From positions 1 to 49,940 of the forward strand of contig JAGCDF010000042.1 in assembly GCA_017651225.1 (NCBI GenBank): a stretch of DNA of 49,940 bases, read 5' to 3'. This document shows positions 1 to 49,940 of this stretch, piece by piece (the stretch's first letter is position 1; every line of letters begins with the position of its first letter). Origin of the DNA: Bacteroidales bacterium (lineage in GTDB: Bacteria > Bacteroidota > Bacteroidia > Bacteroidales > UBA932). The position numbers and the translations under genes were made by a program. The notes beneath the pieces were generated by a model that did no database searches, had not been told where the DNA came from, and saw nothing but the letters and a program-made list of their open reading frames with translations.

Positions 1-2
1 CC

Positions 3-806
3 GCCGCGTCCAACCGTGCCGCCGTGGCCCTGATCCGCGGCGTACTCGCGGGCCTCGGCCTGCCGGAAGACGCCGTCTGCCTGCTCCCGGCCGGCCACGA
101 GGCCGTCGGCGAACTGCTCGGCGGCGTGGGCTATGTGGACCTCGTGATCCCGCGCGGCGGCCGCCGCCTGATCGACTATGTCCGCGACAACGCCAAGGTA
201 CCCTGCATCGAGACGGGCGCCGGCGTCGTGAACACCTATTTCGACGCTGCAGGCGACCTGGAGATCGGCCGCCGTATCGTGCTGAACGCCAAGACGCGCC
301 GCGTGTCGGTGTGCAACGCGCTCGACTGCCTGATCGTGCACCGCGACCGCCTGGCGGACCTGCCAGCGCTCGTGGAGCCGCTCGCGGAAAAGAACGTGCG
401 CATCTACGCTGACGAGGCGGCCTTCGCGGCCCTCTCCGGCCGCTATCCGCTGCTGGAGCCCGCCACGCCGGAGTCCTTCGGCACGGAGTATATGGATTAC
501 AAGATGGCCATCCGCACCGTAGACTCGCTCGACGGGGCGCTCGCGCACATCGCCCGCTACGGCTCCGGCCACAGCGAGAGCATCGTCACGGCCGACGCCG
601 CCACGGCGGCACGCTTCCAGACGGAGGTAGACGCCGCCTGCGTCTACGTGAACGCGCCCACGGCCTTCACCGACGGCGCCCAGTTCGGGCTCGGCGCGGA
701 GATCGGCATCAGCACCCAGAAGCTCGGCGCCCGCGGCCCGATGGGTCTCTGCGAAATCACCACCTACAAGTGGCTCATTGACGGAAATGGCCAGGTGCGT
801 TCGTAG
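3..806 (+). CDS. proA: Gamma-glutamyl phosphate reductase, C-terminal part (cut by window edge)
   Basis: This is the end of ProA, which reduces gamma-glutamyl phosphate to glutamate semialdehyde with NADPH in cytosolic proline synthesis. About 267 residues are visible; the start lies left of the window, and the frame is open from base 3. The catalytic-cysteine stretch [13 protein letters not shown] and the C-terminal block around [18 protein letters not shown] match the family. A GTG at base 24 is internal, not the start. A hairpin that overlaps the stop codon ends the unit. The family assignment is firm; upstream partners such as proB cannot be seen. Confidence 0.95.
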
Positions 807-819
807 CACCCGGCCATTT
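785..819 (+). terminator. Hairpin terminator spanning the proA stop codon
   Basis: The arms AAATGGCC (785-792) and GGCCATTT (812-819) enclose a second stem, GGTGC (794-798) with GCACC (806-810). The proA stop TAG (804-806) lies inside the hairpin. The following sequence is only moderately T-rich. The structure is seen directly; its role in termination is inferred from its position between convergent genes. Confidence 0.6.
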
Positions 820-848
820 CTCCTCTTTATATCTAAGGTTGCGGACCG

Positions 849-2213
849 CTAGCGATGGCGGGTCCACGGCTCCGCGGCTTTCTCGCAGAGCTGGAAGAAG
901 TGCGTGCGGAGGGCCGGCCAGCTGTAGTACGGGCCGGAGACGGGCTCGATGCCCGGAATCGTGATCTCCTTCTCGTTGTAGAGAATCTTGGTCAGCACCT
1001 CACCCTTGTTGTTTTTGTAGAACACCATCTGGATGTTCGTGGCCATCGGGACCTGGAAGAAGGCGTACCAGTTGTGCAGGTGAGCCTCCTTGTAGGGGAA
1101 CACGCGGCCCTGCAGGTCGTCCACGCCGAGCAGCGCGAAGAGCGGCAGGATGGAGGTGTCGTGGCCGAAACGCAGGTCGGCGGCGCGCTGGCTGCCGGGC
1201 TCGAGCGCGGCGTCAGCCTTCTGGACGAAGTCCATCAGCAGCGGGCGGATGGCGTAACGGATCACGTCGCCCTGCTCCACGGAGCCGCCCCACATGCGGT
1301 AGATGTTGTCGTTGCCGTCAGCCCAGAAGTAAGCGAGCTCCTCCGGGGTGAAGTAGTTGCGGTAGATGTCGATGCCGAGGAAGTCGATCAGCTGGCAGAG
1401 GCCGCCGGTGGTGAAGATGGCCTTCACGAAGGGCTCCGGGTTGCCGAGGGCCTTGACGGCCGCATCGTAGTCCGTGAACAGCGGGGTCAGGAAGCGATGG
1501 AAATCATAACCGGGCTCGCCCTCGAAGGGCTTGAAGCCCTGGGGCTGCTCCTGCGGACGGCCGAAGCCGGCCGGGAAACCGCCGCGCGGACGCGGGGCCT
1601 CACCCGGACGCGGGATGGACAGGCTCGGGTTGATATAGGACATGAAGCGCTCGGCGCTGGTGAAGGTGAACTGGATCTTCGGGAAGACATCCTTCAGGCC
1701 GTAGGTAAAGTTGCACATACTCACGATGCAACGGAAGTTGGTACTGGAGAAGCAGTTGACCTCCTGGCGGTTCTTGTCCTTGAAGATGCCCGGATAGCGG
1801 TGGGCCATGCGGGCGGCGATCTGCTGGTGCTCGCGGGCGCCGCGCGGGGTCAGGGAGCCTTCCATGCCCTTGTGGGCGTCGACGACGGCCTCAACATCAG
1901 CCCAGAGGGCCTTGCCGGCCGGCGTCAGCAGGCCGAGGGAGTCAAGGTAGGCGAAGCCTGCCTGGGCGTTGCGGCCGAAGGTGGAGTTCTGCTCGTAGCG
2001 GGAACCGTGACGGCCGTAATGGGTAATATAAAAAGGTTTGAAGCCCTTCGGCGCGGGGGTGTCCACGATCGGGTCGAACTCGTAGGAGTGCATGTTGTTG
2101 GACGCGCGGTCGGGATTCTCCGCAAAGAGGCGGACGACTTCAGCCTGCTGTGCGCCGGCACCGAGACTCAGGGCAAGCAGCAGGGGGAGGGTCAGGATTC
2201 TTTTGAGGTTCAT
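849..2213 (-). CDS. Secreted histidine-type phosphatase (branch 2, phytase/acid phosphatase-like)
   Basis: A 454-residue exported phosphomonoesterase of the histidine phosphatase superfamily. The ATG at 2213 is preferred because it begins a clean signal peptide (MNLKRILTLPLLLALSLGAGAQ); an upstream in-frame start would put hydrophilic residues before it. The phosphohistidine motif RHGSR is near residue 68 and the acid/base HD pair is in GHDTSILPL near residue 350, the two hallmarks of branch 2 enzymes. The substrate is unknown: phytate, sugar phosphates and other organic phosphates are all possible. It acts in the periplasm or outside the cell. A long open frame on the opposite strand is a GC-driven shadow. 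Confidence 0.85.
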   Translation of the reverse strand: MNLKRILTLPLLLALSLGAGAQQAEVVRLFAENPDRASNNMHSYEFDPIVDTPAPKGFKPFYITHYGRHGSRYEQNSTFGRNAQAGFAYLDSLGLLTPAGKALWADVEAVVDAHKGMEGSLTPRGAREHQQIAARMAHRYPGIFKDKNRQEVNCFSSTNFRCIVSMCNFTYGLKDVFPKIQFTFTSAERFMSYINPSLSIPRPGEAPRPRGGFPAGFGRPQEQPQGFKPFEGEPGYDFHRFLTPLFTDYDAAVKALGNPEPFVKAIFTTGGLCQLIDFLGIDIYRNYFTPEELAYFWADGNDNIYRMWGGSVEQGDVIRYAIRPLLMDFVQKADAALEPGSQRAADLRFGHDTSILPLFALLGVDDLQGRVFPYKEAHLHNWYAFFQVPMATNIQMVFYKNNKGEVLTKILYNEKEITIPGIEPVSGPYYSWPALRTHFFQLCEKAAEPWTRHR

Positions 2214-2243
2214 GTGTGGATTTGTTTTAGCATTCTTGTGTAC

Positions 2244-2275
2244 CAAAGGTAAGGAATCGTCTTTATATTGCCAAG
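2244..2275 (-). promoter_or_regulatory. Bacteroidota-type promoter for the histidine phosphatase
   Basis: On the minus strand the box TACCTTTG (2251-2244) fits the -7 consensus TAnnTTTG. CTTG (2275-2272), close to the -33 TTTG, lies 20 bases upstream. The box ends about 30 bases before the ATG at 2213. Confidence 0.5.
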
Positions 2276-2345
2276 CGCCCCGCCCCCGCAGGCGGCCATT
2301 TGAAACATATTTGAACGCTTTTGGTCTGTGAAACCCGAAAAATAC

Positions 2346-2353
2346 TAACTTTG
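2346..2353 (+). promoter_or_regulatory. -7 box directly upstream of the glutaminyl cyclase ATG
   Basis: TAACTTTG matches TAnnTTTG and ends 4 bases before the ATG at 2358. With the usual start point about 4 bases after the box, transcription would begin at or next to the A of ATG, giving a leaderless mRNA. A TTTTGG stretch lies 22 bases upstream as a possible -33 element. Confidence 0.55.
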
Positions 2354-2357
2354 TATT

Positions 2358-3125
2358 ATGATTCGAACCCTAATCAGAATTCTGCTTCCGCTGGCGCTGG
2401 CGCTGCTCTGCGCCGGCTGCTCCGCCCGCGTGAAACAATATAAGGTGGAAGTCGTGAAGGAATACCCGCACGACACGGGCGCGTACACGCAAGGCCTCTT
2501 CTTCGACGGCGGCCGCTTCTACGAGAGCACGGGCCAGTTCGGCGAGTCGGGCTTCCGCGAAGTGGAGCTCGCCACCGGTAAGGTCCTTTCGAAGATGAAC
2601 TTCCAGCAGAAGTACTTCGGCGAGGGCTCCGTGATGCTGGGCGGCAACCTCTACATCCTGACCTGGCTGAACAAGGTCGCCTTCGTCTACGACGCGAAGA
2701 CGCTCGAATACAAGCAGACCTATTCCTACCCGCGCGAGGGCTGGGGCCTGACCACGGACGGCAAGTCCCTGATCGCCTCGGACGGCTCCGCGCGCCTGTA
2801 TTTCCTCTCTCCGGAATTCAAGCAGGAGCGCTACGTGGACGTGAAGATGGACGGCCGCCCTGTGCGCAACCTCAACGAGCTGGAATACATCGACGGCAAG
2901 GTCTGGGCGAACGTCTACATGACCGACCTCATCGTCGTCATCAACCCCGCGGACGGCACCGTGGAGGCCAGCATCGACTGCACCGGCCTGCTGCCGCGTA
3001 ACTTGCGCGAACCCCGCACGGACGTGCTGAACGGCATCGCGCAGGATCCCGCCACCGGCAAGATTTACCTGACGGGCAAGTACTGGCCCCGCCTCTACGA
3101 AGTCCGGCTCGTCCCGGCGAAATAA
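2358..3125 (+). CDS. Glutaminyl-peptide cyclotransferase, lipoprotein (beta-propeller type)
   Basis: A 255-residue enzyme of the plant/bacterial glutaminyl cyclase family (Glu_cyclase_2), which converts N-terminal glutamine of proteins or peptides to pyroglutamate. An N-terminal hydrophobic segment ends in the lipobox LLCAGC, so the mature protein should be lipid-anchored from Cys21. The diagnostic region is PHDTGAYTQGLFFDGGRFYE, followed by propeller repeats and, near the end, NGIAQDP with TGKYWPRLYEV. Pyroglutamate formation is common on exported Bacteroidota proteins, consistent with an envelope location. It is monocistronic, with its own promoter and terminator. Confidence 0.9.
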   Translation: MIRTLIRILLPLALALLCAGCSARVKQYKVEVVKEYPHDTGAYTQGLFFDGGRFYESTGQFGESGFREVELATGKVLSKMNFQQKYFGEGSVMLGGNLYILTWLNKVAFVYDAKTLEYKQTYSYPREGWGLTTDGKSLIASDGSARLYFLSPEFKQERYVDVKMDGRPVRNLNELEYIDGKVWANVYMTDLIVVINPADGTVEASIDCTGLLPRNLREPRTDVLNGIAQDPATGKIYLTGKYWPRLYEVRLVPAK

Positions 3126-3146
3126 ACACGGTATAAATACAAAAAA

Positions 3147-3175
3147 ACAAGCGCCTTTGCAGGTGCTTGTTTTTT
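3147..3175. terminator. Bidirectional hairpin terminator left of the integrated element
   Basis: A 10-bp stem (3147-3156 with 3161-3170, one G-T pair) with loop TTGC is followed by TTTTT on the plus strand and by a T run on the minus strand. On the plus strand it ends the glutaminyl cyclase transcript. Before the element inserted, it would have lain directly behind tRNA-Asn on the minus strand and probably ended that transcript too. Confidence 0.8.
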
Positions 3176-3178
3176 GTT

Positions 3179-3186
3179 GCTCCCCC
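3179..3186 (+). repeat. attL core, GCTCCCCC
   Basis: Eight bases identical to 9129-9136 in the tRNA-Asn 3' end. It lies 3 bases after the T run of the host terminator and is followed at once by AT-richer sequence. It is short, so the repeat alone would be weak evidence; the matching integrase reading frame on both sides supports it. Confidence 0.6.
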
Positions 3187-3187
3187 A

Positions 3188-3316
3188 AGTGTCGAATTGT
3201 TGAACCTGTGGAACGATTTCCTCAAGGTCGTTGAATTCATTCAGCAAAACGAAGGTTGGCTGCGTCCGCTACTTAACAAGGTTCAGCGGAAAGTACATTT
3301 ACAAGCGGGTACGTAA
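3188..3316 (+). other. Detached C-terminal coding segment of the serine integrase
   Basis: Read in the frame that continues the integrase across the att core, this stretch gives 42 codons followed by TAA (3314-3316). The peptide includes LWNDFLKVVEFIQQNEGWL and RPLLNKVQRKVHLQ, an amphipathic, protein-like sequence with ordinary codons. It has no start codon of its own in this frame. It is inferred to be the original integrase tail in the circular element, separated from its gene by integration. Confidence 0.6.
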
Positions 3317-3549
3317 ATGGAAATTACAGCCACCAATCGGAGGCGAAACACCCCTCTCCCCCACTCCAATGGGCATTTTTCCAGAATGTGAACCCGCTTA
3401 TTTCCCCATGAGAATAGTACGCATAGTAAGCCACCATTGTGGTCTATGATAGAGAGCCTCAGATTTTTCAGAAAAAAAGTTTCTACTAATCTTTCTTTTT
3501 TTACTAAACCTACTATTTATCATATGGAGCAAGCAATGAAGCGCTTGAT
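3317..3549. other. Non-coding left region of the element
   Basis: No convincing gene. An open frame over 3231-3449 in another phase has poor composition. The stretch holds a pyrimidine-rich run (near 3350-3365) and an imperfect hairpin with arms CATAG/CTATG and CCAC/GTGG over 3422-3448. Since the next genes include a rolling-circle Rep, this is a reasonable place for a replication origin, but no nick site is recognised. Confidence 0.4.
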
Positions 3550-3744
3550 ATGAATATGAACGACTATAAAAGACAGTATCGCGAAGTTGATGCGGAGACC
3601 AAAACGAAAATTAGCCTGAGCAGCCGTAACAGACCAAAGTCCGAGCAGCACAAGCAGCACATAAGTCAAGGGATGTTGGACTATTGGCAGACGGTTCCGC
3701 ACCGTCCCGATGGAGACGAATCTACACCGAATGATGTAGTATGA
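3550..3744 (+). CDS. Small basic protein upstream of Rep
   Basis: A 64-residue protein rich in Lys, Arg, Ser and Gln. The middle part (SSRNRPKSEQHKQHISQGML) looks like the short helical DNA-binding NUMOD3-type repeats seen in mobile-element proteins; this is a resemblance only. It starts at ATG 3550 or 3556 and ends 62 bases before rep, in the same direction. Its stop overlaps an ATG of a 19-codon frame (3741-3800) that is too short to judge. It may be a DNA-binding accessory or copy-control protein. Confidence 0.5.
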   Translation: MNMNDYKRQYREVDAETKTKISLSSRNRPKSEQHKQHISQGMLDYWQTVPHRPDGDESTPNDVV

Positions 3745-3806
3745 ATTCACCACTTATCAAGAGGAAGAGTTCATTAAAAATAATGAGAGAAAGATTATGA
3801 TTATAA

Positions 3807-4736
3807 GTGACCACATTTGATAAGATTAAACTTGTTGCTAACATAGATACGATAAAAGATTATGATGAGAATCAGTTTGAGAAAATTGAGAAAGATGGTA
3901 ACATCGCATATAAGTTTTACCAAGAGACACCATACCTTCTACTCATTAAGATTGACTATTCCAAGCATGAAGTAGTCATCGAATTTACAGGCAAAATTTT
4001 AGGCAGAGATTACCCCAAACTCATCTCATCCGCTACCATCCGACAATGTTTCCACAACATCAATGCAAGTGGGATTATCAGCCTTGATGTTGAGGCCATG
4101 ATGGATGCTGATGTAGTTAAATGTGATGTCACGCGAGACATTCCGTTTGACGATATTCCTCGCCTTACGAACTATGTACGCACACATACCTGCAACTACC
4201 AAAGATACATTTGCCGAAAACTCACAAACGGCAATTTAGTAGTTGAAAAGAATGTGGTCACAAAGAAGACCAAGAAAAGAATGACGATATACGATAAAGG
4301 CAAAGAGATGCGCAAAAAGGAAAACCAACGATTTGTAGAGGCGTATGGTTTAGATGGCAAATTTGATGGCATCTGCCGCTTTGAAATAAACCTCAACACT
4401 AAGGAGCAAATTCGAGCCGCGCTCGGAACAAACAACACCAAACTCAAGACTGTTTTAGCATCAGAAACGAACCCAATACTTAACTTCCTTGACGATGTGG
4501 TCGATGCTACCTCAACACCTGATGCTATAACCGACAGGAAATCTTACTTCACGATGTTGGTATTGAAAGATTGTGATTTCGATTTAGAGAAGGTTGAGGC
4601 CAAAATGCGAATGCTCTATCCAAGTCGCGGCACAAGCATTCGTGAAATCATGCAGCCATACCGACAAATGATGGAGCGAATAAGCGATTCGGAAAACGCC
4701 TCCTTTTGGGACGGCATACGCCACCAACTTTTATGA
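3807..4736 (+). CDS. Phage/plasmid replication protein, gene II/X (G2P) family
   Basis: 309 residues from a GTG start; no early ATG exists in frame. The N-terminal TFDKIKLVANI, the central KRMTIYDKGKEMRKKENQ and the following ICRFEINLNTKEQIRAAL resemble the filamentous-phage and plasmid II/X replication proteins (Phage_CRI type), which nick one strand to start rolling-circle replication. The length fits that family, but the catalytic tyrosines cannot be assigned with certainty from the sequence alone. It implies that the element replicates as a circle after excision. The unlike codon use and low GC compared with the host are clear. Confidence 0.65.
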   Translation: MTTFDKIKLVANIDTIKDYDENQFEKIEKDGNIAYKFYQETPYLLLIKIDYSKHEVVIEFTGKILGRDYPKLISSATIRQCFHNINASGIISLDVEAMMDADVVKCDVTRDIPFDDIPRLTNYVRTHTCNYQRYICRKLTNGNLVVEKNVVTKKTKKRMTIYDKGKEMRKKENQRFVEAYGLDGKFDGICRFEINLNTKEQIRAALGTNNTKLKTVLASETNPILNFLDDVVDATSTPDAITDRKSYFTMLVLKDCDFDLEKVEAKMRMLYPSRGTSIREIMQPYRQMMERISDSENASFWDGIRHQLL

Positions 4737-4844
4737 TGGTGTATCAATACCTCAACCGTATCAACTTAAGACCAAAAAGAAGGTGACACACCGTCATCTG
4801 ATGTATCACCTTCATATTTTATTATAAACTAATCAATTCCCTTA

Positions 4845-6131
4845 TTAGAGCCCTGCTTTAATGTAAGTCCCGACTAATTGTTCCACCTTTTTCGGCATTA
4901 CCCATTCTGCCAAATCGTGCCTCTTACAAAGACCATTAAACTCTAAAGCCAAGCCGACAATCTGCTTATATAACTCTCGTTCAGGAGCAAGAATATCGGA
5001 TTTGGAAGACCTTGCATACTCGGGCACGGTAAGGTACATACTAACATCCTTTAAGGCTTGGATTTGTTCCTCCACTTCACGTTGGGCCTTCTTTTCAATT
5101 GATTGCCTTTCTTCATAGGTTAGATTATTCCGAGGGGCACCAACAACTGAACTGACCTCTTTCCCCGTAAGACTGACTTGAGTTCCATCCATATAAGTGA
5201 TGGTGATGCCTATAATGCGTAATGACTTTGCACTCCAGTTGTAAATGATGGTCTCCCATGTGCAGGTTTTTTCCATATTGGGTGGTACTGGCCCCGTCAC
5301 GCGACCTTCAATCAGACTTCTCTGCCGAATAGTACAAGAAACAATATCATCAACTGCATTATAGGCATTCCCTTTCCAATCAAGGTATTTGATGTCTTTA
5401 GAAGAAGTGTTCGTAAAGACCATCGTGTAGTCACATCCTGAAGCAGTATTGGGCGAAGACAGGCTGGAGCGTGATATGGTTAAGTATTTAGATGCCTTCT
5501 TCCTTGCATCATTTTCTCCTACCCAGTCGTTATACTTACTTGTAATCTCCTCCTTTTTTTGTGCAGTCATTACGGCAATAATGGAATCCTTCAAACTCTT
5601 CTCCTTTTCAGTCAGTACTGATAATTCATTAGATGCCTTCTCTGCCTTCGCGGAGACACTATTGAAGAACTCGCGGGTAAGATTCTCAATGTTATCTTTA
5701 AGCGATTGATATTGATTACGGATATCATTGTTCTTAGCGTCTATCAGGCTGTTGTCAGGACAAGATTCTTTTGACAAGAAGCATACCTGCCCGTTATATT
5801 CAACAATGTAATAATCGTATTCATACAAGTCTGGCTCAGACTTTATAAAACCAATCACAGGAATGTCTGAATTCTCGGAAACTCTGGTCTTTTTTAACAA
5901 TCCCGAATTGCCTACATACCTGTCACTCTTCTCATCGGTTTTGCGTGCCTCCAGAATACGTTCTACTTCATAGTCGCTCATGAGGGCATTAAGCACAGTC
6001 TTTTTGGGAACAAAGACCGTATGAGAGTTATCGGGGTAATACTGCCGAACATCTTGTGCAAGGGTGTGGCTTGAACCAATCCACAAGAAGAAAACGAGTA
6101 GTGTAATTAATGTGGCTCTTGTTGCTTTCAT
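4845..6131 (-). CDS. Secreted protein of unknown function (element cargo)
   Basis: 428 residues from ATG 6131, which starts a signal peptide (MKATRATLITLLVFFLWIGS, then SHTLAQD); a TTG 24 bases upstream is less likely. After about 100 residues of globular sequence comes a Lys/Glu-rich helical, probably coiled-coil section (about 115-200). Next is a region with TNTSSKDIKYLDWKGNAYNA that looks like an extracellular beta-sandwich, and then a helical C-terminus. I recognise no family. It faces away from rep and probably has its own promoter. It could be a surface or exclusion protein, but nothing in the sequence proves a role. Confidence 0.75.
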   Translation of the reverse strand: MKATRATLITLLVFFLWIGSSHTLAQDVRQYYPDNSHTVFVPKKTVLNALMSDYEVERILEARKTDEKSDRYVGNSGLLKKTRVSENSDIPVIGFIKSEPDLYEYDYYIVEYNGQVCFLSKESCPDNSLIDAKNNDIRNQYQSLKDNIENLTREFFNSVSAKAEKASNELSVLTEKEKSLKDSIIAVMTAQKKEEITSKYNDWVGENDARKKASKYLTISRSSLSSPNTASGCDYTMVFTNTSSKDIKYLDWKGNAYNAVDDIVSCTIRQRSLIEGRVTGPVPPNMEKTCTWETIIYNWSAKSLRIIGITITYMDGTQVSLTGKEVSSVVGAPRNNLTYEERQSIEKKAQREVEEQIQALKDVSMYLTVPEYARSSKSDILAPERELYKQIVGLALEFNGLCKRHDLAEWVMPKKVEQLVGTYIKAGL

Positions 6132-6152
6132 AATGGGCGGGGTTAATCTATA

Positions 6153-6160
6153 CAAAGATA
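6153..6160 (-). promoter_or_regulatory. -7 box for the secreted cargo protein
   Basis: TATCTTTG on the minus strand fits TAnnTTTG exactly and ends 21 bases before the ATG at 6131. No clear -33 TTTG is at the usual distance. Confidence 0.45.
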
Positions 6161-6176
6161 CTCAAAGAATGATAAA

Positions 6177-6413
6177 CTACAATTTCCGTTTAGATGTGAT
6201 GATTATTCCTCTACGAATGATGCATTTGCCGTTGCGGAATGGCTTTTCCTCTGATATGTTGAGATTTTTTAGATAACTGTGTGACACACCGATAATGTCT
6301 TTCGGCCAGTGGTCACAGAGGGCTTTTAGATTTCCATAATAGTAGTGCTTGCCATCTACTTCAAGATGGACAATGACACGCACTTGTTTCTTCTTTTCTA
6401 CCATTTCCAGCAT
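6177..6413 (-). CDS. Small protein of unknown function
   Basis: 78 residues (or 75 from the ATG at 6404). It is basic and looks like a small folded domain: strands with VIVHLEVDGKHYYYGNLKAL, then SYLKNLNISEEKPFRNGKCIIRRG. It sits just upstream of the secreted protein, in the same direction, and has a TAnnTTTG box immediately before it. Similar short proteins occur on Bacteroidota elements, but I cannot name the family; a transcription or replication accessory role is possible. Confidence 0.55.
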   Translation of the reverse strand: MLEMVEKKKQVRVIVHLEVDGKHYYYGNLKALCDHWPKDIIGVSHSYLKNLNISEEKPFRNGKCIIRRGIIITSKRKL

Positions 6414-6423
6414 TTAATCTCAT

Positions 6424-6431
6424 CAAAGATA
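6424..6431 (-). promoter_or_regulatory. -7 box for the small protein at 6177-6413
   Basis: TATCTTTG on the minus strand ends 10 bases before the ATG at 6413, giving a predicted leader of only a few bases. The TAAATTTA in the opposite direction (near 6494) is a near-match that could serve the resolvase. Confidence 0.4.
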
Positions 6432-6570
6432 AACAAAAAATGGCTAAGATTCATAAAAGGCAATATTTTCTTGCATATTTTAAAAAAAAGCCGTAAATTT
6501 ACAATGTGATTAAAGCACAATAAGAAGGGTGACAGATTTTGATAGTTTAAAACCATAAAAATTGACGCAC

Positions 6571-7203
6571 ATGGAGAAGGTTGTGATTTTGGCAAGAGTA
6601 AGCACGAGCAAACAAGAATACCAGCGGCAAGTGTATGAACTGAACGACTACTGCAATCGCGTTGGTTGGAGCGTTGAAGCAGAATTCTGCAACAAAGTGA
6701 GCGGAGCAAAGAGCATTGAGGAACGAGCAGAGATACAAGAACTCCTCAAGTATGTCAAGACGAACAATATCAGCCGTGTCGTTTGCCTATCCATTGATAG
6801 GCTTGGGCGTAACACCCTTGAGGCGCTGAAAGTTATTCAGACCCTCACCGATAATGGTGTTAGTTTGTATGTTAAAAACTACAACCTTGAGACCCTAAAC
6901 GATGGCAAAATTAACCCAGTCGCAAGCCTCATCTGCACCATCCTTTTGGAGATAGCCAGTATGGAGCGCCTTACCATTAAAGAACGCATGACCAGCGGGC
7001 GCAATCAGTACATTGCCAAGTGCCGCAGAGAGGGCATCAAGATGGGGCGACCTGCAAGTTACCGCAAGTCTGACGCAGCCTACAAGCAGCAGTATACCAA
7101 AGAAATCAGCCTCCTTAAAAAAGGCATCAGTTATCGCAATATCTCGGCTATTACAGGGACGAGCGTTAATACATTAAGGCGGATAAAAGCCATCATCCAA
7201 TAA
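6571..7203 (+). CDS. Serine recombinase, resolvase/invertase type
   Basis: 210 residues starting at ATG 6571 (a TTG 9 bases upstream is rejected). The catalytic serine is Ser11 in LARVSTSKQ. The resolvase domain continues through VVCLSIDRLGRNTLEAL to the E helix with ASMERLTIKERM, and the C-terminus carries a helix-turn-helix (ISYRNISAITGTSVNTLRRI). This is the standard small-resolvase build. On this element it could resolve multimers from rolling-circle replication, invert a segment, or act with the larger integrase. Its own recombination site is probably in the spacers on either side. Confidence 0.9.
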   Translation: MEKVVILARVSTSKQEYQRQVYELNDYCNRVGWSVEAEFCNKVSGAKSIEERAEIQELLKYVKTNNISRVVCLSIDRLGRNTLEALKVIQTLTDNGVSLYVKNYNLETLNDGKINPVASLICTILLEIASMERLTIKERMTSGRNQYIAKCRREGIKMGRPASYRKSDAAYKQQYTKEISLLKKGISYRNISAITGTSVNTLRRIKAIIQ

Positions 7204-7399
7204 GCAATTTTTTTTAAAAAATTTGTTTTTCTCGAAACTTTTTAGTAAGTTTGGCTATGGATGCATCGCAGGTGGTGCATCTGCCGATTTCTCGGTAATG
7301 ATAAGCCGCAAGGCATCCTTAAAAACAAGCATTTTTTAAATATCAAGGATGGTGTGACCTCGGTCACGGGCAGCGGTATGTAGGAAATGATAAGAGCGA
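7204..7399. other. Spacer with dyad-symmetric sites between the two recombinase genes
   Basis: No gene is seen in this AT-rich stretch. It contains an inverted repeat GATGCA/TGCATC (near 7259-7281) and GTGACC-TC-GGTCAC (7354-7367). Such dyads are candidates for resolvase binding sites or for an operator controlling the integrase unit. The sequence is seen directly; the function is inferred from location. Confidence 0.4.
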
Positions 7400-7552
7400 T
7401 TGGAAAACATAAGATTAACCACAGATGAGATACGCAGTTTTAAAGGTTACGAGAACATAACGGAAGAACAAGCCAATCAGATGGCTGTTTTTTTATCCCT
7501 ATTTGCAACGATAATTTATGAAAAACTGAACGACAATGGAACAATTGAATAA
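7400..7552 (+). CDS. Tiny protein overlapping the integrase start
   Basis: A 50-residue frame from TTG 7400 to TAA 7552, overlapping the integrase ATG at 7536. The peptide (TTDEIRSFKGYENITEEQA, then NQMAVFLSLFATIIYEKL) is well formed: an acidic helix-rich start and an amphipathic helix. The frame is closed by a TAA at 7391, and no better start exists upstream. The overlap suggests translational coupling with the integrase. A recombination directionality factor is one possibility, but this is only a guess from size and position. Confidence 0.45.
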   Translation: MENIRLTTDEIRSFKGYENITEEQANQMAVFLSLFATIIYEKLNDNGTIE

Positions 7553-9164
7553 CAATATTTTAAGCCAGTTTGGCAAAGGAAAGAAAACGACCTTAAAAGT
7601 GGGCGGCAGAGCCGTCATATACCAACGCGTCAGCAGCAAGGAACAAGAAGATGGGTTCAGTCCTGAGACGCAGTTGGAGCGATGCCATGAATGGGCAAAT
7701 CGCCACCAATACGAAGTTGTGAAATGCTTCGATGGTGAGCATGAAAGCGCCAAGAGCGATGCAAATCGAAGGCGTTTTAACGCAATGCTGAAATATGTAA
7801 TGGACAAGCGGAACAAGATTGATGCGGTCATTGTATATAGTACAAGCCGTTTCTCACGAACGGGAACAAAGTCCTTTTCTATCGTGGATGAACTGATGGA
7901 AAAGGGCATTCCCGTCTTTTCTGCTACCTCGTCATATGACGCTCGAACGGCTGATGGTAGGATGATGCAAGGAGTTGAACTCCTAATGGCAGAACATGAT
8001 AACTCAGTAAAAGCACAGGCGGTTAGAGATAGTGGAGCAAAAGCGCTGAGGAATGGCAGATGGGTAAATGATACGCCTATGGGATATGACATGAAAACTA
8101 CAAGAGCCCACCAGACTATCACCGTTACTGCCGAAGGAGAACTGATTAGAAAAGCGTTCCAAATGAAAGCAGATGAAAACCTCACCAATGAGGAAGTTGG
8201 CAAGCGAATGAAAGCAATGGGGTTGGATTTAGATAAGCGAAGGTGGTCTAAAATATTCCACAACATTTTCTACGCTGGCTATTTTTCTCACCCTTATTTG
8301 GAGGGCGAAGTCATCAAGGGAACACAAGAGCCATTGGTCTCGTTAGAGGATTTCTTAAAAATCAACAATATTGTATTACAGGCCCATAGTCGCGGTTATG
8401 AGACCAAGACAGACAAGGAATATGCTCCGCTAATCGGAACAATCAAATGTCCGCATTGCGGCCATAACCTGACCGCTTCATTAAGCACCAAGATGCGCAA
8501 AAAGTTCGGCAAGGAAGTCGGTTATTATGTTTGCAGTCACAAGGGGTGTAAATGCAATGCTGCTACCAAGAAAGTCAATGGAGCATTCACTGAGTGGATG
8601 GATAGCGTATCCCTTCCTGAAGCCCACACAGAACTATTGACGGCATACCTAAAAGATGTATTTCCCATTCTCAACAAGCGTAATCAGGACGAAGTAGCAG
8701 CCATTAGAACCAACTTGGCCAAGAAGGAAAATGACATCGAAAGAATAGAGTACAATCTTGCCACGGCTCCAAATGCAAAAGCGTTGGAAACCTGCACAAG
8801 AATGCTCGAAAAAGCGGAAGCCGAAAGGGATGAGATAAAGCAAGAACTTGCGGAGAGAGACAAATCCATATTGAACCTCAACGATTTCATCGAATATGGC
8901 TTGGGGATAAAAGATAATATGTTGAAATTGTGGCAGATAGCAAAACTCGGTGACAAACACCGTTTGCAAAACCTCATTTTTCCTGATGGAATTGTTTGGG
9001 ACAAAGAAAACGAGGATATTGAACCTATCAGCAAGAATGAATTCCTATTCTTATTCGACACGAATTCAATGAGTTGCAAAGACAAAGAAAAAGGACAAAC
9101 CCTCAAAAATGAAGATTTGTCCGCTTTGGCTCCCCCTCGGGGACTTGAACCCAGGACCCCCTGA
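7536..9164 (+). CDS. Large serine recombinase (element integrase), C-terminus altered by integration
   Basis: 542 residues. Domains in order: resolvase-like catalytic domain with Ser33 in IYQRVSSKEQ (about 25-170), recombinase DNA-binding domain (about 180-290), zinc ribbon with CPHC near 312 and CSHKGC near 335, and a coiled coil rich in Lys/Glu (about 385-440). This is a typical large serine integrase. The last residues, from Ala532 (APPRGLEPRTP), are translated from the 3' part of the tRNA-Asn gene on the other strand, and the stop at 9162-9164 lies inside that gene. In a circular form the frame would instead run on into 3188-3316, giving a protein of about 576 residues. It presumably catalyses attP x attB at tRNA-Asn. 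Confidence 0.9.
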   Translation: MEQLNNNILSQFGKGKKTTLKVGGRAVIYQRVSSKEQEDGFSPETQLERCHEWANRHQYEVVKCFDGEHESAKSDANRRRFNAMLKYVMDKRNKIDAVIVYSTSRFSRTGTKSFSIVDELMEKGIPVFSATSSYDARTADGRMMQGVELLMAEHDNSVKAQAVRDSGAKALRNGRWVNDTPMGYDMKTTRAHQTITVTAEGELIRKAFQMKADENLTNEEVGKRMKAMGLDLDKRRWSKIFHNIFYAGYFSHPYLEGEVIKGTQEPLVSLEDFLKINNIVLQAHSRGYETKTDKEYAPLIGTIKCPHCGHNLTASLSTKMRKKFGKEVGYYVCSHKGCKCNAATKKVNGAFTEWMDSVSLPEAHTELLTAYLKDVFPILNKRNQDEVAAIRTNLAKKENDIERIEYNLATAPNAKALETCTRMLEKAEAERDEIKQELAERDKSILNLNDFIEYGLGIKDNMLKLWQIAKLGDKHRLQNLIFPDGIVWDKENEDIEPISKNEFLFLFDTNSMSCKDKEKGQTLKNEDLSALAPPRGLEPRTP

Positions 9165-9203
9165 TTAACAGTCAGGTGCTCTAACCAACTGAGCTAAGGA
9201 GGA
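9127..9203 (-). tRNA. tRNA-Asn (GTT), integration target
   Basis: A cloverleaf on the minus strand from 9203: acceptor TCCTCCT paired with AGGGGGA (one T-G pair), anticodon loop CTGTTAA with GTT, T loop TTCAAGT. The T stem has one mismatch (T50 against C64). CCA is encoded at 9129-9127. These last bases are donated by the element side, because the left junction would give GCAA instead. Confidence 0.95.
9129..9136 (+). repeat. attR core, GCTCCCCC
   Basis: Identical to 3179-3186. It covers the discriminator base, most of the 3' strand of the acceptor stem and the first C of CCA of tRNA-Asn, so recombination here leaves the tRNA intact. Confidence 0.6.
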
Positions 9204-9233
9204 TTGTTTCCCGCCACTTGCGTTTTGGGACTG

Positions 9234-9264
9234 CAAATATACGGAGAAATCTTGAATGCGCAAA
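9234..9264 (-). promoter_or_regulatory. Promoter of tRNA-Asn
   Basis: On the minus strand, TTTG (9264-9261), 19 bases, then TATATTTG (9241-9234): a full match to the Bacteroidota primary-sigma promoter with ideal spacing. The predicted leader before the tRNA 5' end (9203) is about 27 bases and begins with CAGTCCCAAA, as at tRNA-Glu. Confidence 0.8.
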
Positions 9265-9334
9265 TTATTTTGACAATTTTTTGCTTCCGAACCACTTCTC
9301 TCGCGAATGGGGTGTATTTCAAGGAAAAATTGAT

Positions 9335-9342
9335 TATATTTG
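9335..9342 (+). promoter_or_regulatory. -7 box for the 9357-17581 gene run
   Basis: TATATTTG fits TAnnTTTG and ends 14 bases before the ATG at 9357. No clear -33 TTTG is at the usual distance. Confidence 0.5.
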
Positions 9343-9356
9343 TACATCTTACGCGT

Positions 9357-10238
9357 ATGGATATCGATTTACTGTCCAGAATGGTGGGCGAACTGATCCT
9401 CGAACACGATCAGGTAGGCCTGCCCGGTGTCGGCACCTTTGTCGCCGAGATGGTCCCGGCGACCTTCTCCGACAAGGGCTACACCATCCATCCCCCCTAC
9501 CGGCGGCTTTCCTTCTACCCCAGCCGCCTCGAGGACAGCCTCCTCATCAAGTTTTACGCTGAATCCAACCAGATCACACGCGAAGCGGCCGCCGCTTATA
9601 TCACCCAGTACCTCGCCGAGCTGAAAGGCGTGCTCGAGGAGCGCAAGACCATTGTGCTGCCGGGCCTGGGCCGCCTGCGCGCCACGCGGGAGAACACGCT
9701 GTTCTTCGTCCCGGACGAGGACCTGAACATCTACCCCGCCGGCGTGGGGCTGGAGCCCGTCTCGCTGAAGAGCCTGGCCGAGGGAGAGGAGCAGGAGCCC
9801 GTCGTCATCGACGTCCCGGCGCCCGTGGTGGAGCCGGAACCCGAGCCGGAGCCTGCACCCGAACCCGAGCCCGTACCGGAAACGGAATCCGAGCCGGAAC
9901 CGGAACCGAAAACGATCCCCGACGAGCTGGTTCAGGAGATTGCCGATCAGGTCGGCAATGACGAAGGCACTGTCAGCAATGACGAAGAACTGCCGAAGGA
10001 ACAGGTCGAGGAGGAAGAGCGGCGCACGCCGCCGACCACCTACCCCGCCGCCTGGATTCACGACGACTGGAAGGAGCCCGTGCGCAAGGGCCTTCCGGGC
10101 ATCGTCGTCTTTCTGCTTATCCTCATCGGACTGGCCATCCTGGGACTCGTCGCCTTCGTGGTCCTGGCGCGCGTGGCGCCCGACTTCATCGACACCCTGC
10201 TGTACACCCCGGACGAGCTGCGGATCATCAACTACTGA
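9357..10238 (+). CDS. HU-CCDC81-like protein with acidic linker and C-terminal membrane segment
   Basis: 293 residues from ATG 9357; the frame is open further upstream, but only from there does the sequence look like the family. Residues 1-120 (DLLSRMVGELILEHDQVGLP; later KTIVLPGLGRLR) resemble the tandem HU/IHF-fold domain of the bacterial HU-CCDC81 family. A Pro-Glu-rich linker (about 150-190) follows, then a short in-frame palindromic-repeat insertion (about 194-212) and one transmembrane helix (GIVVFLLILIGLAILGLVAF). In Bacteroidota such proteins link an HU-like fold to an envelope domain; the exact role is unknown. It is followed 4 bases later by the Nudix gene, so they are probably co-transcribed. 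Confidence 0.7.
   Translation: MDIDLLSRMVGELILEHDQVGLPGVGTFVAEMVPATFSDKGYTIHPPYRRLSFYPSRLEDSLLIKFYAESNQITREAAAAYITQYLAELKGVLEERKTIVLPGLGRLRATRENTLFFVPDEDLNIYPAGVGLEPVSLKSLAEGEEQEPVVIDVPAPVVEPEPEPEPAPEPEPVPETESEPEPEPKTIPDELVQEIADQVGNDEGTVSNDEELPKEQVEEEERRTPPTTYPAAWIHDDWKEPVRKGLPGIVVFLLILIGLAILGLVAFVVLARVAPDFIDTLLYTPDELRIINY
9939..9962. repeat. Palindromic repeat, in frame in the HU-like protein
   Basis: Arms ATTGCCGA and TCGGCAAT with loop TCAGG, followed by GAC, and a degenerate half copy at 9974-9985 (GTCAGCAATGAC). It is read in frame as IADQVGND. Same architecture and loop as the copy in the transporter gene at 13461. Confidence 0.65.
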
Positions 10239-10242
10239 CCCC

Positions 10243-10815
10243 ATGATTGAGTTGATCTACCCCGCCTCGCCCGCTCCGCTTCTGAAAGGCTGCAAACGCG
10301 GCACCGCCGCGGAGATGGTCCCCATTGTGGACGAGCTCGGCAACGTCCGGGCCCAGGCCCCCCGGGAGCTGGTCCACCAGGGCGGCGCCAAGCCGCTCCA
10401 TCCCGTCGTCCACCTGCACGTCATCAACCGCTGCGGCGAGCTGTATCTCCAGCAGCGCGGCGCCCACAAGGACTTGCTGCCGCTCTACTGGGACACCGCC
10501 GTGGGCGGCCACGTCGCATACGGAGAATACATTCCCGAAGCCCTCTACCGCGAGGCGGCCGAGGAACTGGGCCTGCATGATTTCCTGCCCCAGGGGCTCT
10601 GCCACTACGTCTTCGAGTCCGCCGACGAGCGCGAACTGGTCAACGTGTTTGCCGCCGTCGGGGAATACGAGATCCGCCCCGACCCCGACGAGCTCGCCGG
10701 CGGCCGTTTCTGGGCCCTCGAGGAGATCGAGCGGAGCATCGGCAAAGGCATCCTGACCCCCAATTTCGAAGGGGAATACCAACGCATCAAGAACGCTCTC
10801 CTGGCCCTTCTGTAA
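10243..10815 (+). CDS. Nudix hydrolase (isopentenyl-diphosphate isomerase-like subgroup)
   Basis: 190 residues from ATG 10243, 4 bases after the HU-like gene; the frame is open upstream, but this ATG begins the conserved fold. The Nudix box is GGHVAYGEYIPEALYREAAE followed by ELGL, with the catalytic REAAEEL core. The N-terminal half with LHVINRCGELYLQQRG is typical of the YfcD/IDI-like branch, which hydrolyses nucleotide or other diphosphates; the substrate is unknown. The stop overlaps the next start (TAATG), so translation is probably coupled to the DUF4922-SpoIID gene. Confidence 0.9.
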   Translation: MIELIYPASPAPLLKGCKRGTAAEMVPIVDELGNVRAQAPRELVHQGGAKPLHPVVHLHVINRCGELYLQQRGAHKDLLPLYWDTAVGGHVAYGEYIPEALYREAAEELGLHDFLPQGLCHYVFESADERELVNVFAAVGEYEIRPDPDELAGGRFWALEEIERSIGKGILTPNFEGEYQRIKNALLALL

Positions 10816-12881
10816 TGCAAGAACTGCGCAAATTCATCAAAGACCAGCTCTCCATATGGCCGCTCGCCGCGACCAATTTCCGGGCGCTGAAGGCCGTCAA
10901 GACGCGGGAATTCCCGGTCTTCGGCCTCCCCTGCAGCATCCAGTGGAACCCCGAGCGGGTCGGTTCCTCGACGGCGGACACCTCCCCCGAGGCCATCGCC
11001 GCCCGTCCCTGCTTCCTGTGCGAGCGAAACCGCCCGCCGGAGCAGCACCACATTAAATTCGAAGGCCGCAAGGGGCGGACGTACAACGTCCAGATCAACC
11101 CCTTCCCCATCTTCAAGGACCACCTCGTGATCGTCCGCGACGAGCACCTCCCCCAGGCCATCTGGCACCACATGCCGGACATTCTGGACTTCGCCCGGAA
11201 GTACCCCGATTTCACGGCGTTCTACAACGGCCCGGCCAGCGGCGCCTCCGCGCCCGACCACCTGCACTTCCAGGCGGCGCCGCGCCACAAGATGCCGCTC
11301 GAGGAGGCCGTGGACGCGTTCCTCGACGCGCCCGGCGAGGCGCTCGCGAGCGTCAAGGACGCCACGCTGTACCGCTTTCCCGGCTACTGCCGGGGCGTCT
11401 ACGCGCTCAAGGCCACGACCTCGAAATCCCTGACCAAGCTCTTCTACCGCCTGCTGGACTGCTGCGACCGCCGACCCGGCGAGACGGAGCCCAAATTCAA
11501 CCTCTACGCCTACGTCAAGGGCGCGGAGTGGCGCTGCTTCGTGGTGCTCCGCTCCGCCAAGCGCTCGCACCACTTCGACGCCACGGGCGACGACCACCTG
11601 ACCGTCAGCCCCGGCGCCGCCGACATGGCGGGCGTTTTCGTGACCCCCTTCCGCGAGGACTTCGAGAAAGCGACGCCCGCGCTGCTGGAGGCCATCCTCG
11701 ACGAGGTCACGATCCCGGAGCGCGAGCAGGAAATGATCGAGTGGCGCCTGACGCGCACCCAGCCCCGCGTGGCCGTGGGCATCCTCGCCGCCGAGGAGAT
11801 CTGCTTCGAGATCATCTCCGACGGCGCCGGCCCGCAGCGCGTGCGTTACAGCGAGGGCCGCATCGCCTACAACGGCGCCCTCTACGACGAGCTGCTCTTC
11901 GACTCCATCACGCGCTCGACGCGCTTCGCCGAGCCCTCCTTCATCCTGCACGACGTGGTGATCGGCATCGACTTCCACTGGCAGCAGAAGCGCACGCTCA
12001 AGTTCGCCGGCGGCCTGAAATTCATCGTCGAGGGCGACAAGGTCCGCGCCGTCAACCTCGTGGGCATGGAGGATTACCTGCTGAGCGTCATCTCCTCCGA
12101 GATGAAGTCCAGCGCTTCCGTCGACCTGCTCAAGGCTCACGCCGTCATCTCCCGCTCCTGGCTCCTTGCCCGCATGGAGGATCATTCAGCACACGATAAT
12201 TTCGACGTGTGCGCAGATGACCATTGTCAAAGATATCAAGGACTTACGATGGCCGTGGGCGACAACGTCCGCACCGTCATCGACGAGACCTGGGGCCAGG
12301 TGCTCCGCTACAAAGGGCAGCTTTGCGACACCCGCTACGCGAAGTGCTGCGGCGGCAAGACCGAGCTCTTCAGCACCTGCTGGGAGGACGTCGACTACCC
12401 CTACCTGCAGTGCGTCGACGACCCCTGGTGCGACTGCGAGAACGACGAGATCCTCGCCCAGGTTCTCAACGACTACGACCAGCAGACCAAGGACTTCCAC
12501 GACTGGACCGTCCGCTACGGCGCCGACGAGCTCGCCGCCCTGGTGCGCGAGCGCACCGGGATCGACTTCGGCGAGATCCGGGCGCTCGAGCCCATCGAGC
12601 GCGGCCCGTCCGGGCGCATCAAATACCTGCGCATCGTGGGCAGCAAGCGCACGGAGACCGTCGGCAAGGAGCTGAAGATCCGCCGCGCGCTGAGCAGCTC
12701 CCACCTCAAGAGCTCCGCCTTCGAGGTGGAGCGCGACCCCGCCGGCGCGTGGATCCTGCGCGGCCGCGGCTGGGGCCACGGCGTCGGCCTCTGCCAGATC
12801 GGCGCCGCCGTGATGGCCGCCCGCGGCCACGACTACAGACAGATACTCCAACACTATTATCCCGGAACCAATGTCGAATAA
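10815..12881 (+). CDS. DUF4922 - SpoIID/LytB two-domain protein
   Basis: 688 residues, no signal peptide. Residues 1-300 match DUF4922, a family with a HIT-like/GDP-galactose phosphorylase look: RPCFLCERNRPPEQ holds the CxxC-type cysteines and DHLHFQAAPRHKMPLEE resembles a HxHxQ active site. Residues about 320-688 form a SpoIID/LytB domain: MEDYLLSVISSEM, LKAHAVISRSWLLARM and near the end GWGHGVGLCQIGA. SpoIID-type domains act on or stimulate cleavage of peptidoglycan, yet here no export signal is visible, which is odd. It overlaps the Nudix gene by 1 base and the transporter gene by 11 bases, so it belongs to the same operon. Confidence 0.85.
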   Translation: MQELRKFIKDQLSIWPLAATNFRALKAVKTREFPVFGLPCSIQWNPERVGSSTADTSPEAIAARPCFLCERNRPPEQHHIKFEGRKGRTYNVQINPFPIFKDHLVIVRDEHLPQAIWHHMPDILDFARKYPDFTAFYNGPASGASAPDHLHFQAAPRHKMPLEEAVDAFLDAPGEALASVKDATLYRFPGYCRGVYALKATTSKSLTKLFYRLLDCCDRRPGETEPKFNLYAYVKGAEWRCFVVLRSAKRSHHFDATGDDHLTVSPGAADMAGVFVTPFREDFEKATPALLEAILDEVTIPEREQEMIEWRLTRTQPRVAVGILAAEEICFEIISDGAGPQRVRYSEGRIAYNGALYDELLFDSITRSTRFAEPSFILHDVVIGIDFHWQQKRTLKFAGGLKFIVEGDKVRAVNLVGMEDYLLSVISSEMKSSASVDLLKAHAVISRSWLLARMEDHSAHDNFDVCADDHCQRYQGLTMAVGDNVRTVIDETWGQVLRYKGQLCDTRYAKCCGGKTELFSTCWEDVDYPYLQCVDDPWCDCENDEILAQVLNDYDQQTKDFHDWTVRYGADELAALVRERTGIDFGEIRALEPIERGPSGRIKYLRIVGSKRTETVGKELKIRRALSSSHLKSSAFEVERDPAGAWILRGRGWGHGVGLCQIGAAVMAARGHDYRQILQHYYPGTNVE

Positions 12882-14175
12882 GCAACGCTCCCCCTGGTGG
12901 TGGGTCCCCACGCTCTACTTCGCCGAGGGCATCCCCTACTTCATCGTCAACAACATCTCCGTGACGATGTTCAAGCGCCTGGGCATGCCGAACGGCGACC
13001 TGGCCATGTACACCTCCCTGCTCTACCTCCCCTGGGTCATCAAGCCCCTGTGGAGCCCCTTCGTGGACGTGATCCGCACCAAGCGCTGGTGGATCGTGCT
13101 GATGCAGCTGCTGTGCACCGTCGGCTTTGCCGGCCTGGCCCTGAGCGTCAGCCCGGACATCTTCGGCTGGTCGCTGGTCATCTTCTACGTCATCGCCTTC
13201 GCTTCCGCCACGCACGACATCGCCGCGGACGGCTACTACATGATCGCCCTGGAGCAGAAGCAGCAGGCCACCTTCGTGGGCATCCGCAGCACCTTCTACC
13301 GCATCGCCTCCGTCTTCGGGCAAGGCGTGATCGTAGTGCTGGCGGGCGTGCTGGAGGAGCGCCTGGGCGCCATCCCGCGCGCCTGGAGCATCACCCTGCT
13401 CGCCTCGGCCATCCTCTTCGCCCTCATCACTCTGTGGCACTGGAGGTTCCTGCCGAAAGTGGAGATGCCCGATCAGGTCGGGCATGACAAAAAGGAGGTC
13501 GGGCATGACAAAAAGGAGGTCGGGAATGACGAATCGGAATCCCGTCGCATTTTCCGGGAGTTCGGGCAGGCGTGGGTAACCTTCTTCAAGAAGCCGGGCG
13601 TCTGGCTCGCCATCACCTTCATGCTGCTGTACCGCCTGCCGGAGGCGTTCTCCGTCAAGATGCTCACGCCCTTCCTGCTCGACCCCGTCGAGGCCGGCGG
13701 CCTCGGGCTCAGCACCGCCCAGTCGGGCCTGGTGTACGGCACCGTGGGCGTCATCGCCCTGACCGTGGGCGGCATCCTGGGCGGCCTGTATGCCGCGAAG
13801 TTCGGCCTGCGCAAGTCCATGTGGCCCATGTCCATGGCCCTGGCCCTGCCCTGCGCCGTGTACCTCATCCTCGCCGCCGTGCAGCCCACCGCGCTCTGGA
13901 GCATCTACCTGCTCGTCGCCATCGACCAGTTCGGCTACGGCTTCGGCTTCACGGCCTACATGCTCTACATGATGCAGTTCTCCGAAGGCTCCTTCAAGAC
14001 CTCGCACTACGCCATCTGCACGGCCTTCATGGCCCTGTCGATGATGATCCCCGGCCTGTTCGCCGGCTGGATGCAGGAAGCCCTCGGCTATGTCGGATTC
14101 TTTATCGTTGTCATGATATGTTGTCTCGCCACCATTACCGTCACCTTCTTTGCGCGGCGGCGCTGCTTGTCCTAG
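12871..14175 (+). CDS. PAT-family MFS transporter, AmpG/MurT-like
   Basis: 434 residues with about 12 membrane helices. The first segment (VPTLYFAEGIPYFIVNNIS) and LYLPWVIKPLWSPFVD are typical of the peptide/acetyl-CoA/drug (PAT) group that includes AmpG muropeptide permeases and the Tannerella MurNAc transporter MurT. It lies directly before the NamZ exo-muramidase, and the two genes overlap by 58 bases, so import of MurNAc or small muropeptides for cell-wall recycling is the best guess. The central cytoplasmic loop (about residues 197-222) carries an in-frame palindromic repeat and a 7-residue tandem duplication (VGHDKKE). Confidence 0.85.
   Translation: MSNKQRSPWWWVPTLYFAEGIPYFIVNNISVTMFKRLGMPNGDLAMYTSLLYLPWVIKPLWSPFVDVIRTKRWWIVLMQLLCTVGFAGLALSVSPDIFGWSLVIFYVIAFASATHDIAADGYYMIALEQKQQATFVGIRSTFYRIASVFGQGVIVVLAGVLEERLGAIPRAWSITLLASAILFALITLWHWRFLPKVEMPDQVGHDKKEVGHDKKEVGNDESESRRIFREFGQAWVTFFKKPGVWLAITFMLLYRLPEAFSVKMLTPFLLDPVEAGGLGLSTAQSGLVYGTVGVIALTVGGILGGLYAAKFGLRKSMWPMSMALALPCAVYLILAAVQPTALWSIYLLVAIDQFGYGFGFTAYMLYMMQFSEGSFKTSHYAICTAFMALSMMIPGLFAGWMQEALGYVGFFIVVMICCLATITVTFFARRRCLS
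13461..13533. repeat. Palindromic repeat with 21-bp tandem copies, in frame in the transporter
   Basis: Arms ATGCCCGA and TCGGGCAT with loop TCAGG (13464-13484). The 28 bases 13461-13488 are the exact reverse complement of 21775-21802. The right arm plus following bases is then repeated as a 21-bp unit (13477-13497, 13498-13518) and a partial third copy (from 13519). Since 21 is a multiple of 3, the reading frame is kept. Confidence 0.8.
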
Positions 14176-15404
14176 CCGCCTGCGCCAACGCCGCCTCCCC
14201 GGCTGAATCCTCCGCCCCGAAGGTCAAACCGGGCATCGAAGTCCTGCGGGACCGCGGTTTCGCGGGCCTGGAAGGCAAGCGTGTCGGCCTGGTCACCAAT
14301 CCTTCGGGCGTCGACAGCCAGCTCAATTCCACCATCGACATCCTCTTCGAGGCGCCGAACGTGAAGCTCGTGGCGCTCTACGCGCCGGAGCACGGCGTGC
14401 GCGGCGACGTCTACGCCGGCGGCAAGGTCGAGTCCGGCAAGGACGAGCACACCGGCCTGCCGGTGCACTCCCTTTTCGGCAGCACCCGCCAGCCCACGAA
14501 GGAGATGCTCCAGGGCGTGGACATCATGGTCTACGACATCCAGGACGTGGGCAGCCGCTCCTACACCTTCATCTCCACGCTGGGCCTCGTGATGCGCACC
14601 TGCGCGGAGATGGGCATCCCCGTGATGGTGCTCGACCGCCCCAACCCGCTGGGCGGGCGCAAGGTCGAGGGGCCGCTCGTGCGCGATGGTTTCCATTCCT
14701 TCGTCAGCCAGTACAAGATCCCCTACGTCTACGGCCTGACGGTCGGCGAGCTCGCCACCCTCATCAACGAGGAGGGCCTGAACCGCGGCCAGAACGGCAA
14801 GGCCGCCCCGCTGAAGTGCCAGCTCACCGTCATCCCGATGGAAGGCTGGACGCGCGACATGCTTTTCAATGACACGGGCCTGCCGTGGATCCTCCCTTCC
14901 CCGAACATCCCCTACGCCGAGACGGCCATCTGCTACCCCTCCGCGGGCCTGTGCGGCGAGATGTACAACTACCTCAACATCGGCATCGGCTACACGCTCC
15001 CTTTCGCGACCTTCGCCGAGGAGTGGGTCGACGCCGACAAGCTGAAGGAGAAGCTGGACAGCTACCACGTCCCGGGCGTGGCCTGGCGCACCATCCACTA
15101 CCAGCCGATTTCGGGACGCCTCAACGGCAAACTCATCCACGGCGTCCAGTACTACTACACCGACTACGAAGCCGCGACGCTCACCCTCACGCAGTTCTAC
15201 GTGATGCAGGCCGTCTGGGAACTGTACAAGAAAAACCCCATTGCAGGGGCCTCAGACAGGCTTTCCATGTTCAATAAAGTTTGCGGCACTGATTTTGTCA
15301 GTAATACGTTTGGACAGACGATGAAAGTCTCGGACATTGCAGACTTCTGGTCCGCGGACGTCCCCGCTTTCAAAGCCCTGTCCAAGAAGTATTACATTTA
15401 CTAA
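14118..15404 (+). CDS. namZ: NamZ-type exo-beta-N-acetylmuramidase (DUF1343), lipoprotein
   Basis: 428 residues. ATG 14118 is chosen because it gives a signal sequence with the lipobox LVLAAC; it lies inside the end of the transporter gene (58-base overlap). The domain begins at about residue 45 with KRVGLVTNPSGVD and has APEHGVRGD, YDIQDVGSRSYTF, VLDRPNPLGG and LPWILPSPNIP, all characteristic of DUF1343. Characterised members (NamZ of Bacillus, Tannerella homologues) release terminal MurNAc from peptidoglycan fragments. As a lipoprotein it would act in the periplasm or at the surface. Next to the AmpG/MurT-like transporter, it suggests a release-and-uptake unit for MurNAc. Confidence 0.9.
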   Translation: MLSRHHYRHLLCAAALLVLAACANAASPAESSAPKVKPGIEVLRDRGFAGLEGKRVGLVTNPSGVDSQLNSTIDILFEAPNVKLVALYAPEHGVRGDVYAGGKVESGKDEHTGLPVHSLFGSTRQPTKEMLQGVDIMVYDIQDVGSRSYTFISTLGLVMRTCAEMGIPVMVLDRPNPLGGRKVEGPLVRDGFHSFVSQYKIPYVYGLTVGELATLINEEGLNRGQNGKAAPLKCQLTVIPMEGWTRDMLFNDTGLPWILPSPNIPYAETAICYPSAGLCGEMYNYLNIGIGYTLPFATFAEEWVDADKLKEKLDSYHVPGVAWRTIHYQPISGRLNGKLIHGVQYYYTDYEAATLTLTQFYVMQAVWELYKKNPIAGASDRLSMFNKVCGTDFVSNTFGQTMKVSDIADFWSADVPAFKALSKKYYIY

Positions 15405-15416
15405 AATCACACAATT

Positions 15417-16799
15417 ATGAAACGCTTGACCACACTCTCCCTGATCGCAGTAGCCGCAGCGGCTATGATCGCGGTCCCCGTAGACGCTCAGACCAGGGGC
15501 GGCAGCAATTCCCGCGGTGGATCGGGCGGCGGCAATGCCCGCAACAACGGCGGCACCCGTCCTTCCTCTTCGATGTCCGCACCTGCTCCTCAGAACAGAA
15601 GCACCGGCCAGTCCGGCAATACAAAGGGCCTCGGTTCCGTGAACCGCAGTTCCCAACCTTCCCATAGCGCCCCGCAGCAACGCACGGCACCTCAGCCGCG
15701 CACCGCGCCCCAGCAGCGCACGCAGCCGCAGACCCAGCCCAAGGCTCAGCCGCAGCAGTCGCCGCGCGAGCAGCCGCGGGCCAGGCAGGAACCGCCGCGC
15801 AACGGCAACCAGCCGCCCCGCGACAACGGCAACGCCCGCAAGCAGGAGCCGCGCCGCGACGCGCCTCGCAACAACGAGCCGCGGGTGGAGAACCGCCAGC
15901 GGCCGCACGAGCCGGGCGGCAGCATCAACCGCAACCAGCCCCAGCCGGGCATGAGCGTGAGACCGGAAGCCCCCCGCACCGTGCGTGAGCGCCCCGGCAC
16001 CCCGCGCAACTTCGAGGGCGGCCGCGAGCCGCACCACGTCCAGATGCACCCGGGTCCCGGCCACAACATGGAGCGCATCCCGCCGCGTCACCGCGATCCG
16101 ATGCCGTACGGACGCGCCGTCCGCTTCTGGGACGGCGGCCACCACTACTTCGGCTACCGCGTCTCCTACCTGCCGGCCCGCCGCACCCGCGTGGTCTACG
16201 GAGGCATCCCGTACTACCTGCTTGACGGTATTTACTACCGCTACTATGGTGGCTACTACTACGTGAGCCGTCCTCCGTTCGGCATCGTCGTCGACGCCAT
16301 CCTCGACAACATCATCTACACGGCCTGCAACTTCGCCTACTACTACGACGTGGCCAACACGTACCGTACGATTAATGAGAACGCGCAGACCATCGCCAGC
16401 CAGAACGCGACCATCGCGGCCAACAACGCCACGATCGCGCAGCAGAACGCGGACATCGCCCTGAACGGCGACCGCGCCGCCAAGTCCTACCAGGAGGCCA
16501 ACCGCCTGGGCCTGGTCCAGAGCTACGCCGACGCCGGCGTGGAGTACTTCTACCAGGACGGCGTGTTCTTCATCAAGGACAAGGACGGCAAGTACGTGAC
16601 CATCGTCCCGCCCGCGGGCGCCCTGGTCAACGAGCTGCCTGACGACTACGACACGATCACCCTCGACGGTGAGGAGTACTACAAGGTGGACGACACCGTG
16701 TACAAGCTCACCATCATCGACGGATCGCCCTACTTCGAGGTGCTCGGTCAGCTGACCGGCTCCCTGGCGCAGAAATACGACATATACGATTCGCTGTAG
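15417..16799 (+). CDS. DUF6515 family secreted protein with long Pro/Gln/Arg-rich region
   Basis: 460 residues with a signal peptide (LSLIAVAAAAMIAVPVDAQT). Residues about 25-190 are low complexity, rich in Pro, Gln, Arg, Asn and Ser. About 215-300 is the Tyr/Gly-rich DUF6515 core (FGYRVSYLPARRTRVVYGGI and IYYRYYGGYYYV). Then come an Asn/Ala-rich helical stretch (SQNATIAANNATIAQQN) and a C-terminal part with two repeats around GVEYFYQDGVFFIKDKDGKY and EEYYKVDDTVYKL. The function is unknown; the build suggests an envelope protein binding the cell wall or polymers. It lies 12 bases after namZ and overlaps murI by 1 base. Confidence 0.8.
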   Translation: MKRLTTLSLIAVAAAAMIAVPVDAQTRGGSNSRGGSGGGNARNNGGTRPSSSMSAPAPQNRSTGQSGNTKGLGSVNRSSQPSHSAPQQRTAPQPRTAPQQRTQPQTQPKAQPQQSPREQPRARQEPPRNGNQPPRDNGNARKQEPRRDAPRNNEPRVENRQRPHEPGGSINRNQPQPGMSVRPEAPRTVRERPGTPRNFEGGREPHHVQMHPGPGHNMERIPPRHRDPMPYGRAVRFWDGGHHYFGYRVSYLPARRTRVVYGGIPYYLLDGIYYRYYGGYYYVSRPPFGIVVDAILDNIIYTACNFAYYYDVANTYRTINENAQTIASQNATIAANNATIAQQNADIALNGDRAAKSYQEANRLGLVQSYADAGVEYFYQDGVFFIKDKDGKYVTIVPPAGALVNELPDDYDTITLDGEEYYKVDDTVYKLTIIDGSPYFEVLGQLTGSLAQKYDIYDSL

Positions 16800-17581
16800 T
16801 GGCTGTCATCGGCATATTCGATTCCGGTTCGGGAGGACTTTCAGTATTGAAGGAAATACGGAAGGTCCTCCCTTCCGAACGTTATATCTACTACTCTGAC
16901 AACGCCCACTGCCCCTACGGGGAGAAGAGCGCGGAGTACATCCAGGAGCGCGCGCGCGTCATCACGCGCCTGCTCCTGGACCGGGGTGCGGACGTGATCG
17001 TCGTGGCCTGCAACACGGCCACCGGCGCCGCCATCGCGACCCTGCGCGTAGAGTTTGACGTCCCCTTCGTCGGGATGGAGCCGGCGGTGAAGCCAGCCGC
17101 CCTCGGCACGCGCAGCGGCGTGATCGGCGTGCTCGCGACCGCCGGCACCCTCAAGGCGTCCAAGTATCTGAATACCAAGGGGCAGTTCCAGGACAACGTG
17201 CGCATCGAGGAGCACGTCGGCGAGGGCTTCGTGCAGCTCGTCGAAGGCGGCGAGCTCGACGGCCCCGAGGCCGAGCGCGTCGTCCGCGCGAGCCTGCAGC
17301 CGCTGCTCGACGCCGGCGCCGACACCATCGTGCTCGGCTGCACGCACTACCCCTTCCTGCTGCCCGTCATCGAGCGCCTCGCCGGCCCCGGCGTCCGCGT
17401 CATCGACCCCGCGCCCGCCGTCGCCCGCCAGGTTGTCCATGTTCTCTCTGATCGTGGTTTACTTGATAGTCATTCCGGGCTTGCGGATAGTCATTCCGGG
17501 CTTGACCCGGAATCCCCCTCCCTTACCCTCCTCGCCTCCGGCGACCCCTCTACCCTTCAGCGACTCGCTTCAAATCTGTAA
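16799..17581 (+). CDS. murI: Glutamate racemase with a palindromic-repeat insertion
   Basis: 260 residues from a GTG that overlaps the previous stop. It makes D-glutamate for peptidoglycan. The family hallmarks are all present: GIFDSGSGGLSVL with the first acid, YYSDNAHCPYG, VVACNTATGAAI with the first catalytic Cys, and VLGCTHYPFLLPVIE with the second Cys and His. Near the end, after VLSDRGLL, an insertion of about 18 residues (DSHSGLADSHSGLDPESP) interrupts the usual C-terminal strand, which resumes with LTLLASGDPSTLQRLA. The insertion is the translated palindromic repeat at 17469-17513. The core looks complete, so activity is likely kept. Confidence 0.9.
   Translation: MAVIGIFDSGSGGLSVLKEIRKVLPSERYIYYSDNAHCPYGEKSAEYIQERARVITRLLLDRGADVIVVACNTATGAAIATLRVEFDVPFVGMEPAVKPAALGTRSGVIGVLATAGTLKASKYLNTKGQFQDNVRIEEHVGEGFVQLVEGGELDGPEAERVVRASLQPLLDAGADTIVLGCTHYPFLLPVIERLAGPGVRVIDPAPAVARQVVHVLSDRGLLDSHSGLADSHSGLDPESPSLTLLASGDPSTLQRLASNL
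17469..17513. repeat. Palindromic repeat, in frame in murI
   Basis: A half copy GTCATTCCGGGCTTG (17469-17483) is followed by a full copy (17490-17513) with arms ATTCCGGG and CCCGGAAT and loop CTTGA. The layout (GTC, 8-bp arms, 5-base loop ending in TGA) is the same as at 21775 with different arm bases. Confidence 0.7.
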
Positions 17582-17588
17582 AAATTGT

Positions 17589-17596
17589 TATCTTTG
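17589..17596 (+). promoter_or_regulatory. -7 box upstream of prfB
   Basis: TATCTTTG, an exact TAnnTTTG, ends 8 bases before the ATG at 17605, leaving a leader of about 5 bases. It would start a new unit after murI, whose stop lies just upstream. Confidence 0.55.
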
Positions 17597-17604
17597 TAAT
17601 CTAT

Positions 17605-18672
17605 ATGATTACACAAGAGCAGATCAAGGACCTTCAGGGGCGCGTGCAGACGCTGCACCAGTGCCTGTTCATTGAGAAGAAGCGGGCGGAAGTGGCGGAG
17701 AAAGAGCAGCAGAGCCAGGCCCCGGACTTCTGGAACGACCCCAAGGCGGCCGAAGCCTTCCTCAAGGGGCTCAGCGGCCTGAAAGCCTGGGTGAGCGCCT
17801 ACGACAAGGCGGCGAGCGCCGTCGAGGACCTGGAAGTCCTGCAGGAGCTGGATCCCGAAGGAGAAGATATCGATACGACCTACAAGCAGGCCTGCACCCT
17901 GATCGAAGACCTGGAGCTCAAGAATATGCTGGGCGCGGAGGGCGACAACCTCGGCGCCGTGCTCACCATCAACTCCGGCGCCGGCGGCACGGAGGCCAAC
18001 GACTGGAGCGCCATGCTCATGCGCATGTACATGCGCTGGGGCGAACGCAACGGCTACAAGATGACCGTCACCGAGGAGATCGAGGGCGACGAGACCGGCA
18101 TCAAGTCCTGCACCATCCAGTACGAAGGCGACTACGCCTACGGCTACCTCAAGGCCGAGTCCGGCGTGCACCGCCTGGTGCGCATCTCCCCGTTCAACGC
18201 GCAGGGCAAGCGCCAGACCACCTTCAGCTCCGTGTTCGTCTATCCCCTCGTGGACGACAGCATCAACATCGAGATCAGCCCCGCCGACATCGAGTGGGAC
18301 ACCTTCCGCTCCGGTGGCCACGGCGGCCAGAACGTCAACAAGGTGGAGACCGGCGTGCGCGTGCGGCACCTGCCGACCGGCATCACGGTCGAGAACACCG
18401 AGACCCGCAGCCAGCAGGACAACCGCCAGCGGGCGCTGACCATCCTGAAATCCCGCCTCTACGACATCGAGCTCAAGAAACGCCAGGAGAAGCAGGCCGA
18501 GCTCGAGGGCCAGAAGCGCAAGATCGAATGGGGCTCGCAGATCCGCTCCTACGTCCTGCACCCCTACAAGATGGTCAAGGACCTGCGCACCGGCTGGGAG
18601 ACCGCCGACACGCAGGGCGTCCTGGACGGCGACCTCAACGCCTTCATGAAAGAATTCTTAATGCACAACTAA
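17605..18672 (+). CDS. prfB: Peptide chain release factor 2
   Basis: 355 residues. RF2 recognises UGA/UAA and triggers peptide release on the ribosome. The tripeptide anticodon-like SPF is in [12 protein letters not shown] and the catalytic GGQ is in [18 protein letters not shown]. The frame is continuous from the ATG through [11 protein letters not shown]: the in-frame TGA and shift site found near codon 25 of many prfB genes is absent, so the usual autoregulatory frameshift does not operate here. It is followed 5 bases later by the fumarase gene. Confidence 0.95.
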
Positions 18673-18677
18673 CTTAT

Positions 18678-20306
18678 ATGACCGAGTTTAAATACGCGCC
18701 CATGTTTCAGCTGGGCCCCGACACGACTGAGTACTACAAGATTCCCGACTCTGAAAAGCTGGTAAAGACATCCAAGCTGGGTGACAAGACGATCCTGGAG
18801 GTATCTCCGGAGGCCCTCACGCTGGTGGCCCAGCAGTCCTTCCACGATTGCGAGTTCATGCTGCGCCGCGCCCACAATGAGCAGGTGGCGGCCATCCTCA
18901 AGGATCCCGAGGCCTCGGAGAACGACAAATACGTTGCACTGCAGTTCCTGCGCAACGCCGAGACCGCCGTCAAGGGCGTACTTCCTTTCTGCCAGGATAC
19001 CGGCACCGCCATCATCCACGGCGAAAAGGGACAGCACGTGTGGACGGACTTTGAGGACGAAGAGGCGCTCAGCCGCGGCGTTTTCAACACCTATACGCAG
19101 GAGAACCTGCGCTACAGCCAGAACGCCCCGCTGAACATGTACGACGAGGTGAACACCAAGTGCAACCTTCCCGCTCAGATTGACATTGAGGCCACGCAGG
19201 GCGACGAGTATCGCTTCATCATGGTGGCCAAGGGCGGCGGCAGCGCCAACAAGACCTATTTCTACCCCATGACCAAGGCCACCATCCAGAACGAGGGTAC
19301 CCTCATTCCTTTCCTGGTGGAGAAGATGAAATCCCTGGGTACGGCAGCCTGCCCGCCCTACCACATCGCCTTCGTGATTGGCGGTACGTCGGCCGAGAAG
19401 AACCTCCTCACGGTAAAACTGGCCAGCATCAAGTTCTACGACAATCTTCCCACCACCGGTGACGAGACCGGCCGCGCATTCCGGGATATCGATCTAGAGC
19501 AGAAACTCCTGGTTGAGTCCCAGAAGATCGGCCTGGGCGCCCAGTTCGGCGGCAAATACCTGGCCCACGACATCCGCGTGATCCGCCTGCCGCGCCACGG
19601 CGCCAGCTGCCCCATCGGCATGGGCGTCAGCTGTTCCGCGGACCGCAACATCAAGAGCAAGATCAACGCCGACGGCGTGTGGATCGAAAAGATGGACAGC
19701 AACCCTTCGGAACTCATCCCCGAAGAGCTGCGCCGTCCCGGCGAAGGCCCCAAGGGCATTGAAATAGACCTGGACAAGGGCATCGACGCCGTGCGTGCCG
19801 AGCTCACCAAATACACCGTCGGCACCCGCGTGAACCTGAAGGGCACCATCATCGTGGCGCGCGACATCGCCCACGCCAAGCTCAAGGCCCGCCTGGACGC
19901 CGGCGAAGGCCTGCCGCAGTACTTCAAGGATTATCCGGTGCTGTACGCCGGCCCTGCCAAGACGCCGGCCGGCTACCCCTGCGGTTCCATGGGCCCCACC
20001 ACGGCCAACCGTATGGACCCGTATGTGGATGAATTCCAGGATCACGGCGCTTCCCTGGTGATGATCGCCAAGGGCAACCGCTCCAAGGTGGTGACGGACG
20101 CCTGCGAGAAGCACGGCGGTTTCTATCTGGGCACCATCGGCGGTGTGGCGGCCGTCCTGTCGCAGAGCAGCATCCGCAGCATCGAGTGCGTGGAGTACCC
20201 GGAGCTCGGCATGGAGGCCATCTGGAAAATCAAGGTCGAGGACTTCCCCGCCTTCATCCTCGTGGACGACAAGGGCAACGACTTCTTCAAGAAGCTTGGC
20301 CTGTAA
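18678..20306 (+). CDS. Class I fumarate hydratase (iron-sulfur)
   Basis: 542 residues from ATG 18678; the frame is open upstream, but that is overlap with prfB in another phase. It interconverts fumarate and malate with an oxygen-sensitive [4Fe-4S] cluster. Cluster cysteines are expected at [11 protein letters not shown] (about 105), [14 protein letters not shown] (about 165-170 region) and [14 protein letters not shown] (about 315). The alpha part (to about 330) and beta part ([20 protein letters not shown] onward) are fused as in FumA/FumB. This suits an anaerobe using the reductive branch toward succinate. It lies between prfB and serB with gaps of 5 and 12 bases. Confidence 0.93.
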
Positions 20307-20318
20307 CAGAAAACAGAC

Positions 20319-21536
20319 ATGATAGAGATCATCCAAGTCAACATCTCCGGCGAGGACAAGCCCGGCTTGACCACGGCCCTCACCTCGATCCTGGCGCAGT
20401 ACGACGCCACGATCCTGGACATCGGCCAGGAGAACATCCACAAATCGCTGGCCCTGGGCATCCTCTTCCTGACAACCCAGGAGAAGTCCGGCTTCATCAT
20501 GAAGGACCTGCTCTTCAAGGCCTCCGAGCTGGGCGTGCAGATCCGCTTCACGCCCATCGAGCGCGAAGCCTACGACGCGTGGGTGGCCCGCCAGGGCAAG
20601 AACCGCTACATCGTGACCCTGCTGGGCCGCACGGTGACGGCCCGGCAGATTGCGGACGTGACGGCGGTGATCTTCCGTTTCGGGCTGAACATCGACGCCA
20701 TCCGCCGCCTGACCGGCCGCCCGCCCCTCGAGGGCGTGAACGAGCGGGCGGCAAAGGCCTGCATCGAGATCTCCGTGCGCGGCTCGCTCAGCGACGAGGA
20801 GCGCGGCGCCCTGCAGAACGCGCTGCTGAGCCTGCCGAAGAGCGGCCTGGACATCTCCTTCCAGAAGGACGACATCTACCGGCGCTCCCGACGGCTCATC
20901 TGCTTCGATATGGACTCCACCCTCGTGCACACCGAGTGCATCGACGAGCTGGCGGCCCGTGCGGGCGTGGGCGACCAGGTGAAGGCGATCACCGCGCAGG
21001 CGATGCGCGGCGAGATCGACTTCACCGAGAGCTTCACGCGGCGCGTGGCCCTGCTCAAGGGGCTGGACGTCAGCGTGATGGAGGAGATCGCCCAGAACCT
21101 CCCCTTCAACGAGGGTCTGGAGCGCATGATGAAGATTCTCAAGATGGTGGGCTACAAGACCGCCATCCTCTCCGGCGGATTCACCTATTTCGGCAAGCAC
21201 CTCCAGCAGAAGTTCGGCTTCGACTACGTCTACGCCAACGAGCTGGAGATCGAGGACGGCAAGCTCACCGGCCGCTACGTCGGCGACGTGGTGGACGGCC
21301 GCCGCAAGGCGGAGCTGCTGCGCCTGCTCTGCCAGGTGGAGAACATCAACCTGGCGCAGGCGGTGGCCGTCGGTGACGGCGCCAACGACCTGCCGATGCT
21401 CTCGCTCGCGGGCCTGGGCATCGCCTACCACGCCAAGCCCAAGGTGCAGGCCAACGCCCAGCAGAACATCACCTCCATCGGCCTCGACGGAATTCTATAC
21501 TTCCTGGGATTAAAGGATTCACAGATTGATCCTTAG
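20319..21536 (+). CDS. serB: Phosphoserine phosphatase with N-terminal ACT domains
   Basis: 405 residues. The last step of serine synthesis. Residues 1-170 hold ACT-like regulatory folds (IIQVNISGEDKPGLTTALTS). The HAD phosphatase domain follows with motif I CFDMDSTLVHTECIDELA (about 200), motif II SGGFTYFG (about 287) and motif III VGDGANDLPML (about 350). The stop (21534-21536) directly abuts the 3' end of tRNA-Leu on the other strand. The spacing suggests co-transcription with the fumarase gene. Confidence 0.95.
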   Translation: MIEIIQVNISGEDKPGLTTALTSILAQYDATILDIGQENIHKSLALGILFLTTQEKSGFIMKDLLFKASELGVQIRFTPIEREAYDAWVARQGKNRYIVTLLGRTVTARQIADVTAVIFRFGLNIDAIRRLTGRPPLEGVNERAAKACIEISVRGSLSDEERGALQNALLSLPKSGLDISFQKDDIYRRSRRLICFDMDSTLVHTECIDELAARAGVGDQVKAITAQAMRGEIDFTESFTRRVALLKGLDVSVMEEIAQNLPFNEGLERMMKILKMVGYKTAILSGGFTYFGKHLQQKFGFDYVYANELEIEDGKLTGRYVGDVVDGRRKAELLRLLCQVENINLAQAVAVGDGANDLPMLSLAGLGIAYHAKPKVQANAQQNITSIGLDGILYFLGLKDSQIDP

Positions 21537-21618
21537 TGCGGGTGGCGGGGCTCGAACCCGCACGTCTCGCGACACGGGATCCTAAGTCCCGCTTGGCTAC
21601 CAATTACAACACACCCGC
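21537..21618 (-). tRNA. tRNA-Leu (TAG)
   Basis: Minus-strand cloverleaf of 82 bases: acceptor GCGGGTG/CACCCGC, anticodon loop CTTAGGA with TAG, a long class II variable arm (GTGTCGCGAGACGT) and T loop TTCGAGC. The discriminator is A; CCA is not encoded. It abuts the serB stop codon. Confidence 0.95.
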
Positions 21619-21630
21619 GTTGTCGAAATG

Positions 21631-21638
21631 CAAAGATA
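21631..21638 (-). promoter_or_regulatory. -7 box of tRNA-Leu
   Basis: TATCTTTG on the minus strand, 12 bases before the tRNA 5' end at 21618. A clear -33 element is not seen. Confidence 0.5.
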
Positions 21639-21673
21639 GCAAAAAAAAACGGAGCGAAGCGACGCAGGGGAGT

Positions 21674-21695
21674 TTGAGGGGGTACGCCCCCTCAA
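21674..21695. other. Strong GC-rich hairpin in the tRNA-Leu/M28 gap
   Basis: Nine perfect pairs (TTGAGGGGG with CCCCCTCAA) close the loop TACG. It has no T run, so it is not a standard terminator. It is surrounded by GACGCAGGGG and a GACGC/GCGTC dyad. It could be an RNA-stabilising structure or part of a repeated intergenic unit. Confidence 0.45.
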
Positions 21696-21740
21696 TCAAA
21701 TAACGCCGCGACGCGCAGCGTCGAGCCCCTTCACCCGCAC

Positions 21741-21772
21741 GAAAAAGGCCAGGAAAACTCCTGGCCTTTTTC
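21741..21772. terminator. Bidirectional terminator after the M28 peptidase gene
   Basis: A perfect 14-bp stem (21741-21754 with 21759-21772, GGCCAGGA/TCCTGGCC core extended by A5/T5) with loop AAAC. The T run appears on both strands. It ends the minus-strand GH3-M28 transcript. Confidence 0.85.
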
Positions 21773-21774
21773 GC

Positions 21775-21802
21775 GTCATGCCCGACCTGATCGGGCATCT
21801 CC
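21775..21802. repeat. Palindromic repeat, intergenic copy
   Basis: Arms ATGCCCGA and TCGGGCAT with loop CCTGA. Its 28 bases are the exact reverse complement of 13461-13488 inside the transporter gene. It lies just after the M28 stop codon (two bases away) and just before the terminator. Confidence 0.8.
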
Positions 21803-21803
21803 T

Positions 21804-23273
21804 TTATTCTTTGTATAACCCTTCCCTGGAGAGGAGGTGCGGTAGATTCGCCAGGCCGTAGGCCGTGACGGCGTTGATGACCGCCGAGTGCTCCAGGTAG
21901 GCCGGGATCAGCTTGTCGAAGAGGTCGTCCTCCGTGTGCCAGATGTCGCGGTAGTTGAAATCCAGGCCGAAGACGTCCGTCTCGCGGAAGGAGATGGCCG
22001 GGATGCCGTTCATCGCGAAATAGGCGTGGTCGGATCCGCCGGCGCTCGTCGGGCGCTCCTGCGGCTCGCCCTCGCGCTTGTTCACCGTGAAGGGGATCTC
22101 GGGATTGTAGTCCGTCAGCGGGGCGCAGACCTTCACGAAATCGTCGTACATCGCCGGCGGGACGGTGATGGACGTGCAGGCCAGCGGCCCGCCGTCGCGG
22201 TTGAAGTAATTGGAGATCTTACCCCACGGAATCGTCTTATTCTCAACGAAATACTTCGAGCCCAGCAGGCCGTACTCCTCGCCCGTCCAGATGCAGAACA
22301 TGATGGAGCGCTTGGGCTTGGCGCCAGCCGCGGCGAGCAGCCGCGCGGCCTCCATCGTCACGCACACGCCCTGCCCGTCGTCGACCGCGCCGGTGGCGAT
22401 GTCATAGGCGTCCAGGTGGCCGCCCAGCAGGACGTATTCGTCGGGATGCTGGGTGCCCTTGATGACGGCGAGGATGTTGCGGTGCAGCATCGGGCCCGGG
22501 AAGAAGTGGTTGCGGATATCGAACTCCAGCAGGAAGTCCTGCCGGTCGAGGGCCTTCTGCTTGATGATGGCAAACTGATGCTCGTCCAGCAGGATGTCGC
22601 AGGCGGTGGGCAGCGTGTCCATCGTCAGGTCGAAGCACATCGCGCGGTTGTAGAGCACCTGCATCGGGAGCTTGGCGGGGCGGATGAAGCCCAGCACACC
22701 CGCTTCGACCATTTGGCGGTAGAATGGCACAGAAACGTCTTTCTTGCCCTCCGCGAGCTGTGCGGCGCGCGTGGAATCCGCCCTGGCGCTGGCGTCGAGG
22801 GCCAGACCGTTGGTCGGGCCCGTCTCGACGAGCACCCAGGCGCTCCGGAGTGCGCCTTTCACGCGGTCGAACTCCCGCTGGCTTTTCGGCTCCAGCAGCA
22901 CGCGCCCTTTCTGGGGACCGCGCGTGCCGGCCGTGTAGGCGGGCGTGCCGAAGTGCAGCGTCATGCCGTCTTCGGCGAGCATGCGGCCGGACCAGGGGCC
23001 CCGGTCGAAGCCGACGCCGATGGTGACGGCCTCCTGCATCGTCACCTCCAGGCCCCATGCGCGGAACTGCTCCGCCACCCACTCCTCGGCGTGATTGAGC
23101 ATGTGCGTGCCCACGAGGCGCCCTCCGATGTTGCGGGCGATATAGTCCGCGTGCTCCATCGTGCGGTTGTCGGTGCGGCCCAGCTCGAGGACCGTCTTCG
23201 TCACTTTATCCTGCGCGTGCAGGGAGAGCGCCAGCAGCAGGGCGGCGCCCAGGGAAAGCCAGATCTTTTTCAT
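21804..23273 (-). CDS. M28 family metallopeptidase, secreted
   Basis: 489 residues with a signal peptide (SLGAALLLALSLHAQ). A protease-associated (PA) type insert lies at about 95-250. The M28 zinc sites follow: GGHLDAYDIATGAVDDGQG (His and bridging Asp), WTGEEYGLLGSKYF (Glu pair), YFNRDGGPL, and GGSDHAYFAMNGIPA with the last ligands; HTEDDLFDKL closes the site. An exported aminopeptidase or carboxypeptidase is likely. It starts 5 bases after the GH3 gene stops, so the two share a transcript. Confidence 0.9.
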   Translation of the reverse strand: MKKIWLSLGAALLLALSLHAQDKVTKTVLELGRTDNRTMEHADYIARNIGGRLVGTHMLNHAEEWVAEQFRAWGLEVTMQEAVTIGVGFDRGPWSGRMLAEDGMTLHFGTPAYTAGTRGPQKGRVLLEPKSQREFDRVKGALRSAWVLVETGPTNGLALDASARADSTRAAQLAEGKKDVSVPFYRQMVEAGVLGFIRPAKLPMQVLYNRAMCFDLTMDTLPTACDILLDEHQFAIIKQKALDRQDFLLEFDIRNHFFPGPMLHRNILAVIKGTQHPDEYVLLGGHLDAYDIATGAVDDGQGVCVTMEAARLLAAAGAKPKRSIMFCIWTGEEYGLLGSKYFVENKTIPWGKISNYFNRDGGPLACTSITVPPAMYDDFVKVCAPLTDYNPEIPFTVNKREGEPQERPTSAGGSDHAYFAMNGIPAISFRETDVFGLDFNYRDIWHTEDDLFDKLIPAYLEHSAVINAVTAYGLANLPHLLSREGLYKE

Positions 23274-23278
23274 ACAGC

Positions 23279-25555
23279 TTAGAACTTGTAATTCACCTTC
23301 TTGAGGTCGGCGTCGGCGGAGCTGGAACCGTAGAGCAGCTCATACTCGCCGTGCACGGGGACCATGTTCTGCGCGGACTCGCTCCACCAGGTGAAGACCT
23401 CGTCGTCGAGCGGGATGCGGACCGTCGCGGAAGCGCCGGCCATCACCGTCACGCGCTGGAAAGCGCGGAGCGTCTTGTTCGGACCGCCCACGTCGCCGGG
23501 TTTGCGGACGTAGAGCTGGACGACCTCGGTGCCGTTGCGCTTGCCGGTATTGCGGACCGTGAACTCCAGCACCCCGTTCTGCACCTTGGCGGCGCCGAAG
23601 TGGAAGTCGGTGTAGCTCAGGCCGAAACCGAAGGGGAAGAGCGGCGTGCCGCGGAAATAGCGGTAGGTGTGGCCCTCCATGTTGTAGTCCTCCACCTCGG
23701 GGAGCTGGTCCACCGAACGGTAGAAGGTGACGGGCAGCTTGCCGGAGGGGTTGAATTCGCCGTAGAGCGCCTCCACGATAGCGGTGCCGCCCTCCTGGCC
23801 GGGATACCAGGCCTGCAGGATGGCGTCGCAGCTCTGCGTCTCGGGCACGAGGCCGATGGCGCAGCCGGAGAAATTCACGAGGACAACCTTCTTGCCGGCG
23901 GCGTGCAGGGCCTGCAGCAGCTGGCGCTGCACGGCGGGTAGTTCGAGGTCGGTGCGGTCGCCGCCGGAGAAGCCGGGCAGCTGCACGGGCATCTCCTCGC
24001 CTTCGAGGCGCGGCGAGATGCCGCCCGCGAAGACGACCACGTCGATGCCCTCCAGGCGCTTGAGCACGTCGGCCACGTCGAGCGCGGGCAGGAAACTGTC
24101 GTGCAGGAGCTTGGTGCGGCGTGCGTAGGCCTTGACGTCATTGATATTGATGGCGTACTGTTTGGCCACTTCCTCGAGCTCCTCGTTGGAGAGCTTCATC
24201 AGCTGGGCCATGCGGTCGTCCGGGTTGTTCTCCGGCATGAATTCAGCGCCGATGATGCCGCAGCCGCGGAAATTTACGACCTGCGGGTCGCGGGCCTTGA
24301 AGGCGTCGAGCAGCGTCACGGTGCTCTTCGGGACGGGGTTGTAGTTGCCCCACATCATCTCGGTGTCGTCGGCGTTCGGGCCGATCACGGCCACCTTCTG
24401 GCCGGGACGCAGCGGCAGGACGCCCTTGTTCTGCAGGAGGACCAGCGACTCGCGCGCCATCTTCAGCGAAAGCGCGCGGTGCTCCGGGCCTTCCACGATG
24501 GCGGGATCGAGATTGTCCCAGGGGGAGTTGCCGTCCATCTCACCGAGGCGGAAGCGTTCGGTGAGGATGCGCATCAGGTTGCGGTCGAGGTCCGCCTCGT
24601 CGAGCAGGCCCTGCTCCACGGCGGCGGGGATGTTCACGAAGGTACTGCCGCACTCCACGTCCAGGCCGTTGCGCACGGCGAGGGCCGCCGCCTGGACGGG
24701 GCTGTCGGTGAAGCCGTGGCGGCCTTTCTCGAAGAAGTCGGGAATGGCCCAGCAGTCGGAGACCACCATGCCCTGGTAGCCCCACTCCTTGCGGAGGATC
24801 TGGTCCACCAGGTAGCTGGAAGCGGCGCAGGGCTCCCCGCGGAAGCGGTTGTAGGCCGTCATCACCTCCTGCACGTGGGCCTTGGTCACCAGGTCCTTGA
24901 AGGCCGGGAGGTAGGTCTCGCGCAGGTCGCGCTCGGAGACCACCGCGTCGAAGCGGTGGCGGTTGGACTCCAGGCCGGAGTGCACGGCGTAGTGCTTGGC
25001 GCAGGCGTGCGTCTTGCGGACCGGGGAATCCTCCGGGCCCTGCAGGCCGCGGACCACGGCCATGCCGAGGCGGCCGGTCAGGAAGGGATCCTCCCCGTAG
25101 GTCTCCATGCCGCGGCCCCAGCGGGGATCGCGGAAAATGTTGATATTCGGCGTCCAGAAGGTCAGGCCCTGGTACACCTTGACGTTGTCCTTGGTTTCCA
25201 GGTACTTCACGCGCGCTTCGTCGCTGGCGGCGGAGAAGACCGCTTCGATCAGGCGCTCGTCAAAGCTCGACGCCATGCCGATCGGCTGCGGGAACACGGT
25301 GGCGCTGCCGTTGCGGGCGATGCCGTGCAGGGCCTCGCTCCACCAGTTATACTGCTTGATGCCCAGACGCGGGATGGCCGGGCTGGCGTGCATCGTCAGC
25401 GACGCCTTCTCTTCGAGGGTGAGGCGGCCGAGCAGGTCGGCGGCGCGCCGCTCCGGCGAGAGAGTTCTGTCCTGATACGGGTACGGCTGCGCCAGGGCGC
25501 CTAAGGCCGCGAGTCCCAGCGCAAGCGCCAGGAACGGAGTGCGTAAGGATTTCAT
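23279..25555 (-). CDS. Glycoside hydrolase family 3 (beta-xylosidase/beta-glucosidase-like), secreted
   Basis: 758 residues with a signal peptide (MKSLRTPFLALALGLAALGA). The GH3 TIM barrel contains YNWWSEALHGIAR, GRGMETYGEDPFL and the nucleophile Asp267 in GMVVSDCWAI. The C-terminal alpha/beta sandwich has VAVIGPNADD and VVVFAGGISPRLEGEEM, and a fibronectin III-like domain ends the protein. The NWWSEALHG sequence is typical of xylosidase/arabinosidase members, so hemicellulose oligosaccharides are the likely substrate; this is an inference. It is co-directional with the M28 gene (5-base gap) and the M48 gene upstream (21-base gap). Confidence 0.92.
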   Translation of the reverse strand: MKSLRTPFLALALGLAALGALAQPYPYQDRTLSPERRAADLLGRLTLEEKASLTMHASPAIPRLGIKQYNWWSEALHGIARNGSATVFPQPIGMASSFDERLIEAVFSAASDEARVKYLETKDNVKVYQGLTFWTPNINIFRDPRWGRGMETYGEDPFLTGRLGMAVVRGLQGPEDSPVRKTHACAKHYAVHSGLESNRHRFDAVVSERDLRETYLPAFKDLVTKAHVQEVMTAYNRFRGEPCAASSYLVDQILRKEWGYQGMVVSDCWAIPDFFEKGRHGFTDSPVQAAALAVRNGLDVECGSTFVNIPAAVEQGLLDEADLDRNLMRILTERFRLGEMDGNSPWDNLDPAIVEGPEHRALSLKMARESLVLLQNKGVLPLRPGQKVAVIGPNADDTEMMWGNYNPVPKSTVTLLDAFKARDPQVVNFRGCGIIGAEFMPENNPDDRMAQLMKLSNEELEEVAKQYAININDVKAYARRTKLLHDSFLPALDVADVLKRLEGIDVVVFAGGISPRLEGEEMPVQLPGFSGGDRTDLELPAVQRQLLQALHAAGKKVVLVNFSGCAIGLVPETQSCDAILQAWYPGQEGGTAIVEALYGEFNPSGKLPVTFYRSVDQLPEVEDYNMEGHTYRYFRGTPLFPFGFGLSYTDFHFGAAKVQNGVLEFTVRNTGKRNGTEVVQLYVRKPGDVGGPNKTLRAFQRVTVMAGASATVRIPLDDEVFTWWSESAQNMVPVHGEYELLYGSSSADADLKKVNYKF

Positions 25556-25576
25556 TACTATAGGGTTAATATTGGT

Positions 25577-26359
25577 TTACTTGGTAGTGTCCTGGCCGGT
25601 GTACTGGTCGGCCTTCTTGCGCATCTTGGCGGCGCGCTTGGCGCTGTCGGGGTGCGAGGAGAACATCTTCGCCAGGGTGGACGACTGCGCGCCGCCGGCG
25701 AGGTTGTTGAGCTTCTCCAGCGAGCGGGCCATGCCGTAGGGGTCGCGTCCGTTCGCCACGGAGAACTCGAAGCCGTACTCGTCGGCCTTCGACTCCTGGC
25801 TCTGGGAGAACTGCGCGTTGACGTAGGCCTCGGAGATGTCGCCGAGCACCGTCCCGGCCAGCTGGCCGTAGCCGCCCGCAGCGTAGATGGCCTCGCGCGC
25901 GGCGGAGCCCAGGTAGGCCCGTTTCATCGCCTTCATCGAGTCCTTGTTGGCCACGTGGCCGAGCTCATGCCCGATCACGGCGAAGAGCTCGTCGTCGTCC
26001 ATCAGGTCCATCAGCGCGGAATTCACGCGCACGGAGCCGTCGCCGTAGGCGCAGGCGTTCACCTCGTCGGAGCGATAGACCTTGAAATTGAGCGCCTTCC
26101 CTTCCACGGCGCCCACGCCGGCCATCAGCTTCTGCAGGCGCTGCTGGTACTTCGCGTCCGCCATCGGCGTCTGCTGATCGGTGTACGCCACCGACTGGCG
26201 GCAAAGCTCCGCCACCTGCTCGTCGGTGATCGAGGCGGCTGTCGCAGCCTTCGCGCCGGCACTCGCGAGGCGGGTATAATCCCAGTTGATCTTGCTGAGG
26301 GTGCTGCAGCCGCACGCCAGCGTCGCGGCCAGCAAAAGAGGAAGGAATCGTTTCATCAT
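25577..26359 (-). CDS. M48 family metallopeptidase, lipoprotein
   Basis: 260 residues from ATG 26359 (or 26356); the longer open frame upstream would add a hydrophilic tail before the signal and run through a terminator, so it is rejected. The lipobox is LACGCS. The zinc site is VIGHELGHVANKDSM (HExxH), with the third ligand Glu in QESKADEYGFEF; the order and spacing fit BepA/LoiP-like periplasmic M48 proteases, which handle misfolded envelope proteins. A TAnnTTTG box lies 4 bases before the ATG. Confidence 0.92.
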   Translation of the reverse strand: MMKRFLPLLLAATLACGCSTLSKINWDYTRLASAGAKAATAASITDEQVAELCRQSVAYTDQQTPMADAKYQQRLQKLMAGVGAVEGKALNFKVYRSDEVNACAYGDGSVRVNSALMDLMDDDELFAVIGHELGHVANKDSMKAMKRAYLGSAAREAIYAAGGYGQLAGTVLGDISEAYVNAQFSQSQESKADEYGFEFSVANGRDPYGMARSLEKLNNLAGGAQSSTLAKMFSSHPDSAKRAAKMRKKADQYTGQDTTK

Positions 26360-26363
26360 AGGG

Positions 26364-26371
26364 CAAATATA
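26364..26371 (-). promoter_or_regulatory. -7 box directly upstream of the M48 ATG
   Basis: TATATTTG on the minus strand ends 4 bases before ATG 26359, predicting a leaderless or nearly leaderless mRNA. It overlaps the T run of the preceding terminator region. Confidence 0.55.
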
Positions 26372-26376
26372 CAAAA

Positions 26377-26407
26377 AAAACGGCGCACCGAGCGGGTGCG
26401 CCGTTTT
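26377..26407 (-). terminator. Terminator after the Spy-like gene
   Basis: A 13-bp stem (26395-26407 with 26377-26389; core CGGCGCACC/GGTGCGCCG) with a 5-base loop, followed on the minus strand by a run of T. It separates the upstream phosphohexomutase-M23-Spy unit from the M48 gene. Confidence 0.85.
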
Positions 26408-26423
26408 CCCTGAAAGTCGGGGG

Positions 26424-26798
26424 CTAGAATCCGCCTCCGCCAAATTGTTGCATACGCTCCTGCTCGTGCTTCTGCCAGGCCTCGAACTGATCCTTGGAGA
26501 GGACTTCCTTCAGCTTCTTGGTCTGCTCCTCGCGCTGCTTCTGCATCGCGTCCATGTCCGGCATGCCGCCGCCTTCGAACATTTTCTGCATGTTCTCCAT
26601 CTCGGCTTTGAACAGGGCGACCACCTTGGTGTACTGGTCGTCGGTGAGTTTGACGGTCTGCTTCATGTCGTCGGCGCGCATTTTCGCGATCTCATTGGGA
26701 TCGAACTGGAAACCGCCACCCGGCTGGGCATTAGAGACAAAGGCACCCGCGAACATGATCGCGGCCGCCACAAAGAATTTGACAATTGCGTTACGCAT
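26424..26798 (-). CDS. Spy/CpxP-like small periplasmic protein
   Basis: 124 residues with a signal peptide (FFVAAAIMFAGAFVSNAQ). The mature part is helical and Gln/Lys/Met-rich: VKLTDDQYTKVVALFKAEME and LKEVLSKDQFEAWQKHEQER. The two LTxxQ-like motifs (LTDDQ, LSKDQ) suggest the Spy/CpxP fold, an ATP-independent periplasmic chaperone or stress sensor. It lies 37 bases after the M23 gene and ends at a strong terminator. Assignment to the family is likely; the function in this group is not established. Confidence 0.75.
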   Translation of the reverse strand: MRNAIVKFFVAAAIMFAGAFVSNAQPGGGFQFDPNEIAKMRADDMKQTVKLTDDQYTKVVALFKAEMENMQKMFEGGGMPDMDAMQKQREEQTKKLKEVLSKDQFEAWQKHEQERMQQFGGGGF

Positions 26799-26835
26799 AA
26801 TAGTAGTTATTAGAAAAAATGGTTTGGTTGGTGTC

Positions 26836-27900
26836 TTAATTCACACGGATCTTCTGGCCGATCGAAAGCTTGTCGGGGTTGATGCCGGGGTTGAGCTTGA
26901 TGACGGCGTTCAGCGACTTGCCCTCCTTTTTGGCGATGACGCTCAGGCTCTCGCCTTCCTTGATGGTGTGGTAGCGCATGGCGGCGCGCTCGGCGGCGAG
27001 GCGCTTCTCCTCTTCGACGATCTTCTCGTCGCCGCCATAGACGTCGTCCTCCTCATCCAGCGACTCCGGTGTGTAGCGGGAGTGGGCGTCGAGGTAGCTG
27101 CGGCGCAGCACGAAGACATTCTTGCGCAGCTCGCCCTTCTCAAAGTCCGCGATCCATTCGGGATCGAAGGCGTAGCCCTGGTAGCGGGTCTCGAAGTGCA
27201 GGTGCGGGCCCGTGGAGCGGCCGGTCGAGCCGCCGAGGCCGATCTCGTCGCCGGCGCGCACCCAGTCCCCCACCTCGACCTCACGCTTGGAGAGGTGGGC
27301 GTAGAAGGTCTCCAGACCGTTCTCGTGGCGGATGATGACCAGGTTGCCGTAGCCCTTGTTGTAGGTGGACGCGCGCACGCGGCCGTCGAAGGCCGCCACG
27401 ACGGGCGTGCCCGTCTTCAGCGGCAGGTCCACGCCCTGGTGGCGCCGGCCGTGGCGCATGCCGAAGCGGGAGAAGACCTTGGTCTGGTTCGGGCAGACGA
27501 AGCGGCTGGCGGAGTCCACCAGCGCGATGGAATTGCGCAGCGGGAGGCTCTCCAGCGGCGCGGTATAGGGATTCGTGGTGTCCGCGACCCAGTCCTTCAC
27601 GAAGGTGCTGTCGCTCTCCATCAGCTTGAAATTCTTGATGTAGTACCACGTATGGTCGTCCTTGAGGACCAGCAGCAGGCGGCCGTCCTGGATGTCCAGG
27701 GTGTCCACCTCCGCGCCCTTGCCCTGCTGGAAGGAGCCGGGCTCGGTGACGAAATCTTTCGGAACGGTCAGCGTATCGGCCGTCGACGAGCCGCTGCCGG
27801 GAAACAGCGCACGTTTGTTGATGGTGGTATCGGGAGCCTGCGCGAACAGGGCGACAGGCAGTAATAGACTAATAACTAACGATATATCTTTTTTCTTCAT
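26836..27900 (-). CDS. M23 peptidase with C-terminal LysM domain
   Basis: 354 residues with a signal peptide (ISLLLPVALFAQ). The M23/LytM zinc site is complete: GMRHGRRHQGVDLPL (HxxxD), YAHLSK and GPHLHFETRY (HxH). The LysM domain is at about 308-354 (YHTIKEGESLSVIAKKEG), which binds peptidoglycan. It should cleave peptide cross-bridges or act as an amidase activator in the periplasm. It starts 9 bases after the phosphohexomutase gene. Confidence 0.92.
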   Translation of the reverse strand: MKKKDISLVISLLLPVALFAQAPDTTINKRALFPGSGSSTADTLTVPKDFVTEPGSFQQGKGAEVDTLDIQDGRLLLVLKDDHTWYYIKNFKLMESDSTFVKDWVADTTNPYTAPLESLPLRNSIALVDSASRFVCPNQTKVFSRFGMRHGRRHQGVDLPLKTGTPVVAAFDGRVRASTYNKGYGNLVIIRHENGLETFYAHLSKREVEVGDWVRAGDEIGLGGSTGRSTGPHLHFETRYQGYAFDPEWIADFEKGELRKNVFVLRRSYLDAHSRYTPESLDEEDDVYGGDEKIVEEEKRLAAERAAMRYHTIKEGESLSVIAKKEGKSLNAVIKLNPGINPDKLSIGQKIRVN

Positions 27901-27909
27901 AATTTCAGA

Positions 27910-29274
27910 TTACGAGCGCACGGCGCCGAAGCGTTTTTCCAGCAATTTGCATGCCTGCGCGACCTTGTCCTGCAGCATTTTTTCGCTGCGCGCCTCGCAG
28001 ATGAAACGCAGGTACGGCTCCGTGTTGGACGGACGGATGTTGAACCACCAGTCGGCGAACTCCAGGCGGAAGCCGTCGAAGTCCATCGTCTTGAGCGGGG
28101 TTTCCTGCGCGGCGAAATACTCGCACACGGCTTTCATCGCGCCCGGCTTGTCCTCGAGGCGGAAGTTGATCTCGCCGGAGTTGCAGTAGCCGGCGATCTC
28201 GGCGATCTGCTGGCTGAAGGTCCGGCCCTGCTTCTTCAGGGCGGCCACGATGCGCAGCACGATCAGCGACGAGAGCAGGCCGCTGTCGGAGTAGAAGAAA
28301 TCCTTGAAATAGTAATGGCCCGCCAGCTCGCCGCCCCACAGGCCGTCAATCTCACGGAGCTTGGGCGCGGCGAAGGCGCGGCCCACGCGCCAGGTGTGCA
28401 CGTCCGCGCCGTAACGCGCGAGGTACTCGCCCACCGCCTTGGAGGAGCGGATCTCCTGCAGCACGCGCGGCTTCTTCGCGCCGCGCTCGTCGCAGAAGTA
28501 TTTCGCCATCATCGCGATCACCAGGTCCGGCGCCACGAACTTTCCCCGCTCGTCCACGAACATCACGCGGTCGGCGTCGCCGTCGTAGATCACGCCCACG
28601 TCGGCACCCTTGCGGCGCACCAGCTCGCTGAGCGGCTCGACATTCTTCGCCACCAGCGGGTTGGGCTCGTGGTTCGGGAAGCGGCCGTCGATCGTGTCGA
28701 AGAGGTAGTTCGGCCCTTCGCCGAACATCTCGTGCGCGAAGAGGCACGCCATGCCGTTCGACAGGTCGAAGGCGATATTCAGGTCGCTGTAGTCCCCCTT
28801 GAACTTCCGCATGAAGTTCATGTAGTCTTCGTGGATGTCCTTCATGCGCACCGTGCCGCGACTGGCGGCGACGGGCGTCGGGCGCCCCTGCTCGATCCAG
28901 TCCTTGATCTGGCCCAGGCCCGTGTCCAGGCCCACCGGGAGCGCATTCTCGCGGCTCACCTTCATGCCGTTGTACTCGGCGGGGTTGTGGCTCGCGGTGA
29001 TCTGCACGGAGGCTTTGTAGCCGTAGTTGGCCGTCCCGAAGTAGACCATCGGCGTGCTGCTCAGCCCGATGTCGGCGACATCGGCTCCCGCATCGCAGAT
29101 GCCCTCCACGAGCGCGTCGTGGATCTCCTGTGAGGACACACGGCAATCCCGCCCCACCAGCACCTCTTTGGCGCCCAGCAGTTCAGGAATGAAATAGCCG
29201 ACCTTGTAGGCCGTAGTCCGGTCGAAATCAACTCCGTAGACTCCCCGGATGTCGTAAGCGTGGAATGCTCCCAT
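27910..29274 (-). CDS. Phosphomannomutase/phosphoglucomutase
   Basis: 454 residues, cytosolic. The alpha-D-phosphohexomutase landmarks are present: FHAYDIRGVYG, the phosphoserine loop VQITASHNPAEYNGMK (Ser of TASHNP), the metal loop VIYDGDADRVMFVDE, the sugar-binding GGELAGHYYFKDFFYSDSG and the phosphate-binding RPSNTEPYLRF. It interconverts hexose 1- and 6-phosphates for nucleotide-sugar supply. It is the first gene of the unit with the M23 and Spy-like genes. Confidence 0.93.
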   Translation of the reverse strand: MGAFHAYDIRGVYGVDFDRTTAYKVGYFIPELLGAKEVLVGRDCRVSSQEIHDALVEGICDAGADVADIGLSSTPMVYFGTANYGYKASVQITASHNPAEYNGMKVSRENALPVGLDTGLGQIKDWIEQGRPTPVAASRGTVRMKDIHEDYMNFMRKFKGDYSDLNIAFDLSNGMACLFAHEMFGEGPNYLFDTIDGRFPNHEPNPLVAKNVEPLSELVRRKGADVGVIYDGDADRVMFVDERGKFVAPDLVIAMMAKYFCDERGAKKPRVLQEIRSSKAVGEYLARYGADVHTWRVGRAFAAPKLREIDGLWGGELAGHYYFKDFFYSDSGLLSSLIVLRIVAALKKQGRTFSQQIAEIAGYCNSGEINFRLEDKPGAMKAVCEYFAAQETPLKTMDFDGFRLEFADWWFNIRPSNTEPYLRFICEARSEKMLQDKVAQACKLLEKRFGAVRS

Positions 29275-29299
29275 TGGTTCGCGGTTAGTTGTTAACGTA

Positions 29300-29307
29300 C
29301 AAATTTA
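29300..29307 (-). promoter_or_regulatory. -7 box of the phosphohexomutase unit
   Basis: TAAATTTG on the minus strand, 25 bases before the ATG at 29274. The -33 region is unclear. Confidence 0.5.
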
Positions 29308-29345
29308 CGAAAAAAGTACGTACCAACCAATCCGCCGGGGGTCCT

Positions 29346-29582
29346 TCAACTATTAAAGGTGATAAGCCTCAAGAGATTCACCGTTGCCGGTGGCCATTTC
29401 CGTAATGATATGGCCAGCTTCTTCTCCAGCTTGCTGTCGCCTTCCAGGGACGCCGTCGTCTGCATCACCACATAGGACATGACGACGGCGTTCTTGTAAT
29501 CCTCGTCGCTGCGGATCAGTTCCTCCAGAACGGAGCAATAAATGCGTAAAAAAGCTACAAATTCTGCTTTGATATTCGCTTT
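29346..29582 (-). pseudogene. Start-less reading frame, probable gene remnant
   Basis: A 79-codon open stretch with protein-like sequence (EFVAFLRIYCSVLEELIRSD, then YKNAVVMSYVVMQTTASLEG, ending ITFNS), but no start codon before its middle; a TAA closes it upstream. Its upstream end overlaps the stop region of the gene at 29555 in another frame. The coding look suggests the 3' remainder of a deleted gene. I do not recognise the parent family. This is the only content of the gap 29346-29554. Confidence 0.4.
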
Positions 29583-30025
29583 TTACGGAACACGAACGGG
29601 ATGTCGTAAGTCTGCGCGTCACAGTTTTTTATGCTGTCGGAGAAGTCCATTTCGTACTTCCCTTCCCGCTCGGTCAGCTCCGTGAGCCGCTCGTCGATCA
29701 AGTAGAGGTCGTAGTCGACCAGGGAGAAGTCGCGGTAGACCATGTCATAGCCCACCCCGTCTTCGCGGTAGACGATCTGCGGTCGTCCGAAGGCCTTGTC
29801 CAGGACGTGGTGGGTGGAGATCGCCTTCCGGTTGCCGCGCTTGATGAGCCAGTCGTAGAGCTGGCGGGCGATGGCTTCGTGGTCGACGCCCGGCGTGGGC
29901 GCGTGGTGGTCGAGGTCTTCGGTGTCGAGGGCATTCCCCTTCAATTTGCCGACCTTCCGGTCCAGGATCATGATCCAGAGGGCCATCAGGGGCAGCAGGA
30001 TGATGAGGATCAGCTCCAGGTCCAT
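29555..30025 (-). CDS. Small single-pass membrane protein of unknown function
   Basis: 156 residues from ATG 30025, which overlaps the luxS stop by one base (TAATG). It has one N-terminal transmembrane helix (DLELILIILLPLMALWIMIL), then a soluble domain with ARQLYDWLIKRGNRKAIST and a Tyr/Asp-rich part (YDMVYRDFSLVDYDLYLIDE). I know no family for it. Coupling to luxS suggests joint expression but gives no function. Confidence 0.7.
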   Translation of the reverse strand: MDLELILIILLPLMALWIMILDRKVGKLKGNALDTEDLDHHAPTPGVDHEAIARQLYDWLIKRGNRKAISTHHVLDKAFGRPQIVYREDGVGYDMVYRDFSLVDYDLYLIDERLTELTEREGKYEMDFSDSIKNCDAQTYDIPFVFRKKRISKQNL

Positions 30026-30519
30026 TATGCGTCGGCGAAGGTTTTGCCGTCGCCCAGGACGACGCGGAGCTGGGTGTATTCGCTGTGGAAGTCGTTGCGG
30101 AGGCGGTCCAGGTAGCGGGCGCACTCCCATTTGCACATCGGCAGGTCATGCAGCAGGTAGTTGCCGCAGGTCTCCGGCGTCGTGGCCGGGACTTCGTCCT
30201 GCGTGAGGATCCATTCCAGGCATTCGAGGGTCAGCCGGCGCATGTCTTCCACCGTGTAGCTGCCCGTCATGATGATGTACATGCCCGTCAGGCAGCCCAT
30301 CGGGCCGACGTAGACCACGTCGTCCTTCGCGGCCGAGTTGCGGAACCACGTGGCCATCAGGTGCTCGATGCTGTGCATGGCCGCCGGCGCCACCGCCGGC
30401 TCCTTGTTCGGCTCCGTGATCCGGAGGTCGAAGGTCGTGAATCCCCTGTCCACCCGGGATACGTAGATACCCGGCTTGAGCTGGGTGTGGTCGATGGTGA
30501 AACTTTGTATTACTTCCAT
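30025..30519 (-). CDS. luxS: S-ribosylhomocysteine lyase
   Basis: 164 residues. It cleaves S-ribosylhomocysteine to homocysteine and DPD (the AI-2 precursor) in the activated methyl cycle. Metal ligands are His49 and His53 in AMHSIEHLMA and Cys118 in PETCGNY; the catalytic Cys is Cys76 in GPMGCLTGMY and the base is Glu52. The length matches the family. The preceding leader is long and contains a -7 box and decayed sequence. Confidence 0.95.
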   Translation of the reverse strand: MEVIQSFTIDHTQLKPGIYVSRVDRGFTTFDLRITEPNKEPAVAPAAMHSIEHLMATWFRNSAAKDDVVYVGPMGCLTGMYIIMTGSYTVEDMRRLTLECLEWILTQDEVPATTPETCGNYLLHDLPMCKWECARYLDRLRNDFHSEYTQLRVVLGDGKTFADA

Positions 30520-30543
30520 ATTATCTGCTTGGTTCAGTGAATC

Positions 30544-30654
30544 TTATATCATGATGCGCGTACTCCCCCGATACTCGGCATAGCCAGGCTTGTCGGCCAG
30601 CTGGCGCCGCTCCATCATCGGGAGTTCATCCCCGACGTCCGCAAATTTACGAAA
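30544..30654 (-). pseudogene. C-terminal remnant resembling a DUF1295/steroid-reductase-like membrane protein
   Basis: The frame reads FRKFADVGDELPMMERRQLA then DKPGYAEYRGSTRIMI and stops at 30544. The pattern of PxxExRxxxxKPGYAEYRxxTR at the very C-terminus resembles the ends of DUF1295 and related isoprenylcysteine methyltransferase-fold proteins. Upstream of it no matching membrane segments remain. An alternative is a real short leader peptide (24 codons from the double ATG near 30615). Confidence 0.35.
30642..30649 (-). promoter_or_regulatory. -7 box, candidate luxS promoter
   Basis: TAAATTTG on the minus strand. Transcription from here would give luxS a leader of about 120 bases that includes the remnant frame at 30544-30640. 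Confidence 0.4.
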
Positions 30655-30906
30655 AATTTCGCCTTCTCCGCCGGAAGCGGCAAGGCTGGTGCCGTCCAAG
30701 CAGAAAAAAGCTTGTCCGGCCCCCGACGGCACAGGCAAACGGCCAGGCCCACGCACGCCCCCCGCACCGGCTGACGCAAAAAACGGCAGCGGCAGTGCTG
30801 CGCTACGATGGTCAATGGTCGTTAAAGCGCGGTTTGCTGCTATGGCCAGCTGGGAAAGCCATATGTGGTCGATGCTGACTGGGCTGGAGACGATGTAAGC
30901 CGATCC

Positions 30907-31040
30907 GACAGGTGTCCAGGAAATCGCTATTCTACGCGAGGAAATTGGACACCTGTCGGCATTTGGGGCCGATTTCAGCCTATTTCAGGGGGAGGTGTCC
31001 AATCATATCGCACCAGAGGCCGATTTCGTGGACACCTGTC
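30907..31040. repeat. Cluster of alternating inverted repeats
   Basis: GACAGGTGTCCA (30907-30918) pairs with TGGACACCTGTC (30946-30957) over 12 bp. AGGTGTCCA (30993-31001) pairs with TGGACACCT in 31029-31037, and that second site is again the full TGGACACCTGTC (31029-31040). GGCCGATTTC occurs twice (30967-30976, 31018-31027). The result is two tandem hairpins built from the same arm. It could be a repeated intergenic element or a set of protein-binding sites. Confidence 0.7.
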
Positions 31041-31099
31041 TCTGGCAGACACGCCAGCGCCCTCTTTCGCGCCGGGGAACCGCGTGGTTTATGCGGCGT

Positions 31100-31654
31100 C
31101 TACTTGATCTTCGCTTTGTAGGCGGTGCCGACTTTGCCGTGGGCGATGTTCTGGAGCTTCTTGGTGAGCATCTTGCGGCGGATCGGGGCGACGAGGTCGG
31201 TGAAAAGCTCGCCGTCGAGGTGCGAGAACTCGTGCTGGATCATCCGGGCGGCAAACTTGTCGAAAGTCTCCGTCTTCTTCTCGAGGTTCTCGTCGTAGTA
31301 CTCGACCGTCAGCGACTCCGGCCGGCGGACGTCGGCGTAGACGCCGGGCACGCTGAGGCAGCCCTCGTTGTACTCGCACATCGTCTCGCTCTCCTCCAGG
31401 ACCACCGGATTGATGAACGCGCGGCGGAAGCCGTCCAGATAAGGGTAGATGTCCTTCATGACATCGCCGTTGACCACGGCGACACGCAAGCTCACGCCGA
31501 TCTGCGGCGCGGCGAGGCCGCAGCCGTCGGACTTCTCAAGGGTGTCCCAAAGGTCCTGGACCAGGGACTTCAGACCGTCCCGGTCGGCGAGGTCGGCCGG
31601 CGCCGCGACCTTGCGCAGCACCTCCGAGCCGTATAAGTAGATAGGTTGAATCAT
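31100..31654 (-). CDS. def: Peptide deformylase
   Basis: 184 residues. It removes the N-formyl group from nascent proteins. The three motifs are present: GCGLAAPQIGVS, EGCLSVPGVY (metal Cys) and QHEFSHLDGELF (HExxH). The Ser in HEFSH replaces the common Asp and is not a metal ligand. The start overlaps the ruvX stop by 4 bases (ATGA), so both are translated from one mRNA. Confidence 0.95.
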   Translation of the reverse strand: MIQPIYLYGSEVLRKVAAPADLADRDGLKSLVQDLWDTLEKSDGCGLAAPQIGVSLRVAVVNGDVMKDIYPYLDGFRRAFINPVVLEESETMCEYNEGCLSVPGVYADVRRPESLTVEYYDENLEKKTETFDKFAARMIQHEFSHLDGELFTDLVAPIRRKMLTKKLQNIAHGKVGTAYKAKIK

Positions 31655-32064
31655 TTCTTCTTGTCCAAATAACTCTGCAGGATGATGGCGGCGCTGATCT
31701 TGTCCACCGAGGCCTTGTCCCGCCGGTCGCTCTTCTTCATCCCCCCGTCGATCATCGCCCGGTGCGCGAGCACGGAAGTGAAACGCTCGTCCTCCAGCTC
31801 CACGGGCACCTCCGGGAAGGCCTTGCGCAGGCGCTTCAGGAAAACCTCCACATCCGCCGCCGCCTCGGCGGGCGCGCCGTTGAGATTGAGCGGCCAGCCC
31901 ACGACAAAACGCACTACCGTCTCGGAAACGGCATATTTTTGCAGATATTCTATTATCTTTGTAGCAGGAACAGTCTCGAGCGGAGAGGCAAAGATGCCCA
32001 GCGGGTCGCTGACAGCGACACCGACCCTGGCGCGTCCGTAGTCTATTCCTATCGTCCTGTTCAT
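31651..32064 (-). CDS. ruvX: Holliday junction resolvase-like protein RuvX/YqgF
   Basis: 137 residues from ATG 32064; a GTG 3 bases earlier is possible. RNase H-like fold: IGIDYGRARVGVAVSDPLG (first Asp), VVRFVVGWPLN and ELEDERFTSVLAHRAM, with ASVDKISAAIILQSYLD carrying the last Asp. It is implicated in 16S rRNA 5' processing and/or Holliday junction cleavage. It is first in the ruvX-def unit, with a -7 box 5 bases upstream. Confidence 0.92.
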   Translation of the reverse strand: MNRTIGIDYGRARVGVAVSDPLGIFASPLETVPATKIIEYLQKYAVSETVVRFVVGWPLNLNGAPAEAAADVEVFLKRLRKAFPEVPVELEDERFTSVLAHRAMIDGGMKKSDRRDKASVDKISAAIILQSYLDKKK

Positions 32065-32069
32065 CACCG

Positions 32070-32077
32070 CAAATTTA
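32070..32077 (-). promoter_or_regulatory. -7 box directly upstream of ruvX
   Basis: TAAATTTG on the minus strand ends 5 bases before ATG 32064 and predicts an almost leaderless mRNA. The divergent M23 gene starts only 24 bases after ruvX; two TAnnTTTG boxes reading the other way (31934-31941 and 31954-31961) lie inside ruvX and may serve it. Confidence 0.55.
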
Positions 32078-32087
32078 CATCAAAAGT

Positions 32088-32939
32088 ATGGGAAGACAAA
32101 ATCCGGATCACCGCCCCCGCCAGTTCAGGCTGTCGCTCGTGGACAATGAGACCCACGAGTCGCTCCGCTCGATCCGGTTCAACCAGGCGCAACTCATCTA
32201 CGGCATCATCTCGGCCATCCTCGCGCTGCTGCTCGTGGGCTACCTGCTGTTCGCCGTGACGCCGCTGCGCACCATCATCCCCGGTTACCCGAACGCCCAC
32301 ACGCGCCGCCAGGCCGTGACCAACGCCATCAAGATCGACTCCCTGGAGAATGCGGTGGCCCGCTGGAACCTCTACGCAGAGAGCCTCAGCCGCGTGCTCA
32401 CGGGCGAGCAGACCATCGACTTCGACAGCCTCGTGACCAACGCCAAACGCAACTACCTCTCCGCCAAGAGCGCCGAAGAGCTCGCCCGCCGCGACTCGCT
32501 CCTGCGCGAGACCGTGCAGAAAGAAGAGCAGTTCGGCGTGGGCGCCCGGGCCGAGCGCGACCTGCCCATCGAGGGCATCCACTTCTTCTCGCCGCTGAAG
32601 GGCGTCGTTTCTACGCCTTATGACCGCGTGAGCCATCCCGCCATCGACATCGCGGCCCCCACGGGGACCGTGGTCAGCGCCGTGCTGGACGGCACGGTCA
32701 TCTTCGACGGCTGGAACGCCGAGACCGGCTACGTCATCATCGTCCAGCACCGCGAAAACCTGCTGAGCGTCTACTCTAATAACCAAAAACTTCTGCGCAG
32801 TTCCGGCGACGCCGTCAAGGCCGGCACCCCGATCGCCCTCGTGGGCGGGATGTCCGGACAGCCCGGCGCCGAACACCTGCACTTCGAGCTCTGGCAGAAC
32901 GGCCAGAGCCTCGATCCGACCCATTACATCAGCTTCTAA
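32088..32939 (+). CDS. M23 family peptidase, membrane-anchored
   Basis: 283 residues: a short basic cytoplasmic tail (FRLSLVDNETHESLRSIRFN), one membrane helix (about 40-60, IISAILALLLVGYLLFAV), a helical linker and the LytM domain (about 165-283). Zinc site: HPAIDIAAPTGT (HxxxD) and AEHLHFELW (HxH). The SLVDNETHESLRSIRFN start is typical of Bacteroidota cell-wall M23 proteins. Its stop is immediately followed by dxr. Confidence 0.9.
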   Translation: MGRQNPDHRPRQFRLSLVDNETHESLRSIRFNQAQLIYGIISAILALLLVGYLLFAVTPLRTIIPGYPNAHTRRQAVTNAIKIDSLENAVARWNLYAESLSRVLTGEQTIDFDSLVTNAKRNYLSAKSAEELARRDSLLRETVQKEEQFGVGARAERDLPIEGIHFFSPLKGVVSTPYDRVSHPAIDIAAPTGTVVSAVLDGTVIFDGWNAETGYVIIVQHRENLLSVYSNNQKLLRSSGDAVKAGTPIALVGGMSGQPGAEHLHFELWQNGQSLDPTHYISF

Positions 32940-34091
32940 GTGAAAAGAAAGATAGCCATACTCGGATCCACCGGATCCATCGGCACCCAGACGCTGGACG
33001 TTATCCGCCAGCACCGAGACCTCTTTGAGGTCGTCCTCATCTCCGCCCGCAGCAGCGTGGGTCTGCTGATTGCGCAGGCCATCGAATTCGACGTGCCCCA
33101 CGTCGTCATCTGCAATGAAGCCCGCTACCAGGACGTGGCGGACGCGCTGCAGCCCCACGGTGTCAAGGTGTGGGCGGGCGTGGACAGCCTGTGCGACCTG
33201 GTCGGCATGGACGGCGTGGACATCGTCGTGGGCGCGATGGTCGGCTTCAGCGGCCTGCGGCCCACGCTCGCGGCCCTGAAGGCCGGCAAGGTCGTCGCGC
33301 TGGCGAACAAGGAGACCCTGGTCGCCGCCGGGTCCGTAGTCACGAAACTGGCACGCGAGCACGGTGGCGTAATCCTCCCCGTCGACTCGGAGCACTCCGC
33401 CATCTTCCAGTGCCTGCTCGCCGCGGGCGACAACCCCGTGGAGCGCGTGCACCTGACCGCCTCCGGCGGCCCGTTCCGCACCTGGGACCGCCAGAAGATC
33501 GCCGGCGCCACCGCCGCGCAGGCCCTCAAGCACCCCAACTGGAACATGGGCAACAAGGTCACCATCGACTCCGCCACCATGATGAACAAGGGCTTCGAGG
33601 TCATCGAGGCAAAGTGGCTCTTCGACCTGACGCCCGACCAGATCAACGTCGTCGTCCACCCCGAATCGATCATCCACTCGATGGTCGAGTTCGTGGACGG
33701 GGCCGTGATCGCACAGCTCGGCTGCCCGGACATGCGCGAGCCCATCGGCTTCGCGCTGAGCTTCCCCCAGCGCCTGACGGTGGGCAACAAGAAGCTCGAT
33801 TTCGCAACGCTGGGCGGCCTCACCTTCGAGGCCCCCGACACCAACCGCTTCCCCTGCCTGGGGCTCGCCTTCGAGGCAATCCGCCGCGGCGGCAACGCCC
33901 CCTGCGCCCTCAACGCCGCCAACGAGGTGGCGGTGGCCGCCTACCTCAAAGGTTTGATTTCCTTCTATGATATCGCCAAGATCGGTGAAAAAGCGCTCTC
34001 GGGCCTGAATTTTGCAGCAGACCCTTCGCTCGACGACATTTTCGCCACAAACAGCGAAGTCGCCGCGATTGCCGATGGTTATATTCATTAA
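32940..34091 (+). CDS. dxr: 1-deoxy-D-xylulose 5-phosphate reductoisomerase
   Basis: 383 residues from a GTG adjacent to the previous stop. It forms MEP from DXP with NADPH, the committed step of the non-mevalonate isoprenoid pathway. The NADPH loop is ILGSTGSIGTQTLDVI. ALANKETLVAAG, LPVDSEHSAIFQCL (metal site), TASGGPFRTW and HPNWNMGNKVTIDSATMMNK are the characteristic blocks. It overlaps the rseP start by 17 bases. Confidence 0.96.
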   Translation: MKRKIAILGSTGSIGTQTLDVIRQHRDLFEVVLISARSSVGLLIAQAIEFDVPHVVICNEARYQDVADALQPHGVKVWAGVDSLCDLVGMDGVDIVVGAMVGFSGLRPTLAALKAGKVVALANKETLVAAGSVVTKLAREHGGVILPVDSEHSAIFQCLLAAGDNPVERVHLTASGGPFRTWDRQKIAGATAAQALKHPNWNMGNKVTIDSATMMNKGFEVIEAKWLFDLTPDQINVVVHPESIIHSMVEFVDGAVIAQLGCPDMREPIGFALSFPQRLTVGNKKLDFATLGGLTFEAPDTNRFPCLGLAFEAIRRGGNAPCALNAANEVAVAAYLKGLISFYDIAKIGEKALSGLNFAADPSLDDIFATNSEVAAIADGYIH

Positions 34092-35376
34092 GACACTGCA
34101 AGTCATCCTCGCCCTGTCCGTGCTCATCATCATCCATGAGTTCGGTCATTTCCTGTGGGCGCGCGCGTTCGGCATCCGCGTGGAGAAGTTCTACCTCTTC
34201 TTCGACCTGGGCGGCAAGGCGCTTGCGCGCTGGCACTGGGGCGGCACGGAGTTCGGCATCGGCTGGCTGCCCTTCGGCGGCTACTGCAAGATCGCCGGCA
34301 TGATCGACGAGTCGCTGGACCTCGAGCAAATGAAGCAGGAGCCCCAGCCCTGGGAGTTCCGCACGAAACCGGCCTGGCAGCGCCTGCTGGTGATGGCCGG
34401 CGGCGTGATCAACAATTTCATCTTCGCCATCCTCACCTACATCGCCATCATGGCGATCTGGGGCGAATCCTATATCGAGAACCGCGGCAACCAGATCTAC
34501 GTGGACGAGCTCGCCTACGAGATGGGCTTCCGCACCGGCGATGAGATCCTGCGCTTCGACGACTACGTGCCCGAGAACTTCGGGATGCTGCAGGCCGATC
34601 TCGCCCGCCGCGGCGTGCACAAGGCCACGGTCCTGCGCGGCACCGACACGCTCGACATCTACATCGACCAGGCCCGCATCGGGGACGTGCTCAGCGACCC
34701 GATGATGTTCGACCTGGCGGTGCCGTTCGTGATCGATTCCGTGATGGCGAACGGCCTCAACGCCCAGGCGGACCTGCTGCGCGGCGACCGCATCGTCGCC
34801 TTCGACGGCCGCTCCGTCCGCTACGTCCAGGATTCGCGCGCCCTGCTCGCGGAGTACCGCTCGCAGGAGATCGACGCCTCCGTGGTCCGCGGTGCCGACA
34901 CGCTCGGCCTGCCGGTCCGCGTGGACAGCACCGGCCGCATCGGTGTGTACATGCAGATGCCGGGCGTCAAGACCCGGCACTACAACCTCCTGGAGGCCAT
35001 CCCCGCCGGCTGGCGGGAGGCGGGCGCCTCGATCGGCGGCTACCTCGACGACCTGCGCCTGCTCGCGCGGCCGTCCACCGGCGCCTACAAGAGCGTCGGC
35101 AGCTTCATCGCCATCGGGCAGGTCTTCCCCGACACCTGGGACTGGTTCCGCTTCCTGAACATCCTCGCGCTGCTGTCCATCATGCTCGGCGTGATGAACC
35201 TCCTCCCCATCCCGGGGCTGGACGGCGGCCACATCCTCTTCACCCTTTATGAGATTGTCTCGGGCCGCAAGCCCGGACAGAAATTCCTCGTCGTCGCGCA
35301 GCTCATCGGCATGGTGCTCATCTTCGCGCTGATGTTCCTCGCGTTCGGCAACGATATCGCACGATTAATACATTAA
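34075..35376 (+). CDS. rseP: RseP-type site-2 metalloprotease (M50)
   Basis: 433 residues from ATG 34075, inside the end of dxr. An inner-membrane zinc protease of regulated intramembrane proteolysis. The first helix has the zinc site LIIIHEFGHFLWARAFGI (HExxH), the middle holds PDZ-like domains (about 120-310) and the C-terminal helix has MNLLPIPGLDGGHILF with the Asp ligand. The order dxr-rseP is common in bacteria. A matching anti-sigma substrate is not in view. Confidence 0.93.
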   Translation: MVIFIKTLQVILALSVLIIIHEFGHFLWARAFGIRVEKFYLFFDLGGKALARWHWGGTEFGIGWLPFGGYCKIAGMIDESLDLEQMKQEPQPWEFRTKPAWQRLLVMAGGVINNFIFAILTYIAIMAIWGESYIENRGNQIYVDELAYEMGFRTGDEILRFDDYVPENFGMLQADLARRGVHKATVLRGTDTLDIYIDQARIGDVLSDPMMFDLAVPFVIDSVMANGLNAQADLLRGDRIVAFDGRSVRYVQDSRALLAEYRSQEIDASVVRGADTLGLPVRVDSTGRIGVYMQMPGVKTRHYNLLEAIPAGWREAGASIGGYLDDLRLLARPSTGAYKSVGSFIAIGQVFPDTWDWFRFLNILALLSIMLGVMNLLPIPGLDGGHILFTLYEIVSGRKPGQKFLVVAQLIGMVLIFALMFLAFGNDIARLIH

Positions 35377-35389
35377 AATTCAAGGAGAT

Positions 35390-36400
35390 ATGAAAACTGG
35401 TAAAATACTGCTTCTCGGGCTGGCCGCCGTCCTCGCACTGGCCGGCTGCAAGAGCACCAAGGGCCTGCTGCCGAGCGTCAGCGGCAAGGCGGGCGAAGTG
35501 ATCGTCATCATGGAGAAATCCGACTGGGAGGACACCCTGGGCGGCGACGTGCGCGACCTGCTGGCCTGCGACTGCCCCTGGCTGGCGCAGAAAGAGCCCC
35601 TCTACAGCCTCGTGAACGTGATTCCCTCCGCGTTCGGCGACCTGTTCAAGTACCACCGCAACATCGTTCTCTTCCAGGTGAATCCCCAGATCGACAGCGC
35701 CGGCATCATCTTCCGCCACGACGTCTGGGCCGCACCGCAGTGCGCCATCCAGATCAGCGCTCCGGACGCCGCCGCGGCTTCCGAGATCCTGAAGGAGAAG
35801 GGCCCGATGATCGTCAGCGCCCTCGAGCAGGCGGAGCGCGACCGCGTGATCCGCAACACCCTGCGCTACGAGGAGCATCCCCTCTTCTCGCAGCTGTCGG
35901 ACATCTTCGGCGGCGCCCCGCACTTCCCCACCGGCTACAAGCTGCGCATGGCCACGGACACCTTCGCCTGGATCGCCGACGACAAGCAGGCCTACCAGGA
36001 CGTTTTCATCTACCGCTACCCCGTCGAGGACGATCCCTTCACGGTGGAGAAGATCATCGCCCACCGCAACGCCATGCTCCAGCAGAACGTTCCGGGCATG
36101 TTCGACGGCACCTACATGACCACCAGCGAGTTCTTCCCGCTGACCCTTGAGTTCCTCAAGTACCGGGGCCGCGACTTCGCGCAGGTGCGCGGCATGTGGG
36201 AGGTCCAGAACGATTTCATGGGCGGCCCGTTCGTGTCGCACTCCTTCTACAGCCCCGACGGCAGCGAGATCCTCGTGGCCGAGGCGTGGGTGTACGCGCC
36301 GAAGTTCGACAAGCGCCAGTACCTGCGCCAGGTCGAGTCCCTGCTCTACTCCTGGGAGTGGAAAAAGGCGGCCGAGGGCGAAGAAAATGCGGCAAATTAA
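35390..36400 (+). CDS. DUF4837 family lipoprotein
   Basis: 336 residues with the lipobox LALAGC. The conserved core has GEVIVIMEKSDWEDTLGGDV and IIFRHDVWAAPQCAIQIS, the features of DUF4837, a Bacteroidota lipoprotein family of unknown function. It follows rseP by 13 bases in the same unit, so an envelope stress or maintenance role is a reasonable guess. It has no recognisable catalytic motif. Confidence 0.85.
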   Translation: MKTGKILLLGLAAVLALAGCKSTKGLLPSVSGKAGEVIVIMEKSDWEDTLGGDVRDLLACDCPWLAQKEPLYSLVNVIPSAFGDLFKYHRNIVLFQVNPQIDSAGIIFRHDVWAAPQCAIQISAPDAAAASEILKEKGPMIVSALEQAERDRVIRNTLRYEEHPLFSQLSDIFGGAPHFPTGYKLRMATDTFAWIADDKQAYQDVFIYRYPVEDDPFTVEKIIAHRNAMLQQNVPGMFDGTYMTTSEFFPLTLEFLKYRGRDFAQVRGMWEVQNDFMGGPFVSHSFYSPDGSEILVAEAWVYAPKFDKRQYLRQVESLLYSWEWKKAAEGEENAAN

Positions 36401-36431
36401 TTTGCCAAGTCCAAAAAGTTTTCTATCTTTG
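36401..36431 (+). promoter_or_regulatory. Promoter of the tRNA-Glu/rpsT unit
   Basis: TTTG (36401-36404), 19 bases, TATCTTTG (36424-36431): a complete Bacteroidota promoter. The transcript start would be near 36435. The leader begins with CAGTCCCAAA as at tRNA-Asn, and TCCCAAA can pair with TTTTGGGA (near 36455) before the tRNA. Confidence 0.8.
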
Positions 36432-36469
36432 CAGTCCCAAATTGGCGAATAGCGTTTTGGGATGAGTTT

Positions 36470-36544
36470 GGTGGGTTCGTATAACGGCTAGTACTCAAGA
36501 TTTTCATTCTTGCAATAGGAGTTCGATTCTCCTACCCACTACCA
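36470..36544 (+). tRNA. tRNA-Glu (TTC)
   Basis: Cloverleaf with acceptor GGTGGGT/ACCCACT (first pair G-T), anticodon stem CAAGA/TCTTG with loop TTTTCAT (anticodon TTC), and T arm AGGAG-TTCGATT-CTCCT. The discriminator is A and CCA is encoded. It lies 20 bases before rpsT and probably shares its promoter. Confidence 0.95.
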
Positions 36545-36563
36545 AATATTAAAAAATAAAACA

Positions 36564-36818
36564 ATGGCAAATACAGCATCTGCAAAGAAGGCCGATCGCC
36601 AGAGCGAAAGGCACAGAATGCATAATCGTTATTATGCAAAAACCACCCGCAACGCTATCCGCGACATCCGCAACACCTCCGACAAGGCTACGGCCGAGGC
36701 CAACGCCCCCAAGGTCTACGCGATGATCGACAAGCTCGCCAAGATTGGCCTGATCCACAAGAACAAGGCCTCCAACCTCAAGAGCGGCATTGCGGTTTAC
36801 ATCAATAAGCTTGCTTAA
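36564..36818 (+). CDS. rpsT: 30S ribosomal protein S20
   Basis: 84 residues, very basic and helical, starting MANTASAKKADRQSERHR and ending with KNKASNLKSGIAVYINKL, the normal S20 pattern. It binds 16S rRNA early in 30S assembly. It is placed between two tRNA genes and expressed from the tRNA-Glu promoter or nearby. Confidence 0.95.
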   Translation: MANTASAKKADRQSERHRMHNRYYAKTTRNAIRDIRNTSDKATAEANAPKVYAMIDKLAKIGLIHKNKASNLKSGIAVYINKLA

Positions 36819-36833
36819 TCGCAGTTTTTGTTG

Positions 36834-36841
36834 TAAATTTG
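36834..36841 (+). promoter_or_regulatory. -7 box of tRNA-Pro
   Basis: TAAATTTG, 10 bases before the tRNA 5' end at 36852. The -33 region has no TTTG at the usual distance. Confidence 0.5.
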
Positions 36842-36851
36842 TGGCCCAAAT

Positions 36852-36925
36852 CGGGATGTAGCGCAGTTGGCTAGCGCACTACGTTCGGGACGTAGGGGTC
36901 GTCTGTTCGAGTCAGATCATCCCGA
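36852..36925 (+). tRNA. tRNA-Pro (CGG)
   Basis: Acceptor CGGGATG/CATCCCG, anticodon stem CTACG/CGTAG with loop TTCGGGA (anticodon CGG), T loop TTCGAGT. The discriminator is A and CCA is not encoded. The starting C is usual for bacterial tRNA-Pro. A terminator follows at once. Confidence 0.95.
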
Positions 36926-36926
36926 C

Positions 36927-36956
36927 AAGGGGAAGCGATAATCGCTTCCCCTTTTT
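36927..36956 (+). terminator. Terminator after tRNA-Pro
   Basis: A perfect stem AAGGGGAAGCGA (36927-36938) with TCGCTTCCCCTT (36942-36953), loop TAA, followed by TTT. Confidence 0.85.
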
Positions 36957-36976
36957 CGTTGTATCCCCTTCCCTGC

Positions 36977-38809
36977 CTACCGCTGCGGCCGGCGGGCGAA
37001 GGGCGAGCCGCCGACCTTGCGGCCGGTGGCGATGCCGTTGGACTGCATCCAGCGGAAGAGGTTGTCGCGCCAGGCGCCGGAGGTGGTGCCGAGGTCGTCC
37101 GGGCCGAAGGGGCCGTTGCCGTCGTCATAGATGTACATTTCGGCGTTGACGCCGGCCTTCTTCCAGGCCAGGTAGAGGGCCAGCATGCCGGAGGCGACGT
37201 TGTTGTGCTGGGCGCGGACGGCGATGAAGAGTTTCGGCGCGTTCTCCGGTACGACGACGTTCTCGAGCGAGGGGCCATAGCAGCTCGCGAGGAAGTTCGG
37301 CATCGCGGCCGCGTCGGCTTTCAGCGTGGCGCTGATGGCCACGCCGCCGCCGGCGGAATAGCCCAGGTAGCCGACCTTCTGGGGATCGATGCCCCATTCC
37401 TCAGCGTGGGCGCGCACCAGGCGGATGGTCTTCAGTGCGTCCTCAGCGGCTGCTTCCAGGGTCGGATTGGTCGCACCCGACTGGTCGGGGTTGCAGTTGG
37501 CGTTCGCCAGCTGGTCGAAGCCGGTGATGTCCGGGAGGGCCAGCGGCTTGGCGGGCGCCGCAGGACGTGCGGCGGGCGCGCCACCCTGCGGCCGGCGCAT
37601 GCCGCCGAGGTGGTATTTCAGGCCTATCACGGCCACGCCGCGGCGGTTCAGCCAGCTGGCCATGCTCTCGACGTCGTTGCCCCAGGAGTGGAACATCAAG
37701 CCGCCGCCGGACAGGATGATGACGGCGGCGCCGGAGTTGTAGGCGGGCTCGGGCAGGAAGACCTTGATGGTCGGATCGGTGGTGCCGGAGATGCCCTGGA
37801 CGCCGCCGGCGGCGTTGTAGGTCACCTGGTCGCCGGCGTTCACGAGCGGGGCCTCGCGACCGTCGAGGTCGAGCGTGAACACGCGCGAGGCGTAGTTGAA
37901 GTTCTTGGACTCGATGCGCCAGCCGCCGAAGGCGTCGCCAGGCTCGCAGTAGCGGAAGATCTTGCCGTTCTCCTCCTTGCCCTTGAGGTTGTAGTCCAGC
38001 CAGGTGAGGGCCATCTGCGCGAAGGTGCCGCCGTGCGGCTTGCCGAAGGTTTCGCCGTGGCCGGCGTCGTAGTTGGCGAAGACGACGGGCACGTGGGTGA
38101 TGCGCCGGTAGTCGTCCAGGCCGTTCAGGTAGGCGATATCGCTCTCGCCGCCGATGAAGTAGCCGATCGGCACCTTGATCTTGGCGAGGTCCTCCTTGAG
38201 CAGGAAGCCCGCCAGGCCGTCGCCGGGATTGGTGATGCCGCTGCTCAGGATGGTCAGGCACTTGACGCGCTCGTCGCCGCCCACGCCGATGGCGAGGGCC
38301 TGCAGGCCGCCGCAGGAGTAGCCCGCCGCGGACACGCACATGGGATCGACCATCTGGTAGAAGTCGGAGCCCGCCCGGGCGTTCTCCTTCTCGAGCCAGT
38401 CGACGACCTCGACGAGCGACAGGCCGTCGGCCTTCTGGCGCGCGACGACCTCCGGGTCGAACATGCTGCCGCCGCCCTGCGCGTTCTCGCGCTCGATGGC
38501 GGCGACGACGTAGCCGTGCGAGGCGATCTCCTCGAGGAAGCTGTAGGAGCCGCGGGAGCTGACGGCGCAGCCGCCGTTGCCGAAGATGACGATGGGCAGC
38601 GCGCGGCCTTCGGCCTTCACGGCCGCGGCCATGTCGGCCGGGCGGTACACGGCGAAGCCGGGCAGCGCCTCCTCGACGGTCATCACGGCCTTGTAGGGGC
38701 CGGTGCCGCCGTCTTCGATGGTCTTGACGGAAAGGGTTCTGGCGGGCAGGGCGAGCTGTCCCAACAGCGCCAGCGCCGCGGTGGCGGCGAATAACAGTTT
38801 AGTCTTCAT
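36977..38809 (-). CDS. Secreted double alpha/beta-hydrolase (two esterase domains)
   Basis: 610 residues with a signal peptide (LLFAATAALALLGQLALPA). Residues about 45-290 form one alpha/beta-hydrolase with IVIFGNGGC (oxyanion), the nucleophile elbow GYSCGGLQAL and late DAGHGETFG (His). Residues about 340-600 form a second one with AVIILSGGGLMFHSWG, the elbow GYLGYSAGGGVA and NAEMYIYDDGNGPFGPDD. The second resembles acetyl-xylan/BD-FAE-like esterases; the first resembles dienelactone hydrolase/chlorophyllase-type enzymes. The nearby GH3 and CE1 genes suggest removal of acyl groups from plant polysaccharide. Expected length for one domain is about half, so this is a fusion. Confidence 0.85.
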   Translation of the reverse strand: MKTKLLFAATAALALLGQLALPARTLSVKTIEDGGTGPYKAVMTVEEALPGFAVYRPADMAAAVKAEGRALPIVIFGNGGCAVSSRGSYSFLEEIASHGYVVAAIERENAQGGGSMFDPEVVARQKADGLSLVEVVDWLEKENARAGSDFYQMVDPMCVSAAGYSCGGLQALAIGVGGDERVKCLTILSSGITNPGDGLAGFLLKEDLAKIKVPIGYFIGGESDIAYLNGLDDYRRITHVPVVFANYDAGHGETFGKPHGGTFAQMALTWLDYNLKGKEENGKIFRYCEPGDAFGGWRIESKNFNYASRVFTLDLDGREAPLVNAGDQVTYNAAGGVQGISGTTDPTIKVFLPEPAYNSGAAVIILSGGGLMFHSWGNDVESMASWLNRRGVAVIGLKYHLGGMRRPQGGAPAARPAAPAKPLALPDITGFDQLANANCNPDQSGATNPTLEAAAEDALKTIRLVRAHAEEWGIDPQKVGYLGYSAGGGVAISATLKADAAAMPNFLASCYGPSLENVVVPENAPKLFIAVRAQHNNVASGMLALYLAWKKAGVNAEMYIYDDGNGPFGPDDLGTTSGAWRDNLFRWMQSNGIATGRKVGGSPFARRPQR

Positions 38810-38838
38810 ATACTTGCGTGGTTAGAGTCGGGAGAAAG

Positions 38839-39882
38839 CTACTGGCGCTTCTCGCGGGCGCGCCGGTTCAGCTCGGCCTGGAAGGCCTGGGCGTTGCGGT
38901 TGTGCTCGGCGAGCGTCTTCGCGAAGACGTGCGTGCCGGAAAAGTCCGGATTCGCGCAGAAGTAGAGGTTGCCGGCGCCCCAGGTGCCGCCGAAGTCGGG
39001 GTTCAGCACGGCTTCGAGCGCGGCGCGCGTGGGCACGCAGATGGGTCCCGGCGGCAGGCCGGTGTGCTTGTAGGTATTGTATGCCGAATCCACCTCCAGG
39101 TGCTTCAGCAGGATGCGGTTCAGCTGGTAATCGTAACAGAAGGCCACGGTCGGGTCGGCCTGCAGGGGCATCCCGATCTTGAGGCGGTTCAGGTACACGC
39201 CTGCGATCCGGGGCATCTCGGCCTCGTTGTTGGACTCGGCCGTGACGATGGAGGCCAGCACGGACACCTGCTGGCGGCTCAGCCTGATATGCTTCGCCTT
39301 GGCGTCGCGCTCCTCCGTCCAGAAGCTGTCCCAGGCGGCCTTCTGCTTGGCGTAGAGGTCCGCCATCGAGGCGGTCCAGTATATGTCGAAGGTGTCGGGG
39401 GTCAGCAGGGAGAAGACGTTGCGCGGCGTGAATCCGTATTCGGCGAGCAGGTGCTCGTCGTTCAGGGCCTGGTGGACCGTCGCGGAGTCCAGCAGGAGCT
39501 GGCTCGCGATCTTGGCGGCGATGTTGCTCTTGACGCGCAGGTTGCCCGTCAGGGAGAGGCGCACCGGCGTCTGCCAGCCGTTGTTGAGCATGCGCGCCAC
39601 GTAGACGCTCGCGTCGCCCGGCGAGACCGTGTAGTGGCCGGGCGTGAGGTACTGCGCCACCTGCTTGGCCTTGAAGCAGCGCTCCAGGCTCGCGCGATTG
39701 CGCACCTGCGCCTTGTCGGCGATCTCGTCCAGCACCTGGTCGGCCGGGGCGCCGGGGTAAACGTAAATCTCCGCCTGCCGGCGGAAATTGGGCAGCTTGT
39801 TGTCCTGCAGCCAGCTCCAGCCGAGCAGGCCGCCGATGGCCAGCAGGGCGAGCACCGCAAGCGTGATCGTGAACTTTTTCAT
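38839..39882 (-). CDS. mltG: Endolytic transglycosylase MltG
   Basis: 347 residues from ATG 39882; the frame is open upstream, but only this ATG begins the membrane helix (FTITLAVLALLAIGGLLGWS). It cuts nascent glycan strands and thereby sets their length. A LysM-like subdomain (about 45-105) precedes the YceG catalytic domain, with the catalytic Glu in VLASIVTAESNNEAEMPRIA, then GVYLNRLKIGMPLQADPTV and TGLPPGPICVPTRAALEAVL. Its promoter box faces the GH3 gene. Confidence 0.92.
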   Translation of the reverse strand: MKKFTITLAVLALLAIGGLLGWSWLQDNKLPNFRRQAEIYVYPGAPADQVLDEIADKAQVRNRASLERCFKAKQVAQYLTPGHYTVSPGDASVYVARMLNNGWQTPVRLSLTGNLRVKSNIAAKIASQLLLDSATVHQALNDEHLLAEYGFTPRNVFSLLTPDTFDIYWTASMADLYAKQKAAWDSFWTEERDAKAKHIRLSRQQVSVLASIVTAESNNEAEMPRIAGVYLNRLKIGMPLQADPTVAFCYDYQLNRILLKHLEVDSAYNTYKHTGLPPGPICVPTRAALEAVLNPDFGGTWGAGNLYFCANPDFSGTHVFAKTLAEHNRNAQAFQAELNRRAREKRQ

Positions 39883-39890
39883 ACCAAACA

Positions 39891-39898
39891 CAAATATA
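39891..39898 (-). promoter_or_regulatory. -7 box of mltG
   Basis: TATATTTG on the minus strand, ending 8 bases before ATG 39882. Confidence 0.5.
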
Positions 39899-39976
39899 GC
39901 AAAACATTTGGACAAGGAGATAAAGCATATTCCCTGGAAAAGGCGATCTTTGTCAAAACGGACAACTCTACTTTCC

Positions 39977-42331
39977 ATGTATATGACACGAAAACTATTC
40001 CTGCTTCTTGCCCTGCCCCTGCTGGCCGCCTGCGGCCCGAAGTGGGAGGAGACCGAGGCCGACGGCTATCGGCTCATCACCCAGCGCAGCGGCGCAACGC
40101 TCGGCGTCACCTCCGCCCCCCTCCTCGAAGTCGACCGCTACGCCTTCAAGGACCTAAACCGCAACGGCACGCTGGACGTCTATGAAGACTGGCGCCAGCC
40201 TGCGCTCGCCCGCGCCAAGGACCTCGCCGCGCAGCTCAGCATCGAGGAGATCGCCGGCCTGATGCTCTACAGCGGGCATCAGAGCATCCCCGGCTCGTCC
40301 TACGGCTTCGGCGGCGCCACCTACGGCGGCAAGTCGCTCGCCGAGAGCGGCGCGAAGAGCTGGGACCTCACCGACCAGCAGCGCAAATTCCTCGAAGAGG
40401 ACAACCTGCGCGCCGTGCTCGTGACCACGGTCGAGAGCCCGGAAGTGGCCGCCCGCTGGAACAACAACGTCCAGGCCTTCGTCGAGGCCCTGGGCCACGG
40501 CATCCCGGCCAACAATTCCTCCGACCCGCGCAACGAGCCCTCCGCCACGGCGGAGTTCAACATGGGCTCCGGCGGCCATATCTCGCAGTGGCCCACGCCC
40601 CTCGGCCTCGCCGCCACCTTTGATCCCGGGCTCGTGGAGCAGTTCGGCCAGACCGCTTCCGCGGAATACCGCGCCCTCGGCATCGCCACGGCGCTCAGCC
40701 CGCAGATCGACCTGGCCACGGAACCGCGCTGGAGCCGCTTCAACGGCACTTTCGGCGAGGATCCCGAGCTGGACATCGCCATGGCCCGCGCCTACGTGGA
40801 CGGCTTCCAGACCACTGAGGGCAGCGCCGACGGCTGGGGCAACCAGAGCGTCAACGCGATGGTGAAGCACTGGCCCTCCGGCGGTCCGGAGGAAGGCGGC
40901 CGCGACGCGCACTTCAACTACGGCAAATATGCCGTCTATCCCGGCGGCGCCTTCGCCACGCACCTGCGTCCCTTCACGGAGGGTGCGTTCCAACTCGCCG
41001 GCGCCACGAAGGCCGCTTCCGCGGTCATGCCCTACTACACGATCTCCTACGGCGTGGACCCGTCCGGCGCCAACGCCGGCAACAGCTACAGCCGCTACAT
41101 CATCTCCGACCTGCTGCGCGACGAGTACGCCTTCGACGGCGTGGTCTGCACCGACTGGAACATCACCTACGACAACGCCTCCATCGAGTCCTTCGACGGC
41201 AAATGCTGGGGCATGGAGACGCTCACCGTCGCCCAGCGCCACTATGAGGTCATCAAGGCCGGCGTCGACCAGTTCGGCGGCAACAACGACAAGGGCCCCG
41301 TCCTGGAGGCCTACCGGATGTGGGTCGAGGAATTCGGCGAGGCGAGCGCCCGCGAGCGCTTCGAGGCCTCGGCCGTGCGCCTGCTGATGAACTCCTTCCG
41401 CACCGGGCTCTTCGAGAATCCCTACACGAATCCCGAAATCGCCAAGGCCGTCGTCGGCAATGCTGCTTTCATGTTCTGGGGCTACGAGGCCCAGCAGAAG
41501 TCCGTCGTGATGCTGAAGAACCACGGCGGCGCGCTGCAGACGCTGCAGGGCAAACCCGCCGGCCTGCTCGATGATGAGCAGGTACCAGAAACCGACACCA
41601 AGGTATCCAAGGTCTATGTGCCGAAGCGCTTCTATCCGCAGAGTATGGGAATGTTCGGCCTTTCGGCCGGTCCCGCCGCGCATTGGGATTACCCGCTGGA
41701 CCGTGCCGTCGTGGAGCGTTACTTCGAGTGGGTGGACGATCCGGCCGAGGCCGATTTCGCCCTGGTGGTCATCCAGGAGCCCGCCGGCGGCAGCGGCTAC
41801 GACGTGAACGACCGCAAGAAGGGCGGCAACGGCTACGTGCCCATCTCCCTGCAGTACCGCCCCTACAAGGCCGACTTCGCCCGCGCGGTGTCCCTCGCTG
41901 GCGGCGATCCGAAGGAGTCCTTCACGAACCGTTCCTATAAAGGCAAGAAGGTCACGACCGCCAACGAAGCCGACCTCGACCTCGTGATCGACACGAAGAA
42001 GGCCATGGGCGAGAAGCCCGTCGTCGTGTTCGTCTCCGCCACGCGGCCCTTCGTGCCGGCGGAGCTGGAGCCCTTCGCCGACGTGCTCTTCGTGCACTTC
42101 GGGGTGCAGAACCAGGTGCTGCTCGACCTCGTCAGCGGCGCGGCGGAGCCTTCCGGCCTGCTGCCGATGCAGCTCCCCGCGGACATGCGCACCGTCGAGG
42201 AGCAGTGCGAGGACGTGCCGCGCGACATGCGGCCCTACGTCGATGCCGACGGCCACGCCTACGACTTCGCCTACGGCCTCAACTGGTCCGGCGTCATCGA
42301 CGACGACCGGGTGCGGCAGTACGCCAAATAA
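39977..42331 (+). CDS. Glycoside hydrolase family 3 lipoprotein with EF-hand-like loop
   Basis: 784 residues from ATG 39977 (or 39983). The lipobox is LPLLAAC. Residues 59-70 (DLNRNGTLDVYE) match a calcium-binding EF-hand loop, as often found at the N-terminus of this GH3 subgroup. The barrel has TALSPQIDLATEPRWSR, VKHWPSGGPEEGGRDAH and the nucleophile Asp393 in VVCTDWNI. The C-terminal sandwich includes ADFALVVIQEPAGGSGYDV. It is probably a surface or periplasmic exo-beta-glycosidase; the sugar is unknown. It is in the carbohydrate region but has its own terminator. Confidence 0.9.
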   Translation: MYMTRKLFLLLALPLLAACGPKWEETEADGYRLITQRSGATLGVTSAPLLEVDRYAFKDLNRNGTLDVYEDWRQPALARAKDLAAQLSIEEIAGLMLYSGHQSIPGSSYGFGGATYGGKSLAESGAKSWDLTDQQRKFLEEDNLRAVLVTTVESPEVAARWNNNVQAFVEALGHGIPANNSSDPRNEPSATAEFNMGSGGHISQWPTPLGLAATFDPGLVEQFGQTASAEYRALGIATALSPQIDLATEPRWSRFNGTFGEDPELDIAMARAYVDGFQTTEGSADGWGNQSVNAMVKHWPSGGPEEGGRDAHFNYGKYAVYPGGAFATHLRPFTEGAFQLAGATKAASAVMPYYTISYGVDPSGANAGNSYSRYIISDLLRDEYAFDGVVCTDWNITYDNASIESFDGKCWGMETLTVAQRHYEVIKAGVDQFGGNNDKGPVLEAYRMWVEEFGEASARERFEASAVRLLMNSFRTGLFENPYTNPEIAKAVVGNAAFMFWGYEAQQKSVVMLKNHGGALQTLQGKPAGLLDDEQVPETDTKVSKVYVPKRFYPQSMGMFGLSAGPAAHWDYPLDRAVVERYFEWVDDPAEADFALVVIQEPAGGSGYDVNDRKKGGNGYVPISLQYRPYKADFARAVSLAGGDPKESFTNRSYKGKKVTTANEADLDLVIDTKKAMGEKPVVVFVSATRPFVPAELEPFADVLFVHFGVQNQVLLDLVSGAAEPSGLLPMQLPADMRTVEEQCEDVPRDMRPYVDADGHAYDFAYGLNWSGVIDDDRVRQYAK

Positions 42332-42334
42332 AGC

Positions 42335-42370
42335 ACTACTGTGGGGGAAATCACCCACAGTAGTCGTTTT
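42335..42370 (+). terminator. Terminator of the GH3 lipoprotein gene
   Basis: A perfect 11-bp stem ACTACTGTGGG (42335-42345) with CCCACAGTAGT (42354-42364), 8-base loop, then CGTTTT. It starts 3 bases after the stop codon. Confidence 0.85.
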
Positions 42371-42407
42371 ATTTGAACAGCTTCTGCGCGAAGACGGTCA
42401 GATAGAC
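42369..42407 (-). pseudogene. C-terminal remnant of a CE1-type esterase
   Basis: On the minus strand it reads VYLTVFAQKLFK and stop. The intact esterase at 43370-44563 ends [12 protein letters not shown], and the DNA is nearly identical over about 36 bases. The match stops exactly where the repeat unit at 42407 begins. This is therefore the tail of a lost paralogue. Confidence 0.65.
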
Positions 42408-42492
42408 CTGTTCGTCCTCATATGAAGCCTGTTTTGAGGATAGCGCCCGGTTTTTCTGCCTGCCGTCCTCACCGGAGGCCTGTTTTGAGGAT
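42407..42492. repeat. Two direct copies of a 34-35-base unit
   Basis: Unit 1 at 42407-42441 and unit 2 at 42459-42492 share CCTG, GTCCTCA and GCCTGTTTTGAGGAT in the same order with nearly equal spacing. Within each unit GTCCTCA and TGAGGAT are close to inverted copies. The unit directly follows an esterase remnant and could be a small mobile or recombinogenic repeat. The rest of 42493-42568 shows nothing recognisable. Confidence 0.65.
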
Positions 42493-42568
42493 GGGATACA
42501 ACGAAAAGAAAGCCATTCACAACTAGTGCTTCATCCATTCGACGTAGGTGTCGGATGTTGTGACGATG

Positions 42569-43003
42569 TCAAATACTGGACACAAATGCCTCCGGCGTCA
42601 GGATTGCCGGAGGTTGCCAGTCAGGACATAAACCCTTTTGAATCTGAAAATCTTTCGGATTGCGGGTGATGATGGCAGAGCAATGTCCGGATTCAGCACA
42701 AACAGCCTGAAGGATATCTTCGAAATCCGGCCCGGCAAGAAGCAGTGCCCGCTGAAGTTGTGCCTGGTCCATCGGCAAGACCTCCGTCAAGACGGAGATC
42801 TGCTTTAGTGTAGGAGAAAGTATCAAACCGTTTTGGTCTTTTCGAAGTACGTACGCAATATTGGCCATGGACAGAAAGGAAACGCATAGCGAGGCTTTCC
42901 CATCCGCTCCCCACTGCAGAATCTCCAGAACGGTCTCATAGCCCGGACGCTCCAGTAGGACATCCAACAGCACGTTGGTGTCCAAGAATATACGGAGTTT
43001 CAT
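42569..43003 (-). CDS. PIN-domain protein, VapC-like toxin
   Basis: 144 residues. PIN fold acids: Asp8 in RIFLDTNVLLDVLLERPG, Glu/Asp around GPDFEDILQAVCAES (about 92-95) and the end of the fold at IITRNPKDFQ (Asp). PIN toxins are Mg-dependent RNases. The start overlaps the upstream gene by 4 bases (ATGA), the usual arrangement for a toxin behind its antitoxin. Confidence 0.85.
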   Translation of the reverse strand: MKLRIFLDTNVLLDVLLERPGYETVLEILQWGADGKASLCVSFLSMANIAYVLRKDQNGLILSPTLKQISVLTEVLPMDQAQLQRALLLAGPDFEDILQAVCAESGHCSAIITRNPKDFQIQKGLCPDWQPPAILTPEAFVSSI

Positions 43004-43266
43004 TTGGACAGGATATATTGCAGTCGGTCGTCATCGGGATCCGCCGAAGCAACTACATGTTTAGCGACGCCGATGAGTCCGAGAATCCCGGCATCGTGCA
43101 CGCCGGCAGGAGCAGCCGGACGATGCCGTGCAGCATCTTCCTCCAACACGGTCTCAATATATTTTTTGAGCGAAACCCCATGGTTCCTCGCTTCACGCGA
43201 CAAGGTCTCAAATACAGAACCACGCAGGTCTATCAGTTTGCGTCTTGTAATCACAGCATCCATCAT
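43000..43266 (-). CDS. Antitoxin-like protein partnered with the PIN toxin
   Basis: 88 residues from ATG 43266 (or 43263); the longer open frame would start in the promoter. The N-terminal half (AVITRRKLIDLRGSVFETLS, then REARNHGVSLKKYIETVLEE) looks like a ribbon-helix-helix DNA-binding domain. The C-terminal half, with DDDRLQYILSK, would bind and block the toxin. It probably represses its own promoter through the inverted repeat at 43265-43293. Confidence 0.7.
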   Translation of the reverse strand: MMDAVITRRKLIDLRGSVFETLSREARNHGVSLKKYIETVLEEDAARHRPAAPAGVHDAGILGLIGVAKHVVASADPDDDRLQYILSK

Positions 43267-43293
43267 ATATACAATTTTCACAAAAGTATATAT
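43265..43293 (-). promoter_or_regulatory. Promoter and operator of the toxin-antitoxin pair
   Basis: On the minus strand a -7 box TACTTTTG (43288-43281) lies 14 bases before the ATG. It is embraced by the inverted repeat ATATATAC (43265-43272) and GTATATAT (43286-43293), which overlaps the start codon. This is a fitting site for autorepression. Confidence 0.55.
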
Positions 43294-43311
43294 AATTAGA
43301 TGAAAAAACAA

Positions 43312-43349
43312 CTCCCATCCTCAGATTTACATTGTTTTGTGGATGGGAG
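43312..43349 (-). terminator. Terminator of the CE1 esterase at 43370
   Basis: On the minus strand CTCCCATCC (43349-43341) pairs with GGATGGGAG (43320-43312), 20-base loop, followed by TTGTTTTTT. Confidence 0.7.
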
Positions 43350-43369
43350 CGTCTATTTGACAACGGTAA

Positions 43370-44629
<1,260 letters not shown>

Positions 44630-44681
44630 TCAAACTTATGCACGCCTGTTCTACGCGCTTGCGCGCTCGCGCGTCATTGTT

Positions 44682-44689
44682 TATTTTTG
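44682..44689 (+). promoter_or_regulatory. -7 box of the second CE1 esterase
   Basis: TATTTTTG ends 18 bases before the ATG at 44708. The GC-rich hairpin-prone sequence just upstream (GCGCTTGCGCGC, near 44656) has no known role. Confidence 0.45.
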
Positions 44690-44707
44690 ATTGTTGAACG
44701 ACACTGA

Positions 44708-45799
44708 ATGAAAACCGATATGAGAAAAATCCTTCTGCTCGCAGCCCTGTGCTGCTCCTTCCCCCTCTTCGCGCAGTGGGGACGCCCCACTCCGGCCGAC
44801 ACGCTCCACTCCACCGTCGTGATGCCGGACGGCCGCGTCATCTTCCAGGTCTACGCGCCCAAGGCCCGCACGGTCTCCGTGACCGGCGACCTGCCCTGGG
44901 ACCGCCCCGTCTTCTTCCGCGAGACCCCGAACGGCGTCTGGAAAGGCGTCGCCACCGGCCTCGGAGAGGGTGTATTCCGCTATAGCTTCGTCATCGACGG
45001 AGTGAAAGTCCAGGACCCCAAGAGCCCGCAAGCGGGCGACAGCGCCGCGCTGCTGACCGTCGGCAAGGGCTACGTCAATGACGTGCCGCACGGTGCTGTG
45101 GCGCAGCGCTGGTACTGGTCCGAGACTCTCGGCCAGATGCGCCGCATGCACGTCTGGACGCCCGCCGGCTATGAGACCGGCAAACAGAAACTCCCCGTGC
45201 TCTACCTCATCCACGGCGGCGGCGACAACGACGCCTCCTGGCCGACGGTGGGCGCCGCGGGCTGGATCCTCGACAACCTCCTCGCCGAGGGCAAGATCGT
45301 CCCGATGGTCGTGGTGATGCCGAACGGCACCATCGAGGGTGTGCCCAACGAGGTGCCGCCCTTCGCCGACGACATGTTCCGCAGCATCATCCCCTTCGTG
45401 GAGAGCAACTACCGCGTGATCGCGAAGCGCGAGGCGCGCGCCGTCGCCGGCCTGTCCATGGGCGGCATGGAGACGATGGAGGTCGTGTTCCGCAACCCGG
45501 ACCTCTTCTCCTACGCCTGGGTCCTCTCCTCCAGCCTGATGCCGGGCGCCGACCTCGGCGAGGAAGCCAAGCGCCTGGACATCGCCGCCAACGTCGCCAA
45601 GATCAACAAGACATACAAGGCTTTCGTCTTCACGCAGGGCGGCCCGACCGATATCGCCTACCAGAATTGCGCAAACACGCGCAAATTCCTGCAGGATCTC
45701 GGCCTGAAATTCGATTATATGGAGAACGCCCAGGCCGGTCACAGCTGGGCCACCTGGCGTGCCGACCTGGAGAAATTCGCCCCGACTCTTTTTAAATAA
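44708..45799 (+). CDS. CE1-type esterase with N-terminal CBM48-like domain (second paralogue)
   Basis: 363 residues, signal peptide ILLLAALCCSFPLFAQ (a second ATG at 44720 is possible). CBM48-like part: VIFQVYAPKARTVSVTGDLP and FRYSFVIDGVKVQDPKSP. Esterase part: LPVLYLIHGGGDNDASW, nucleophile in [11 protein letters not shown], Asp in TQGGPTDIAYQ and His in AGHSWATWRADLE. It is shorter and more divergent than the other two copies, so a different substrate is likely. It has its own terminator. Confidence 0.9.
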   Translation: MKTDMRKILLLAALCCSFPLFAQWGRPTPADTLHSTVVMPDGRVIFQVYAPKARTVSVTGDLPWDRPVFFRETPNGVWKGVATGLGEGVFRYSFVIDGVKVQDPKSPQAGDSAALLTVGKGYVNDVPHGAVAQRWYWSETLGQMRRMHVWTPAGYETGKQKLPVLYLIHGGGDNDASWPTVGAAGWILDNLLAEGKIVPMVVVMPNGTIEGVPNEVPPFADDMFRSIIPFVESNYRVIAKREARAVAGLSMGGMETMEVVFRNPDLFSYAWVLSSSLMPGADLGEEAKRLDIAANVAKINKTYKAFVFTQGGPTDIAYQNCANTRKFLQDLGLKFDYMENAQAGHSWATWRADLEKFAPTLFK

Positions 45800-45826
45800 T
45801 TACATAGGATAACACATTGATTCTCT

Positions 45827-45868
45827 GACGGATGCGCAGTTTGCCGCGCATCCGTCTTTTCTATTTTT
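45827..45868 (+). terminator. Terminator of the second CE1 esterase gene
   Basis: A perfect 11-bp stem GACGGATGCGC (45827-45837) with GCGCATCCGTC (45846-45856), loop AGTTTGCC, followed by TTTTCTATTTTT. The end overlaps a TATTTTTG box (45862-45869). Confidence 0.88.
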
Positions 45869-45966
45869 GAACATAGTGAAAAACAATTGAACACATAAAT
45901 ACGCATAAACGCTACGCATAGAAAAACAATTGAACGGATGAAAACAAGAGTGGGGTTATTAATCCA

Positions 45967-45974
45967 TATTTTTG
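45967..45974 (+). promoter_or_regulatory. -7 box of the third CE1 esterase
   Basis: TATTTTTG, about 63 bases before the ATG at 46038. A second identical box lies at 45862-45869. The stretch between holds AACAATTGAAC twice (near 45884 and 45927), which may be regulatory. Confidence 0.45.
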
Positions 45975-46037
45975 CAATCGGTACAACAGGCCAAAAGACC
46001 ATTAAACTGAACTAACAACCCAAATTCTATCAACATA

Positions 46038-47222
46038 ATGAAACGCATTATCACTATTTTCACCATCTGCCTGGCAGCCTTCGCTTCCGCGAACGCACAG
46101 GAACTGGCCAACTTCAACTTCGGCGGTCGCATGGCTCCCGTCGTCTCCCCTGAGATCCAGGGCGACAGCGTGACCTTCCGCTTCCGCGCCGACTATGCGA
46201 CGGTCGTGAAGCTCTCCGGCTCCTGGATGCCGAATCCCTACGGCGACACCATTGACATGACCCGTGGCGCGAACAACGTCTGGTCCGTCAAGATCGCCCT
46301 CCCCGCTCCGGAGATCTATACCTACAATTTCGTCGTGGACGGCGTGTCCGTGAACGATCCCCAGAACATCCTCGTGCAGCGCGACGGCACCCGTTTCCTC
46401 AACATGCTCATCGTCCCCGGCGAGCGTACGGAGAACTACACGGAGGCCCAGCACCGCGGCACCGTCAGCCACCCCTGGTATGACAGCAAGGTCCTCGGCA
46501 TCAACCGCCGCCTGACCGTCTATACCCCGTACGGCTACGAGGCCAATCCCAAGAAGAAATACCCTGTCCTCTACCTCCTGCACGGTGCCGGCGGCGACGA
46601 GGAAGCCTGGATCTCCATGGGCCGTACCGCCCAGATCCTCGACAACCTCATCGAGAAGGGCCTCGCCGAGCCGATGATCGTGGTGATGCCGAACGGCAAC
46701 GCCAACCAGCAGGCCGCCGTGACCCTCAACATCCCGACCACGCCCCAGCCCGACTGGCGCAAGATGCAGGAGCAGTATGCCAACCTGCCCGAAGCTGAGC
46801 GCAACCGCGCGATGAACAGCTATGTGGTGTCCCTCTGCGAGGAAATCGTCCCCTTCATCGAGAAGAACTTCCGCGCCATCGCGAAGCCTGAGGCCCGAGC
46901 CATCGCCGGTCTGTCCATGGGCGGCGGCCACACCATCACCGCTTCCAACCTCTATCCGCAGCTCTTCGACTACATCTGCCCGCTCTCCGCGGCCGGCAGC
47001 GCCACCCCCGAGCAGGTCGCTACCCTCAAGAAGGCCGGCGTGAAGCTCTACTTCCTCGCCTGCGGCAACACCGACTTCCTCTTCGAGGGTTCTAAGACCC
47101 TGGACAAGACCCTCACCGAGCAGGGCCTGGACCACATTTTCTACGTCTCCGAAGGCGGTCACGTGTGGGCCAACTGGCGCCTCTACCTGAACACCTTCGC
47201 TCCGATGCTGTTCAAGAAATAG
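46038..47222 (+). CDS. CE1-type esterase with N-terminal CBM48-like domain (third paralogue)
   Basis: 394 residues, signal peptide IITIFTICLAAFASANAQ. CBM48-like part: VTFRFRADYATVVKLSGSWM and IYTYNFVVDGVSVNDPQN. Esterase part: [18 protein letters not shown], nucleophile in IAGLSMGGGHT, Asp in LACGNTDFLFEG and His in EGGHVWANWRLYL. It is close to the first paralogue in layout. It lies 42 bases before the SusC-like gene and may be expressed with it, which points to surface glycan uptake. Confidence 0.92.
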   Translation: MKRIITIFTICLAAFASANAQELANFNFGGRMAPVVSPEIQGDSVTFRFRADYATVVKLSGSWMPNPYGDTIDMTRGANNVWSVKIALPAPEIYTYNFVVDGVSVNDPQNILVQRDGTRFLNMLIVPGERTENYTEAQHRGTVSHPWYDSKVLGINRRLTVYTPYGYEANPKKKYPVLYLLHGAGGDEEAWISMGRTAQILDNLIEKGLAEPMIVVMPNGNANQQAAVTLNIPTTPQPDWRKMQEQYANLPEAERNRAMNSYVVSLCEEIVPFIEKNFRAIAKPEARAIAGLSMGGGHTITASNLYPQLFDYICPLSAAGSATPEQVATLKKAGVKLYFLACGNTDFLFEGSKTLDKTLTEQGLDHIFYVSEGGHVWANWRLYLNTFAPMLFKK

Positions 47223-47264
47223 GAATACTACCCAATATTATTAATACTATCCATTCTAATCAAC

Positions 47265-49940
47265 ATGAGAACCAACAATTCTTTCAAACGGCTGGTGACG
47301 GTCCTTCTCGGACTCGCCCTCAGTCTGCCGTTGCTCCTCGCTCAGAACAAGACCGTCAAGGGTGTTGTCCTGGACGAAACGGATCAGGGCGTCATCGGCG
47401 CCGCCGTCATGATCAAGGGCACCAACAATGGTGTCGCCACCGACATCGACGGTAATTTCACCATCACCTGCACCGCCAATGACGTGCTCGTCATCAGCAG
47501 CATCGGTTACAAAGAGACCGAAGTCGCCGTCGGCGACAAGACCACGCTCACGGTCCACCTCAACCCGGACCAGGAACTCCTTGACGATGTCGTCGTGATC
47601 GGTTACGGTACGACCCGCGCCAAGAACTTCACCGGTTCCGTGGATGTCCTCAAGGTGACCGATTCCCCGGTCGCCGACCTCGGCCTTTCCAACCTGGCCG
47701 ACATGCTCCGCGGACGCCTCTCCGGTGTCGTCTTCGGCGCTGAGTCCGCCACCGTCGGCGGCAACTCCAGCATCCGCGTCCGTGGCCGCCGTTCCATCGC
47801 CTCCACCAGCTCCAACCCGCTGCTGGTCGTCAACGGCGTCATCTTCTCCGGAAACATCGAAGATATTGACCAGAACTCCATCGAGTCCGTCAGCGTCCTC
47901 AAGGATGCCACCTCCCTGGCTGCCTACGGTTCCAAAGCTGCGAACGGCGTCATCATGATCACCCTGAAGAAGGGTCAGGAGGGCAAGCCGCTCATCAACT
48001 TCTCGACCAACCACTCCTTCTCCGGCCCGAGCTACCGTCAGAGATTCCTCTCCCCGGAGAACTACATCCGTTACCGCAACGCCCGTCTGGGCGTGGATGA
48101 CCTGACCGACGTCTCCTGGATGTCCTTCCTCGAGAAGGCCAATTATGACGCCGGCAAGACCACCGACTGGCTGGGCATGGTTCTCCGCCCGGGCCACACC
48201 CACGACTACAACCTGAATTTCAGCGGCCGCACGGCCAACTCCAACTACTACGTGGCCGTCGGCCACAGCGACCAGTACGGTATCGTGGTGGGCAACCAGT
48301 TCTCCCGCAACACCGCCAACATGAACCTGAGCACCCACGTCAACCAGTACATCGAGGTGGGCGCCAACATGTCCTACACCAGCACGGTGAACGACCACAT
48401 CCAGGCCAGCACCTACGCCAAGCAGTCCCCCTACGCCGAGCCGTATCTGCCTGACGGAAAGACCCTCCGCTACTACATCGAGGGTGTGAACTCCTCTTCC
48501 CAGAACCCGCTGTGGGCTACGCAGCACGGCGGCGAGCGCGACAACCGTCGCTTCAACCTCAACCTGGGCGGCTTCGTCAGCATCGACATCCCCTGGGTCA
48601 AGGGCCTGAATTTCCGCGTGAACGCGTCCTACACCAAGACCGTTTCCAAGAACTACAGCTTCGAGCACGAGGACATCTCCCCGGTGCTGCTCGCCAACGA
48701 CTGGGAGGGTATCGGCCAGTCCCCGGCTTACTACAACCTCTCCAACGCCAACGGATCCATCGCCAACTCCCTGTCGGAGAACTGGGTGATCGATAACATT
48801 CTGTCTTATACCCGCAGCTTCGGCCAGCACTACGTGAGCGCCTCCCTGGTGTACACCCGCGACAGCGCCATGTCCACCTCCGAGCGTGAGACCGGCACCG
48901 GTTTCGTGAACGCCGGCAACACCCTCACCGGTTGGTACGGCCTGGCCAACGCCGACAACAAGAACATCCAGAACGCCAGCTACACCCTGCACACGGATGT
49001 GGGTTATCTCGCCCGTGTCATCTACTCCTACAAGGACACCTACCACTTCAACGCCTCCTTCCGCCGGGACGGTTCCTCCGTGTTCGGCGCCCAGAAGAAG
49101 TGGGGTAACTTCCCTGCCGTCGGCGCCGCCTGGACCATGTCCAACGAGCCGTTCATGAAGAACGTCACCTGGCTGAACTTCCTCAAGCTGAAGGTCTCCT
49201 GGGGTAAGAACGGCGCCCAGACCATCGCGCCTTACGGCACCCTCTCCACCATTGCGCTCGCCAAGGGCGGCAACATCCCCAACTACTACGGCGGCACCAT
49301 CCACTGGGGTCAGAAGCTCTCCAAGCTCGGCAACCCGAACCTCGGCTGGCAGACCACCACGTCCTGGAACGCCGGTTTTGAGGCCGACTTCCTCAAGGGC
49401 CGCATCCACGTCGATCTGAACGGTTACTACTCCAAGACGACGGACCAGATCACCAACCGCCCGATCCCTGTGATGGGTGCCGGTATCACCAACCAGGATG
49501 ACACCATGGGCCAGGTTGACAACTACGGTTTGGAAATCAACATGACCACCCAGAACATCAAGCGCGCCAAGTTCAGCTGGAACTCCGACTTCGTGTTCAC
49601 CCTCAACCGCAACAAGCTGATCGACCTCTACGGTGACGGTCAGGACGACGTGGTGAACAACCAGTTCCTCGGTCACCCGCTGAGCGTCATCTATGGCTAC
49701 GTGGTCGGCGGTATCTACCAGGACGGCGAATATGCCGGACGCCCTTACTTCCTGACCGCTGACGGCCAGCAGACCATCAATCCTGCCGCCGAGGACCGCA
49801 AGATCCTGGGTTACGGCGACGAGAACTTCCGCCTCTCCTGGGGCAACACCCTCCGCTACGGCAACTGGTCCCTGTACTTCATGTTCCAGGGCATCTTCAG
49901 CGGCGGCATGTACGGCAAGGCCAACAACACCTTCGCCTAC
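47265..49940 (+). CDS. SusC/RagA family TonB-linked outer-membrane protein (cut by window edge)
   Basis: 892 residues are visible with no stop. A signal peptide (RLVTVLLGLALSLPLLLAQ) is followed by a carboxypeptidase-regulatory-like domain (about 30-100: VKGVVLDETDQGVIGAAVMI; GVATDIDGNFTI). The TonB-dependent plug begins at DDVVVIGYGTTRAKNFTGSV, with VRGRRSIASTSSNPLLVVNG and SIESVSVLKDATSLAAYGS, and then the beta-barrel starts. SusC proteins import oligosaccharides or peptides with a SusD lipoprotein, which would be expected just right of the window. With the esterases upstream it suggests a polysaccharide utilisation locus for esterified plant glycan. A very long antisense frame here is an artefact of composition. 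Confidence 0.95.
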   Translation, partial: MRTNNSFKRLVTVLLGLALSLPLLLAQNKTVKGVVLDETDQGVIGAAVMIKGTNNGVATDIDGNFTITCTANDVLVISSIGYKETEVAVGDKTTLTVHLNPDQELLDDVVVIGYGTTRAKNFTGSVDVLKVTDSPVADLGLSNLADMLRGRLSGVVFGAESATVGGNSSIRVRGRRSIASTSSNPLLVVNGVIFSGNIEDIDQNSIESVSVLKDATSLAAYGSKAANGVIMITLKKGQEGKPLINFSTNHSFSGPSYRQRFLSPENYIRYRNARLGVDDLTDVSWMSFLEKANYDAGKTTDWLGMVLRPGHTHDYNLNFSGRTANSNYYVAVGHSDQYGIVVGNQFSRNTANMNLSTHVNQYIEVGANMSYTSTVNDHIQASTYAKQSPYAEPYLPDGKTLRYYIEGVNSSSQNPLWATQHGGERDNRRFNLNLGGFVSIDIPWVKGLNFRVNASYTKTVSKNYSFEHEDISPVLLANDWEGIGQSPAYYNLSNANGSIANSLSENWVIDNILSYTRSFGQHYVSASLVYTRDSAMSTSERETGTGFVNAGNTLTGWYGLANADNKNIQNASYTLHTDVGYLARVIYSYKDTYHFNASFRRDGSSVFGAQKKWGNFPAVGAAWTMSNEPFMKNVTWLNFLKLKVSWGKNGAQTIAPYGTLSTIALAKGGNIPNYYGGTIHWGQKLSKLGNPNLGWQTTTSWNAGFEADFLKGRIHVDLNGYYSKTTDQITNRPIPVMGAGITNQDDTMGQVDNYGLEINMTTQNIKRAKFSWNSDFVFTLNRNKLIDLYGDGQDDVVNNQFLGHPLSVIYGYVVGGIYQDGEYAGRPYFLTADGQQTINPAAEDRKILGYGDENFRLSWGNTLRYGNWSLYFMFQGIFSGGMYGKANNTFAY

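Follow-up and report, generated by a model that had tools for sequence, protein, structure and literature searches.

The large serine recombinases described here form what we read as a clade of tRNA-targeting integrases that would lose a conserved C-terminal segment upon integration. Our reference case lies in a window of 49,940 nucleotides, the whole stretch of DNA analyzed, from a Bacteroidales bacterium (assembly GCA_017651225.1, contig JAGCDF010000042.1; source genome 78.7% complete). We hold it highly probable that attP sits within the integrase gene, close to its 3′ end, and that the tail encoded beyond it is lost at integration, with a probable change in the activity of the enzyme. The layout, the in-frame join, the conservation of the tail and the generality of the arrangement are borne out by comparison of sequences; that integration changes the activity of the enzyme is most likely, by analogy with the integrase of Myxococcus phage Mx8.

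The integrative element, a small mobile unit from gut bacteria, spans 5.95 kb and carries a copy of GCTCCCCC at each end, one end lying inside the 3′ end of an intact tRNA-Asn(gtt) gene (9127..9203, minus strand; ARAGORN), which is the target site. The integrase frame (7536..9164, plus strand) enters this gene in antisense and terminates there as APPRGLEPRTP, as the sequence-only reading had noted and as the ORF list and ARAGORN confirm; the post-junction codons of the integrated gene are the antisense strand of the tRNA. The crossover regions are the two copies of the repeat: the right one (9129..9136, plus strand), within the 3′ end of the tRNA gene, belongs to the integrase side of the element and the left one (3179..3186, plus strand) to the tail side. 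Joining the right end to the left end at GCTCCCCC keeps the frame (GCT CCC CCA), adds 42 codons and then reaches TAA, yielding 576 residues in place of the 542 of the integrated form; the repeat, the join and both lengths, all proposed earlier, were reproduced from the letters. The detached 3′ end of the gene (3179..3316, plus strand) consists of APP, common with the body, the 42 further codons (3188-3313) and TAA, and the tail that it encodes includes SVELLNLWNDFLKVVEFIQQNEGWLRPLL and appears helix-like when read by eye. The integrase contains the resolvase N-terminal catalytic domain (PF00239, E 1.4e-25) and the recombinase domain (PF07508, 24.9 bits vs a cut-off of 21.1; E 2.5e-5; above the cut-off in a further scan too). 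A zinc-ribbon-like stretch scores just below the cut-off of PF13408 (23.4 vs 25.3 bits), and S33, which we take to be the catalytic serine, is invariant in all 18 aligned rows. The integrated protein retains the catalytic and recombinase domains and the zinc-ribbon-like stretch, and the conserved C-terminal segment is gone. The tRNA-matching fragment on the opposite side of the element is just 8 nt in the window, the longest matches in relatives being 4-21 nt. If the window stood alone, a repeat of 8 nt followed by roughly 45 open codons would be weak evidence; the case is strong because homologues agree.

Between its ends the element carries an ORF of 309 aa (3807..4736, plus strand) that gave no Pfam match over the cut-off and, at E 0.01, no match in either PHROGs or NCBIfam; an ORF of 436 aa (4845..6155, minus strand) with a hydrophobic N terminus by eye and no family match in Pfam, PHROGs or NCBIfam; and an ORF of 78 aa (6177..6413, minus strand) that matches phrog_10608, of unknown function (E 8.5e-13). 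A small serine recombinase of the resolvase/invertase type (6562..7203, plus strand; PF00239 E 7.4e-28 and PHROG DNA invertase E 6.7e-32, both computed on 6574-7200) adjoins the integrase, and matching DNA is found at that place in L020, a tRNA-Asn element with a 74% identical integrase. This protein perhaps serves in resolving circles.

Homologues of the integrase occur in 17 of 199 same-family genomes (its own included), at 18 places, and at every one of these an antisense tRNA gene, for Asn, Leu, Met, His or Arg, overlaps the integrase frame. By profile search, homologues turned up in 49 genomes out of 398 from the same family and 24 out of 295 from the same order, its own counted in both, and part of these were fetched as loci. 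The host is probably related to Candidatus Coprenecus and Cryptobacteroides: the locus in same-family genome G098 matches a Candidatus Coprenecus record, and Cryptobacteroides is a member of that family. Among the 58 loci examined, which include the first 18, ARAGORN placed a tRNA overlap in 48, and three of the ten without one (L130-L132) are distant recombinases. Named genomes were scanned as well and gave 90 relatives, of which the best 80 were kept; nearly all are from Bacteroidota and one is labelled Bacillales, and 68 of the 80 overlap a tRNA gene; 12 loci are common to the 58-locus and 80-locus sets. At least nine kinds of tRNA gene serve as end points for dozens of related serine recombinases; their tRNA-derived suffixes run from few to many residues and are also very variable in sequence, and most of the integrase bodies examined remain open while integrated. 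Three related integrases from Bacteroidaceae (L155, L166, L202) have SVPRP as their ending, after which comes unrelated sequence without a convincing tRNA; the far-end tail is still there in L155 and L202, and such ends may reflect another target or damage.

The other three tRNA-Asn elements carry the tail homologues implied by the sequence-only reading, located 3.6-8.1 kb upstream of their integrase genes, with 62% (L107, E 7e-12), 61% (L108, 2e-11) and 52% (L020, 3e-7) identity to the window tail. In all four tRNA-Asn elements the join made at the 3′ end of the tRNA is in frame; in the wider comparison, a second match of the same length (7 nt) occurs in L108 and L020, out of frame and deeper in the tRNA. 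A second form of the tail, LFSNxFLxDLxKIWxLRxxIPDP, was modelled as an HMM built from nine tails. In 48 of the 80 named loci this HMM made exactly one strong match (E below 1e-3) and no strong match elsewhere, and all 48 matches, eight of which are in seed elements, lie on the plus strand, that of the integrase, and upstream of it. Where at least 8.5 kb of upstream sequence was present the HMM matched in 43 of 51 loci, the eight without a match being L159, L170, L172, L184, L188, L195, L196 and L210. A third form is found in the Met group (L022, L100, L026, L099, L106). From the alignment, by eye, we take all three forms to be versions of a single homologous segment (LSN..., ...KVVEF). No tail was found at tRNA-Leu(tag/gag) loci or in the fetched members of other families of the order, some of these contigs being too short. 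A de novo tail search in tail-less elements settled L027 and L033 only, both at tRNA-His; for L033 a left end at a 16-nt repeat (4027) was rejected, the tail evidence placing it near 5.9 kb.

To examine the frame of the join, we compared the 3′ end of the tRNA with the left end of each element and took the longest identical stretch, frame ignored. The input was 67 elements with a tail, from which five without a detected tRNA were dropped and duplicates removed to leave 54. The join is in frame in 51 of these 54 distinct elements, the window included, and in 48 of the 50 with repeats of at least 5 nt, where one third would be expected in either case, these counts coming from related elements and hence not being independent. 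The failures are L179 (5-nt match), L032 (4-nt match) and L204 (8 nt, out of frame), the last of which is a real exception; in L185 and L163, both in frame, the longest match lies slightly before the likely crossover. The residues at the joint track the tRNA end, being mostly VP or V/VA at Leu, Arg and Met, AP at Asn and GC at His.

Within the in-frame elements, the tail gave pairwise pN/pS values of 0.44 (42 elements, 861 pairs), 0.39 (4 elements including the window, 6 pairs) and 0.53 (5 elements, 10 pairs), with pS exceeding pN in every pair; in the +1 frame, used as a control, pS and pN were about equal, for a ratio of about 1. Judged by these substitution patterns, the tail is under purifying selection as protein, in the integrase frame only. 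The junction itself bears a further signature. In the tRNA-Arg group (seven Prevotella-type elements) the fraction of same-residue codons that differ is 0.43 in the body, 0.04-0.23 over the 15 codons before the junction, 0.00-0.14 over the eight after it and 0.29-0.36 further on. The corresponding values are 0.56, 0.00-0.25, 0.07-0.19 and 0.33-0.59 for the tRNA-Asn group and, from few sites, 0.47, 0.11-0.25, 0.20-0.29 and 0.25-0.70 for the Met group. These are raw fractions and some bins are very small. A synonymous dip at the junction is present in these three of the four groups, and none was seen in the Leu(cag) group, which comprises three elements, two of them nearly identical. Such a dip is what would be expected from a DNA site that spans several tens of bases within coding sequence.

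A tree of the integrases from 48 of the 51 in-frame elements, three short-bodied ones having been dropped, requires 14 changes of tRNA label, and all of its members retain the in-frame tail, a retention that was also the criterion by which the rows were chosen. These results bear on the strongest rival to our explanation, namely that the layout is real but neutral, with the attachment site lying at the integrase 3′ end for historical reasons and either C terminus equally functional. We give this a minor but appreciable share of the probability. It is in keeping with integrase bodies that mostly stay open while integrated and with suffixes so diverse in length and sequence that the integrated form cannot depend on them. 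A dispensable tail, however, would decay or acquire an early stop, whereas the observed tail is under purifying selection and was retained over the target changes on the tree.

It is very unlikely that the far-end peptide is not the end of the integrase but a small gene in its own right or a DNA site. The peptide does lie kilobases from the integrase once the element is integrated, and the attachment site overlaps its beginning, but it joins the integrase in frame at the repeat in nearly all elements and evolves as protein in that frame. It has also been caught fused to an integrase end: in the left flank of L022, 27 integrase-end residues (78% identity to L102, E 3e-8) run in frame into the tail, which we infer to be a scar left where a second element inserted beside an older one that has since decayed. 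L022 was the only left flank among those tested to give such a scar by BLAST. In the left flank of L100, integrase-end residues are apparently fused in frame to the tail by eye, with no BLAST match, and the fusions in L022 and L100 may be what tandem insertion at a single tRNA left behind. Two same-genus loci, L239 and L242, carry tail remnants about 0.7-0.9 kb from tRNA-Asn; near L239 an integrase end still runs into the tRNA (L257, by eye), and the region looks like an internally deleted element.

That 3188-3316 is host DNA, with the frame open over the joint by chance, is vanishingly unlikely: the window repeat is just 8 nt and no empty site of this strain turned up in the relatives checked, yet homologous tails occur in different genomes at different tRNA genes, and a same-genus element-free tRNA-Asn lacks the segment. 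This last locus (L254, in genome G305) carries a tRNA-Asn identical over 75 bases, by eye, and flanked directly by a terminator-like hairpin beside GCTCCCCC, with neither integrase nor tail in the 193 nt up to the contig end. The left flank of the window likewise ends in a terminator-like hairpin and T run (3147..3175; hairpin by eye) just before 3179, which we read as the host DNA that would lie downstream of tRNA-Asn in the empty site. In 26 of the 29 same-genus loci (L215-L243), tRNA-Asn was found next to the gene homologous to the ORF at 9369. The exact empty site of the window strain was not seen because, in G695, G701 and G305, no tRNA is present in the stretch around the homologue of the gene left of the element (2358-3125). 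Together with the in-frame joins and the selection on the tail, the element-free tRNA-Asn lends strong support to the earlier proposal that attP lies inside the integrase gene, with the C terminus exchanged for tRNA-derived residues, and it upholds the assignment of 3188-3316 to the element.

Neither a free contiguous integrase-tail gene nor a circle junction was seen in the collections covered. Viral contigs gave one distant relative (L133). Six plasmid records were matched by the integrase, all distantly (<30% identity among the matches listed), and two tails gave no convincing match among plasmids. Phages, searched with the integrase alone, gave 104 matching records, the 20 listed being distant (<30% identity). 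Among these phage and plasmid records L092 alone was inspected (MT837677.1, labelled Bacteriophage sp., 6.4 kb); its serine integrase frame runs into tRNA-Leu, and it looks like a bacterial contig rather than a phage. Fifteen further matches, many of them fragments, contained no integrase-tail fusion; 12 of them either finish with tRNA-derived residues or stop next to a tRNA.

We propose the following sequence of events. In the free circle the element would encode an enzyme with the conserved C-terminal tail, 576 aa in the window case, and this tailed enzyme would be the integrating form. Recombination with the tRNA-Asn 3′ end would leave the integrase body beside the tRNA and displace the final 42 codons of the gene to the element's opposite end, the C terminus of the integrated enzyme (542 aa) then being supplied by the antisense strand of the tRNA. 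Loss of the tail would lower or redirect activity, making integration self-stabilizing, and excision would restore the full enzyme. A built-in before-and-after switch is suggested because many relatives have the same layout, and because the tRNA-derived suffix is so variable, loss of the tail, rather than gain of the suffix, is likely the functional event.

Phage Mx8 has a tRNA-Asp gene as its target. SSV-type integration splits the integrase gene, whereas a nearly complete enzyme would remain here, and in mycobacteriophages with integration-dependent immunity, integration likewise alters the product of a protein-coding gene that contains attP, that gene being the repressor and not, as here, the integrase. 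According to the available portions of the cited papers, the attP of Mx8 is inside int, integration exchanges a 112-residue C terminus for 13 residues, and the integrated-form integrase is less active (PMC4701971) or of changed specificity (PMC6070905). The elements described here resemble Mx8 in having attP inside int and the C terminus replaced on integration; unlike Mx8, a single phage with a tyrosine integrase, they encode large serine recombinases and are many, in Bacteroidota. In streptococcal rumA ICEs attR lies inside the serine integrase gene, and the integrase of the excised ICE differs in length and C terminus (PMC4701971, in the portion available). These too are serine integrases whose C terminus differs between the integrated and excised states, but their target is a protein gene, they belong to Firmicutes, and a conserved tail is not described in that portion of the paper. 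SSV-type archaeal integrase genes likewise extend across attP (PMC4383910, in part), as here, but encode tyrosine integrases, and Mx8 and the streptococcal ICEs are the closer parallels. No report of the Bacteroidota layout was found in the literature searched, subscription papers falling largely outside its scope. The main text of a large survey of serine recombinases contains no word beginning with tRNA (PMC10083194). Because tRNA-gene attB sites have been counted in species such as Bacteroides fragilis with serine and tyrosine integrases not separated, in the available part of that work (PMC12884075), island databases may already contain such cases unremarked.

Integrases predicted from integrated copies would be missing their genuine C terminus and would have a tRNA-derived one in its place (GLEPRT and the like), a matter of concern to anyone cloning such integrases as tools. 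Somewhat short of probable, though in our view a real possibility, is that the removable tail is a directionality determinant, the tailed enzyme carrying out attP x attB recombination and the tail-less enzyme being locked or preferring attL x attR. The product of integration would then rewrite its own enzyme, replacing a separate directionality factor or acting beside one. If the reading of tail loss at integration holds, these elements would provide natural pairs of tailed and tail-less enzymes with which the direction-setting of serine integrases is directly testable.
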